Of a stretch of DNA of 64,000 bases, positions 1-64,000 are shown piece after piece. Position 1 is the stretch's first letter; every line of letters begins with the position of its first letter. The stretch covers positions 1-64,000 of the forward strand of contig WFMF01000573.1 of NCBI GenBank assembly GCA_011033025.1. The letters are read 5' to 3'. The stretch comes from Beroe forskalii. Taxonomy: Eukaryota; Ctenophora; Nuda; Beroida; Beroidae. The translations under genes and the position numbers were made by a program. The notes under the pieces are model-generated. The model was not told the origin of the DNA. It did no database searches and saw nothing but the letters and a program-made list of their open reading frames with translations.

Positions 1-1240
1 GGCCTAAAAACTGCCTTTTTCGCCCCTTATTGGGCGTAGATGTCTCTTGGTGGTCAAGAGAAGTGTTTCTGGTCATAAATTATGCGCCTGAAACCACTAA
101 ACCAATGATATTCGCCAGTTTTCCTTTTGTTTTCCTGTAAAATCCAAAAACCCTATTTTTACCTCTCAAAACAGTGATCCAGGACGTTCTTCATTTCTGA
201 GGCACCCAGGATCCGAAATCGAAAAGCTTTGGCCGATTGAGCTGCAAATTTGCACGCCATCCATGGACGACCTAAGGAAGACATACCATACTTCAGAATC
301 CCGAAATCAGCCATTTTCTGTCTGTTATGGGGGTTAAAATCGCGTTTTTCGGCTTAAAACTGCCTTTTTCGCCCCTTATTGGGCGTAGATGTCTCATGGG
401 TGGTCAAATAGAAATGTATGTGGTCATAAATTATGCGCTTGAAACCACTGAACCAATAATATTCGCCAGTTTTCCTTTGTTTTCCTGTAAAATCCAAAAA
501 ACCCTATTTTTACCTCTCAAAACAGTGATCCAGGACGTTTTTCATTTCTGAGGCACCCAGGATCAGAACTCGAAAAGCTTTGGCCGATTGAGCTGAAAAT
601 TTGCACGCCATCCATGGACGACCTAAGAAAGACATACCATACTTAGAATCCCGAAATCAGCCATTTTCTGTCTGTTATGGGGGTTAAAATCGCGTTTTCG
701 GCTTAAAAACTGCCTTTTTTCGCCCCTTATTGGGCGTAGATGTCTCATGGGTGGTCAAATAGAAGTGTATCTGGTCATAAATTATGCGCCTGAAACCACT
801 GAACCAATGATATTTGCCAGTTTTCCTTTGTTTTCCTGTAAAATCCAAAAAACCCTATTTTACCTCTCAAAACAGTGATCCATGACGGTCTTCTTTTCTG
901 AGGCACCCAAGATCCGAAATCGAAAAGCTTTGGCCGATTGAGCTGAAAATTTGCACGCCATCCATGGACGACCTAAGAAAGACATACCGTACTTCAGAAT
1001 CCCGAAATCAGCCATTTTCTGTCTGTTATGGGGGGTTAAAATCGCGTTTTTCGGCTTTTAAACTGCCTTTTTTCGCCCTTTATTGGGCGTAGATGTCTCA
1101 CAGGTGGTCAAATAGAAGTTTATCTGGTCATAAATTATGCGCCTGAAACCACTGAACCAATGATATTCGCCAGTTGTCTTTGTTTTCCTGTTATATCCAA
1201 AAAACCCTATTTTTACCTTACAATGTCAGTTTGAAAGTCT
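1..1240. repeat. ~350-bp tandem satellite, about 3.5 copies
   Basis: A unit of about 350 bp is repeated head to tail. The landmark CTGCCTTTTTCGCCCCTTAT occurs near 11, 360 and 710, with a slightly diverged copy near 1062. The landmark ATTTCTGAGGCACCCAGGAT also recurs at the same spacing. Units differ by a few substitutions and 1-2 base indels, and the last unit decays after about 1220. The array probably lies in an intron of the TMEM260-like gene, since the next coding exon starts at 1348. Short ORFs inside it are not conserved between units. Diverged fragments of the same unit are seen near 2877-2935, 40678-40712 and 53470-53530. Confidence 0.9.
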
Positions 1241-1347
1241 TCGCCAGCTTTCACTGCGTATAATAAGTAATGGTTTACTCTGTCGATTCAATGCATCGCA
1301 TGAATAATCATTTGACACAATCTAATCAATTCTTCACTACTACGCAG

Positions 1348-4300
1348 GTTGTATACGTGTACGTGGCAACAGTGTTCCTTTACGTCATGTTCTTCTGTAA
1401 TCAAGCCAACATCGACACCACTAAAGAGATCATGAAGGGAGTGGTGAGTTACTTTATGAAATCAAAAAGGAAAAAAGTTATTATTTCCGAAAAAAGCTGT
1501 GAAAGAGTTGTCAGATTACGATCTTCTGATCTTATCTTTTGGAGTCTGCCAAGTCCAGTAGATAAAACTATTGATTCCTCTGTTAACTGTTTGATAACCC
1601 TGCGACCCCTCCGCAGTTAGAGAGATTCTGGATGCAGTCTAACATCGTTATCAGCATCCTGGCTGGGTGTGGTGTGTGGTGTATTCACGAACCTATCGCC
1701 TCCCGAGTGGTGAAGTGTGGCTTCCTGAACAAGGTGTGGTATGGTGTGCTGTGTGTGGGGGCGGTAGCTGCTGCTCTGCTTCAAATGGTGAGTAGACCAA
1801 ACTCTTTAAACCCCGTTCTAACCCTTACCACTCTCTCTAACCTGGTTAAAACCCTTACCACACCCTCAAACCGCGCCGTGTGGTATATGTGTGTGTGTGG
1901 TGAGCGGGTAGTATGTTGTGAGAAATATTTTGTTGTTTCGTTAATTTGAATAATCATGCAGTAGCATCAGAACAAGCCCGTAGCTTCAAATCAAAATTTT
2001 CCCGTTTCTCTTTATCTTGTCCTCTATTTAAATATTTAGTATTCCTGTACCTCAGCGAGAGAACTACGTGCTGTGTGACATGAGCAGTAACTATATCATG
2101 GAGGATTACGGGAGGAAGTTACTGGACAGCGTGCCCAAAAACGGAGTTCTGTTGACGGAGGGTGACATGCCTTCTCTTACAGCTAGGTATCTATATGTTG
2201 TGATTACGTCATGATTACGTTTTGTTATAATTAGTAATTACGGCTTGATTACATCAGATTACGCCGTGATTACGTTATAAAACGTGCGGAGGAGTGTATT
2301 GATATTTGCTTTTGCCTTGTTCCTATTATATAACGAAAATAGCAATGTGGACGTTAATAACACCCCTGGTCAGGTACATGAGGTACTCAGAGAACTACCG
2401 TGTGGATGTGGACGTTGTGGACCAGGAGCTGATTGGGTTTCCTTGGTTCAAGGAAATGCACAAACACAACTACAAACACTACATCTTCCCATATGATAGG
2501 TATAACAGTTCTCACATTTTTCGCACATTTGCACAGTTTTGAGTCTTTCAGTTCAAAGCAATTAACTTGCGTTTATAGAAAGTTTTGATCATAATAATCG
2601 AATCTCCGTGCTTATTTTTTGCCGCATCTTGATTTTGCGAACAAAAAAAGCCGGAAATAATATATATTATATGAGGAACTTATACCGTAATATGGAACTT
2701 ATCTTTTAAAAATAATTCCCATTCCGTATAATTTCTTTTTCCTACTCATAACTCACACTTTCTCCAGGGAGATCTATTTCAAGGACGTTCTGGCTCGGAA
2801 AGGAGAAAACTACCCGTTCTCCTACAATTTCAAGGATGTGTTCGATGTCCATCTCAATGCTGGGTACTTTTATGGGGGAGAAAAGTCGGTTTTTCAGACC
2901 TGAAAACTGCCTTTTTTCGCCCTTTATTTGACAAAGAGATCTTGGGGGTAATTAGCGTGGGGGCAATGTTAATATCTCATTGAAAACTAAATCGTTCTGT
3001 GATGATGAAAATATTTCCGTAAAAAGCATATTTTAAACTTGAATCTCTAAAATCTTTTCTTTTGACAGGTTTCCTCTGAAACTGTGACACCTGTTACCCA
3101 TTCATGAAACACAGCGATTTGACACCATTTCGCCCAGACACCACTTTATTCACAGTTCCTACCACCATGCTTTACGAAGGTGAGAGGGAGGAGAAGTTGC
3201 TAGGAATAGATCGAGATTTTGATTTGACACCAGTTCACACTGAAACGTGTTCGCTCTGACTCCAGTTTTAGTTTACCCTGACACCAGTTTACTCTGAAAC
3301 TCTGGCACCCGTTCACTCTGATATCTATTCGCTCTGACACCAGTTTACTCTGACACCAGTTTACCCTGACACCAGTTTACCCTGACACCAGTTTACCCTG
3401 ACATCAGTTTACTCTGAATCTCTGACACCCGTTCACTCTGATATTTTTTCACCCTGACACCACTTTACTCTGACACCATTTCACCCTGACACCACCATGC
3501 TTTACGAAGTTCGTCACAAGAGCAACGCGTACAGTATAGATGAGTTCCTGGACGTTGCCTACCAACACGAGTACAACCTCCAACTTGACAACTGTGATGT
3601 CTCAATTTACCCAGGTAAATGGTGGGGCAGTTTACCCTGGTATATGTCAATCCATGGGTCTGTTTACCCTGGTGAAACTTGGTTCAGTTAAAGAAAAGAG
3701 GGTGTTCTGCATTATGAAAATTGACGGTATTGCAATGTTTATTATGAGTCCCATGTTTTGCTATTTTTACCTGTGTTTGTCATGAAACTTCCGTCACTAT
3801 CTTATCATAGAGTGGACAATGGCCCAGTGGCCCGCAGGAGCACAGAGATTGTCTTTACTTTTAGCGAGAGTTTTAACAAGTTGTTAGCCTAAGAAAATGT
3901 ATACATAAATCACCATAATATTACATCAAAGAGTGTATAGTGTATAGTGTATTCTATTGTCTGCCTTGAAGCCTCATGCATTGTTCTTTACTGAGTTAAA
4001 ACAATAGAGGGAAAGTAAACTCCGCAATTCAGCGAGATAAGGTTGGTATAAGTTCGATTAAGAAGTTTACGCACCTGCGCTAAGTGTAGACGAAGTTTTG
4101 CCTTAGATTGCAGGTTATTTATTACGCTAGAGATTAATTGATCTAAGTTATGGTAGTTGAAGCTACGATTTATAATTATAAACCAATGATATAGACGTAG
4201 CGGTTTATTACTCCATGAATAATCAATGGTCATATAATGCGGTCCTGCACTGTGTAATTATCATTTTACTGTCATTGTCCTTACAAACTGCTCTCATAAG

Positions 4301-7300
4301 TAACCTTAACTTTATGAGCAATACTTTAAATTAGCTGCTCCGCGGGAGACAGAACCTCTCGGTTGGATTGAGAACTTTTCAATGGGGTCCTGTTTTCTCG
4401 CGGACAGATTGGGCATCTCAGCCGATCTCCGATTTTGGGACACTGAGGCTTAAAAATACTTAAATGAGCAAATTTTAAACTTTTAATGACGTCACACAAA
4501 TCAATGACGTCACCTCGTGTATTTTCAGTTCGTAGCTGGGAAAGTGTAATAGCGGGTTCCTGTGGACACACTGTATTCTTTCCTCCTGAGTACGCACACA
4601 AGCTCCTGACGGACGAGAAGTAAGTAGTTACCATGGTTACCATGGTAATACTCAATGGTTTCCATAGTTACCATGTTACCATGGTTAATGGTTATAATCA
4701 TGATTTCATTGGTAAACATGGTAACCATGTTAAACATGGTTAACACAGTTCCAATTGAAATATCTATTAAATTTTATCCATTGGAAAACTCTCTTAAGTT
4801 TATTAAAGTCGATAAGTATTTTACTAATTTGAAGATTCTCCCACGAATAGGCCTGTTACATACCCGTGTCATAATTAACATTCTACTTCACACCTCTCTG
4901 AAGCTTTCAGTAGTTAATTACAGTACATAATAAGACCTCAAAAACTTTTAATCTTGTATTTAGGGTTATATGCATAAATACACACAATCACCCAGAAAAC
5001 AAATTTTCAGTCTTAAAATTCATAGCGATTAAAGGACAAATGGTAAATGTATACCTTATCCTCGTAAAAAATGAGAACCTATTATCAAAAGCAATTCATG
5101 AAAGTTAACAATTAATTCAGGATTGTGGTCACTAAGCTAATTTTGGCATGATAACTGACCCCTATCTCCATCACAGCAACAAGGACCTAAACCACTTATA
5201 ATCTCTTGCTAATGTCTTCATTTTTTGGTTATACAAATCTTTTCTGTTATTCAGCTTCGTTCTTCTTGCCACTTCTAGTGCCTTCACTCTGTGCGACTCT
5301 AAGATTCCCATTTCTGGTTTTTTCATACCAGCTTTCATTGACTTGTACTGCCATATGACTGTCACTTCGTACAGATCGAGGTAAGCGTTGGTGAGGGTTA
5401 GTGAGTTAGTGTATTCGTCTTGGTTTTCCAATATTTCACACTTGAGGAGACCAAACTGAGTGGCGTTCATTAGGTTAGCTTCGATTTTCTCAAACTGTAT
5501 ACACCTTGGCCTTTTAGCTTTTTCAAGGCGAAAAAGGTCGTAATCTTGTATGCCAGTTCGTTTCAATTCTTTCCAAGCTTCAGTGAAATTACAATTCAGC
5601 CGATGAAGTGCACCTCGTATATCGTCATTCTCTTTGTTATCAGTGCAAAGAGCGCAAGAGCAACGGAAATCATAATTCCACCTTAAACGGTCACGCCTGA
5701 CAGAATATTCTGTATAGGCGTCCATAGTGTAAAAGTCAGCTAGACATAAGGCAAAATCCGGGGAGAAATCATATTTGTCGCCCAAAAGGTAACGTGTCCA
5801 AAAATATTTTGAATAAACGCGTCTACTGTTCAGGTCAGCTAGATAAAAGGCAAACAACTCAGATCCTTTTTTGATTTTCCGTGTCAAACGATATTCTGAA
5901 TAAACGTGTCTACTGTTCAGGTCAGCTAGATAAAAGGCAAACAACTCAGATCCTTTTTTGATTTTCCGTATTGCTCGAACTTCCATTTTTTTCTTCCTTC
6001 GATTGCCTGCCAAGCTCCATTCTACATTTGGTACACAACTGTGGTTTATCATGGATATTGTGAAATAAAGAGAGTACAAATCTTCGTCAGTTAAGTTTGT
6101 TACGATGATTTTATTTCTTTCGAAAACTACTGTCGCTTTTTCCCTGTAAGTTTTAGTTTAATTAAACAATAGCGCATTTCTTACAGTCGTTGTTTTCATT
6201 TAATTGGCATTTTTCGGGCGCTTATTTCTAATCCCCCCCCCCGGCCGAAATGATGTATTATTAATTGCGTATCTTTTATGCAAAGTTATGCGCGCTAAAA
6301 AAGTATGATGGTTTCCTTTCAAGTGCGATACTCTGTTACAATTAAGCTTAATGCGATAACAGACTTTGAAATTAAGAACCCTTTAAGAAATTTGTGATTT
6401 TGAGGAGCAAGGATCAGAATGGTCAAGACGAAAGGACATCATAAGTCTTATCGTGAAATTACTTCTTAACTAGATCCGAAGTAGGATAACCAGAGAATTG
6501 ATCTGTAACAAGCTCTGTGCTTGCAGCAGATCACTCTGGTTGGTGCCTAGGATGCCACTGCGCCGAAGCAAGTGACAGGCAGTTGGGGCACGGACAAAAC
6601 TTCAGAAGGCCGTTAGGTAGTATGTACAAATTCTAGGGGAAATTTCAGATCTTGTCCATTGCCAACCCTCAAAGTTACAATGCCTTTTTTTTAAAAGGAA
6701 AAAGGCTTTGGGGAGGAAAGAATTCGAATTGTGTATGTTATAAGCCTTCAGTTTTCGAAAACATCAGCTGAAATTGTGAGATAGACTCTAAAATATCTCG
6801 CGGTACTAACCACTCATTGTTTCCCCTTTCATATGAAATAACATCTTTCCATAAACTATGCATGCCTCTTCCATGACCTGTAAGAGCTAACATCCTATCC
6901 TTATCTTGCTGATTAAGGGCGTCAAATTTTTGTAAAAACGTTAAAATTTTTGACGAATAGAATAAAGGGAATAAAAAAAATCAAAATCCCGGAATTTTTT
7001 CGCTCAGAATAGGTCTTTCTCGAACAATCAGATCCCCTTCATAAAGATCTGAAGTTGCAAAGACGCCTTTTCCTTTGCCTGGAGATTCTCTTATTTCGAA
7101 AGGGCCACAATCAGATTGATGGTAATCCCATTCTTCTTTGTAACACTTCTTGCTGCAATACCGAACTTTTTGACATTTGCACAATTTCCTTGCCCTGGTT
7201 TTGCCGCATGTCACACAGTTTTCATTGGACATTCTACATGGATAGACTTTCCTTCATGATGAGTTTTATCAGATTTAATAGAAATGATGGAGTATTGGAG

Positions 7301-9344
7301 GTGTATGGATTTTAGAAATCTCATTGATCACAGATCTAATAAAAGCAGATTGCAGTGCAAGAAAGATTTACAAAGCAAAATAACAATCGATCCTTTGTCT
7401 ACTTGTAAGGCGATATGTTTCTTATCAGGGAGACCATAACAGTAGAAATTAGAATTTAGAACAGATTTTAGATACCTTCCATTTCATAGTATGTTGGGGC
7501 CTCCTTCTCACGGGCTTTTGTATAATGATTGTAAGAATCACAAGTTTGATAATCAATATCCATCTAATTCATACCCGTTGATTGTAGTATTGTACCTTAT
7601 TTTCCAAACTATGGTCCACTTGCAACTAATTTATTCGGAAATTTCTCTGTTTTAATTCCCTGTTTTTAACACTCTATTAACCGAAGAACCACCTTTCAGG
7701 ATGCTGTACATGAAGCGAGAAGGCAGGCAACCTCTAGAGCGGACATTCAATGTAAGTAATTTGAAAAATGTACTTCAGAATACCTATAGATCTTTCAGAA
7801 AAATTTGTATGTACTTTTAATCGGAAACGGGAAATTTTTCCTTTGTGTCTTCTTTCATAAACTGAATCCTTTGATGGTCCTTAAAAACTGCCTCATTGCT
7901 ATGCACTGAATTTATAGGAATTCATATCCAGCCAATGTGATGGACTATTTCCATTGGACATCTGTCAAAAATCTCACGAAAATAACCGACGCAGGCAAGA
8001 GCAGTTCTTCAAGCCTTTAAAGTTGCGAACTAAAAAATTGGAGAAATGTATAGCAGTCGTTTTTCCTAAACTGTAAAACTGCATTATATGTAATGCTGTC
8101 AATACGCACATTAAACCGAAAGAGCTTTTGTTACAAAATAAGTTTTTGAATGGCTTCAAAAATAAAGTAACTAACTTTTTGCTTCAAATGCAGAATGAAG
8201 GATCTGAAACTTGGGACAAAAACAATTTCGCTTTATAATTGCAATGCCACGAGAACGAGAAATTATTGGACGAGCTTTAGAAAGACATAACGAAAGCAGT
8301 TAACGTTGTATCACACTGCGTAATCACGAGAGTACCATTTTTTAACTGCCAATGCGTGATTGATTAAATTCGATGTGGATGAGATTGCACCATGCCTAAT
8401 TTACGTTTTTATATGAAATAGAAAACAATTCAACACAGTCAATATTGAGATATATATTATATAATTATAATGTTTAGACGACCTATTTACCGTTATGTTT
8501 TGATTCTTTGCGAATTAATCATAGGGGAGATACGTTAAAATCCAATAATTGTGTAGCGAGTGTGTGTGTGTGACAAATTACATTGTGATGTTTATATGAT
8601 TTCATATGTATATTGTATAACAAATTTTAAAGTTCTTATGGGTGGCCCGGCTAGGATCTTTTATGTAGAACTACGGGGAGTTTTTAAAAGTTGTTTCTCT
8701 AAAGGTCATCCCGGCTCAAAAGTGCGGTTGAAGATGACCTCAACTCTTGAGCAATACGGACATGAATCTGTATCTTTATCACTTACTCTCTGTACAAAAT
8801 CCAGATTGAAAACGTTGAAATGATACGAGAAGCTTTCAAATAGCACGTGCTAATCGTCTTCAGCTAATCGTATCCTTTCCAGCTGTATAAGAGAGCTTAC
8901 AACTACCTGACACTGCAAGACGAGGAGGGGCAGACTAAGTTCCTGTTTGATGCGCAACACAACAAGAACTACGGGATTATTGCGTACCTGCTCTACCACA
9001 ACATCTTCAGTCACACGGCAAACGGGTGAGTTATGAAATGATACGTCGAACGTATTGAAACGTTTCTATTGCAATTGTTGTTTTAATATTTCGCTATGAA
9101 ATTTACAACATCGTCTAGAAATCAGATTGCTATCATATTGCTAATTGCTTCACCACACATTCCCCCTTTCAGCCCCGAGAAAGACATCCTCCTTGGAAAG
9201 TACGGTAGAGTAATGGTTGAGCAGTGGGAATACCACTACACTCGCAAACCAGTCGAGGGGGATCCAGAGGGTCTGAAACACGCCATGGAAGACATGAAGA
9301 AGAGATACCCTGATCTCCTGACCAATGAGAAGTACCAGATGTAG
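1348..9344 (+). CDS. TMEM260: TMEM260-like protein O-mannosyltransferase, C-terminal part (11 exons)
   Basis: Known TMEM260 is an ER membrane O-mannosyltransferase (DUF2723 fold) that modifies IPT domains of plexins and MET-family receptors. Phase-consistent exons: 1348-1443, 1617-1787, 2056-2186, 2374-2499, 2768-2863, 3115-3179, 3510-3614, 4529-4619, 7700-7751, 8883-9025, 9173-9344. They total 1248 nt (415 aa plus stop), roughly the last 60 percent of the ~700-aa family; the N-terminal exons lie left of the window. Recognisable blocks are two membrane segments with ERFWMQSN between them, LLTEGDMPSLTARYMRY, VDQELIGFPW, SWESV, LYKRAYNYL and the TPR-like HNKNYGIIAYLLYHN. These match the order of motifs remembered from the vertebrate protein. 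Intron 8 (4620-7699) contains an antisense SMYD-like gene. Intron 6 is a minisatellite (see findings). Family confidence is high; orthology was not tested. Confidence 0.83.
2877..2935. repeat. Diverged fragment of the 350-bp satellite
   Basis: The stretch reads tttttcagacctgaaaactg followed by ccttttttcgccctttattt. It resembles the satellite landmark of 1-1240 and lies in intron 5 of the TMEM260-like gene, showing that the satellite sequence is also dispersed as partial copies. Confidence 0.55.
3070..3509. repeat. ~16-bp minisatellite (CTGACACCAGTTTACC type) spanning exon 6 and intron 6
   Basis: Units of about 16 bp, consensus CTGACACCA(G/C)TTTAC(C/T), run through 3210-3495. The coding exon 3115-3179 is itself largely unit-like (TTGACACCATTTCGCCCAGA then CACCACTTTATTCAC). 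A 19-bp stretch, ACCACCATGCTTTACGAAG, sits at 3161-3179 (the exon end, followed by GTGAGA) and again at 3491-3509 (the intron end, followed by the next exon). The array therefore forms intron 6 and supplies its acceptor AG. Confidence 0.9.
4487..4512. promoter_or_regulatory. Pair of CRE-like TGACGTCA palindromes
   Basis: Two exact TGACGTCA octamers (4487-4494 and 4505-4512) lie 18 bp apart, 16 bp upstream of exon 8 of the TMEM260-like gene. TGACGTCA is the consensus site of CREB/ATF bZIP factors. Function here is not shown. They may be remnants of the dispersed element described in the findings. Confidence 0.5.
4628..4745. repeat. GTTACCATGG palindromic simple repeat
   Basis: The segment is built from variants of GGTTACCATGGTAAC and its complement (for example ttaccatggttaccatggta), so it is largely self-complementary. 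Similar runs occur at 45772-45880, 52550-52592 and 53548-53590. It lies at the start of intron 8 of the TMEM260-like gene, just after the donor at 4620. Its ORFs on both strands are artefacts of the repeat. Confidence 0.7.
5171..7232 (-). CDS. SMYD-like SET/MYND protein nested in an intron; frame broken once
   Basis: SMYD proteins are lysine methyltransferases whose SET domain is split by a MYND zinc finger. On the minus strand, 7232 to about 6985 encodes MSNENCVTCGKTRARKLCKC and the rest of a MYND finger (Cys7, Cys10, Cys18, Cys20, Cys26, Cys30, His38, Cys42), then the start of SET (ESPGKGKGVFA). About 6980-6811 continues in another frame with DALNQQDKDRMLALTGHGRG. The frame change falls at a run of eight A/T. 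A GTTAGT donor (6810-6805) joins in phase to an acceptor before 6143. Exon 6143-5171 carries SMINHSCVPN (SET catalytic NHSC) and the post-SET Cys cluster FRCSCALC. An 87-bp in-frame duplication lies between them. It sits antisense in intron 8 of the TMEM260-like gene. It could be a functional gene with one sequencing error or a young pseudogene. Confidence 0.72.
5808..5969 (-). repeat. 87-bp in-frame tandem duplication inside the SET domain
   Basis: Two near-identical copies (the landmark gtctactgttcaggtcagct starts at 5821 and 5908) encode a 29-residue unit beginning RKIKKGSELFAFYLADLNSR. A third, much diverged unit follows (FALCLADFYTMDAYTEYSVR). Normal SMYD proteins have this segment once, between NHSC and the post-SET cysteines. 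Confidence 0.85.
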
Positions 9345-10334
9345 TCACGTGATAGGTCATGTGGTTGCTTGGCATTGGCCAATCAGAAGCAGCGTATTTG
9401 ATTACGTGACCAATCAGAAGCCTCAAATTTGGAGGATTCCAGTTTACACTTTCCAGAATTGATTTTGATACTATGATTTTAAGCATGTTTTCGTTGGATA
9501 TGAATTTAGGTGTATTTTCATTTATCAAAGCCCAAATTATCGTGGTTGTTCAAAGTTTTTGTCAGATATGCATTAGGAAGAATAATATTTTATAAATTTT
9601 TATGGCAGAATTTTATTTCCTAAATATTCAGGTCACATTTTAAATATTCAGATTTTGAATATTAAGGTTTTGAATGTTAAGGTTGATGTTTGAGCTCAGT
9701 ATATTGAGGATTCATTTACAGTCAAATTATGCTATGTCAATACAGAATGTACAAACGAACAGAACCTTGGTATACGTGTCAATGTATAGATCTATCAATT
9801 TTGTGTATAAATTGTTATGTATTCTTGTATTGAGTTAAGTTGCGACAAATGACAAAGTATATTGAATTTGATTCAATTGAGCAATTTAATTGAATTAAAT
9901 GCTCCTTTTCAGCCATTCAAATATTGTAGGGGGAAGATTTAAGTTTTTCATTGATACATTTGATCTGTCATATGCTTTAACTGAAATATTTTATTTATTT
10001 TCAACCGACTAGAGAATTAGATTTTTCCTGAAAAATGAAAATTTCAAAATTGCCACTTTTAAAATTTTGCTAGTTGGAACGCGCGATGCAATAAGTGTTG
10101 CCTCAGTCGCGTGGATATCCAATTATTTGCGCGCGCACTCAACGGATTTTGCCACAGAATGTCTGTCGAGGTTGTGGTGAATGGTTTTGAAATCCCCCTT
10201 CTTTGAAAGCACGAAATTGCGCTATTCAAGTCCTACGGACTTGGATAGCTTCAAATCTCATGTTTTCAAAGACGGGTGGAAATTTAAAACCGAACGTTAT
10301 CTTGGTTCGTCTGACTTTCAGGAAGTTATACCAA

Positions 10335-10495
10335 CTGACGCAAGTCCCGTCAATTCCTACGAGGGTCGGTCAACGTCAGACAATTGGGTATTCAAGTATT
10401 AAATAGATAGTGTATTACATTATCCATTCAATACTTGAATACCCAATGGTCTGACGTTGACAGACCCTCGTGAGAACTGACGCGGCTTGCGTCAG
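10335..10495. repeat. Long inverted repeat (hairpin), 66-bp arms
   Basis: The left arm (10335-10400, starting CTGACGCAAG) and right arm (10430-10495, ending CTTGCGTCAG) are reverse complements over 66 bp with only about seven mismatches, separated by a 29-bp loop. A transcript would fold into one long hairpin. No flanking target duplication is obvious. Confidence 0.85.
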
Positions 10496-11734
10496 CGTCC
10501 AGACAACGTCAGACAAATACCCACTGGATTTAAAATCCTGAATTTTCGTATCAATTTCGTATCAAGGTATCGTTCGACAATGTTTGAGGGGGTTTGGCAA
10601 TGCTAGACAATCAAGGTAGACGAAGGATAAACAGAGTTTCGTAGAAAGAACCTCAAGTTGAAGGACATTGCATTTGCTATAAACAGGACATCGAAATAAT
10701 GCTTAAATAAGTAAATAAGCAAATATCAAGGAAATCATTAATACCAAGTCAATCATTAATTTATACTTTAGCAGTTCATTGCCACGCCCACCGTTTTATT
10801 CTATAGTAACAAATCATGTTGCTGTTCATTTGGGCAGCACTGCTCGTCCTACTATTTATCAAATTTAAGAAGATTTCCTTAACTTCAATCTTTGCTAATT
10901 TAATCATGAATAAAATAGATTTCAACACCTATCACAATACCCATAAAATTGAATAATAAAGTAAATTGAAAGCCACACCCTGATTTAACTGAAATCACAT
11001 GCTTCATACTTTCGATACTTAACACACGTCAGAATCATGACTTTTGACATTTCGTCATGCTTACGTATTGCGTATGCGGATAACAAACTTGTCATATTAA
11101 ATAGTCTGGAGACTATATTCATTTAACTCAGCTTGTGACCCTATGCTATAGATAGTTAGATAATGGGCATCACTCCAAATTTAACCTCTTAACGATCTCT
11201 TCCTCACTCTCTTGCTTGTCGTTTGAAAGTGCACGACTCTACTCACGAAGATCGGACAATATCAATTTATTTTTAATTCTCGTGGCGGCAATTATATTCC
11301 TCAAGTATACTTGATCTCCGAGTCATTGTGAACTTTACGATTTGTAATTGAGTAATATATAGTTGAATGACTGAAAGCTGTACTGTTATAGAGAGAGATT
11401 CTGTACAGTTTGCTTGTTGTTATATACAGAACAAAACAAAATAGATATATCTCTTAGAAACGTAGTGAGTGTAATGGCACGGTATAAACGTTAAGCTCAT
11501 GCGTTTTATAAAGTTGCTGACTTGATTGCTGTTTTGTTTGACTGTTTGACAATAAAGCATCTTCTTTACAGTATATGCTGGACGGCGCATTGTCTTTTTG
11601 ACCGGTTTCCAAGAAAGATAACTTCAGAATATGGTGAGTAGGTATACATGTCCATTATTCAGTTTCAATACCTTCTTTTGTCATACAATTTCGTTGCAAC
11701 TTGCATATATGTCAATTCATCGTAGTATACGTAA

Positions 11735-12669
11735 TAGTGCGTTCGGAAAAGATTGTCACTTGCAATTTTCTGGAGAAACGGCTGCCGGGAGTGACTTTTT
11801 GATGTGATATTCGTTTTTTTCAGACATTTTTGGATTAAGATAATCGGGTTTTACCGATAACTAAGTTTTCTTAGCCCATTCTACAGCAGATTCAAATTTC
11901 TAATTATTTGCTCCGCTGTACGAAACTGACCACAAATTTCGTTGTCAAAGAAAACGCGCTATCAACGGACCCAAGAAGTGTGAGATAATCAAAATGAGGC
12001 TGTTGCAGCACACGTGGATGCTATCCGGAACAAATGGACTGCTTTTCGTCGAGATGAAATAGTCCTAAGGGGTGCTTTGACCTCAAAAAGGATATGCTCC
12101 AGATAGGGCAGTTGCAACTTTTGCTCTGGCAATTGTCCAGAAATACAGCATTTAAATAACTTGAAACCTTCGTTTATCGTGTTAGGCTATTAGTTCAGAC
12201 CCTTCCGTACACGAGACAACCATTTTTAAGATTTTGACTAATTTTCTTAACATCAGAAACGTGTGTGCTAGCTGTGTACTGCATTATCGGTTACTGAACT
12301 GTTAAATTTGCCACTTTTTAGCTCTAATCGTTATCAATAATGCAGGGTTATATTGTACAGAAATTTGCCCCGGATGTCAACCAATCATCCTATTCTTTAG
12401 TTTTGGACCTGAAGGCACTGAATATGTCCTGAATAGTGAAATCGGACCATAAAAACATGGTCTAGAAGATGTAGAATTCGCCATACAGCGGAGCACCTGA
12501 AAACAATCAAAAAACAGGCTAGATGACCCACTCAAAAATCTTCGTTAACACTGAAAATTTGCAATTCAGTCTGGTAGAGACCCTAGTACTCGACTATGTC
12601 GAAATTTTGATATTTTTGGTCATATTTGTCATTTTATGCCTGTAGTGACAATCATTTCCGAACGCCCTA
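11735..12669. mobile_element. Non-autonomous TA-inserting DNA transposon
   Basis: Terminal inverted repeats of 26 bp with two mismatches, TAG(T/G)GCGTTCGGAAA and onward to GATTGTCACT, occupy 11735-11760 and 12644-12669. TA lies at both outer ends, compatible with a Tc1/mariner-type TA target duplication. The roughly 880-bp interior has no long ORF or transposase motif, so the element depends on a transposase made elsewhere. Superfamily assignment is an inference from the TA ends only. Confidence 0.7.
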
Positions 12670-13454
12670 GTATGTCCGTTAAGCTTTAAGTCCTCGGCTG
12701 GCACCCTGGTCTGCTGCTTATGAAAAGGGAGAGTCACCGAGGAGCGGTCAGTGGACTGCTACTTTGTAAATTTGGTATTCTACCATCAATATGACTATAT
12801 GAGTACTCGATTTATTCATTCAAATAAGCAAATACATTCTAACCACCGGGGGAGGGATGGGTTGGTGGGAGGAAGGGGCTTTTGACCTTTGTCAGGCAAC
12901 CGTTAAAAGTTAGACGGCTATATGCTCATATGCTTTAATGAAATATTGTGGTCCCAGCATCAGTACACAGTAGGTAATTGTATAATACGTCAATACGACC
13001 CAATATGCTCCATGAACTGTACAATCCTATACCTATACACCACCCCGCTTTATCAGTTTATTTAAACACATAATGGACAAACAATGGACAAACAAAGAAC
13101 TCGCCAATTTAGACTCATTTCTTTTCCCGCCATACAATTATATTGGACTTATTGTTAGAGTTACTCAGTCTAAGTTAAGTTGTCCTACACATACTTCGTG
13201 AAATTTCTGCGCTATGCAGTTGCTATGAAATGTTTACATCAGTCTTAAATATTTATGAAATTATTGCGCTTTACAGTTGCTAAGAAATGCTCACATCACA
13301 TCAGTCAAATAAATATTTGTGAAATTACTGCGGTATGTTGTTGCCATGAAATGTTCACATCAGCCTTGACTGAAAGCTTCTTTACCTCATGAAAACCGGG
13401 TAAAACTCCATTGTACACAACCAAAGGTCGCATAAAAAACTTACTGGTGAGCAA

Positions 13455-13498
13455 TGACGTCAATATAAAAGTTTAAAGATGGCATATTGATGACGTCA
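13455..13498. repeat. CRE-flanked 44-bp dispersed element
   Basis: Exact TGACGTCA palindromes bound the element at 13455-13462 and 13491-13498. The interior (tataaaagtttaaagatggc and so on) is a diverged version of the one at 40977-41019. See findings for the family. Confidence 0.7.
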
Positions 13499-14496
13499 GA
13501 TCGCCTATTTTTAGTTGACAGCTATACACAACTTTGTAGTTTAATATCACATCTTCACAACATCTTATCATTATTAACACACATCACTGTCTTTTGTACA
13601 TTGTACGTTGATTATTATTCGATGGTTGACAAAGTCAAAATTGACGAATATTTTGCCACACGTTCTAAATTCCCCCTGATTTTTGACTTTTGAGCCTCGA
13701 GAAGCTTTGGTTGCAAGTCTTGATTCATCACCTTCAAAATGATTCAAATGATTCTTCACCTTTCCAATCATTGCGATTGTGAACTCTTATAGCACATTGG
13801 CACGATAATACGATGTTACTATACACTGCTCAAACAATACTATTTTGTGTATCTTGTGTAGCGAAAAACAATCTCACTCGAAAAAAATTGACGACTTAAA
13901 TCATCCTCGATTCACCACTTTGAGCTATGATAATGACGTCACTCACAACCGCCTACTCCCCACAAACAATACCGGTAGTTAGCGATGACTGGCGGTTGTT
14001 AAAGAGCTTTGCATATGATATTCCTCTTGTCATCTGCTTGTTAGTGAAGTCACGTGACATGCGACGAGAGAATCTTACGTTTTAATATTCTGTGATTGTA
14101 TAGTATTACTATTGATGGCTGATTATATTACGACAGCTTTCTTTTAATTAACATTTCCCTTCGACGTTTCGATGAGTTGATAAAATATGTGAGGTAATTC
14201 TACTTCAAAATAAGGAAAGTACTCGAATGCGATCATGTTTCGGAAGTTCACATTTCAGGGAGCTCCATAAACGTACAAACTCGATTATAAGATTGATTCG
14301 TAAATTATTCTCTCCATACTTTCGACTTTTCAGCTTCTTCCTTTTGTTGAAATTGTGATTTCTTGTTTATTAAAAGTACTCAGCGATGGATTTATTCAGA
14401 ATGTCTCTGCACTCTTGAAGTTTGACCTGTAGATGGACGCTTGATCTTTCTTAATATCTTGTGAGACATTTAGGAAGTTCGAGGGACCGAAGACAC

Positions 14497-14553
14497 CACG
14501 TGACTTTACAAACCACGTGACTTTATAAAACCACGTGATCTTAAGACCACGTG
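14497..14553. promoter_or_regulatory. Ladder of four CACGTG E-boxes
   Basis: CACGTG occurs at 14497, 14514, 14532 and 14548, each in the context (C)CACGTGA, with 16-18 bp spacing. It arises from a short tandem repeat, unit roughly ACCACGTGACTTTACAA. CACGTG is the core bound by bHLH-ZIP factors (USF, MYC/MAX, TFE types). No adjacent gene start is recognised. Confidence 0.6.
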
Positions 14554-15799
14554 ACATTCTCTGGAGAAAGAAGTAAAACTGAATGGAGTGCTTCCCAAAA
14601 TGGCTGCGTATTTTCAGGTATGAGGAAAACAAGGCATAATTATCCTTCTCCTGTCATCTCTAATTATCACAGAGATTGCACACAAAACCGTTTTGTGGTT
14701 GAAAGTGACGTAATTATCATGGATTAAAATGGTGAGTTGATGACACAGAACTGCCCGCATTTTCGTTTTTTATTCTGTGCGGTATATTCCAATGTAAGAG
14801 AGTATGTAAAATATATTGTGTGAATTTTAAGCTTAATTCACAGCACGACTATTCACTTAGAACGGAGCTAAGACTGTTCTTATTATTTATTAACACGAAA
14901 ATAGAACGTTTACGTTAAACGGTCATGGTTGAGTGTAACGGTGTAAGTTCTGAGGAACTCAGCGTATTTTGCATTCTCAGAGTATGATATGGTGTTGTTT
15001 GAGTATCATAAATTGGCGCCCTTTTGTTGCTTACGCTTTTATCTTTTCATTTCTTTCAATTTTCATCGATGGTAACTTTACGGTTATCATTACTGAGCTC
15101 TAAGCTGAAAGTGAAACTGTGCAATATGATCATTTTGTACCAGCAAACATAAAAGCCTTGAATAATAACCCACGCCCAGGCTGCTCGAAAACAAATAGTA
15201 AGTGGTTCAAACTGACATCAATACCATGGTTTAGAATAGGGAATTGATGACGCATGATCAGGTTTGGGTGGTTGAAACTTGAAATTGGCTCTCTAAGTCG
15301 CATCATTTCCAGGGTTTATTATATTCAACTGATAGCATCATGCCAGAACCAATTTAAAACGATCAGCTTTAGGTGGTTGAAATCGCTTAGATAGATGGTT
15401 CAAACTGGCATCATTACTAGGGTTTATGATGGTGAACTGATGAAACATCCGCATAACCCTCAGCACCCTGGTACCTCTGTAACAGGAGCAGGCTAGAACG
15501 GTTGAAATCGTATATATTACAGAATGACCCTTATAATAAACATTTAGTTACTCGGGACAACCTGGTAATACAAAACACACAAATACCTACCCCTGCTGCA
15601 CACATATGAGCCATGATCTCCCTTATTAATGTGCCCGCACACGAGAAATAGGCGGTTAAGGTGACGTCATTAATATAGCACAATGTAGGAAGTTGGTGAC
15701 TTTGTAACCGCCAATTTGTAGCGCGCGTGGTTTAAGTTACCTCCGAACATATACATGTTTCTGAAATGGTTGTTTAGGGAAAATAGACAGACACATCTC

Positions 15800-15835
15800 A
15801 TCAGCTCACCATTTTAAACCATGATAATGACGTCA
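15800..15835. repeat. CRE-flanked dispersed element, one exact end
   Basis: The sequence tcagctcaccattttaaacc then atgataatgacgtcactc shows the family core with one exact TGACGTCA (15828-15835). The left end has decayed to CTCATCAG. Partial relatives lie nearby at 14706-14745, 15210-15245, 15402-15440 and 15662-15700. Confidence 0.65.
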
Positions 15836-16041
15836 CTCTCAATTAGCCTATTCTCTGAGTACGACCTCTGCCTACCCATGATCTTCCCTCCAAGGTCATG
15901 ATTCCTGCGCATTCCGCTTAGAACCTGCTACTCTTTAGCCATCATACGTTCATGTGATACGTGCGGATGATTTATTTGTGTTGTTGTTGCTAAATAAACG
16001 TCATAAACATGGGTCACTCTCGCTAAATCGTAGGGGGAACA

Positions 16042-16082
16042 CCATATATGGGCATATTGTGGTTATATTTGTCCAAATATGG
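16042..16082. promoter_or_regulatory. Pair of perfect CArG boxes
   Basis: CCATATATGG (16042-16051) and CCAAATATGG (16073-16082) both fit CC(A/T)6GG, the SRF/MADS-box site. They lie about 210 bp right of a CRE-like TGACGTCA (15828). A similar arrangement is seen at 40977-41249. Function is not shown. Confidence 0.5.
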
Positions 16083-16573
16083 TATGACTGCGACATCACA
16101 TTTCATCAAGTGACCGGTAGTCACAAATGAGGGCATATTAATGCAATTAATATATCACATAAATTAAGTTATGTTATGTAAGTACTACTATATGCAATAT
16201 TGTTACGACTTATTTCAATAATTTATTAGCTGTAATTTGATTTAGGAATTTCTTGATTTGTTAATAGTCTGGTGACTTTATTATTTTTCTGTGATTACTT
16301 GTGTCTTTTCTGTTTATCTATGACAAAATGACAATAAAAGTTGTTTTCCGTACACAACGTTTACTAAGTTGTACATAACGTTTACTAAGTTGTGCCATTT
16401 TCCCCCCCTAAGCTTGTATATTCGTACATTATTGTACAAAATGTAACATTCTATAGTTCACAGGCTTAATGTATTGGAACCAAGCCAAGTAATTCCAAAC
16501 ACAAGGAAATATTGTATTGGAAACTCACCAAGTAATTCCAAACACAAGGAAATATCAAATCCCTCCTCAGGAA

Positions 16574-19500
16574 ATGAAGCGCACGTTATCAAGCGTAGTT
16601 AGTGGAGTTGGAACTATCTCAAGTGGCGTGGGTACGGTAGTATCAAGTGTTGGGACTCTGTCAGCAGCGGTGTCAACCACAGTCCTCAACATGGCAACGG
16701 AGGATGATGATTTGGGGGACTTTGGGGACCCGAACTTTATTAATGATCTCAGGTTGGTGGAGCAGCGAATGCGAGAAAATGTATATGGCATGTGAACCTA
16801 TGAATCTTTAAATTGTTGGCAGTATCATTTGGTAAAATGGTGCTTCGAGTAACAAATTCAATCCACAAAAGCATGACCTTGTAACTTTGTAAGCATATTA
16901 GCAAAAAGATTTCCTTCTAAAACTAACAAGTCATTGCTGTTCAGGGGAAGGCTGGATGTTGAGTTGAGATCCAGTAAAAGAAACAGACGTAGGGGACAGA
17001 GGGAGAAGGAACTAAGTGTGGATAGTGGGGTGGCCAGCGAGACTATGGTGAATAGATAGTGTGTAGTTCTAAAAGCTTCATTTCATCATAGATATCCTTG
17101 CAGAGTTGAGAGCGTTAAGATATTAGTACGTCATCAATTCACCATTCAAACCCCCTTGGCAATGATGTCATCAACTCACCATTCTATACCCAAACAATGA
17201 CGTCATCAATACACCATCCTAACCCCTGATAATGACATCAACTTCCCAGCACGGAGCCAGCTCTGAAACAGAAGACCTGGAAGAAGCTGATGGATTGGAG
17301 TTGGAAGCAGATGAGCTGGAACGGGTCAGCAGTGCCACCAGTTCACTGAGTATCAGCAGTGCTGATGAGTTCATGGAGGGACTCAACTTCCAGCAGGAGG
17401 AACAACAGGATTGCAAAGGTAATTATTATTTTTTTTATAGTATTTAACTCTGTGAGGACGATTGGAAAGGCCCTAGTTGCGTGCGTTTATTACAATAGTT
17501 TGTGAGAAAGAGATTGTTAAAATATTTCAAAGTTAATGCTTTCAGTGCTTTTTCTGTGCTTTTTTCTCATTACTTTCAACCCTTATCTTTAATAAACGTT
17601 CTGGGCACATCTTTAAGAATCGATTTAATTTTCATAACTTTTTCAGAAGTCGAGTCCATTTTATCCGATTTAGGTATCGTGAAAATGATGCATGCGGGCA
17701 TGAAACTATTTCAGCAGATTTTATTCTAAGCAGCGGGCTTACATCTTATTGAATGTCCAGCCGAATTGTTTTAGGAATAGCAAACGGGGTTTTACTTTCA
17801 GCTTCCATGGGTATCTATCTTGCTGCATACTATATAAACTATTCTTTTAACGCTAAAAACTGTCAAAGCATGAAGAGAAACTAAAATATGACCAAAATCT
17901 AATTCCCAAAACAATTAATTCATTCACCTAGTGAATTTCGTAGTTCCTGCAGCGAATTAAATTATAACTTTCATCTTTAAATAACCGCTTACTTGCGTAT
18001 ATTATTAATTTTAACTTTAAACTCTGTCTCAACTCAAGTCCAAATCACTTTGATTATAACTAATATCATCTCATAACTGCAAGTCCAGACCACTTAAACT
18101 AACTCCAATTCCTTTCAGAAAGCATCATCTCATCTGACAAGGAGGAGATAACTCACGTGACTGATGATTTCCTGATATCTTCTGACTCTGAGGATTCCGA
18201 GTTCTCTTTGGGAACCGTGGATATCACCGCAACTGAGGTGAAGGGGCATTTAAAAGGGTGGATAAACTGAAATTTATATAGAATTCTCATAGAATATTTA
18301 GAAATTGAAACAAAAAGAACAGTGAGGTAATTCAAAATTTGGCCCACTAATCTGAATTCTGAAAAAACAATTTTACATCTCCTTAAACCTTATCCTATCA
18401 CAGGTTTACCTAGCCAGAAAGCGTATGGAAAGTGCTGAATCTACCTCTAAAACCCTGGGACGCTCCCTGAACCACAGCGGAAACCTCTCCGACCTGCGTC
18501 GCTCCTACACCGATCTCAGCTACGATCTGACCCCTCGTCCTCTCAGCTCCTCCACACCCCGCTCCAAATCAGTCCTGACCCTCAGCCCCATCAGCAGCGA
18601 ATCAACCACCAAGAAGGAGTGTTATGATCCAGCCTTCCTGACCAGGAGTGAGGTTACGCTGAACACGATCAAAGAGGCTGATCAGAGGAGGAGTCATACG
18701 CCTCGGACTGCGGTTCAAGTGCAGAACTTTGTGGAGATGAGTCACCAGGACCCTACTACGATTGAGAGTTTCGATACTTCCTCTGGCGGGGATGGAATGT
18801 CTCCTAGGAAGCAAAGAGCAGGAGGTGATGGGATGATGCCGCCGTTTGATGACGATGAAGATCTCCTCGAAGTCAAGGATCCTTTCAGAGAATCCTTTGT
18901 TTCGAGCACCGGGGGCTTCCCCTTTCTAAACAAACAGAATGTGGTGGAGGAAGATACTGGGGGAAGGAAGAATGTTCCAAATAACTTTAATGTGGGGGTT
19001 GGGAGCACCAGGGAGGCTGCTGACTTTCCCTATGATTCTGATGAGCCTGAAGATGCTTCGGTTATCGAAACGATCAGCGAGATTTCTGTTTCCAGTAATT
19101 TACTGAGTAAGTCGTGTCGGGTGGGACCGGAGTATCAGGTTCAAAGACGAGGTCAGGCGAGCAGAAAGATTAACAGTCAGACAATGAATAAGAAGGAATC
19201 TTTACCGAGTACAAGGTTCGCGAAACAGCCGCTTTCCAAGAAGGACAGTATGGACAGCAACTCGACTATTACCAGTCAAGCGTTTGAAAAATCCGCCCCA
19301 ACCCGATCCAATGTCCCGGAAAGCCCTAAGAGGAAGAACTACCTGACCCCACCGTCTCAGAAGAAATCACTTAAGACCTCGGTTCAGGAGTCCCTCAAGG
19401 GATCCGTTCCGAGGGACAGTCCTCGGTCTCTCACCCAACGTTCCACGAGCTGCACCCAACTCAACAGCAAAACCGAGGACCATCTTTCCAGATCCGGAAG

Positions 19501-20676
19501 TGGGACTCTGGACAGAACGGCCAGCGGTACCCTTGATGGGTTCAACTCCCTCGATAAAACCAGGAGTTGTGCTGATGTGACGTATAGTCCACAGTGCTTC
19601 CCTACTGAATCATCACCAACGGTTGATGTAGCAGAGAAGTCTGTTACAGTTCAGAACTCTTCATTCCTTGAGTCTAACAACAGCCCTCAACTCGATTTGA
19701 GGAGTTCAAACCTTCAATGTTCATCAGAGGCAGTAGCCAGCACTGTGAGTGATCAAACGGACAGAAAGATCAGTCAGACCTCATCTGTCAGTACTTTCTA
19801 CTCCTTCTCCAGTGAAGAAGCAGATCAAGACAACCACCCCAATGTGATCCTCAACGGAAAAACCAACAAATCCTTCATGACGAACATGAAGAACAGCTTC
19901 AAACGCCTCACCAACTTCCTCTCACTTTCCCGGAAAAAGGAGAAGGATCTCACGCCCATAGTCCCTGTTCCCCCTCCCCAACACACTAAACCAGAAGACA
20001 CTGTAACCGGGGGAAGTACAGGCAATGTGTGAGACCAGCCTCTCCCTCCCTGGCTGAGGAGTTTAACCAGAGATCCAGATCCATGAGCAACATAAAACTG
20101 AGTCTAACGAACACAGTGAAGGTGGATCAGGGGATGAAGGATAAGGGGGATGTGGATCAGGATATACCTGGATTCAACACTCCACCTAGTGATAATATCA
20201 CAAAACAAGGTGTAAACTCACTTACTCCGCAAGCAGTTGAAGAGAAGAATCCTTCATCATCCCCGGGAGGAAGGAGCAACAGCAGGAAATCCTCCCCAAA
20301 CTTGATGACATCCACTCAGAGCGCCACAGGACCCACTCCGAGTGGCTCAGGACCCAGTCCAACCACTCGAGGAGGCGGGAAAAAGCACTCCCCCTCGCTC
20401 ATGTCCCACATCACCAGCCACTACTCCCGTAGCAGCAGTAACCTCTCCTCTCCAAAACGTGCTGCCAGCACCAGTACTGTCTCTCCTCTCATCTCAGGAC
20501 ATCGGACTGTCCCCCGGAATTTCTCCTCCTCCATCACTAATCTCTATAAGTCGTCTCCGGGAGCCCTGATCCCGTCCCCGCCGGCCAGTAGGAAGCCAGT
20601 GTGGAGGGAAACCAAGGCATCGAGACTGAGGTTGAACAGGGTCAAGGCGCCTTCCATGTCGTCTCTTAACATCTGA
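16574..20676 (+). CDS. Large serine-rich protein of unknown family (5-6 exons)
   Basis: Phase-consistent exons: 16574-16791 (or ending 16752), 16945-17047, 17250-17418, 18119-18237, 18404-20025 and 20070-20676, predicting about 945 aa. The N-terminus has alternating small/hydrophobic residues (SSVVSGVGTISSGVGTVVSS). An acidic part follows (DLEEADGLELEADELE). The long last part is a low-complexity Ser/Pro/Thr/Lys region with many RSxS and SPxx motifs, probably disordered and phosphorylated. The only basic block of note is MTNMKNSFKRLTNFLSLSRK near the end. At 20026-20069 the frame changes. Removing a 44-nt GT...CAG segment restores it exactly; a sequencing indel would also do so. A better start may lie in an upstream exon, as an acceptor-like CTCCTCAG precedes 16571. 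I do not recognise the family. Confidence 0.7.
17131..17222. repeat. Three consecutive CRE-element cores in an intron
   Basis: TCATCAATTCACCAT-type cores repeat three times with a period of about 38-43 bp, between gtacgtcatcaattcaccat and ctgataatgacatcaac. One exact TGACGTCA lies at 17198-17205. The run ends 27 bp before the acceptor of the 17250 exon, so it makes up most of the 3' part of that intron. Confidence 0.7.
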
Positions 20677-23258
20677 AATTGAAAATATATGATGGTTAAA
20701 AGAGTGAATGTGATTTACCTACTTTTTGTCTTCGTGAAGGGGAACTGTCTTATAAAATTCATTTTTTGGGTAATCTTATGCCAACAATTAAAACGTTTAC
20801 CGGAGGGGATCTTGTGCTGCATCAAATAAAATTTAGATCCAAGCAATGGGAATTTGTTTTCGCCATCGTATCTTTATGTTTATCTACTTAGAATTAAATT
20901 TATTTAGAGCATGTTTTTACAAATATCCTTCAAGTAAAGAAGTGATTATGTACAGGATTGGCAGGCCATGATTAACTGCAGTGTGTATTATTTTTATAGT
21001 GCTTTTATATTTTATTTCACATCAAAATTTAAGATGATTTGTAGAAAGCCTGTTTTATTTTGCACCAATTTTCTTAGGGATTAAAAGATATCTCAATGAT
21101 GACCTGGGGCAAGGGCAGAAGGGTTCTAAGAAGCTAAATTCATTATTTAATCCGAGGGATTTTCTTACAATAATTATAAACAGAAGAACAGATCATCTCT
21201 GAACGTTACACAAATTATATAGCCCACACAGTGCATTGAAGAATTCTCAATGTAAGAACGTAGAGTCGAATAAGATACCTACTCGATATTATCCCCGATG
21301 AACGTCGTTGGTCTTACCATGACTTAATTATTAATTAAGTTAGTTCGAAATATAAAGCTCCTGATAATAGCTCAGATCCACAGTATAGCCTTGATCTGAT
21401 AGCATTGAATTCAAGAATCACGGATTCACCAAAGCTATGGATACTTGTCATTTTAATTCCCATGGTGGCCTGTATCAGCTCTGTACTGAGCAGTGAGAAA
21501 GAATGCTGATTTCATTTTCAGCCTCAAAGCTGCTGTACGTGTTGTGGAAAGTTTTTCGAGAGTCCGCTCAGTAAATCACTTGATTAGAGAAACTGATTAC
21601 TGAAATAACTGCTTTTTAGGCTGATTTTAGAGCACCTGTGCTTCTAAATGCCGTTAAACGGCCCTGCAGTGCACATATTTCCACAAAAAATACACAGCTC
21701 TAACAGAATGCTTTACAGCTCTCCATCTTCAAGCGACCCCCTAGAGCTGAACAGATTGCGAAAAATAAGCAGGACAACGTTGTCAACACCCTACGTTGAG
21801 CCATGATAATGACGTCATCATTTCACCGCCTGGTTATCCCAGGCAAATACCACAGCTTGCATGATGAACACACACCCCTCCCACGGACAAACACACCAAC
21901 TTTTATACCAGTGCTTGGGTAGCTCATGTGGCAACTTTTCACAGAATGTAGAGTTGTTATATTGTCGTAATAATGCAGATAGTTGTAGATGAAGCGTTGC
22001 CATGGCCATGTTTAGAGATTGACCACGTGTTTTTTTTCGGATAATTTTGCGCCAATTCATCATAATAATGAGGGAAGAGGAGATTAATTGTTATCAGAAA
22101 ATCACTTTCTAGGAAGCTGTTGAGCTAAATACCAGAAGCTCATCAATAATAAAAGTTGGTCTAGCCCTGTGGCATGAATACTGAATAGTGGTGTCATGGT
22201 TCAGTGGTGTATAATAGAATTGAATTTTTGTCAAATTTTCATCAATAATTACCGAGTTGAGCCATTAAAATTAGATTTTAAGCCCCCTACATAATATGTT
22301 AATTGGGTAGAGCCTAGAGCCATTTTATTTAAGCCAAACAATCACTAAATAAGTAAAATTAAATATACTGATTGACTATCAGTACCACGGCATACGATGT
22401 CAATCCTCAAATATTCCTCCAGTTTACTATACACGAGTAGTACTGACTCTCAATTCCAATCTTAATACGGGAATATTCAGGGCTCATGAGGCTTACGACT
22501 GGGCTATCTCATTCTCAATAGAATATGCAAACTGAATTCATACTATGATGAACTTATGAACCACAGAACGAAATGATCCATTGTTTAGGCTTCTTGAAGT
22601 ATCGTTATGTGCCTCGAGACAATGATTTGTGCATATATTTAAATTCTGGGCATTCTCAGAATTTCTCCTTCATTGTTGACTTAAGTGATTCTCCGGTATT
22701 TTGACTGAAAATAAGGATAATCAGGTACTACGACAAATATTTGGGCAATTCTTCTAGCCAATTTCTATGCCAGAATGGTTAAAAACTGGAGCTATCATCC
22801 AACGAAAACTAAGTTGGTTTTACCATTTTAGCTAATAATAATAACAGGGAATGGTCTGACATGTCCAAGGCACCATATTTAATTCGATAAATGAAACATT
22901 AAACGAGTAATGAAATTACACCTAGTTTTATTAACATCGTTTTAAATTATACGTATTTATAGGGTGTTTATATTGAATTTATAATTGCAATTTATTTGAT
23001 TTTATTTGTTCCTAAACCGAAACAAATTCGTAGCCTTTTGATTTTTATGCCAATTTGATTCTTCTGATTTCAATCCATCGGATCGGACAGCATTTCATTC
23101 AGATATTTTGATTCCGTAGCTTGAAATCCACCAGCTAACTTGAAATCTCAACTGAAGTCATTGGCGCGAAGAGAAATTCGTATCAAATTGCGAAAAAGTT
23201 AGAATCTAAAATTAAACACAGAAAGTCCAAGAGAAAGCATCCTGAGTCCTTCACATCA
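20677..23258. other. Intergenic region without recognised gene
   Basis: AT-rich DNA between the convergent ends of the serine-rich gene and the PDE gene. It contains one CRE-like TGACGTCA (21810-21817, in ccatgataatgacgtcatca) and a CACGTG at about 22025. No ORF with recognisable protein features is seen. 3' UTRs of both neighbours probably extend into it. Confidence 0.5.
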
Positions 23259-25417
23259 TCATTTTGAGCTCATCTCGTCAAGTTTACCTTGCCAAATCTT
23301 GCAGTTCTCATCGAAATACTTATCCCAAATTCTCTCAATCGGCTTGTAATAAAACGTGTTATTAGCCAGATGAGACATCGGAGGCAAGTGATGGTTATGC
23401 GGATTAATCTCACTCATAACATCCGGAATTTGTCTCTCTGTATCCATCACAGGGGTCATTGGAGAAATCTGGACTGTCCCTCGTCTCTTATCAACATTCT
23501 TCCACGCCATGGATTTCTGCAGGAATTCCCGTTCCTGTTTATCTCTCAGAATAGCGTCTATGGAGTTCCCCAGAGCGTTGAAAGCCGGTCTCGTGATGTA
23601 CGTGATGAAACCAACTTGTGACTCCGGGATGTTTGTTGTGTGTCGGTCACAGAGCGGGGATATGGGGTACCCCAGGGATTTCTCCTGGTCCCCTTGGGCG
23701 AAGAACTCCTGCAAAATAGAAATAGAATTTTACAGTCTCATAATGTATTGTTAGACCTAAAAGTATAAATTCTTTCACTGAAAAGTCCCCAAACATGATA
23801 AAAATATGTGATTGAGGTGCATAAAAAGACAAGAAACCTGCATGAGACATTGGGTCCATCGTTCGTGAGATTCCCAGGGTTTGGAGGGTCCGGAGATGTC
23901 GGCACAGTGCAGCACCATGTTTAGCATGTCCTGGCGTTCGATCAGGGAGAGGTCGATTGTGCTGTTCTTCAGGGTGGAGATCTGAGAGTGGGTTGTTTAG
24001 GAGAGAACAATTTCAAGAGCATTCGCTATTCAGAAATCATGATCAACCAATCAAATTTCTTCGAATTAAGCTCAAAATTGCTGAAAGAGTTCAACGGTAA
24101 ATGGCGCAGATGCGTTCATACCTGCTTAAAATGTACAGCCATATCCGTTGACAGCACACAATCCACCACAATCTCCCGCATGCTCTTAAACTGGGCCTGC
24201 GTCATCGCCTCAAACGGGTTTATCTCCGTTAGAATCTTATACGCCTTGCTCACATGATGGTTCTCCAGCACCGATTTATCGTTATACAACATCGCCAGTT
24301 CAGAGTTGGCGACGGTGTGAAAAGCGTTGTTAGTTCCGGTGTGTTCCACATCGTGGATCATTGCTGAGAAGAGGAGTGAGAGAAGCTCGATCTGGCTCAA
24401 CCACTCCGTTATTTTGGTCGAGGTGATGAGATAGTAGGTCGTTTGGAGCACATCAGCTCCGTGAATTTCGTTGTGGTAGGGGTTGCAGTGTTTTCGGTAT
24501 CCCTCCTCGATCCTCATGCAATATTTGGTCAGCAGACTCGAGTTTATCTTGAATTCTTCGAAGAGTCCGCTAACATGTAGAACTTCGGTAAAAATCAAAG
24601 ATAACCCGTGGTGACTCGACATCTGATGCAGAGCGAACTGATCAAAGTTCCAGTTGCCCAAGTTGGTCGAAATGAAGCTGTACGTTTCCTCGGGAATTAC
24701 TCCGAAAGCATTTGCCTCCGCGAGGGAGAGAGACTCTGATCTGATATGGGCACCCGCGTTATTCATGTTAGCGATTAGCAGAGCATGCCGTACTGCCACA
24801 GCCATTTTCTTAAACTTCGTTATTCCTCGGTCTGAATTATTCTTCCCGTTGTAGGCAGAGACCCAGAAATTAACCGCTGAATCCTTTCTCTTTCGCTCCT
24901 CTAAATCCAAAATAGACTGCGAATCGAGCTTCCCGCCGTTGTTCGCCATTTCCGTAAGAATGACACAGTATTCCCTGAGATGATTGATGGTACAGAGAAT
25001 AGATACTTGATCCCTGACTTCGAGCGTCTTGCACATGCCCTGAAGACGTTCGATGATTGCCACGACCTCCTCTACAGACATAGAATCAGGGTTACTGAAC
25101 CGAGCGTCCATTGACATAAGTGACGAATTAGCTTCTGTGGAGTAGTTTCGTGGACGGAACTTGTTTCCCTCGCTTTCCAGTTTCAGAAGTTGTAACGGCT
25201 TGCAGTTCTTCGATTTCATGAACGTAAACACAGCTTCCTCCGTCTGTGTGCCGATCGTTGTATCTTCGTCATCTTGCGGATCGATCTGAGTCTTCGGCTT
25301 CACCTTATCCCGGACCCATTTGATTGGGGCGGGAGGTGGTCTTTCACTACAGCTCCATTTGATGTCGTTGATTGTATCTCTCGCAATAACAACAGAGCGA
25401 CTAAAACATGAACCCAT
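23259..25417 (-). CDS. PDE1-like cyclic nucleotide phosphodiesterase, complete
   Basis: Class I phosphodiesterases hydrolyse cAMP and/or cGMP; PDE1 members are Ca2+/calmodulin-stimulated. Minus-strand exons 25417-24122, 23981-23838 and 23708-23259 join in phase 0 to give 629 aa, near the usual PDE1 size. The catalytic domain begins about residue 250. It shows the metal-binding YHNEIHGADV (HNxxH), SAMIHDVEHTG and MVLHCADIS, and PDE1-typical LYNDKSVLENHHVS, LSTDMAVHFKQ and SPLCDR. The start at 25417 gives MGSCFSRS: Gly2, Cys4 and Ser6 fit N-myristoylation plus palmitoylation, which is unlike the usual soluble PDE1 N-terminus and suggests membrane attachment. I could not confirm a calmodulin-binding helix. 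The gene faces away from the WD40 gene across a 324-bp shared promoter region. PDE1 is the best match; another PDE1-like subfamily is possible. Confidence 0.88.
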
Positions 25418-25741
25418 CAAAGCACGGGCAAGCGATGGGACTACATTTTATCTTACGGCATTGATTAGATTTGCTGAAATTATGCGTAACGTATCGGAAA
25501 AGAAAGCAATATCAATGGCCAAACGCGCGCGCGTAGCAAAAACACGTGCACTGGTCGAGTAACCATAGCAACGGATTTTCCCACGGTTGCGCGCGCGCGT
25601 TATTACAATTACATTGCACTAATCAGTGAAGTTTTAGATTTATTTCCGCGTAATAATACTTCGTTTACTAACCTCTCGGTGCACCAGTTATATTCAGACC
25701 TACGATGACAAAATGGATGGCATCATAACCCACGTACTAAA
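25418..25741. promoter_or_regulatory. Divergent promoter region between PDE and WD40 genes
   Basis: The 324 bp between two head-to-head start codons must hold both promoters or parts of them. It contains two alternating purine-pyrimidine CG runs (aaacgcgcgcgcgtagc at about 25521 and gttgcgcgcgcgcgtta at about 25586), one CACGTG at 25542 and a CCACGG block. No TATA box is placed confidently. The high CpG content contrasts with the AT-rich surroundings. Confidence 0.5.
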
Positions 25742-28700
25742 ATGGAGGAAAACCTGAACGTGCCCCAACCGAAGCCCGTGAACCCGCACTCCCAAGGGAC
25801 GGACTGGTCATGGGAAAGGACGGACCAGGAGCTCCGAGCCATGCACATGGACCCCTTCTACTGCATCTCAACGACATCCGGACTCCAACTCCGCAAGACT
25901 TTCAACTTCAATCATGCCATTGATTATCTGGCAGCCACAACGAGTTTTGGGGGTGAAACATTCATTGCAGTCCAGAGTTTGGCGTCCAAATCAATAGTCC
26001 ATATTTGGAATACGGTTCAGCAGAAGAACACCAAAGTCAAGCTCAACTACCGGATCAACAGTTTCATAATCATCAACAATCTAATGATCGGTGTAGCGCT
26101 ATGTGGAGACGGAAAACTCAGAGTTTTCACCAGCGTACCCACGCTAGTAGAAGTTGCTTCCTTTGAACTGGTAAAACCTGCAACCTATCCGGTTTACAAC
26201 CCCTTCCGGAAAGGATATTCTCCTGGGAGGTATCAGTGAGGTGAACGTCTGGAGTTTCAGGGAAGCGGAGAAGGGGAAGCCAAAGAATCCGTTAGTGGAG
26301 GCAGTGAGGATGGATTTAGAGCAGGGCCAGTCGTTTTCTCCTAATTTGGGGGATCAGTGGGTCAGCTGTATTAGTGTGGACGAGAAATCTACACAGGTAA
26401 GTTATAGTGTTTAGAGGCCCAACTTCATCAAAATTGTTAAAAAACGAGTCACAAACTAGTGTGAAATGAACGGCAGTAGAGTGTATTCAGAATGGAAGAT
26501 TGTTGTCTTAGAACCCCATGTTTCGGTCACTGACAGTGAGATAAATAACTCCATTAACCCAGCACATGTGCGTGGAATTCTATCTCTCAGGTCGTGATAT
26601 CGGGAGAGAGCGTAGTGACGATCGTTGATGCGTACACGTACAACATCAAACACGTAATCAAGACACAGGAGTCCCCGACAATCACCATGACAACTCTCAT
26701 GCGTTGCTATGGACTACGCGATAACGGGTGAGCGGTGAGATGACAGTCAAGTTTGTAAATCTTCGTATTTGAAATAAAGATAAATTTAAACTTTGAATAC
26801 TTTCAAAAGTGGTAAAGAATAAATTTAAAGTTTCCATATTTTACAGGGCATCAGGATGGCAGTGTTAATATCTGGAGTATCTTGAACGGTAGCAATGCCC
26901 ACCGGATCAAAGCTCATCAGGTATGATTGTATGAACATCGATCATGTATAGAATCTGAGTGTCATATTTGTACTAACCGGATCAGTTTGTTTCTTTGACG
27001 AAAGTTATTGGATGACTGACAGTTTATACTTGTTTCAAAGAATGACTTTTTTCATTTCTCAGGCTAAGCTGACAGGCCTGGAAGTACACCACGGCATGGG
27101 ACTGTTGATAACCATTAGCCTGGACAAGACGATAAAAGTCATCCGCTTGAGCACTTTCGAGGAGGTATTCAAACTAATCTCTATTTTCTGTCTCAACTTT
27201 CTATTCCATTCATCTCAGTGAAATTCACTTTTTCACTCCCAGTCTACTTCTTCTTGACTTCTCCCCGCAGGTATATAACATCATGACGGGTGAGAAGATG
27301 GAGCACCTCAGAGTCCTGGACAGGAACAGTCTGGCCTACTGCACCAAGTACAGTGTCAAGGTGTGGAACTTGTACCAGGTGGACTCCCTCGTCAACAGAC
27401 TCTTCTCTGAGGTGAAATAATAATCAATGTGTTGGGTAGGTCGTGTCGTTGTTTTATGGTCGGGTGAGCGTGAAATGGCCGGATCCGAGATTAACGTTTG
27501 AGCACCTTGTGAAGTTTAGAAGATTTATATCGAATTCAAGGTCTAATTGAAGTGTAAACGAGGATATTATTTTTACAAGTCCCCACTCTTTCCACTTCTC
27601 ACGCCCTGACACCCCAGCCCGAATCCCAGGTCCACAGAATGAGGAGGACGGGAGAAGGACAGCTCCTGGTGGACGCGGAGGACGGAGGACTGCGGTTAAT
27701 GGGACTGAAGGACGGGGAGATCATCACCACCGTGTTTAGTACTTCAAATACTAACAACTTCTACCTCAAGTACTCTGCTTATTCTAGATCAAGGTATACG
27801 AGTCGTACTTGTATGAAATTTATCATCTGTTGAAAGACTAATGAGTCCGAGCGGCGAAAAATCGAATCTTGGAAGTCGAACTCTCTAAATTCAAACTCTA
27901 CGCATAAGAGTATATTCTTCCAGTTTTTAAAATGCCCCAGTTGATGCTTTCCCTCCTGTCCCAGGAACATGACGTTCATACTGAACCCTACCCTGGGGCA
28001 TGTTGAGGGTTATTGCTGTGACTCACATCCCGCTGAACTAAACCTTCTCTACAAGACGGAGGGGCAGAACGTCAGCGCTATCTGCGAGGTACGTTGCCAT
28101 GGCAACGGATAGGGTTTTCGTACAATATATTGGGGATATTTCAGATGAAATAGTGGATATATCAGAGCTGAGTTGGAGTACATCAAAATGATAGGAAGTG
28201 ATAGGGAATGGTTTGAAGTGGGAAGATGCTGACACCAACTATCCCTCAGGCGTACCTTGGCATCCCCTACTGGCTCCCCACAGCTAAACGCAGCAAAACC
28301 CGCACAGAAACAACCCTCAGTCTGCTGATGGTGGCGACGGCTGAAGGGCGGCTTCTGGTGGCTGATGCCCCTGAGTGGCTGCACCTGCCTCAGCCGATCA
28401 ACATCGAGCGGGGGATGGTCAGGGATATGGTAAGAGGGAGATGTGGTCTTCGATCGTGGAATCGCTAATGAGTTTGTGGCGATCAAAATCTGCCGAATTA
28501 TTGAATATTGATTTAATCGGAATTGGAAATTTGGTCTTTCGAATTTCTATTTCCCAGGAGGCCTCAGTTGCGGGTGAGGGAGGTAAGAAGTGTACCCTGC
28601 AGTGCTGACAGGAAACTCTCCTTCCTATATATCGGTCTATCTACTCTCCATCTCTACTGGTGAGAAAGGATAAACTTTCAGAATTTCAGATTTATTGCAT

Positions 28701-31700
28701 TGATCTGAAATTGATTAAATTCGGATTCAGAGTGCGGATAAATTTTAATGACAGACTTACTCACTCAACTAACACACCAGCTAACAATCCAATCACTCAA
28801 ATAACTAACTCCCATCCCCAGACCACAACCTCTCAATCAGTCTGAGACACGTCCTCACCCTCCCCTCCCAAATATCTCTGTTCTTGGTGTCTGATGTCTT
28901 CCTTATGGTAACCTTCAACAATCTCATGTCACTTGTCCACTTCCCAAGGTTTTATAAGATCTAAAATTTCTTCTCTTTTCTGAATTTATGGATAAAAAAT
29001 TTGATGAAAGTTTTATTTTTCTACATTTCACTATGAACGAAATTGTGATTTTCTCAATGAGTAATGAGTATTGAGTAGTATAAGCAATGAGTATTGAGTA
29101 ATGAGAATAGTGCTTATTCTGATTCTCAAAATTCCGCGATTTAACACGAATTTACAGTATTTTGGAGAAGGATGGTTTACATTCAACTGTGCTGGATTCA
29201 ACTACTGCGATTGCGGAATCTTACGTCAAGGTAGGTTTCGTCGGATGGGACACAAGTTCATTAAAACTTTTTCTATTTAAAATCAGCTTAAATTATTCTC
29301 AGCCAATATATCCAATTTTCTAAAATCCCAAACCCCATTAAAACCCAAACCACACTCAATCTTAGATCCCCATCACAACTCTATCCTGTACCCCAAATCC
29401 TCAAACACACCCCAGACCACACTCAATCCCTCCCCAGATCAGTAAGCAGAGTGAGACGGACGCCCACACGAGCACTATCACTGACATGGACGCTCTGAGT
29501 TCCCTGGAGATATTCGTTACTGTCAGTGCTGGGGACTTCTTCCTGAAGGTGTGGGATAGCAACAATACCTTGCTGCGTGAGTTACATAATCTAACTTCGA
29601 TCATTCTAACTCAGTAATTTCCTTCGCCCATCGCGACGGAAGTTGGAAAAGCTTAATTCTTTTCCAGATTTCCGACTTCCGTGGAACCCAGCTTGCCTAT
29701 TATTCCTGTTGCCTCTGATGATTTACCTAATTACCCAGTACCAGACCAAAGCGAATATGGATCCGTGCCATAATGCCCAAATTTATAGCCAGCTCACGAA
29801 TAAATGCACTTATTTTCAACAATTCGGCAGCGCACTGTTTATGACGTCGTTGTGACCGCCTATTGATTCTGAGCGTATATAATGACATTCCTTGCCCCAG
29901 GTGAGATTCTCTTCAGCAACCCGGTCTACGGCATCACCTTCGCCACAGACTACGGGGTGATCTTCTGCACACAGAACTCCAACATAAACGTTATCCCGGT
30001 TGCTAACTACATGCCTCCGCAATACATCCAGAAACTTCTGAATATGGATTGGAGTAGTGCTGCCATGGTAACAGACTCCCTAGTCGCGGTATGTTATAGG
30101 GATTTGGGTGTGTTATAAATTGAAGGGAATAGTTTGAGAGATTTAGACTATTTGAGAGATTTAGTAGCCGTATGTTGGGTGATATTGCCTCCGCAATACA
30201 TCCAGAGGGTTCTTATAACATGGATTGGAGTAGTGATGCCATGGTTCCAGACTCACTGGTCGCGGTAATGTGGGATGATACAGGATATGTAAGGGTGTGC
30301 CATTTAAGCATTTAAGGGGGTATTTTAGAGAGATTTAGGCGATTTTAGAGTAATCGTTTTATGTGTTACAAGTTGAAAATTACATCTCTCATCCCTGAAT
30401 ACAAAAGAATGGCCATGCAGCCTATACTTTAATAACGTTCATTAAAACGCGCCATTATAAATCCAAACCACACTTTCCACCTTAGTAAGAAAATTGAAAA
30501 CGTTGAATAATACGAGAAAGTTAAGAATATATCAGAAATTTTTCGAAAATAATGTTATATTATCGTTTTCAGGTACCGTCCGTGTCGTCCGGCTCGGAGC
30601 CGGACGTAGTCCCGCTCTCCCTGTACGAAAGGAGGAAGGAGAAGGTGAACAGACAGGAAAGAGGGGAAGGGAGGTTCTCAAAGAACGGGAGGAAAAAGAG
30701 GGATCCACCCAGGGATGACGATAGCTCCAAAGGTACAGGATAAACTTTAGAATTCATGAACTGAAGATTGAATATTTGCAGTTGAAGATTCTCGATATGA
30801 GAAAATAGGAATATTGTAATTAGAATCAAAGATGGAATGGCAGCTGTGGTAAATAGTTCCTCTCGGACTTAACCATTTTCATGTTTTCCAGGGGGTTCAA
30901 CACGGGAGGATCAAGGAAGTAAGCGAGGAGGAGGGGGTGGGAGTGGGGGCAGCTCCAGACAAGACAACAACGACAACAGACAGGTAGACAACTTAGTGGG
31001 GTTTGTTTTCAATAATTTTATCCCTAACCACACGTTATGTTACCACAAGCGGTCCAAATGTAAGGGTCCTATTAATTCTGTAATTGAAACCAACCTAATA
31101 GTTGGTTGATATGATTAAAAACATGGTAAAACTAACTTGGTAACTTGGTAACTTGTAAAAACCCTTTAAACCTTGACAGGCCGACAACTCCTCTCGACAA
31201 AGCAGAGGAGCCCTCTCCTCCGGAAACTCAGACAGATCAACTGACCGTGCTGCTCCACTGGAAAGTGTGGAGGAAATCCTCCCAGTGGATGGAAATAACG
31301 ATGATCCCCGGCCAGTATCCCCTGATCCCTCCGAGTTTAGCATCATAGAACAGATCCTGCCCTGTGCTCCAGACGGTTACATCCCCAACTCTGTAGCCAG
31401 GATCATGTTCACCCACCTCCTAGAATTCCAGATTCTCTTCAGTCCGGCGGCTACAGCGCCCACTGTTGCTCACTCACGGCGCTCCTCGATGAGAAGTCGG
31501 AAAGTGTCAGGCAGCTCGCAATCCTTCACCATTCTGTCCATGCCTTCCAACCGAAACATGCTCCAATCCCGATTGTCGAGGAAAGCGACGGTCTTCTCGC
31601 CCCAGAAATCCACTTCGACAGTGCCTCTCGGAAATCTTCCTCCCGGTACAGTAATCGCCTGGGAGCACACCCCAACATGCTCGGTTCCGACATGTCACGC

Positions 31701-34700
31701 CTCTTCGTGTCCTCCTCCTCGGAGCAGAGCAGACTGTCCCCGGTGGATTCCTCAGAGCTGCTGGATGCCCTGAATAACTCCTCCCAGTCTGATCAGGAGA
31801 AGAGATCAACGTTTGCTGGGATCGCGTTGAAGGATCAGACTCCGTCGTACGAAAATGCCGAGAGAGTGCCTAAGAAACGGAGCAAAAAGTCGTCGCTTGG
31901 TAGGAAAAGTGATGGTGTTGTTTTCACGGACGCCAACGGTGATATCATTTACAGCTCTGACGTATCTCAGTCTGAAGATGCGGATCTTGAGGAAGAAGGT
32001 CTGGAGCCGCTAACTTCACTGAAACCGAAACAAGGCGGGGAGAAACCAGCCGGACGTCGGGCGTCCAGAAGAGCGTCCGTTGTGAAGGCAAAGAAGAGAC
32101 GAGGAACGAGGAAGGACGCGGAGTTGACTCAATCAGATCAGGAAAATGCGAAATCTGTCGTGAAGAAGGCAAAGTCTGATAGAAAACTTCGAGCGGATGG
32201 CAGTGTTCCTAAGATAGAAATATCTTTACCAAACCAGGAGAGTTTGGAGAAGATATCCAAGTTATCCTTCAAAGAAAGCCTGAAAGAAATTGAAGTACAG
32301 GAATCACCGACAGATAAGATTCTTTACATCACTCACTGCTTCAACACGTGCGAGAAGCCCAAGGAATACTTCAAGTTTATCCAAATATTTGATCAGTTCG
32401 TCAATGAGCTAGAAAACGAGCCCTTGGATGTTGGGGAAGTTGACCAGATAGTCTCAATAGCTACTGAGCTACATGAAGAGGAGGAAATAGACACAGCACA
32501 CTTCACCGAGCTCCTGAGAAGTACCATGAAATGTGACGCGGATGATTCGGTCAAGTTCAACGTTTTGACAGCTATTATCAGAGCTAACACAGAGCATGCA
32601 GAGCGAGAGGAAGGCAAGCCTGGAGTTGCTAAGGATATTCTGATGGAAATCATACCGTTTCTACTCCACGACAATGAGGAAATCAAGGAGAGGGCTTTCA
32701 GGGAACTCAGTGAGATTGCTAATGTGCATACACAGCAAGATCTAAGGGATTTGTTGGTGGGACTTAACGTGCTCCCTGAATCCTGTACAGCGGATGACAT
32801 TGAGATCGCTTCCAACGGAAAGATCCTCAACATACAGTACTGGAAGAACGAAATAGGAAGTCCACTGCCGAATGTGGCATCGAAAACATCAGAAGAACTC
32901 CAAATCATATCCGAGTTCGAGATTTCAGTTGATCCGAGCAACGTGTCTCTCGCAACGGAAGGTGGATCCATCAGATCCAAGAAGAAATCTAACATGAGTC
33001 TCACGTACGACTCCAAGTCCGGTAAAACGTTGTCTAAGTCCGAGCGACTCTCGGTTGGTCTGACCGGATCTCCCCAACCGACCACGACACCGCCCGGCTC
33101 TGCAACTGGCGCCTCCCCAGAAAGCGGTGGAGCAGCTCTTGAAGACGATGATTTGGTTCATGTTCCTTCAGTGGACATCAGAGGAGAATCATCGGAGCTG
33201 ATGGGATGCCGGTGATGCTGGGGAACCAGAACATCGGATCGTTTAGAAACGAGGGCAGGTTGTACAACTCAACTAATGATTTGATGATGTGGTACGATGG
33301 ATCGGATGATAATTTCTATGATCCTGAGAGGAGGGTGGTGGGGTCTTTGCTGCCAGATGGTAGTGTGGCTGTGCCGGACAACCTGAACCTTGTGTCCCAT
33401 CACTCGGTTATCAAGCAGGGCAAAGATTTGGTGAGGTTTGCTGGGAATTGCGATTGTAATGGCGTGATCAAGGATGATAATGGCGTTATTCTAGGAAAGC
33501 TGACGAAAGAAGGCGAGTTTATCAGCAGAGATGGGATTCTGTATAATTGTGATGGGATTTACGTTGGGAAACAGTGCTATGATGAGAACAGGATGTATGC
33601 AAATGGTGAGATATTCGATAAGAATAACAGCTATTGGGGCCATGTTGGGCCTGATAACACCATGATTCACTTATCGGGTGTGATACTCGATTCTTCCGGA
33701 ATAAAGATCGGGCACATTGAAGAGTATGGTGGAAAGTTGAACAAATGCGTCCGGAACTTTGAGTTGGATGAAACTAAAACGGATAGTGGGGTGTGCATTG
33801 ATGATCCTTACACCAACAAGGAGCTAAGGGATGAGGAAGGTGGAATCATGGGGAAATTCAAAAACAAGGATACGATCATTACAACCTGTGGGGACATATT
33901 CGATCGAAACGGAACATATCTTGGTCAACTCTTGGCAAACGGCCAAGTCATGATTAAAGAGGAAGCTACAAAACTGGTAACAGCGGACATCGCAAAATCA
34001 ACGACAGTCACTCAAATGCAGATCTAGAGCGATACCTCCGTTTGACAGGGGCTGCCCAGACATAACAGAGCAGATCGTCTCAGGGCTGCAGTGACGGAAC
34101 ATGAGCTGGAGATGGCTCGGCAGAGAAGGATGAAGGAGATTGGACATGAGTGGGGTAAGTACAGGGACTTCCCGAGCGATACAGCCCTGGGTTCAGAACC
34201 TGATCAGGGGTATGCTAGTGAGGATAAACTGCTGTTTGACATCACCCAATCAGTGCCACTGCTCCCCACACTCAATGAGATCAAAGGACAGCGACTGGTG
34301 AAAACTATCACCTTCTCTCGATCCATGGCTTCCTTCCCGAGCACAAACACCAATAACAAGAGCATAACGATCGAGCCCATGCCTTCCAAACTAAACGCCC
34401 ACACCGCATCATCGGACGGAAACACGCAGTTCGGAGTGCTGAAAGTGAACTGGACCACTCGGTCCATAGACCCTCTCAACTCCTCCACTCTACCCCTCCT
34501 CCTCCCCCCTCCCCCCTCGCGAGTAGCTGCAGCAGTAGCCCCCTCCCCGCCCAGTACTGTCCCTAGGCTGCCCAGCATCTACGATAGGGAGAGTCAGAGG
34601 GTCACGAGGCAATCCCGGACTGCCTCGGGGGATTATCTGATGAAGATGGCATCGAGTTATCTGAAGAAGGAGATAGATGATGAGATGAAGAGGTTTAGAG

Positions 34701-34789
34701 GTCCGAGGAGGCTAAAGTCAATGACATTCCAAGGCCAAACGCACACCACGCCCGTGCTATCCGGCAGGAAAGACGTGATGTGTTGCTAA
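25742..34789 (+). CDS. Large WD40-repeat protein, WDR87/WDR97-like, with several frame breaks
   Basis: The ATG at 25742 starts MEENLNVPQPKPVNPHSQGT. WD-type blades follow in exons 25742-26396, 26591-26727, 26847-26920, 27063-27164, 27271-27411, 27618-27793, 27965-28088, 28250-28429, about 28558-28663, 28822-28901, 29158-29231, 29438-29576 and 29901-30089. Examples are DILLGGISEVNVWSF, GSVNIWSILNG, SLDKTIKVIRL and YSVKVWNLYQ. Lys/Arg-rich exons (30573-30731, 30893-30981) lead into a long terminal exon from 31181. That exon has acidic/basic low complexity, a helical part of about 200 aa resembling armadillo-type repeats (residues around DILMEIIPFLLHDNEEIKER), then ~30-aa repeats of the form G-x-I-x-D-x-x-G-x-x-x-G (33206-34027), and a basic tail to 34789. 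Frame breaks fall near 26215, 26727/26847, 28558, 31450, 33205 and 34025. Family assignment is tentative. Confidence 0.62.
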
Positions 34790-35610
34790 AGGAGCAGGTT
34801 TTCTGACAAGATTCAAAGATGGTTGTTATATCAAACAGAATATTATAGTGTCGTCACGACAATTTCTGCGACTCTGACAGTAAATGCTTCAAGACAAAGG
34901 GACATTCATTCAACTAATTATGTATTTGTTTAATGTTTATGATGTTATTTAGTAATTAGTTATTTGACAAGTTTGATGATTATTATCGAGATACGTGTTT
35001 ATATTTTAACGATAAGGAAATGCAAAAGATTGAAATTGAAGATTTGAAAATTTGTTGTCCATTTAGGTTTAAAATTCAATGTATCACAAAACATAAAACA
35101 AGAAATTTTGTCTATCATAATAATCTTTAAAATAATTTTCATGATAATTGATTTGATAACCAACCAGAATTTTCAAATTCTGAGAAAGATAGCGCCATAG
35201 CATTAACCTCATTCAAAATTCGCTCTTAGCAACATGAAGTGATGTGCAAATTTGTGAATTTCAGCTTTTTGGGTTTAAGATTGTCTCCATCAAAGGACAA
35301 TTAATTTTTGAAAATATTTATATTCAAATATTTCATTTCAACCAAGGTATAGATAAATTATACATCATGAGAATGAGGCAACACATTCTGAAATTTAGAG
35401 CGGGGGTACAATGAACAAAGCTACAAGGAAAGAGACCATCCTAATTCAAATAAAGATGGCCTAAAGGTCAATTCGGCCTCGGATACATGCATCATGCAAG
35501 ATGAAACAATTCTCTATTCTTCTTTTCTTTCTCGTTCACACTGGATTTAATCCGCAACAGCATGAGTTTCCTTCCTTCCCCGCTTGTGAGTTGTGGGAAA
35601 GCGGTGTTAG
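34790..35610. other. Intergenic, probable 3' UTRs
   Basis: AT-rich DNA between the convergent WD40 and GPCR genes. Possible AATAAA-like signals are present, but no gene or repeat can be supported before the minisatellite that begins about 35612. Confidence 0.45.
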
Positions 35611-35611
35611 C

Positions 35612-35900
35612 AAAGTAACTCAGCGCCTTGAGAATGTGATCTCACAGTTACTTGGCGCCTGGAGAATGTGATCTTAAAGTTACTCGGCGCCTGGAGAATT
35701 TACTTGGCGCCTTGAGAATGTGATCTTAAAGTTACTCGGCGCCTTGAGAATTTACTTGGCGCCTTGAGAATGTGATCTCAAAGTTACTTGGCGCCTTGAG
35801 AATGTGATCTCAAAGTTACTTGGCGCCTTGAGAATATGAACTCAATGTTACTTGGCGCCTTAAGAATGTGATCTCAAAGTTACTCGGCGCCTTGAGAATT
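35612..35900. repeat. GGCGCCTTGAGAAT minisatellite overlapping a GPCR 3' end
   Basis: Units of about 35 bp (cttggcgccttgagaatgtg then atctcaaagtta), with some shortened to about 20 bp, repeat roughly nine times. The array runs into the coding end of the GPCR gene; the last codons and stop (35860) lie inside it. Confidence 0.9.
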
Positions 35901-36846
35901 GAGGGACGAAGGGCTGTGATTGGCATTTAGTCACTCTGATGAAGTATTGCCTGATATCTCTTATTTGGATTATGTAAATCACTGGGTTTGCAATGCTGTT
36001 AAGTGGAATCATATAAATATACAACCATATCACAGCCTCTGTAGATAATTTCATTGGATTCATATGACCAAATGCTCCCACAATTTCATCCACAAAAGCT
36101 AAAGAGAAAGGTATATTCAAGGTAATATAAACTGCTGTTAGAAGTACAATTGTGAGCGTGGCTGAATTCTTCTTCTTTATTCCAATTTCCAAGTTTTTCT
36201 GACCGTTTTGTGAGGAACATCTTGTAGATTGACACTTGAGAAGACAGATAGAGAAAAGGCAACTCAAGGAAATTGGGAGTATTGGCAACAAAAATTCTAC
36301 GACGTTACAGAAAATGAAAACCTTCAGCTTTGAACTATTTATATCAAATATATCATAGTTCGAAACTCCACACATTCCAAAACTCGGTGAAAACCTATAA
36401 GATACACCGTACCACCAAGGTAATGAGCTTTGAACCAGAAGGACTACAAGATATGCTGTGATGGGCCATGTGACATGTTTGTAGTTGAGTCTGAGGAAAG
36501 GCTTGAACATGGTCAGTGTCCTGAGAATGCTCATCAAACCTATGCAGAAAACAGAAAGTCTGCTCACAACTTGGAAAATGTAGCCCGATGCAGAGCAGAG
36601 GAAAGGGACAGAAAAGAACAGGGGATCTCCTTCAGCGAAGTTGGAGACAGCAGAGGGAAGGAATAGAGCACAGATAACAAGATCCACAGCATTCATGAAA
36701 ATGTAGAGCAGGGACACATAGCTGGATCTGTCTTTGTACTTGCTGATGAAGTAGCTGAGTGAGAGCAAGTTGGCAGATACTCCTAGGCTGAAAAAGAGTG
36801 TACATGCAATCCCATAGGGCCATAGTGTGATTGGTATCATCAGCAC
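35860..36846 (-). CDS. Rhodopsin-like (class A) G-protein-coupled receptor, single exon
   Basis: The 328-aa intronless protein has seven hydrophobic segments. Class A landmarks are visible: Asn in TM1 (GVSANLLSL), Asp in TM2 (MNAVDLVI), Arg at the end of TM3 (SILRTLTMF, where DRY is reduced to xLR), Trp in TM4 (WPITAYL), Pro in TM5 and TM6 (TLNIPF), and NPVIY in TM7. Cys in FLCSASG and MCGVSNY can form the usual extracellular disulphide. The ligand is unknown. Lack of introns and the altered DRY are typical of expanded invertebrate chemosensory-type receptor families. The final ~14 residues (PQFSRRRVTLRSHS) are encoded by the minisatellite, so the natural C-terminus may have been replaced. 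The next gene on the same strand is at 38617. Confidence 0.85.
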   Translation of the reverse strand: MLMIPITLWPYGIACTLFFSLGVSANLLSLSYFISKYKDRSSYVSLLYIFMNAVDLVICALFLPSAVSNFAEGDPLFFSVPFLCSASGYIFQVVSRLSVFCIGLMSILRTLTMFKPFLRLNYKHVTWPITAYLVVLLVQSSLPWWYGVSYRFSPSFGMCGVSNYDIFDINSSKLKVFIFCNVVEFLLPILPISLSCLFSICLLKCQSTRCSSQNGQKNLEIGIKKKNSATLTIVLLTAVYITLNIPFSLAFVDEIVGAFGHMNPMKLSTEAVIWLYIYMIPLNSIANPVIYIIQIRDIRQYFIRVTKCQSQPFVPQFSRRRVTLRSHS

Positions 36847-38616
36847 TCGAAACTGAAAGTAAACATATTCAATGATTATGACGAGAGAAATAAAAATGAA
36901 TGTACCTTCGAAGTCTAAGATTATTTACTTCAAGATAAGATTAATAACCGAAAACGCGTCAAGAAAAGTACGAAACGTTCGTTTTATTTCCTCAAAAAAG
37001 TGACAGAATCAATACCTTCGTACTTTGAGCGCCGCGCTCGATAACGTTCGAACGAAGTGAGAACATTTGCGCGGCGTCCCAAAGTACGGTAAAGTACGAT
37101 GGTATTATCAGTTATTATCAAAGTACGAAGGTATTATATAGTTTAGACGCATTGGACGGGACCAAATTGTGATGAACGATTATCAAACTTTGCATTAAAG
37201 TGGTATAAGTGGAACAGAGTGTACATATAGCTCCATTTACTCATATGGCTAAGTGTAATGCATAAGATAGGCGTTTAAAATCCTATGAGGCGTACTAGTC
37301 AGATATCACACAACTTAACTTCGATAAAGGTAGGCGAAAGGCATTTGGAAGAGGTGTGCACTATTTTGAAACACTTACTTACTCTAACTAATCTACAAAT
37401 TCTTAGAAATGCAGCATTATCTTAGTTTTGATTATTGAAGTTTTCATGTATAGCGAAAACACATTCGAAACTCGCTCCTACCAAAATGAAGTGATGTGCA
37501 ATAAATTCTTGGCATACTGGAAACAGTGATACTGAAAACGGATGCAACCCACTTCATCTTCCAAAACTGGAAGTAAAAAATTCGATTCCATCATGGAAAT
37601 CAAATACAAACACAGTATTTTTGATGGACGATGAACATTGCTCCATCCTTATAAACTAGAACTAGTAGCTATGTTCCTATAAAGTACCTTAGGTACCTAA
37701 AAGGTACCGTAGGTACCAATAAGAATTAGTTAGGTAACTACTCAGCAATAGCGTTGTGGGGGCGACGATAGCAATTTTCAAGAAAAAAGTCATGGCTAGG
37801 TACAATTAAAAAGAACCCCCCCCCCCCTGTTTAAGCGATTCCGGAAATTTTAACACATTTTTCAGTGGAAAATCTTCACGTTGATATTTAGGAGAACGGG
37901 AAAGTACACTGCACTCGCCCACCACAGTTAGCTATGCACGAACAATTATAGTACCGATGAAAACAGTTATTATATAATAATTTAGCACGATTATGCTCTA
38001 TTTTGGTCACCTGGCGTATTAGACTTAGAGTATTAGCTTTGTCAGAAGGTCCCTAATTTGACCAATAAGTCCTTCGTCAATATCGACCCATAGTATTTGT
38101 TAATTGGCCATTTGGTGAAATTTTATCAAACGGCATGGTAAGCCCGTCACATCATGGAGATCCTTGGTCCGATTCTCACTGATAAGATAGTAACTTAGTA
38201 CTTTAGGAAGGGTGTGATATAAATCTCTCACCCTTAGCACAGCCTTAGCACAGCCTAAGCAGCCAGGCTTGCCACACGCCCACACAGCAGCTATTGCTTT
38301 ATTTGGGTTTAACCTACCTGTGTACTGTGTAATTGGAGCTGAGACTGAAGTTGATTTCTAAGTTAACGGAACAAGAGTTAAATTTTCCATTTTCCATAGA
38401 AACTTTCAATTGAAAGTTTCAATTTGATGCACTGTTCTAGATACCGGATCATCATTTGCCATCAGAACGAAAATCAATTGTTCTGCAGCACTGAGATTTA
38501 AATTTCAAACCATTACAACATTGCAAATGTGAAATGTTTGAGTACAATATAACCCAATAAATGTTTGCAAATGCATCGATCGATGAAGAGATTGATGAAA
38601 GCGCGCAATCTACTTT
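36847..38616. other. Intergenic region with a small hairpin element
   Basis: No gene is supported. It contains the hairpin MITE at 37011-37135, a GGTACC-rich stretch (ccttaggtacctaaaaggta then ccgtaggtacc, about 37684-37719) and a poly-C run at 37817-37827. Confidence 0.5.
37011..37135. mobile_element. 125-bp hairpin MITE
   Basis: Ends AATACCTTCGTACTTTG (37011-37027) and CAAAGTACGAAGGTATT (37119-37135) are perfect 17-bp inverted repeats. A second inner pair (GCGCCGCGC near 37029 and GCGCGGCGT near 37070) makes a nested stem. There is no coding capacity. This is typical of a foldback or miniature inverted-repeat element. Confidence 0.7.
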
Positions 38617-39799
38617 TCATAGACTTTCTGTTGATAGAATCTTAAGCGTTTTTATCGATCGATCCATGTGCACACACACAAACGGGTCAAGCCGAAATAC
38701 CTCACACAAACCTGTTTCTAAGCTGCTGTCAATACAGATGGCACTCAGCAGACAGTACCCCGTAGCCTGGTTGTAAATCTCACAGTAAACTTGGCACGAG
38801 CTACCCCCATCAATCCGCACTGTGCCTTTACCTGACAAACGACCGGTTACCATTTCTCATTAAATCCGGTTACGGTTTCGGTTAACCGACCGTTTATCCC
38901 TAGACGTTTAATTGCGAAATAAAAATATTCGGTTACGGTATCGGTTGGCTGAAAACGCCCGGTTAACCGGTATTTCAGTTCGGTTAACCGGTTGTTTCCT
39001 ACTCTTACCCTGATCCACATTGGGATAATGCACGATGTTAGAAGTTCCCCACCCTGACCAAACCACGCAGTTTATCATGTGGGGGTGGGAGTCAGGGCAG
39101 GTTATTACTCCGGATTTTTTGGCGGGGATTCGGGGGGATATAACTGCTCGGGTTGTGAACTGCAGCCCTTGCTGTTGCAAACACACTGCGACAGCCTGAG
39201 AGGGATTGGTTTTCATCTCCGGAGTAAAACAAGTCAGAACAGCACGGATGATAATGTATTTTTATGGTTTTGCCCAAGATTAGAGTAATATTTAACTCCA
39301 GAATCAGGGCCGCGACAAACATAAATTAGAGACAATTTCAAAGAATAGTCAACTCACTTTGACACCCTGCCTTTTGAATCCGGTGTATCCAGCACATGTC
39401 CCAGCTGTCAACTGTAAACCATCACTTTCATCCCCAATCGAACCCTTCACCTGAACGATTTAACCATATAATGCTGATTTGCCTACATTCTTATAGAGAA
39501 GATCCAGAAACAGCATTTGATGACGCACAATCCTGGTTTAAAATGGTGAAGCTATTCAGCTTACTGCTTACAAAGTTAAAACTTTTAATTAGTTATTTCA
39601 CTCACCAGACTACAATCAACAAGATAAGTCCCCTGTGGGCACGTCACGTCAGTTCTCGCATCGTCCTCTTGAGCACTCCACGGACTGACTACCGTCCGCA
39701 TATGGACGGAAGGGTTGAGAAGGACGTAGTCCTGGACTAAGTAGCGAGTACTGACCAGCGACAAAAGAAGAAGGAACACTGGGAGGGGTCTGTGGGATC
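38617..39799 (-). CDS. Secreted Cys-rich protein resembling the PCSK9 C-terminal domain (partial 5')
   Basis: Minus-strand exons 39799-39606, 39409-39356, 39216-39009 and 38831-38617 join in phase. A hydrophobic stretch PLPVFLLLLSLVST suggests a signal peptide, but no ATG precedes it in this exon, so a first exon is missing. Cysteine-bearing blocks follow: DVTCPQGTYLVDCSL, GTCAGYTGF, AVAVCLQQQ, VITCPDSHPHMINCVVWSGW and SCQVYCEIYNQATGYCLLSA. The repeated pattern C-x-x-G-x-x-L-x-x-C-S, then C, then AVAxC resembles modules of the Cys/His-rich C-terminal domain of PCSK9 (known family feature; the match is from memory). Two modules can be made out. Exon 4 could instead use a GTTTGT donor at 38711 and continue elsewhere. 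Function is unknown. Confidence 0.55.
38879..38990. repeat. Cluster of CGGTTAACCG palindromes
   Basis: CGGTTAACCG occurs at 38879, 38960 and 38981, with further half-sites CGGTTACGGT and TCGGTT between. All lie within the intron between the last two exons of the secreted Cys-rich gene. Confidence 0.65.
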
Positions 39800-40677
39800 C
39801 TGAGAAAAGGTTGATATTAGATTATTGAACCCGCTGACTTATTCATCGGTATCTTTAATACATATGCAAAAGCGTAAACAGGTGCATAGTCTCAAAAACC
39901 CATTTTTGGGCTAAAGATAGACTTCTTTGTCTATAATTGGCCACAAGGACCAAAAATAAGGCTGAAAATTGAATTGTTCCATGTGACTGCATTCCAGAGA
40001 GTGTAATAATGATGCATTTATACACAGATTTTTCCCCATGTCCAAGTGTGTCAACCAATCAGGACAAAGTATCATATAAAATCCTCCGTACTGATCGGGC
40101 AGATCACAACGCGATGTAGACGCAAATCGCAACAAGTGTAAACAAAATATCTCGATGATTTGGGAATGGTTTCAAACGAGAAAGTTTTACTTCGGAAACC
40201 ATCTCGACCCATGTTCAAAAGATACCTGTAAGGAGAGACTTCTTCATTTCAAACTACCTCGTGGATTCTTCAAACCAAACTAACATACAAATTCACAATT
40301 TACAGCTTTAGGTAAAGGGAGATTAATGGGATAGATACAAAGTCTTTCCTCGGAGAAAATTTTCACTATTTAACAAAGACAACCTGACGTGGGGGTAGGT
40401 TAGAACAATCCACATAATGGAGTGGGATCGTCTTTTCAGAGTTTTAACTAACCCATTTCTCATTATTATTCATGATTCGGGTGGTTCAGTGGCCCGTGTG
40501 CAATGTAAGTAACTTGCAAAAGGTCTTTGAAAGACAATGGCCGTTCAAATGGTTCTTTTTACAGAACGATGGGATGAATAAGGCCATTCTCTCTACTTGA
40601 GAACTTACTAACTTAGCTCGAATCATATCTAGATAGCAAGAGGATCAAGGATGATTATTGTGGCATCTTTCCTGTCA

Positions 40678-40712
40678 TTCATTTCTGAGGCACCCGAAAT
40701 CCAAACCCCAGT
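40678..40712. repeat. Fragment of the 350-bp satellite
   Basis: ttcatttctgaggcacccga then aatccaaaccc matches the satellite landmark ATTTCTGAGGCACCCAGGAT plus CCGAAATC found in the array at 1-1240. Confidence 0.5.
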
Positions 40713-40976
40713 GTTTTGGTATTTTGGTATCAACGAAGAGAAGTTAACACGTATTTTTCTGATAATTTACATGATTTAAATGATAATCAATTCGATTCCG
40801 AGCATTTCACAGGTGCATTCCGAGTTGGATATAGGATTGCATTTCTAACCCATACCTGCACCCCACATACTGATGTATTGATACCTCATTCCAATCAGTT
40901 GTCATGGTAACCAAGCCTGTCTCACTCTCAAGTTACATGCTTCTCTGGCTGTGTTCTAAATGGGAAATAGGCGGTG

Positions 40977-41019
40977 TGACGTCATCAATTCACCAGTTTA
41001 AACCATGATAATGACGTCA
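40977..41019. repeat. CRE-flanked dispersed element, best preserved copy
   Basis: Exact TGACGTCA at both ends (40977-40984 and 41012-41019) encloses tcaattcaccagtttaaacc and atgataa. An AATAGGCGGT block precedes the left end and CTCTAACCACC follows the right end, as at other copies (CTCACAACCGCC at 13942). Confidence 0.8.
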
Positions 41020-41207
41020 CTCTAACCACCATTTTATGTGTGCGTGCCTGAGCCTATAGGCGTACGAACTGTGAGACAGTTTTAAACCTGCTTTGGTCAC
41101 TCGTCCCTTCAGTTTGTTTAGTGTCCTATTATATATTTGAAATCTATATATATGCGCCCATGTGTGTTGCCAATAGGAACCAGACGGGTAGTGATGTCAT
41201 GAAATTG

Positions 41208-41249
41208 CCATATATGGGCAAAAACTGGTGAAAATATTACCATATATGG
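41208..41249. promoter_or_regulatory. Second pair of perfect CArG boxes
   Basis: CCATATATGG occurs twice (41208-41217 and 41240-41249), 32 bp apart and about 190 bp right of the best CRE-flanked element. The spacing is almost the same as that of the pair at 16042-16082 (31 bp). Confidence 0.5.
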
Positions 41250-43019
41250 TAATTTGGTGACTTCACTGGGCGTGTAGCGATGATCTGTACTTCATGGTAA
41301 CAAGATAACATATACCTTATCAAACTGGGTAACAAGGCGTGGTTTCAGAAAGCAGTTAGAATTCAAACATTTCACCAGTTTGCGACGAATTTTCTCATTC
41401 TTGCTGCATGAAATCTTTCCCTTCGTATGCTTTGAATATATCTTGAACAATATGATATCTTGAAAATTGTACTTGTGGATAATAGTGGCAATCCCATACA
41501 ATTCTAATGAATGACCAGGCAAGTCTACGGAAGTCTCAAACATTTCACACACTTTCCTTACTGACATTCTGTTTCAAGTCTCCAATAGTCTCATCTAATT
41601 CACTCACTCTTCTCTATTGCTCTATTGACATCCTCTTTGTTTCAAGTCTCCAGCAGTCTCTTCTCCCAAGAATACACAAGAATATGGTGATAAGTGCTTC
41701 CGTAGAATGGAGAATATCACTTTGCTGCGAGAATACAGATCAGAGTGTTCAGTAAGTGCCAAGGATCTTTACTCTTTATATCCGTAACCAAAGCATCAGC
41801 AGTTGAAATGTGTCATTATCAAGGATAACAATGGTGAATTGATGACAACGAACATTCTATTGTTCCAGCGGGAGATATATGAAAATAGGTGCTGCAAAAG
41901 ATTCATCAACTACATAATATATTACTGTGGATGAGATAAACTCGCCATGTAAATGATCTCTATGGTTTTAAAGGCTGCAATCGAGGAATAACGCCACCAA
42001 AGAATAACGGTTAGCTGCGGTTGGATCACCAACCACTTTAAACCACATCTATGATATAATGAAGTCATTTTTAGTTTTCAACCACGCTCCTTTACATAAA
42101 TTCGAGTGCATGCTGTGCTAGGTTTAAGAGTTAGGCATGGAAATAAAACTGTCATATAGCTCATTCTGCTTTAGTTGCATCAGTAGGCTGCAGCAAACGC
42201 AATATATGGTTCATTGCCGATGAATATTATAATTTAAAGCTATAGGGCATGGAACAGGAAAAATGTCATAGAAAATGGCATGGAACAGGAAAATGGCATA
42301 ATCTGGACATCATCATCAGGCACATAGAAGAGTAGTAGGGGCACCAGGAACTCAGGAATTGTGATTTCATTTTCCGCATGATTTAGGCCATTTACACTGC
42401 TCATCAAATGCTGTTTATATTCAAATATATTCTGTTATTTATTCATTACCACTTAATACTCTGTTTACAGAGTTTGAGCGCGCATTTCACCCCAACTTTA
42501 CCCGTAATAATATATGCATTCCGCGAATGACATTTGAGCTGGCTAATTCTCGAAACAGTCAGATTACAAGGATCAAGTACGCAGCAAGGGGAGCTTATAA
42601 AGGTTTCGTCACTGAGTTGGCTGTATTTAGGCAGGTCTGGTTGGTTGCTCGATTTTGTTTTTTTTTCCGAGAAAAACATGATTGGTTTGTTTGTGAAAAG
42701 TACATTTCGATCGCTCACTGTTTAAGACGAAGACTATTTTTCAAAAGAGTTTGCCGGACCATTTGTTATTTTGTATCGTGTCTTTTCAAGTTCTGAATTT
42801 TAAATAGAAGGCGACCCAGTTCTTCCCTTTGTCAAATATCTTCCCTTTTTCCAGAAAAAAAATCAAAGGAAATCGAGTATTACTGAAAAAACGCAGTTTT
42901 TAAAGATTTGCAAGAAAAAATTGTTGCAAAAAATCTTTTATTCTATTTTTTCAGATATTTTCATCAGGAAAGTTAATATCTTGATCTTTTCTCTTAGTGG
43001 ATCACATTTTCATCTTTTA

Positions 43020-43289
43020 TCATTTTACTATCGTGCCTGGTACAGACTGCGTGCAGACACAATATCGTGTTTGGTCTGATAAGTGCAACCATGCTTGGTT
43101 TGGAACAATATTCATCTGAATTTCTAGATCATTCCTCGATGCCAGCCACAGATTCGTTGACCAGAATTCATCATCTGCTGATATTGCATTCGAGAATTCA
43201 ACTTTTGGCAATCGACCTGGCACGAGATTGAGGTTTTGCAAGCTTTTCCAATTGTTCATTTTAAAATGAATCTGATAATATGCTGGCAA
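43020..43289 (-). pseudogene. Possible C-type-lectin-like exon or relic
   Basis: The ORF includes LVPGRLPKVEFSNAISADDE, FWSTNLWLASRNDL and QAWLHLSDQTRYCVCTQS. The order GxLPxV...FW...W...RYCVCxQ is reminiscent of the second half of a C-type lectin domain, but the typical WND and first cysteines are not seen and no flanking exons were found. This is a weak call; chance ORF is possible. Confidence 0.22.
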
Positions 43290-45130
43290 GCTTCTGCAAA
43301 TTCTGAAAAAATCTTTTCTAAGTTTTAAGAATAAATTGCAGCTAACTTCATTGTTTTATTCCCTAAGTAGTACGGTATGTGCATGAGATTAGGTCACCAT
43401 CGTATAGATATAAAGATCAAACAACACAATAACAAGTTAAAAACGGTATGACAATATCAAAGACTCAAATTGGAGCAGGACATCTTTTTCTTTAAAAATG
43501 GCGACTGTAATTGGACTTATTTATAGGATTCATGGACCGCTCAAGAAGCACGATTGATCCCGGTTTCGATAGCCGTGTTTTATCAAAATCCCACCTTTGT
43601 AAAACTAAAATTGTAAAACTCTACTTACTCATATCTCCTTTGTATCTTGAGAAAAGTCAATTATATATACAACACTTCAGCAGTCGGTTCCACCGTGCAC
43701 AGCTCACTCTCATAAAAATAGTACAAAAGAGATATAAGTATAAAATAACAAATTCACATGTCAGTTAAAAGATGTGCTTGTCTCATATGCCTTAGCGCCT
43801 CCTAAAAGCACGCGTGATGAATGACTGATTAAAATGACGTCATTATCATAGTTTAACGTAGTACTTTAATGAAGTTTAAATGCTTATTTTACGTTTTGGC
43901 ACCTACCAATCACAAGCAGAATCATGGAATAGCTGGAATAGAGAGACAATTAAATGCTTTATATCCTTTAGAAACTGTTTGTATGGTATCATCAATCAAC
44001 GGTTGCTGTAGTTTAGTAGTTTAGTACTTTGTACCATTCGTGTCATATAAACTCGAGAAAATAGTCATTTATACTTGTTGATATCTGTAAAGGATAGTGC
44101 CGATAAAATATCCTAGATTGAAACCGATGGTGTCACCTAATCCTTCGATTCTTTCGATAGAATGATAGAATGATTTAACTTGTTGTTTAATTTCTTTGTG
44201 CTTTAGCCTCATTCTCACCATTGACTTTGCTGTTGCCTGCCGTATTTTTCGAAATTCGCTTTGAATGCATTCATCACATTAAGCTCAAGCCTTTTCTCAC
44301 GATAGAGTCACAAAGAGTCTTGCTGGGTCTGGGAAAATCCGATCTCGAATTCTGGGCAATTCGAGTAATCTTAAATCATGATGATGGCTTCATCATCAGT
44401 TTCTATTTTTATCAGCGACCGGTGCCTAATGACGACAGCACACTTTTTTACTTTTTGCCTAGAGCGCGTTGAAAATTGCCCGATCAGCACACTGCATCTC
44501 TGCGATACTGCGCGCAGATTGGCTGAGCCATCAAGTGCTATGGGGAAACTACAAAACTTTGCCAATATAGTTCCTACAGATCACATGAAAAGAGCCACTT
44601 ACTGTTCCGAGGAACTTCCACTATCTCAGGTAGCGGATGTCTGACTCATTGGATTATCGTGCTTATGAAACTCTAATGATTCGAGATAGGATGTTATTTT
44701 CACGGAATTTTATTTGCCATCATGTTGTACTACTGTAGATTGTTTTTGTTGGTGCCGATGTTATACGATTTCGTCATTTGCTGTCACTTTTATTGATTTT
44801 TTGTCCTAGTTGCTGATGCCCTTTCGCTGAATACCAATGCCGCGAAAAATTAATGTCATTGATTCATTGATTCAAAATTTGCTTGCTTTTGTGTCAGTTC
44901 AACAGTCGTTTTCTTTAGCAATCCAACATTTTATCTCTAGGCAAAAAGTCTGAAGCATAGAGTTTACTCGACGTCTTCGACACCTACATAACTCTCCTGA
45001 AGTCCTGATTACACAGCTCTACTATATAAATACACACGGGACTATCTCTGGAGATTGTCAGTACAAACAAACATTGGTATAGCACCCTACAAAACGTTAA
45101 CAATAAAACCTGGTAACATGGTATGGTGGT

Positions 45131-48100
45131 ATGGGAGCAAATACTAAACTTGGTACTATGGTAAGCTCTTTTCTTTATTTCTTTTTTAATTTTTTGAAAA
45201 CGCCTCCTTTCTTATTCCTTTTCGATTTTCTTGTAACAGCTCTTTATGAATTTTGGCAAATAAACAATAAAAGCTATCACGTAATTGATCTCTATTCAAA
45301 TTCCAAAATGATTAAGCTATTCATGCCATTTCTATAATTACAGTTTATGTATATTTTCAGCCAGACAAATTGCCTAACATCAACAGTAACAACAGAGGGT
45401 TCCACGGCTTTCCTGCGGCCTCTAACGGGGGCCAGCTGTCAATAGACCAGGTGGAGATAAAACTCGATAAGAGGAGGAAAAAGGTGGGTTTAAGGTGAAA
45501 AAAAGTTAAAAAGTGTTTGAAAAGAATTGAAAACACTTCGTGGTAACTCATGAATAACTAGAAACTGCCATTACCTACTACTATTACTAAACTCTCGTCT
45601 CTCATGTCGGATAAAAGAAAATAATATTCATTAGTTCATTGTTTAAAAAGAATCAAATGAAGGAAGTGTTTCAAAAAAAGTTTTAACATAATAAATCCGC
45701 AGGATGTTCTGCCTGGAATCAGCAATGCAGGGATTCTAGCCAACCAACCACCACCTTCACGGGTAAGTCCAAATATGGTTACCATGGTTACCTAAGTCAA
45801 TGCACATGATACCATGGCTACCTGAGTCGATATAACTACCTTAGTCTATTTACATGATGCCATGGTTACCATTTATCAATATACATGATAAGAGTATTTG
45901 TAAACAGCAATAAATCTTTGAACTTTTGAATGGTCGAAGGGATCACTTTGACCCGATTCTTTTAACATATGATAATTTCTAATGATAAAATTTCCCAATT
46001 TTAAATTGGAATCACATCCTTATCGACTTATCAGTTTATTCATAATAAAACAGAATTTCTAACCATCTTGCAGTCCAGTGACTCTGAGTCACGAAAAGCT
46101 AGTCGACAAAAAACCTTTCTAACGGTAACAATATCCGTGGTTGAGGAATTGTATTGTGGATATACCTTGCGAAGCATTTTCGTTGTTGTTCTTCAGTTAT
46201 ACATGTGGAAAAGCAAAGTTTAGGAATCTATGAGTCTCTGAAAGTTTAGAATTTAGAAGTTTAGAGTTTGAAATATTTGAGAAAGAAAAAATATAGAAAT
46301 ACTTTTGGGATTTGCTAAAAGTAAATCGATGAAAATCGATGTTAGATTGTTTTGTTTGAGCTTGTATCGAAAATAATAGTGAAGCATTTTTTATCGTTTG
46401 GTTGCATTCTGAAATATTTGAATGACAAAAAACAGTAAGATTTCTCGATTCTTATTGAATAATTTTATCAGGTATTGAGAATTGAAATCTTTTCTCCTCA
46501 GAGTTTCGACGAAGACGAAGACGATGAAAGATGCGTGAGTAATGAGACTTTTATAATACTTGAAAAAAACTTGAACAAAAGTAACATTTTTGACTAATTG
46601 ATTCATCTTAGAATAGAAAATTTAAGATCATAATATTTGATGGCCTCCTATTTTTATCACACAGCCATTACATGCTCATTTTTCCTGATGACTTCCCCAG
46701 ACTCTTCAGATTTCCCAGTGACCACACTCTCAAATTTGCTTGCAATACTTTAATGCTTATTAATTGCAATAACTCCTGTACACGTAACAAATATGAGCCA
46801 CTAAGTGGAGGGGAGTGAAAGGGACAAATCTCAGAAAATAAGCAGATGAGAGTGACGTCATTATCATGGATTAGAATGGTAATTTGATGTCGTAGAATTG
46901 CTTATTTATGGCGCTTAACCGCTTACCCTCAAGTGCTTTGCGTGCTATGAGGAAAATTCGGAGCCACACTGCAATCAAAACCGTTTCTATGGTAAATTTT
47001 AGTACAACTTCAAGAATAATAACGCACATTAATTTATCACAGTTTTATGATTTCAGTAGTATGCATCGATTGCAGTTTCCAAGTTTTTCAGATGGATATT
47101 TCCTTTTGACAGCATGATCCTTTTAGCAGTCACGAAATGCATTGATTATTAAACAGTTCCTTTGAAACCTTCTCAACCGAAATTAGCGGAGATGCACTTG
47201 CGTTTACTGCAGAAGAATTACTAACGGAGAGGTGTATCTATAAACCGACTTAACAAGCCGAGAATTTCATAAGTTTTAGATTCAAACATAAAGTCCTCTG
47301 GAACCCCATTACTATCTTCGTTTTGAACGCAATATGAAATAGTCAATTTGCATAACATCCAACAGTTCCATCAAAATTTCCGTGATGTCTTCTCAATTTA
47401 CAGAGTGTCATTGATAGCGAAATCATGAGGATAAGTATATATGCATTTATGATTGCTGCTAAAGCTCAAACCTTAGCGAAGGTCCGCTGATGATTTGATA
47501 GGCCTCGTTACATCATCAATTCAGCACTTAAACCTATGATAATAACGTCAATTAAAACACTTCAAATCAGCCTAGTGCGTGACCGAAAGGAAATACCCTT
47601 GTCCATTTTTTGGATCCATAGCCACGGTATTATTATATTTATACATGTAGTCCGTCCTAAGTGATATAACTAAGTACTCATCAGTATTTATATATTATGT
47701 AATAAAACGCTCAATCATGTAATCAGCCTATTACATCGGTAAATTATAGATCTTGTTAACCCTCAGAGCAGCGCCTTATCGGCCTTTGAACTTGTCAATG
47801 TAGATTTGTATTTACAAAATCATATTTTACACGGGTCCAATCAATATACGTTATGTTGTACATTAGATAGAATAAGCCCTAAGGATTTAAGGATGAATGC
47901 TCTGAAGACTGAAATAGTCAACCTATGAAACCATCGTCCGAACTTTCGAATTATATGATTCAAACGCGAAACATAGCATAGAAATTAAGTAGACTTATAG
48001 GTTGCGACTGTAATGATTATTGCTTTGAGTTGAACTACCTACGCCTGACTCCATGACTCCCTCTAAAGGCAATAAAGGCGTCTATATAAGACATAAGTAT

Positions 48101-51100
48101 TATATACTGTCTCATAACGCATATGTGTGTGCATCTCCATCGATTGACGGAAGGCTCGATAAAGGCACGCAAATTTACTGTTCGTGTGTCAACTTTTCAT
48201 AGGAATTCTATCAAAATTACAACAAAATTGCCCGCATTTATCGAGCGGCCCTCCGTCAATCGAGCGATCTGCGCAAATTATATATTTGTAACCAAGATAC
48301 TGGTTCCTTGCAGTCGTTGCTGTATCCTCATAATTTGAGACACTAAGATACTTCAATAAGTATGCTTTGCAGTCACATGCCTTGCAGTTGCAGGAAATTG
48401 CAGATGTAAAACAACCGTTTTGCTTCACTCATGCCATTCACATCCTTGCTGAAAGAATAGAAAAGTAGAAAACACTTTCGTTGTCACCATTCTTTTCATC
48501 AGTATATGAAATTTTTATCCATCTGTTATGAGGAAACCATGCGTGGGATCAAAATTACACGAAATGCCACCTTTGACTCGAGAAATGGTATGGAGTGAAG
48601 GTCAAAACAGGGTTTAATGATATCAAAATGGCCTTTTAGACAGATAATGACCTGTCAGTGGCCTGTTCTTCTTTTGGATTTGTTAAAAGTAGACAGAATT
48701 TAGTTTGATACTGGTTTGTTTACATTGATTTACTTCTCAATCCATCGTTATTCGTTTTTATCGATCATATCTCCTTGGACCTTATCTTTTTGTGTCACAG
48801 CATAACAACTGAAATTCGTTAGAAAAGTTTGTCACGAGTTTTTCAAGTTGATTTCTGTACAAAGTATTGGCCTCATGCCAGCACAGCTCATCGAGGTACT
48901 TCCCAACCGAATAAAAATAAATTTAGCCATCTTTCAATTTAATTCAACTTTTCAATTAAACTAGGTATTCTACAGCCTTGGATGGCCAAAAAAGTTCCGA
49001 TTAACCGTTTTTTCGGATATGGTAGTGATATGGTAGTGGTTATGATTCAACAAATTACTTCAATAATATACTAACTTGATTAATTGTTTAAATCCATCAA
49101 TTTCCCTGACTAAAAACTCACTTTTCATTGTTTGAATTTAAAATCCTCAATATTCCACCAAATATGTGCAGGTGGAAGAAGTATCAAGGCTGGCATCCCA
49201 CGATGAGCAGATCTGTACGGCATGTGCTGAGCGACTCAGAGTGGAGACCCAGAAACTGCAAGACATCATCAAGGACATGGAATGTAGGTTGTTCGGGGGT
49301 GTTATGCAGGTGTCGAGAACATACAAATTTTTGTTCACAATTTTTCACCTCCTTTAGTCGAATTCGTTGGTCGAACAGCATGTACAATTGAATGCTGCAG
49401 TGGCCATTGACATCAATTGACAAGCCTCTACTTGTCTTCTTTCTGAAAATTTAACATTCCCATTCAATCCGAACATGCCCATTTTCAGTAGAAAGAGATC
49501 GAAACAAAGCAGAGTTTGACACGACCAAGCGGAAGCTTGACAACACTTCCAAAGAACTGAAAACCTCCCAAGCAATGATTACTACCCTGAAGGATCAGAA
49601 TAAGGAGAAAGCAGACAAAATTGCCAAGTAAGGATTATTTTGATACTTAACGTCAAATCAAAATTGAATTAAATTGCGCTGCATTTTAAATCAAACTTCG
49701 ACGAAGTTGAGTAGGAAGTCTAGTCATATACTTAGATGGCACGACCTGCCGACCTACAAATATCAGGTCACGCCCTTCTCAACCACCCTCTCTAATATCC
49801 AAATCCCAATTGCCAAACTAACGCGAGAAGCGACCATCGGGCTCTGGAACCGGGAGAAGAAGAAGCTCCTCCAGTTTGCTGATGTCAGAGAGGCATCCCT
49901 GGAGTTCGAGTTGAAGAGCTTACAAGACACCAGTAGGGACTTCAAGGATAGGTCCCTGGACCGCATTGCTTTCCTGCATGACCAGGTGAAAAGAGAAAAA
50001 AGTTTAAAACTTAGTTGACTGAAGGATCACGTGAATCCAAGAATTGAAAAGCATCAATTGAAACAAGAACAATGGGGAAAAATTTGTCAGAATCAAATTC
50101 TAAGATTTCTCGCTCAACTCTAAACATTTCCAAGGTAGCTCGATTGAAGCTGCAGCTAAATGTGAGAGGGAACAACAAACAGAACAAAGCTGTGGAGAAC
50201 ATGGAGAAGAAACTTGCAGCAGCCAAAGAGGCAAGTATGAATCCGAATTCAAAACTACGCGGACGCCAATTCACAAATTTAAGCAGGATGGATTCGTATA
50301 CTTACTTATTGAGAGACGATCGATAACTTTTCCTCTATTTGATTAATTTTCCAAAAGCAATACAATAACTCTCCTCATTCTCTTCATTTAGGACATGGAC
50401 AGACAGAGGGAGGAGTATTTCGCCTTCAGACGAGACATGGTCGGTCTTCTAGGGGGCCTCAACAGAGACTTCGGGTGAGAATCCATTTTAAAATACTTCG
50501 GGAAGGATGTGCAAGCTATTTTCTGCTAAAGGCAATGTCTCAATCGTGCTTCAAATCCCCACTTCCCATCCCCTACGTTTAACTCTATTTAAACATTTGA
50601 CTCATATCCTAAAATTCTGGCTCATCTTAATTTTTTCAAACCTCCTATCTCAGATTACTCCAGAACTACATCGACCCTGACACCCACTAAACCCTACCTC
50701 AGGTTACTCCAGAACTACATAGACCCTGACACCCAAGAAGCAGACCTGGACTACTTCCCCGGGGCAGAACAGTTCGAGATGATGCTGGCAGAGCTCCACA
50801 AAGCTGCAGTGTCGGACAACTTGGCAGAGGCAGTGGGGAATATGTCTGATAAATTCGCTCTGGTGAGTGATTAATCCTTTATTTTTGTTTGATTGGGAAC
50901 GCTAATATAAATCAAGCCAAACGTGACTGAGGTTCCGGACAAAACTTTTAAAATGTTTGTGATATTTGTTAGGAAAATTCGTTCTGATGAGTGGTGGCTG
51001 GCAACCTTCCAGATAAAAATATACAACACCGTTCGGGCGATTAAATGATTAAATTTAGCATTATAATTGCGTTTATTTGAAATTAACTAACTTGATAATA

Positions 51101-54100
51101 TGTTTTGAATTTGTATCGAATTATTATGAATCGAGATTGAGTTACAATATATGATTTTCAAACACTCGAATTCTCACAGTCAGAAGCCCAGAAGAATGAA
51201 ATGTCCAGGAGAAGGAGAGAAAGGATATCGAGCGAAGATGCGGACGTATCCATGCCGCAGGTTTGTAAATCTAATTAAAAGTTGATAAATCAGGATAGTA
51301 AAGTAGAAAATCTCAATTTGTAGGAATTTGAAAAGCAAAACACGATTTCGCTTTGATTTCCGATCACAGCAATATTAATTATTGATCTGAATCATTTCTT
51401 TTTTATAAGGATCCAGACAGCTTATCGGAAGCGGACATCCTTAAAAAGTTGGAAAACATCGAAAACGCTTTGAACGAAAGCTCCAAGGAGATTGAAGGTG
51501 AAACATTGTTCATTTTTAAATTTACTCAATTTACTAATATAATTTCAATTGATAAAATTCCAATTAATTGAATCTCAATTGTTCCAGAATACGACGAGAA
51601 CATGACTGACATCAACGACAGTGGGATATCACTAAACGACTACGAGGGCAGGTCCACCAGGTCGTCAAGGGCAACGTCACGAGGATACGGTGGGTCCCAT
51701 GACAACGGCAAGACCGTCAGATTCGAGGACCAGAAAGGCAAGAATATATGTGGAACTTAATTTGGGGATATTATAGAATTTTGAGGTCATCAGATTTGGT
51801 GACCAACATGTTATACTTTATAGTCATTTTGAGTTGAACTTTTTTCCAGGATATAAGAAGATGGTGTTATTGAGTCAAATGCTCAAATGCATCTCATTCA
51901 ATGACTTGATTTTTTTAAATATCAATATCACAAGATCCTAATCCAACATAGATTTGTACGCAGGTCGGAAAGCAAAAACCTCAGAGAAATCAGTTCAGAC
52001 AGACTTCAAAGAAGCTCCTGCAGCGAAACCTAGCGAAAAGTGAGTGCTGAAACTGCAGAGTCTTGTAGTTGATTGTAAAATCAAACTTTCGCGATAATTG
52101 TTCGGTATCATGACCATCTTGGTATCCCAATCGCCAACAATGGCAGCTCCTGATTGCACCCTTCCACCGCAGCATTTCGCCCGGTGACAGCAGACGAGGA
52201 AAGAGGAACAGAAAGTCACGGTCAAGAGAAAAACCAGCGTCCCCCGAGAAACCAGCGTCCCCCAGAAGAAAATCCCCTAAAAAGGTACGCCATTCCGTCA
52301 AATCTTGCGAAAATGACTGGTTTGTGAAATCCCAAGGAGGGAAGAATTTCTGAGATCTGACTCAAGAAGAATAGCTAGCTTGAAAATGGGCAATCGGCTC
52401 AAATGATATGAATTATGAAACCTAACATAATTTGGCCTATTCTTCTCCTCAGATCGATGCCAACGCCAGATTAAAACAGGAAGAAAAGCTCAAGAAACAG
52501 TGGCTTGACTCACAAGGAAGTGATGGAGCTAACACTCGTGTAAGTACCTACATGTTACCATGGTTACGAGTTAAGGTATCATGGTAACCATGGTAAAGCG
52601 GCTTGACCATAGGCTTCTGGCTATCAGCTGTCGATTTAAGCGCTGGTGTAAGTGCAATTTTAGAGACTAGCCCTTCGGATGATAATATCGATTTCCAACA
52701 AAATGCTACACTCTTAGTCTTATGCTTTACGATAATTCATTCGTAATAGGTATCGTGATAAATAACTTTCAATGCATTGATAATTCAGCCATTTTCTTTG
52801 CTTCTTTGGGCATGGAAAATTCAAACACAATCTATAGACAAATAACCTGTCCAATTAATTTCGATTCAATCAGTAATTAATTTTAATAATTCAGAGTTTC
52901 GATCACCCCGAAATTAAAGAATATCGAATCACATAAAGTTACATTCTAATAATATGATTTCAGCAATCTTAGCACAAATTAAGTTGTTATTGATTAGGTG
53001 TCTTTTTAGCACAATTGCAGATGCTCAGATGGGATATTTTGAGCTGACCGATTACTACTTTTCTAGGAAAAAGGACAAGGACCTTGTCACGGCCCCCTGT
53101 CATTAAATCACACAAGCTCGTTTAACTTTTAAGTTTAAGTTTATCTAACAAACATCGCAGTCTCAGAAGCGTAGTCCAGACAGCAAAACTAAGCAGAACT
53201 CCCTTACCTCCTTCACCCATATTCGAGAGATGTACAGTGAGAAGAGAGTACACAACCTCATCGACAGAACCACGGGGGCCGTTAATGTGGAGCTGGCGGC
53301 TTCCCAGTTCACTAGTCTATCAAGTGAGTCAGTCAGTCAGTAGTCTCTCAAGTGAGTCAGTCAGTCACTAGTCTCTCAAGTGAGTCAGTGGTTCATTAGT
53401 CTCTCAAGTGAGTCAGTCAGTCATTAGTTCGTCAAGTGAGTCAGTCAGTCAGTCACTAGTTTGTAACGTTTCATGGAAGACCTACGAAAGACAACTGACG
53501 TCAAAATTCCGAAATAACCCATTTGTTGTCTTTTATGTGGTACCCATTACCATGGTAACCATTACCATGCAACCAGTTACCATGGTAAAAACTTCTCTCC
53601 CTCTCAAGGGCTGGTATTTTAGAAGGGTTCACGCACTTCGTCCAATACGACAGCAATAACGACTACAAACTCGACATGGATGAGGTGGTCAGAGCCATCA
53701 GCCGGGCTACTGACGAAGTCGTAGAGTCCGAAGAGATCAAGGTTACTTACGTTGAGTTTTATCTAGCTCCAAAAAAGCACAAAAAATACATAACTCCCCG
53801 TTTGTTATGAGTGTTGAGAACGCCGTCTGAATAATTTCCACAGGACCGCCATTTGTACGTACGTGACACTTTTCCCGCCCTGGCCAGGGCGGTAACCCCC
53901 TGTGTAGAACGTACGTGATACTAATACTATATACTAATTTAAAAGTAATCAGCTAATGGTACCAACTGGCAACTGCCGCGCGATAACTCCACCAAATTTC
54001 CAAACTCCAATGCATACTGAAATTTAGGTGCACAAAAGAGCACTTCCTAGACCAGTCTCAGGGAAACAATAGCGCATAATTCTATATTTTTCAGGCAGCA

Positions 54101-55697
54101 CTTTTCGAGCTGGGTGTTTTAGAAACTGATGAGTTGGACTTTTTCGACTTCCTCTGCATCCAGGAAACTCTGGCCACGGGCACTTTCGGTAAGTTTTTCC
54201 CAAGATTAAAAATTAACAATAACACTTTAATTTCCAAAATTCGGAACCCATTTACATGATACGAGTTCCGTTTTTTGGCCCAAAGTGGAAAAGATATGAT
54301 ACTGATAGTTAATTATATCTTTTTAACTTTTGGGCAAGGATACTTTTTATCCCATTCTAGTATATAAGTAAATTAAGGATGACCGAAGATTAAATAATTA
54401 ATAAGGAATAAATTTTCTAAAAGAAAAACCCAATTAAAATCAAACCATCAAACCTCAAAGTGAGATGTTCCACTTCCTCAAAGAGTCCCTTCTTCTATCT
54501 TCATCAGCTCCTGCCATTCTGATACCCTCATCTTTTGATAATCATCATCTTAGGAATAAAAAATCATAAATCTATTGCAAATTTAATTTTCAAGATTTCA
54601 ATTGATAGGAATTTATGAATAACCTTATTTAAAAATCAGGTAGTTAATATTTCAAATTCAATAGAAAACCAAATTTAAATTGTGTTTATTTATATTTGAT
54701 AAATGTCATTTAATAACATTAGACGAGATTTAAACACATGATGTATCATTAAAAGTGTAATTTTCAAATTATTAAACCAACGAAGTCATAATACCAACAA
54801 TTGCACATTTACACGTGTCATGCGAATTGCAATATTAAGATTACAAAGTAAAAATCTTCAAAAAAACTCCGGCCTCTTCCCAAAAACATAGGAACCCTGC
54901 CAGTTGTGACATATTTTCCAGGGATTGTGCCACTGCTAAGATTAATTTACATATGACATTTACATTTCTTACCATGAAAATTAAAATGTTATATTAAAGT
55001 AAAAATGATTCTAGGTTATTCATACCATTCAACTTAATCTTCCACTTGTGAAACGTCAATTCCACTTGTGAATTCAATTGGAAGATAACTGCCATAGTGA
55101 TAGAGATAAATATGAAGTGCGATTTTTTCAATCCTTGTACTTGTAGTCAAAAATTATTAAAGTCATCCTATATATTGAACATCTATTGAATTTGAACATC
55201 TGATCAAATTAATCATACGATTTCTCGCCCGACTGGAAAACAGGAAAGTTAAAATTAGAATATTTACCAAGCAGTCAATAATAATCACATAAAAATTGCT
55301 GATACGTGAGAAACTTTCAATCAGGCATCCATCATCAGAAAATCAACCATCGAGGGGCATTTTAAGTGATTTAATTAGGATTTGGGATAGTTCACATATA
55401 ACGTATTCAGCCAAGGGATGGGAGGGGTTTCCATTGATTACAATTACAGAGCATGTTATCGTAACAATTAAAAAAGTACTTCAAGTATAACTATAAAAAT
55501 GATATCGGAAGGGGATGGGGCAAAAAGGCAAATTGATGACGTAATATATGTGAACGGTCCCTATGAATTAAATTCCGAGCCAGGAAATTAAACCATTCCA
55601 CCAATCCCCAGACAAGAGCAAGAGTAACGTGCTGCGAACTCAAGTCATGAACATGAACAAGAACTCTTCAGTCTCCAAGTACTGCGCGGTCATGTGA
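45131..55697 (+). CDS. Coiled-coil / EF-hand protein with C-terminal CAAX box (21 exons)
   Basis: Exons, all phase-consistent: 45131-45160, 45361-45483, 45703-45762, 46074-46124, 46501-46533, 49172-49283, 49489-49627, 49736-49985, 50135-50230, 50392-50474, 50703-50862, 51180-51260, 51410-51497, 51588-51737, 51964-52039, 52194-52284, 52453-52539, 53161-53323, 53623-53741, 54095-54188, 55612-55697; about 725 aa. The N-terminus is Ser/Asn-rich and basic. The middle is charged coiled coil (ERDRNKAEFDTTKRKLDNTS; DRSLDRIAFLHDQVARLKLQ). Then come Ser/Arg and KPASPEKPASPRRKSPKK repeats. The C-terminus has a good EF-hand loop DSNNDYKLDMDE (positions 1, 3, 5, 9 and 12 acidic or polar), a second EF-like helix pair (TDELDFFDFLCIQE) and ends KYCAVM, a prenylation CAAX box. 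Two introns use GC donors (50231 and 51738). Likely a membrane-tethered Ca2+-responsive scaffold; family not recognised. The MGANTK start is plausible but unproven. Confidence 0.75.
46853..46892. repeat. CRE-flanked dispersed element, reverse orientation
   Basis: TGACGTCATTATCATGGATT then agaatggtaatttgatgtcg: the reverse complement of the family core, with one exact CRE end (46853-46860) and the other decayed to TGATGTCG. It lies in the long intron 5 of the EF-hand gene. A further degenerate copy is at 47505-47548. Confidence 0.7.
50651..50735. repeat. Tandem duplication of a splice acceptor and exon start
   Basis: CAGATTACTCCAGAACTACA (50651) and CAGGTTACTCCAGAACTACA (50700) begin two 36-bp copies differing at two positions, 49 bp apart. 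The second is the acceptor and beginning of the exon starting 50703. The first is an intronic copy with its own AG. Confidence 0.85.
53307..53462. repeat. Tandem copies of an exon end plus 5' splice site
   Basis: The exon end and donor ACTAGTCTATCAA/GTGAGTCAGT (53311-53333) is repeated about five times with a 28-36-bp period (tagtctctcaagtgagtcag and variants), each copy carrying a potential GTGAGT donor. Confidence 0.85.
55384..55562. mobile_element. Hairpin MITE, copy 1
   Basis: The left end GGGATAGTTCACATATAACG and right end GACGTAATATATGTGAACGG then TCCC are inverted repeats. The same termini are found at 56501-56654. It lies in the last intron of the EF-hand gene, 50 bp before the terminal exon. 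Confidence 0.65.
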
Positions 55698-55775
55698 TAT
55701 AATGATATGTCAGACGGTGTCATATATGTGTCACGTGATATGTCAGACGGTGTCACACAACCCAGCAGAGTACGG
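55675..55775. repeat. Tandem repeat starting at the stop codon of the EF-hand gene
   Basis: gtcatgtgatataatgatat then gtcagacggtgtcatatat is followed by gtgtcacgtgatatgtcaga then cggtgtcacac. The two units of about 40 bp share GTCA(T/C)GTGATA and ATGTCAGACGGTGTCA. The first unit contains the last codons and TGA (GGTCATGTGA). Confidence 0.7.
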
Positions 55776-57383
55776 TGTCATGTTCTTGCAGAGAGCTCAG
55801 ATCACGTGATGTATCTAAACGACCAATCAGGTGACAGATATTCATCAGGTATCATGAATTAGGAAAGCGTTTTGAGAGATATTACTGTGTATTCAAGCAA
55901 TTGGTGGGATGGACAGCTCTTTATGGGAATTTATTGCGATGTATGGAACTCTCCGTTACTTGTTACTGCGAACTTTCAGCCGATTGCAAATAGTTAGCCT
56001 TTGAAATTGAGGTCATCATTAATGAATCACATGGCAAATTGATAACGTGAAAACGCCTCTTTTCGACAGCCTAAATCTAAAATTAATTGTGTTCTGTTCC
56101 CCAAGATTAAGCTACTCAGCTATTTAAATCAAATCAAAGTCAAACTTTCTCCTGTTTCAATAAATTTACATTTAAAAAACGAGTAACGTCACGATCAGTT
56201 ATACGTGGTGACTTTCTCAATGTAACTTTCAATAGAACTATATCATTTCCTGTGCAATTCCCGGGAAACAATAATATTCTTATGTAATCATATTAAATTA
56301 AAATTCAAGTTGTAAGATGTCAGAATGAACAATTTAAATATATATAACGAATGGGTATGTATATCAAATTGTAAATATACACGAATAACATTAGGTAGCA
56401 ATTGCTTTTAACATATTATTTTACTAAATCATTCGAGTTATATAATATATTATTGAAATATTTTCCACTAAAAGTATTTTTGTGTGATCCTATCCTGGTA
56501 AGTGATCGTTCACATATTACGTAATCAATATTTGGCCAATTTTAACCCCCTCCCCCTCGTTATCAAGTTTACAGTAGTTGTATTAGTTACAATAACATGT
56601 AACTTTATCATTTGGAACCCTCTAGGGGATTACGTAATATGTGAACGATCCCTATTATTACATATTACCCAATAAATTAGCTATTTAAATATCTATTCAA
56701 TCAAGGGTCATACCAATCAAATGAAAATAACAATGAATATTATATATTACAACAACACATGGATTCTACCCTCACACTCATGAACTATATATTATTATCG
56801 ACGGATTATGTATAAGTTTACCCAGGGCAAGTGAAAATTTGCCCAATCAGTGAGAAAAATTTGTACGATTTTGCCCAGTGGTTGATCAAGACATACATTG
56901 CTATGGGTAAAGTAATACGCTTGTTTGAACGAGAGTCTGAGCAGGTTTCTCCCTTACCACAACACGTGCAATAACGTGTTGCTATGACAACGAGTCCATA
57001 ACAGGTTGTTATAACAGCAACTGGAGTCAATGAATTATTGCGATGACAACGCAAGAGTCAATAAATGTTGCTTCAGATGAAAATGCGGTTCTTTGCCTAC
57101 GAGTATCACTTAAAACACGCCAATGTAGTAGTTTCAGAGACATATTCATTGAAATTGGCGCCAAGTATCCACGGTCCCGTGTTGCATCATCAAATATTCA
57201 TCCTTGTGACGTAGCATCATACTTATCACCATAACAACAAAAATCCTCTCTAGAATTAACTTCACCATGAAGTGCGCTACTTCCTGAGACGCTTGCTGAG
57301 CGGAATTGATATATATGTCACAGACTCGGGGGTTGAAACAGGGTAATAAAAAGAACACTGCGCTTTGAAAATGTCTGCACACT
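55776..57383. other. Intergenic region between convergent genes
   Basis: Contains the second copy of the hairpin MITE (56501-56654) and AT-rich DNA. A CACGTG (about 55803) with a CCAATCAGG box lies near the left end. No gene is supported. 3' UTRs of the EF-hand and C1orf21-like genes probably extend into it. Confidence 0.5.
56501..56654. mobile_element. Hairpin MITE, copy 2
   Basis: The left end GTGATCGTTCACATATTACG then TAATC and right end GATTACGTAATATGTGAACG then ATCCC are near-perfect inverted repeats of about 24 bp; the interior is about 105 bp. Same family as 55384-55562 (shared GTTCACATATNACG terminus). Confidence 0.75.
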
Positions 57384-60300
57384 TCAGTCCTCTTCTTCGG
57401 AGAGGTAATCTGCTCCTTCTTCAATCTTAGCATCGAGCATCTTAAAAAACTCCACTTGGGACTGCGTGCGTTCGCTGCAAGAGAAAAAACGTAGAGGAAT
57501 TAAAGATATTTGGAAATATATTAAGGAATTTTGTTAAGGAATTTTGGTAACAATTGAAAAATAAATTAAGTAAGGGTAAATGATTTGAATTTTGAACCGG
57601 GAATTAAAAAGTTAAGTGGAATTCAAGGTACAATTCATACGTCATCAGAAAGGACAATTAATTTTAAAGTTTTGGAATTTCTTCAAATCCCAAATCATAG
57701 TTGTCATTGATAAGATAACCAAATAAGATCGAAAGAGAGATACATTGACACATAAACCCGCAGGAACCCATCCAGCGAATTATATTTCCCACATGAATTA
57801 TTGATCTATTCATAATTTATCACACATATAATAATAAGCGGTCGATGCCACAGTTTGAAGTGTCAAATTGTTGACATGATCAGCCTTCTTAACCCCTTTT
57901 TTGCATGATATATAATCGATACACAGATCAAGAACATTTATCGGCAAAAGAAGACAAATTAAGCGCCATATTAACGAGGATTATTCAAGAGAATTATGGA
58001 CATTTACTGAAGGTTGCGTATGAAAAATAGGCGATGAAATGAAACCAATTATTGCCGTGAACCGCAATTTTAAATGGCTTCTCTCTCACCGGCCTATTTT
58101 TCTTCCACGACCTGTATTTCCAAAAAACATGTAATTTTGAAGTGGTTCAAACATGCGAATATATCGTAGAATATTACTCGGTATCATCAGCAGCCTCAGT
58201 GATGGCATTCATGGATCTGAAAATCGTGATGTTCTATAGAATATTCGGCTATAATTACAGGAGCATGGCAAGCATAAAACGGCTGGAATTGTGTTAGGAT
58301 TTATGTGCCAATGTATGTCGGATAGAATGAAAGTAGTCAAAGGGACAGGGATACTTCGATAAATGTAAATTAATGGGGGACAACCCCAATGGAAGGTGCT
58401 TAAAATGCTAAGAAATTTAAAGGTGTTTGGTCATCAATTTTAAGGTACAGGTTAATCGACGTAATTAGATGCACCTTATCATAACAAACAACACGGTGAA
58501 ATTCCGGTAGCGCTACGCCCTATATAGTGGAAGATATATGCATGTTAAGATTTCTGCTGATGACGTAGGATCGGTCACCGCGATATTCTATACATATCCA
58601 CAGCACAGAATAAACACTACATCTGCTGATCTGCAATATTATAACATCGTTATTCCGTGTTTTTGTTTGTTTTACCGCCCAGCTAATTTCACCCAATTAT
58701 TTCACATAATTATTATGTTGCATTAATTATTATTTACTCGTATTATCAAAGTCATTTACTTCGTATATATCATAATCTTTACTCAAATAAACAAGCGTTT
58801 TTCAAACTTATAAAGCAATTGTTCCCGTACTGTACAGTGTACACTGTACAGCTGCCTGGTTTGAAGGTTCTTGGTAGAATAGTATCCAGAGATCCGTCAA
58901 TGAAAAGTAGATTCATTGGCGATAATTTTCAAAGTGTTAAATTATCTGGTTTCATAGCGATCAGTATCCTGGTATCAGTGTTAAGCGAATTTGTGTCAGA
59001 GCGAACAGCGAATCATTGTCAGGGTGGTCAGTTGATTTGTTGTCGGTATGATCAGTAATCAGGTAGCGGAGTGAACAGTGAATTGATGTTGGAGTGTCAG
59101 CGTAAGCAGTGTGAGTGAATTGGGGTAAGGGTGAGTAATGAATTGGTGTCACTGTGCGCAGTGAACTGGTGTCAGGGTAATCAGTGAATTGGTGTCAGGG
59201 TGAGCAATGATTTGGTGTCAGGGTAATCAGTGAATTGGTGTCAGGGTGAGCAATGAACTGGAGACAGGCAACCAGTGACAGGCAACCAGTTTTAAAGTGA
59301 TGAGTGATCAGTAGCCTGGCATCAGATTGGTCAATGAACGAGTGTCCCGTGTCAGGGCAAGCATTCAGATGGTGATTGTTGGACTGGTCAAGAGTCTGGT
59401 TTATGGCTGACCAGTGAAATGTTAACAAGTGATCAGAGAAGAGAGAAGACCATCAGATTTATCATTAACTGATCTAAGTGATTTCCGATCTGTCTGGGTG
59501 ACCAGTGAAAGATTAAACCATACATCACGTTGGAATTAATAAGCCGTTTTGCCAAAGTTAGGCCTTTAGGGGTCAGGGTAAGGAGTTATGGGAAGGTAGA
59601 GATGACACTTTCATTCCAAGGATTGATTACTGATAACTGTGGCAGATACGAAAATCCGCCAAAAATAGCGACACAGATAATGCCCTTAAAACAGACCTTT
59701 TTTCGAAGTTTTACTTGCATCCGTACCTACAATATTCAAACTTTAGAAAAGAACTATCTCCCATGAATAAAACTTGCAGTTTAATTCTCAAAATTAAACG
59801 TTATTTAAGTCAGATACGGTAAAACAAAACAAGCACCCAAACACACAATAGTGATATTTTGCTTATACATTACACAGGATACGGGCTCCTGCAGAGCTGC
59901 AGGGGTGTTGCGGTCGTATCACTTACCTTGATTACGTCACGCGCTACTTTATATAATCCCGGATATCAAGTGACACAGACATGCTAGAAACACCGGAATT
60001 TCACTGTTATACTAACAAAATAGTAATGCACATATTTTTATGTACTAGATCATAATTAAGGAAAGTGAATTTTTCATGACCAAACACCTTTAAAAGATCA
60101 CGGCACAACATTCTGTGATTTACTTACACAATTGGCCGGCCTGAATTATTTAAAGGGTTGTTAGCATTGTTTTTTACAAGTCCACTATCACGCCGACCCC
60201 TGAAACAAGAATACGACTTTAGAAGTTAATTCGATAACAATCTCAGCGTACCTTATTTGTTTTAATAAGTAATTGATCGTTAATGTAAATGTAACACTTT

Positions 60301-61483
60301 TTCATCTAAATGATACAGTAGAATCATTCAAATACTGCCTTTTGCCAAAGTCACTACTTACTTTCGCTGTGGGGCACTGTCTTTCGTTGAACTTTTGTCC
60401 TGAAAGAAGGGTATAAGTTAAATCGGGTCGATTCCCCATTTTGGTACAACTTACATGAAAATTGGCCATTTTCTAAATTTCTTCCTTAAAATTTTCCGCG
60501 CTGACGCGACAGACAATCGATTATTTTGTGGGAACGTGCGCGGCTTCTGCGCGCGGCTCATTATGATGATCAAGTCTGTAACCTCGCGCGTTACGCAAAC
60601 CAACGCCATTTTGTCACACTGTGCCAATGTGCCGCGAAATTGACGAGCATAACGCACAAAAACCCAGTGGCCAGAACACAGACTGAAAAGAGGTCCAGAT
60701 AAAACGTCATTCCTTCCGGTTAGTATAGTGATATCAGCAACCTGAAACTATTTCTCGACTGATGACGAATACCAAAAACAATATCACAGTCGCACGAGAA
60801 AGCGTTGTCAGTTCTAGCATATTAACGAAAACAGTACACACGATGATTTGATGTCCTTGACATAAACATTATGAATATCACTAAATGCAATGAGCAGCAC
60901 AGTGATGACTTACTCGGGCACGGCTTCAAATAGGCCAAATCATTTTGTGCAATTTTCGACGTATGGAAGGGAGAGATCAAGTCTACATGGATGTTTTAAT
61001 TTGCGTACCCCGACATTATTTTAATTATTTCTGCGTTTGTGACATTTCATTAAACGGCGCTGGTGACTAACTTGGGATCTCCTGCTTTTACTTAAATACC
61101 CATAATATCAGCATATTGCGGCGGTGCAAAGCCCGAAAATCGAATGTTATTTTGTTTCAATCTAGAATTAAATTACTGGGGGTTCACCTTTGCGTTTCCA
61201 ACGTCTCCGTTGCTTTCACCGGTGTTTTCTGAAATGAATGTGATTGTAAGATTCCAAAAGAAGAAGATATGACAATTTAGACATTTTACAGAATTCAAAA
61301 CAACGAATGACCGTAGTAAACAAAAAAAGATTTCTAGTAAAAATGTCCATGGTGGAAAAATGTCCAAGACAGAAAAATTTCGGAATTTGGACAATTAAAT
61401 CTGCGTCATAAAACTACGTCTAATTACCTACCATGTTCATCAGGATGTACTGTCTTTTTTCCAAGAGAAATTCCACAGCCCAT
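57384..61483 (-). CDS. C1orf21: C1orf21-like small acylated protein, complete (six exons)
   Basis: Minus-strand exons 61483-61432, 61228-61188, 60399-60362, 60199-60128, 58216-58178 and 57474-57384 splice with canonical GT-AG borders and matching phases into 333 nt, 110 aa plus stop. Human C1orf21 is 121 aa. The start MGCGISLGKK matches the family start MGC, with Gly2 for myristoylation and Cys3 for palmitoylation. The end QVEFFKMLDAKIEEGADYLS then EEED matches the family end QEFFRMLDEKIEKGRDY...SEEED remembered from the human protein. The middle is polar and divergent. The function of the family is unknown; membrane attachment is expected. The 39-nt exon 58216-58178 keeps phase and could be skipped without frame change. 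If its donor is not used it ends in TAA, giving a shorter alternative C-terminus. Confidence 0.85.
58830..58851. repeat. 22-bp perfect palindrome
   Basis: CTGTACAGTGT followed immediately by its exact reverse complement. It lies in an intron of the C1orf21-like gene. It could be a hairpin or a dimeric-protein binding site; function unknown. Confidence 0.8.
58970..59270. repeat. Minisatellite GTGAATTGGTGTCAGGGTGA (antisense of the CTGACACCA type)
   Basis: Units of about 28 bp built from GTGAA(T/C)TGGTGTCAGGGT plus a spacer (GAGCAAT or AATCA) repeat between 58970 and 59270. The reverse complement has the core CCTGACACCAATTCAC, the same as the arrays at 3070-3509 and 63250-63620. It is intronic to the C1orf21-like gene. 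Confidence 0.85.
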
Positions 61484-63250
61484 GTTAGGTTTCCGCTACA
61501 CCCCATAGCCGGGGATTAGGTGTTTCGGTGACATCATCATAGTTCTTACATCCTCAAATGAAATGACATATTAAATGTGATGCGCATTTGTAATGGTATG
61601 TGCAGTTAATGAAGGGGCAATGTGAGCACTAACATATTAACATACTCATTTAAATGCTTTGTAAAGTTCAACTGAAATAAAAAATTAACAACTAAAGATG
61701 AAATAGAATAAGTATATTATAAAATCTATCCATCGGCTAAGACAGTGTATCAGCGCACATTCCAATGCCCTTCAAGCTTGTGTTAATCAGGACCGATCAA
61801 AGGAGCCAAATAACATATTATAATCTACGAACTACAGTACAGAAGTGCTGTAGTCCGATCCATCCATATCTTTTTGTTACAAAATGCAAACAAATTATGA
61901 ATATTCTAATTGAATTCACTTGAATATTACCAAGAAATATTAAACACATACGACGAAGGTCGAAGAATGACCAATTAAAAAGTGCTAATCTGTTAAAATA
62001 TTCAACCCCGATAGTCTGTATAAAGCTGCCCAGTGTCCATATATTAGAATTCGTAACTGCTTAACTGCGACAAACTATCAATTTCGTTCATGTCTCAGAT
62101 ATATGATACACGAGCAAGCCTATAATTCAGCGAAGTTGTTTGACTAGCCTAACATAGCCAATGGTGTGAACGTGTGCCGTTAAAATTTTAAAATGGGTAT
62201 ATTCGAACGAGTTTTGAATCGAAGATAACCATCTGGAGCTCGCTTAGTAAACACGATCGTAGGCAAAGATAAGATAATAGAATGTAAGACCTGTGGTCAT
62301 GGCCCATGGGAAACAAGAAAATTCAGAAACAAAACTTCCCCAAGATTCCTGGGAGATACCATATATTATGCAAATACATATATTATTATCCCTAATGACG
62401 CATCCGGAATCCAGTACAAACCATGTGCAAACACAGAATATAATACACTGACACACATTACACTCGAAAATATTATACACGCAGAAATTTACCATGATTA
62501 CGTCATCAAATTCTTGAAAAACTGTCTTGAATAAGCTGAATTCCATGAAAAAGGTGTTTACGCAAGTTGATGGCGTCATAAAATTATACAGATCATAAGT
62601 CTAAGGAAGATTTCCGTGTTAGCTGGTCTAATGTCATCGCTTTTTAAACAACGCTCTGTTTTTTTGCTATGGAGTTAAATACTTCACAGTCGGCAAAATG
62701 CGTGATCGTACATTTTAAAAGATTTTCTGAATTCTAATTTGCTCCGGCCTCCAATGGGCGGAGGAAAGGTTTTTGAAAGTTTATATAAAACCAAAAAAAC
62801 AAAATACGTTATATAATTTTTGAATAAGGGCAATGAAATTGCAAAATGGAAAGTCGGCTATAATAATAATATGCAATCTAGTCTTACACGACAGCAACTA
62901 TCAACAACAGATCAGCCATCATAAATAGACCTGATCTCGTAGCAACAGTTGGATTTGATTAATTAATAGTTCATCGCCATCATGAAATCACATTTTATGT
63001 AAGACCTTTAATATTTTAATATGTCCATCGAAATAATGCAATATAATGATGAAAAAGATTAAATTTACTATACACAGTAGAAAACGTAAAGAGTTATGAA
63101 ATAGAACATGAAATGAAAAGAAAGTTCAGCATTCAAGCATTCAGATATATTTATATTAGAGTATTAGTCTTTTTTTGCTTTTTTTGTTTGATTTTTTTCT
63201 GTCAAGAAGAGTTTTATACCGTGGTGATAAATAAATGTTACAAATGAGAT
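61484..63250. other. Upstream flank of the C1orf21-like gene; no gene seen
   Basis: AT-rich DNA, presumably holding the promoter and 5' UTR of the C1orf21-like gene near 61484-61560. No ORF with recognisable domains; the minus-strand ORF at 62579-62244 is Cys/Phe/Ile-rich without a motif and is not called. Confidence 0.45.
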
Positions 63251-63620
63251 TGAGACAAGCAACTCTGACATCACTCTACCCTGACACAACCCTGACACCA
63301 CTCCACACTGACACCACTCAGCACTGACACCACTACACACTGACACCACTCCACTCTGACACCACTCCACTCTGACATCACTCCACTCTGACACCACTAC
63401 AGTCTGACACCACTCCACCCTGACACCACTCCACTCTGACATCACTCCACTCTGACACCACTCCACTCCGATTTGATCTGACTTCACTCTGACACCACTC
63501 CACTCCGATTTGATTTGACTTAACTCTGACACCATTTCACCCCGATTTGATTTGACTTCACTCTGACACCACTTCACTCCGATTTGATTTGACTCCACTC
63601 TGACACCACTTCACTTTTCT
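63250..63620. repeat. CTGACACCACTCCACT minisatellite
   Basis: About 22 units of ~16 bp (CTCTGACACCACTCCA type), with some longer composite units containing TCCGATTTGATTTGACTTCA. The core matches the arrays at 3070-3509 (sense) and 58970-59270 (antisense). A 144-codon minus-strand ORF across it is a product of the repeat. Confidence 0.9.
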
Positions 63621-64000
63621 TTGATTTCACTCCACCCTGAAACTATATTCTGACTTCACACAACATTAATTCTTGTATCAATACTCACTATAATGGCCAT
63701 CGGGGGTTTGCTAATAAAGGAACTCCACAAATAATTGATACAAAACACTAAGCAGCGGAACTGAATTAGAAAATAAGTATGAAATCATTCATTTCAATAA
63801 GATTTAACAAATATTTAATATGTTGCCATGACGACCAATACAGTTCCAGGCTTTCAGGACTTCGGTAAAATGGTGCATCTTAACTTCCTAAGTCACAGAC
63901 GACAACTAGCACATTCTATTCCAAAGCTCCTGTTATTCAAACTTTCTCTTATCATATTTTAAACGTTTAATTAAACGTTTTCATCTTAAGATCGGAGATA

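Follow-up and report, generated by a model that had tools for sequence, protein, structure and literature searches.

The DNA analysed here, called the window, comprises the initial 64 kb (64,000 nucleotides) of contig C662 in the Beroe forskalii genome, which has 216 Mb in 1134 contigs. It contains the 3′ part of a TMEM260-like gene with 11 predicted exons (Table 1). The exons were placed by eye, and the spliced frame is open across all 11. The best homologues are ctenophore proteins, two from Bolinopsis microptera (59% and 48%) and one from Mnemiopsis leidyi (45%). These are followed by an unnamed protein (38%) and then by vertebrate sequences. A Pfam search with a 415-aa piece of the TMEM260 protein finds no family, and an Rfam search of the whole window finds no match.

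The 5′ part of the gene is probably located on contig C408, where the exons end in the 351-bp satellite with which the window begins. This satellite forms an array within a TMEM260 intron, at positions 1-1218 of the window and on C408 (locus L059, about 305-3800). The gene appears to be split between the two contigs at the satellite, so the array was probably either assembled too short or joined wrongly. The Bolinopsis protein P0032 finds its best genome matches in the exons on C408 and C662 (up to 77% identity). Matches to C214 (33%), C525 (37-42%), C492 (30%) and C909 (44%, a 41-residue piece) are weaker, and there is therefore no evident second copy of TMEM260. On C214 (674975-678436, minus strand; L021) there is an intronless, TMEM260-like open frame of 603 aa that shares about 33% identity with the Bolinopsis protein and resembles a retrocopy. 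Inside a TMEM260 intron of the window, the minus strand of 5171-6079 carries a 302-aa ORF free of interruptions, which includes the end of a SET domain. At 5793-5969 this ORF has a tandem duplication of 87 bp (29 codons).

Table 1. Features of the TMEM260 locus and of the EXOSC10 intron compared with it. Coordinates are window positions unless a contig is given.
Feature	Position	Strand or orientation	Basis or remark
TMEM260-like gene, 3′ part	1348-9344	+	spliced frame, homologues, exon matches
Predicted exons 1-6	1348-1443, 1617-1787, 2056-2186, 2374-2499, 2768-2863, 3115-3179	+	TMEM260 3′ part
Predicted exons 7-11	3510-3614, 4529-4619, 7700-7751, 8883-9025, 9173-9344	+	TMEM260 3′ part
351-bp satellite fragment	2867-2928	+	starts 4 bp past the end of exon 2768-2863; 77-83% identical
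Putative ancestral exon 6, 5′ half	3069-3179	+	follows a typical acceptor; YPFMK..TMLYE at 3095-3178
Exon as drawn in the sequence-only reading	3115-3179	+	only tested start that keeps the frame
19-bp exon end, copy 1	3161-3179	+	exact repeat
Candidate new intron, GTGAGA...GAAG	3180-3509	+	330 bp; donor 8/9, frame
Filler carrying the donor GT	3180-3214	+	35 bp
16-bp minisatellite array, dispersed family, with 120-bp higher-order repeat	3215-3490	+	TRF, genome matches
19-bp exon end, copy 2	3491-3509	+	its AAG is the putative acceptor
Putative ancestral exon 6, 3′ half	3510-3614	+	with copy 2 reads TTMLYEVRHKSNAYSIDEFLDV unbroken
EXOSC10 array intron (L017)	C642:80850-81848	array antisense	999 bp

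A sequence-only reading of this DNA had proposed that the segment between exons 6 and 7 is a newly formed intron. Most of the anatomy that it described holds. The 19-bp end of exon 6, ACCACCATGCTTTACGAAG (3161-3179), has an identical copy at 3491-3509, and the AG of the predicted acceptor is the end of the duplicated exon piece. The longest word common to 3100-3179 and 3470-3560 is 19 bp, and the maximum in 2000 shuffles is 11. Units of about 16 bp lie between the two copies. TRF places the 16-bp array at 3299-3494 and, over 3270-3494, a higher-order repeat of 120 bp (90% matches). The 19-mer at the border is present in two copies and not once per array unit. The duplicated copy carries the AG only, and the GT of the putative donor lies outside it in the filler. 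When 3150-3245 is used as a query against the genome, it matches only itself.

The predicted splicing of 3180-3509 restores the TMEM260 frame, as had been claimed. In an enumeration of nearby donors and acceptors, in which split models had donor 3179 and acceptor 3510 fixed, there are four frame-keeping solutions. All of them use an acceptor at 3115 and remove 3180-3509. Models with an acceptor inside the array that read into copy 2 were rejected, and reading straight through copy 2 does not keep the frame from any acceptor tested. The donor, AAG/GTGAGA, agrees with eight of nine positions of the donor consensus. Between 1000 and 10000, 5 of 542 GTs score this high (1787, 3179, 3614, 7751 and 9025), and the four besides 3179 are all predicted donors of TMEM260. 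The insert contains 11 CTGAC motifs, of which the last occupies 3486-3490. The AG of the putative acceptor is at 3508-3509, and the nearest AG before it is at 3406, 102 nt upstream. This AG-free zone is longer than in 12 other CAG-type array rows (at most 64 nt), but it is weak evidence because the zone measures 92, 213 and 1297 nt in three AG-poor arrays and 13-447 nt in other array introns.

The start of the upstream exon is less clear. Position 3115 keeps the frame, but it is a doubtful start since the orthologous YPFMK codons lie upstream, at 3095-3109. The acceptor at 3114 is without a good pyrimidine tract and loses these codons. A more typical acceptor is found at 3068 (ttttcttttgacag). 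With the exon as it now stands, splicing at this acceptor puts stops into all three frames, since FPL and YPFMK are 16 nt apart where the orthologue needs 6. Either the exon has also been shortened, or the copy is broken, or there is an assembly length error near 3079-3094.

The proteins of related species are continuous across the join, although protein continuity does not show intron positions. Across this join Bolinopsis P0032 reads AGVPLYIYPFMKQGDEGYKQFYDLLPTNMLYEVRHKQNSYTVEEFLDI. Its upstream half is matched by YPFMKHSD...VPTTMLYE at 3095-3178 (tblastn E 0.20 within 10 kb). None of 500 shuffles scores as high as the YPFMK..TMLYE match, and 2 of 500 do so once the TTMLYE end is excluded. 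Copy 2 together with exon 3510-3614 matches P0032 at 26 of 40 residues. The remaining ctenophore proteins align more poorly over the first part of the exon. As both exon halves are present and in order, the exon was probably continuous before and the 330-bp insert is probably derived. It is unlikely that an old intron would by chance have the same final 19 bp as the upstream exon.

The array belongs to a dispersed minisatellite family. A BLAST search with the region gives at least 172 matches, which overlap within arrays, and 33 contigs are represented among the matches listed. An exact 30-mer that spans two units is present in 88 copies spread over 22 contigs, and its reversed control does not occur. 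The sense unit resembles a 3′ splice region, with a branch-like CTGAC motif, pyrimidines and CAG. Two further arrays of the family are found in the window, at 59116-59268 and 63262-63640. The latter is a variant poor in AG that carries a GATTTGATTTG insert.

The resemblance between these units and the body of the exon, also noted in the sequence-only reading, is present. Exon positions 3069-3160 align to the array with a score of 43 (shuffles 18.6 ± 3.2; 0 of 500 as good), and 58 of 76 aligned bases are identical. The similarity is colinear over 80 bp. For the control exons 3510-3614, 2768-2863 and 2374-2499, 393, 189 and 465 of 500 shuffles, respectively, are as good. Minisatellite-like stretches are located within exon 3069-3179 at about 3074-3094 and 3116-3151. 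The motif CTCTGAA[AT]CT[CG]TG[AG]CACC occurs once in the exon, at 3074, and twice in the array, at 3292 and 3412; the 47 other array-bearing sequences checked lack it. A stricter array version of it has one match genome-wide. The parts of the exon that look like the array are those that differ from the orthologues, which suggests that sequence passed from the array to the exon. A unit-like stretch in coding sequence is also seen at C630:20900-23400 (L060), where the exon upstream of an array encodes THLTPSEVV from CCTGACACCATCTGAG. This stretch parallels the TMEM260 exon.

Minisatellite arrays of this family make up 50-88% of nine introns (coverage 0.50-0.88), including the TMEM260 intron; these nine were hand-picked, with exons recognisable by eye on both sides. 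Array coverage in eight other TMEM260 introns is 0-0.09. The identified hosts of array introns are Cyclin K and EXOSC10. We take L071 to resemble a kynurenine aminotransferase, L084 a nucleoside transporter and L075, on its acceptor side only, an SLC4 transporter. A Pfam search of L016 and L039 in 12 frames finds no family. L039 and L040 (C88:79602 and 95241) are arrays in opposite orientation that have a common coding-like flank 57 bp away. The array and the flank look as though they had been duplicated together, possibly within a mobile element.

The intron of EXOSC10 shows the same form as that of TMEM260. Its borders read ...CACCAAG/GTAGTCA...array...CCCAAG/GTAGTCACAC, with a 12-bp exon repeat and AAG/GT at both ends. 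This repeat, CCAAG/GTAGTCA, carries both AG and GT. Pfam places the exonuclease domain before the array and the HRDC domain after it. The joined protein aligns to human EXOSC10 (PDB) across the join. Against the parallel, the human protein has three extra residues near the join and the donor scores 6/9. The seven other array introns have exon-end repeats of 2-6 bp, so that 2 of 9 array introns have repeats of at least 8 bp. In ten other TMEM260 donor/acceptor pairs, two of which are alternatives using donor 2863, the repeats are 0-5 bp. The acceptor is AAG in both repeat-flanked introns and CAG or TAG in the seven other array introns. The ends of the arrays, compared by eye, vary, and neither constant element ends nor constant target-site duplications are found.

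Flank repeats were also screened across the family. In the splice-compatible screen, 46 array loci had both flanks and the array bounds in the window were drawn by hand. In this screen, 2 of 46 arrays have repeats of at least 11 bp, compared to 0 of 276 mismatched pairs, and 10 of 46 have repeats of at least 8 bp, compared to 12 of 276. The window (19 bp) and the EXOSC10 locus (12 bp) are above the mismatched maximum of 10. The 10-bp flank repeats of L070, L072 and L075 are array words, and that of L081 was set aside because it is within the null. In a screen of 13 arrays, the EXOSC10 locus has 12 bp and the others have 10 or less, with a maximum of 10 in 156 mismatched pairs. In a screen of 35 arrays, from which two further arrays were excluded at sequence ends, the EXOSC10 locus has 12 bp, L079 has 18, L002 and L008 have 10 and L063 has 9. 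The L079 repeat is an array word from the other strand. This screen is not decisive alone because 5 of 1190 mismatched pairs reach 12 or more, and it missed the 19-bp repeat of the window because the array bounds extended into the exon.

Orientation was scored by eye for 14 arrays near an exon, and 10 are sense and 4 antisense (one-sided binomial 0.09). In an automatic screen of 45 arrays, a coding-like score of at least 9 is reached on the acceptor side in 7 cases and on the donor side in 3 for the sense orientation, and in 3 and 4 cases, respectively, for the antisense orientation; these counts include strand shadows and the duplicated L039/L040.

These observations point, by somewhat better than an even chance, to a genuine new intron that arose by insertion with duplication of the exon end. 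The TMEM260 exon would have been broken after TTTACGAAG. Break repair would then have inserted the filler and a piece of the dispersed 16-bp minisatellite, and rejoining would have left the 19-bp end of the upstream half in duplicate. The start of the filler, GTGAGA, could serve as the donor and the AAG of the duplicated exon as the acceptor. The array units offer branch-like CTGAC motifs, and splicing could excise exactly the insert. We infer that the event is recent from one observation, the 19/19 identity of the two copies. The exon-array identity of 58/76, set against 19/19 in the repeat, means that more than one event is needed. The poor acceptor at 3114 with its loss of YPFMK, the stops that follow 3068 in all frames and the 12-bp flank word, which is unexceptional in the 35-array screen, also argue against the proposal. 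A broader version, in which the minisatellite is a recurrent raw material for introns that repeatedly enters exons with exon-end duplication and many array-filled introns are older products, is doubtful.

The main rival to a new intron is a broken gene copy, in which the array invaded and disrupted the exon, leaving a disrupted allele or young pseudogene whose in-frame splice is coincidental. The 16-nt spacing that puts stops after 3068, the minisatellite-like stretches in both exon and insert, and the satellite fragment that also adjoins the exon end at 2863 would all fit such damage. The remaining predicted exons, however, have open frames and GT...AG borders, the strong donor lies exactly on the repeat border, and no second copy is evident beyond the C408 and C662 exons that best match P0032. 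We consider a broken copy unlikely. It is less probable still that an old intron was filled by the minisatellite and later acquired its exon end by a boundary duplication like the amphioxus ‘mirages’. Such a history has a precedent in those mirages (PMC3087553), and arrays fill much of the Cyclin K intron and others without exon repeats. Yet such an old intron would need a 3′ end of 19 bp that repeats the upstream exon exactly and precisely abuts the next codon, and the acceptor is AAG where the other predicted introns have CAG or TAG.

The sequence-only reading had attributed the intron to tandem amplification of the exon itself. This is not supported, since the unit is a dispersed family that makes up much of introns of unrelated genes, and exon amplification as the sole source is rejected because of that dispersal. 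The colinear similarity, the confined motif and the single genome-wide match of its stricter version speak for amplification of the exon into the array and intron, but the unit is spread over many contigs and genes, and the array-like stretches of the exon are those that depart from the orthologues. The probability of this origin is slight. An assembly artefact at the repeat has almost no probability. The apparent split of the gene at the 351-bp satellite would favour it, but the array is only about 280 bp long, the filler is unique and the flanks are coding.

Several known systems of intron gain share parts of this pattern. In Daphnia, new introns are flanked by exon-end repeats of 4-12 bp (PMC4202315). 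The likeness to break-repair gain there consists of an insert in an exon, a direct repeat of the exon end and internal repeats, which are common in young introns (PMC4202315; PMC3443670). Direct repeats of exon sequence flank the insert here as well, and the predicted sites and the frame are compatible with its being spliced out. These repeats are 19 and 12 bp in the two genes, and the insert, unlike in Daphnia, is largely a dispersed minisatellite. Duplication of an AGGT-containing segment as a source of introns is treated in the review PMC3443670. As in that model (also potato RdRp, PMC4974935), a duplicated exon segment gives the acceptor, and the EXOSC10 repeat holds AG/GT. In contrast to the model, the TMEM260 GT is outside the repeat and most of the intervening sequence appears to be no exon copy. 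The filler is unmatched elsewhere and the canonical units belong to a dispersed family, but 80 bp of the array resemble the exon.

The amphioxus mirages are minisatellite-like repeats at exon-intron borders that are proposed as a source of new introns (PMC3087553). There the unit is the border, whereas here the array is of a dispersed family and its unit does not include the exon-intron border. In human duplicated genes, minisatellites at exon-intron borders make new introns through local repeat expansion (PMC2812944), in contrast to the dispersed family found here. Introners (PMC9860276) are similar in that a single repeat family occupies many introns, nine in this case. They differ in that no fixed element ends are seen here, array lengths differ and long exon-end repeats are confined to two introns.

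A search of the open-licence literature finds no report of ctenophore minisatellite introns, which is not proof of absence. New introns that still show their origin are rare. Both genes carry one signature, a minisatellite array of a single family with an exon-derived copy on either side and AAG at the acceptor, so that a defined mechanism could be tested by comparing a few ctenophore genomes and transcriptomes. The signature suggests that a dispersed tandem repeat could feed intron gain without being a transposon. Compared with the known types of gain, the novelty lies in the filler, a dispersed minisatellite family that introns of other genes already contain.
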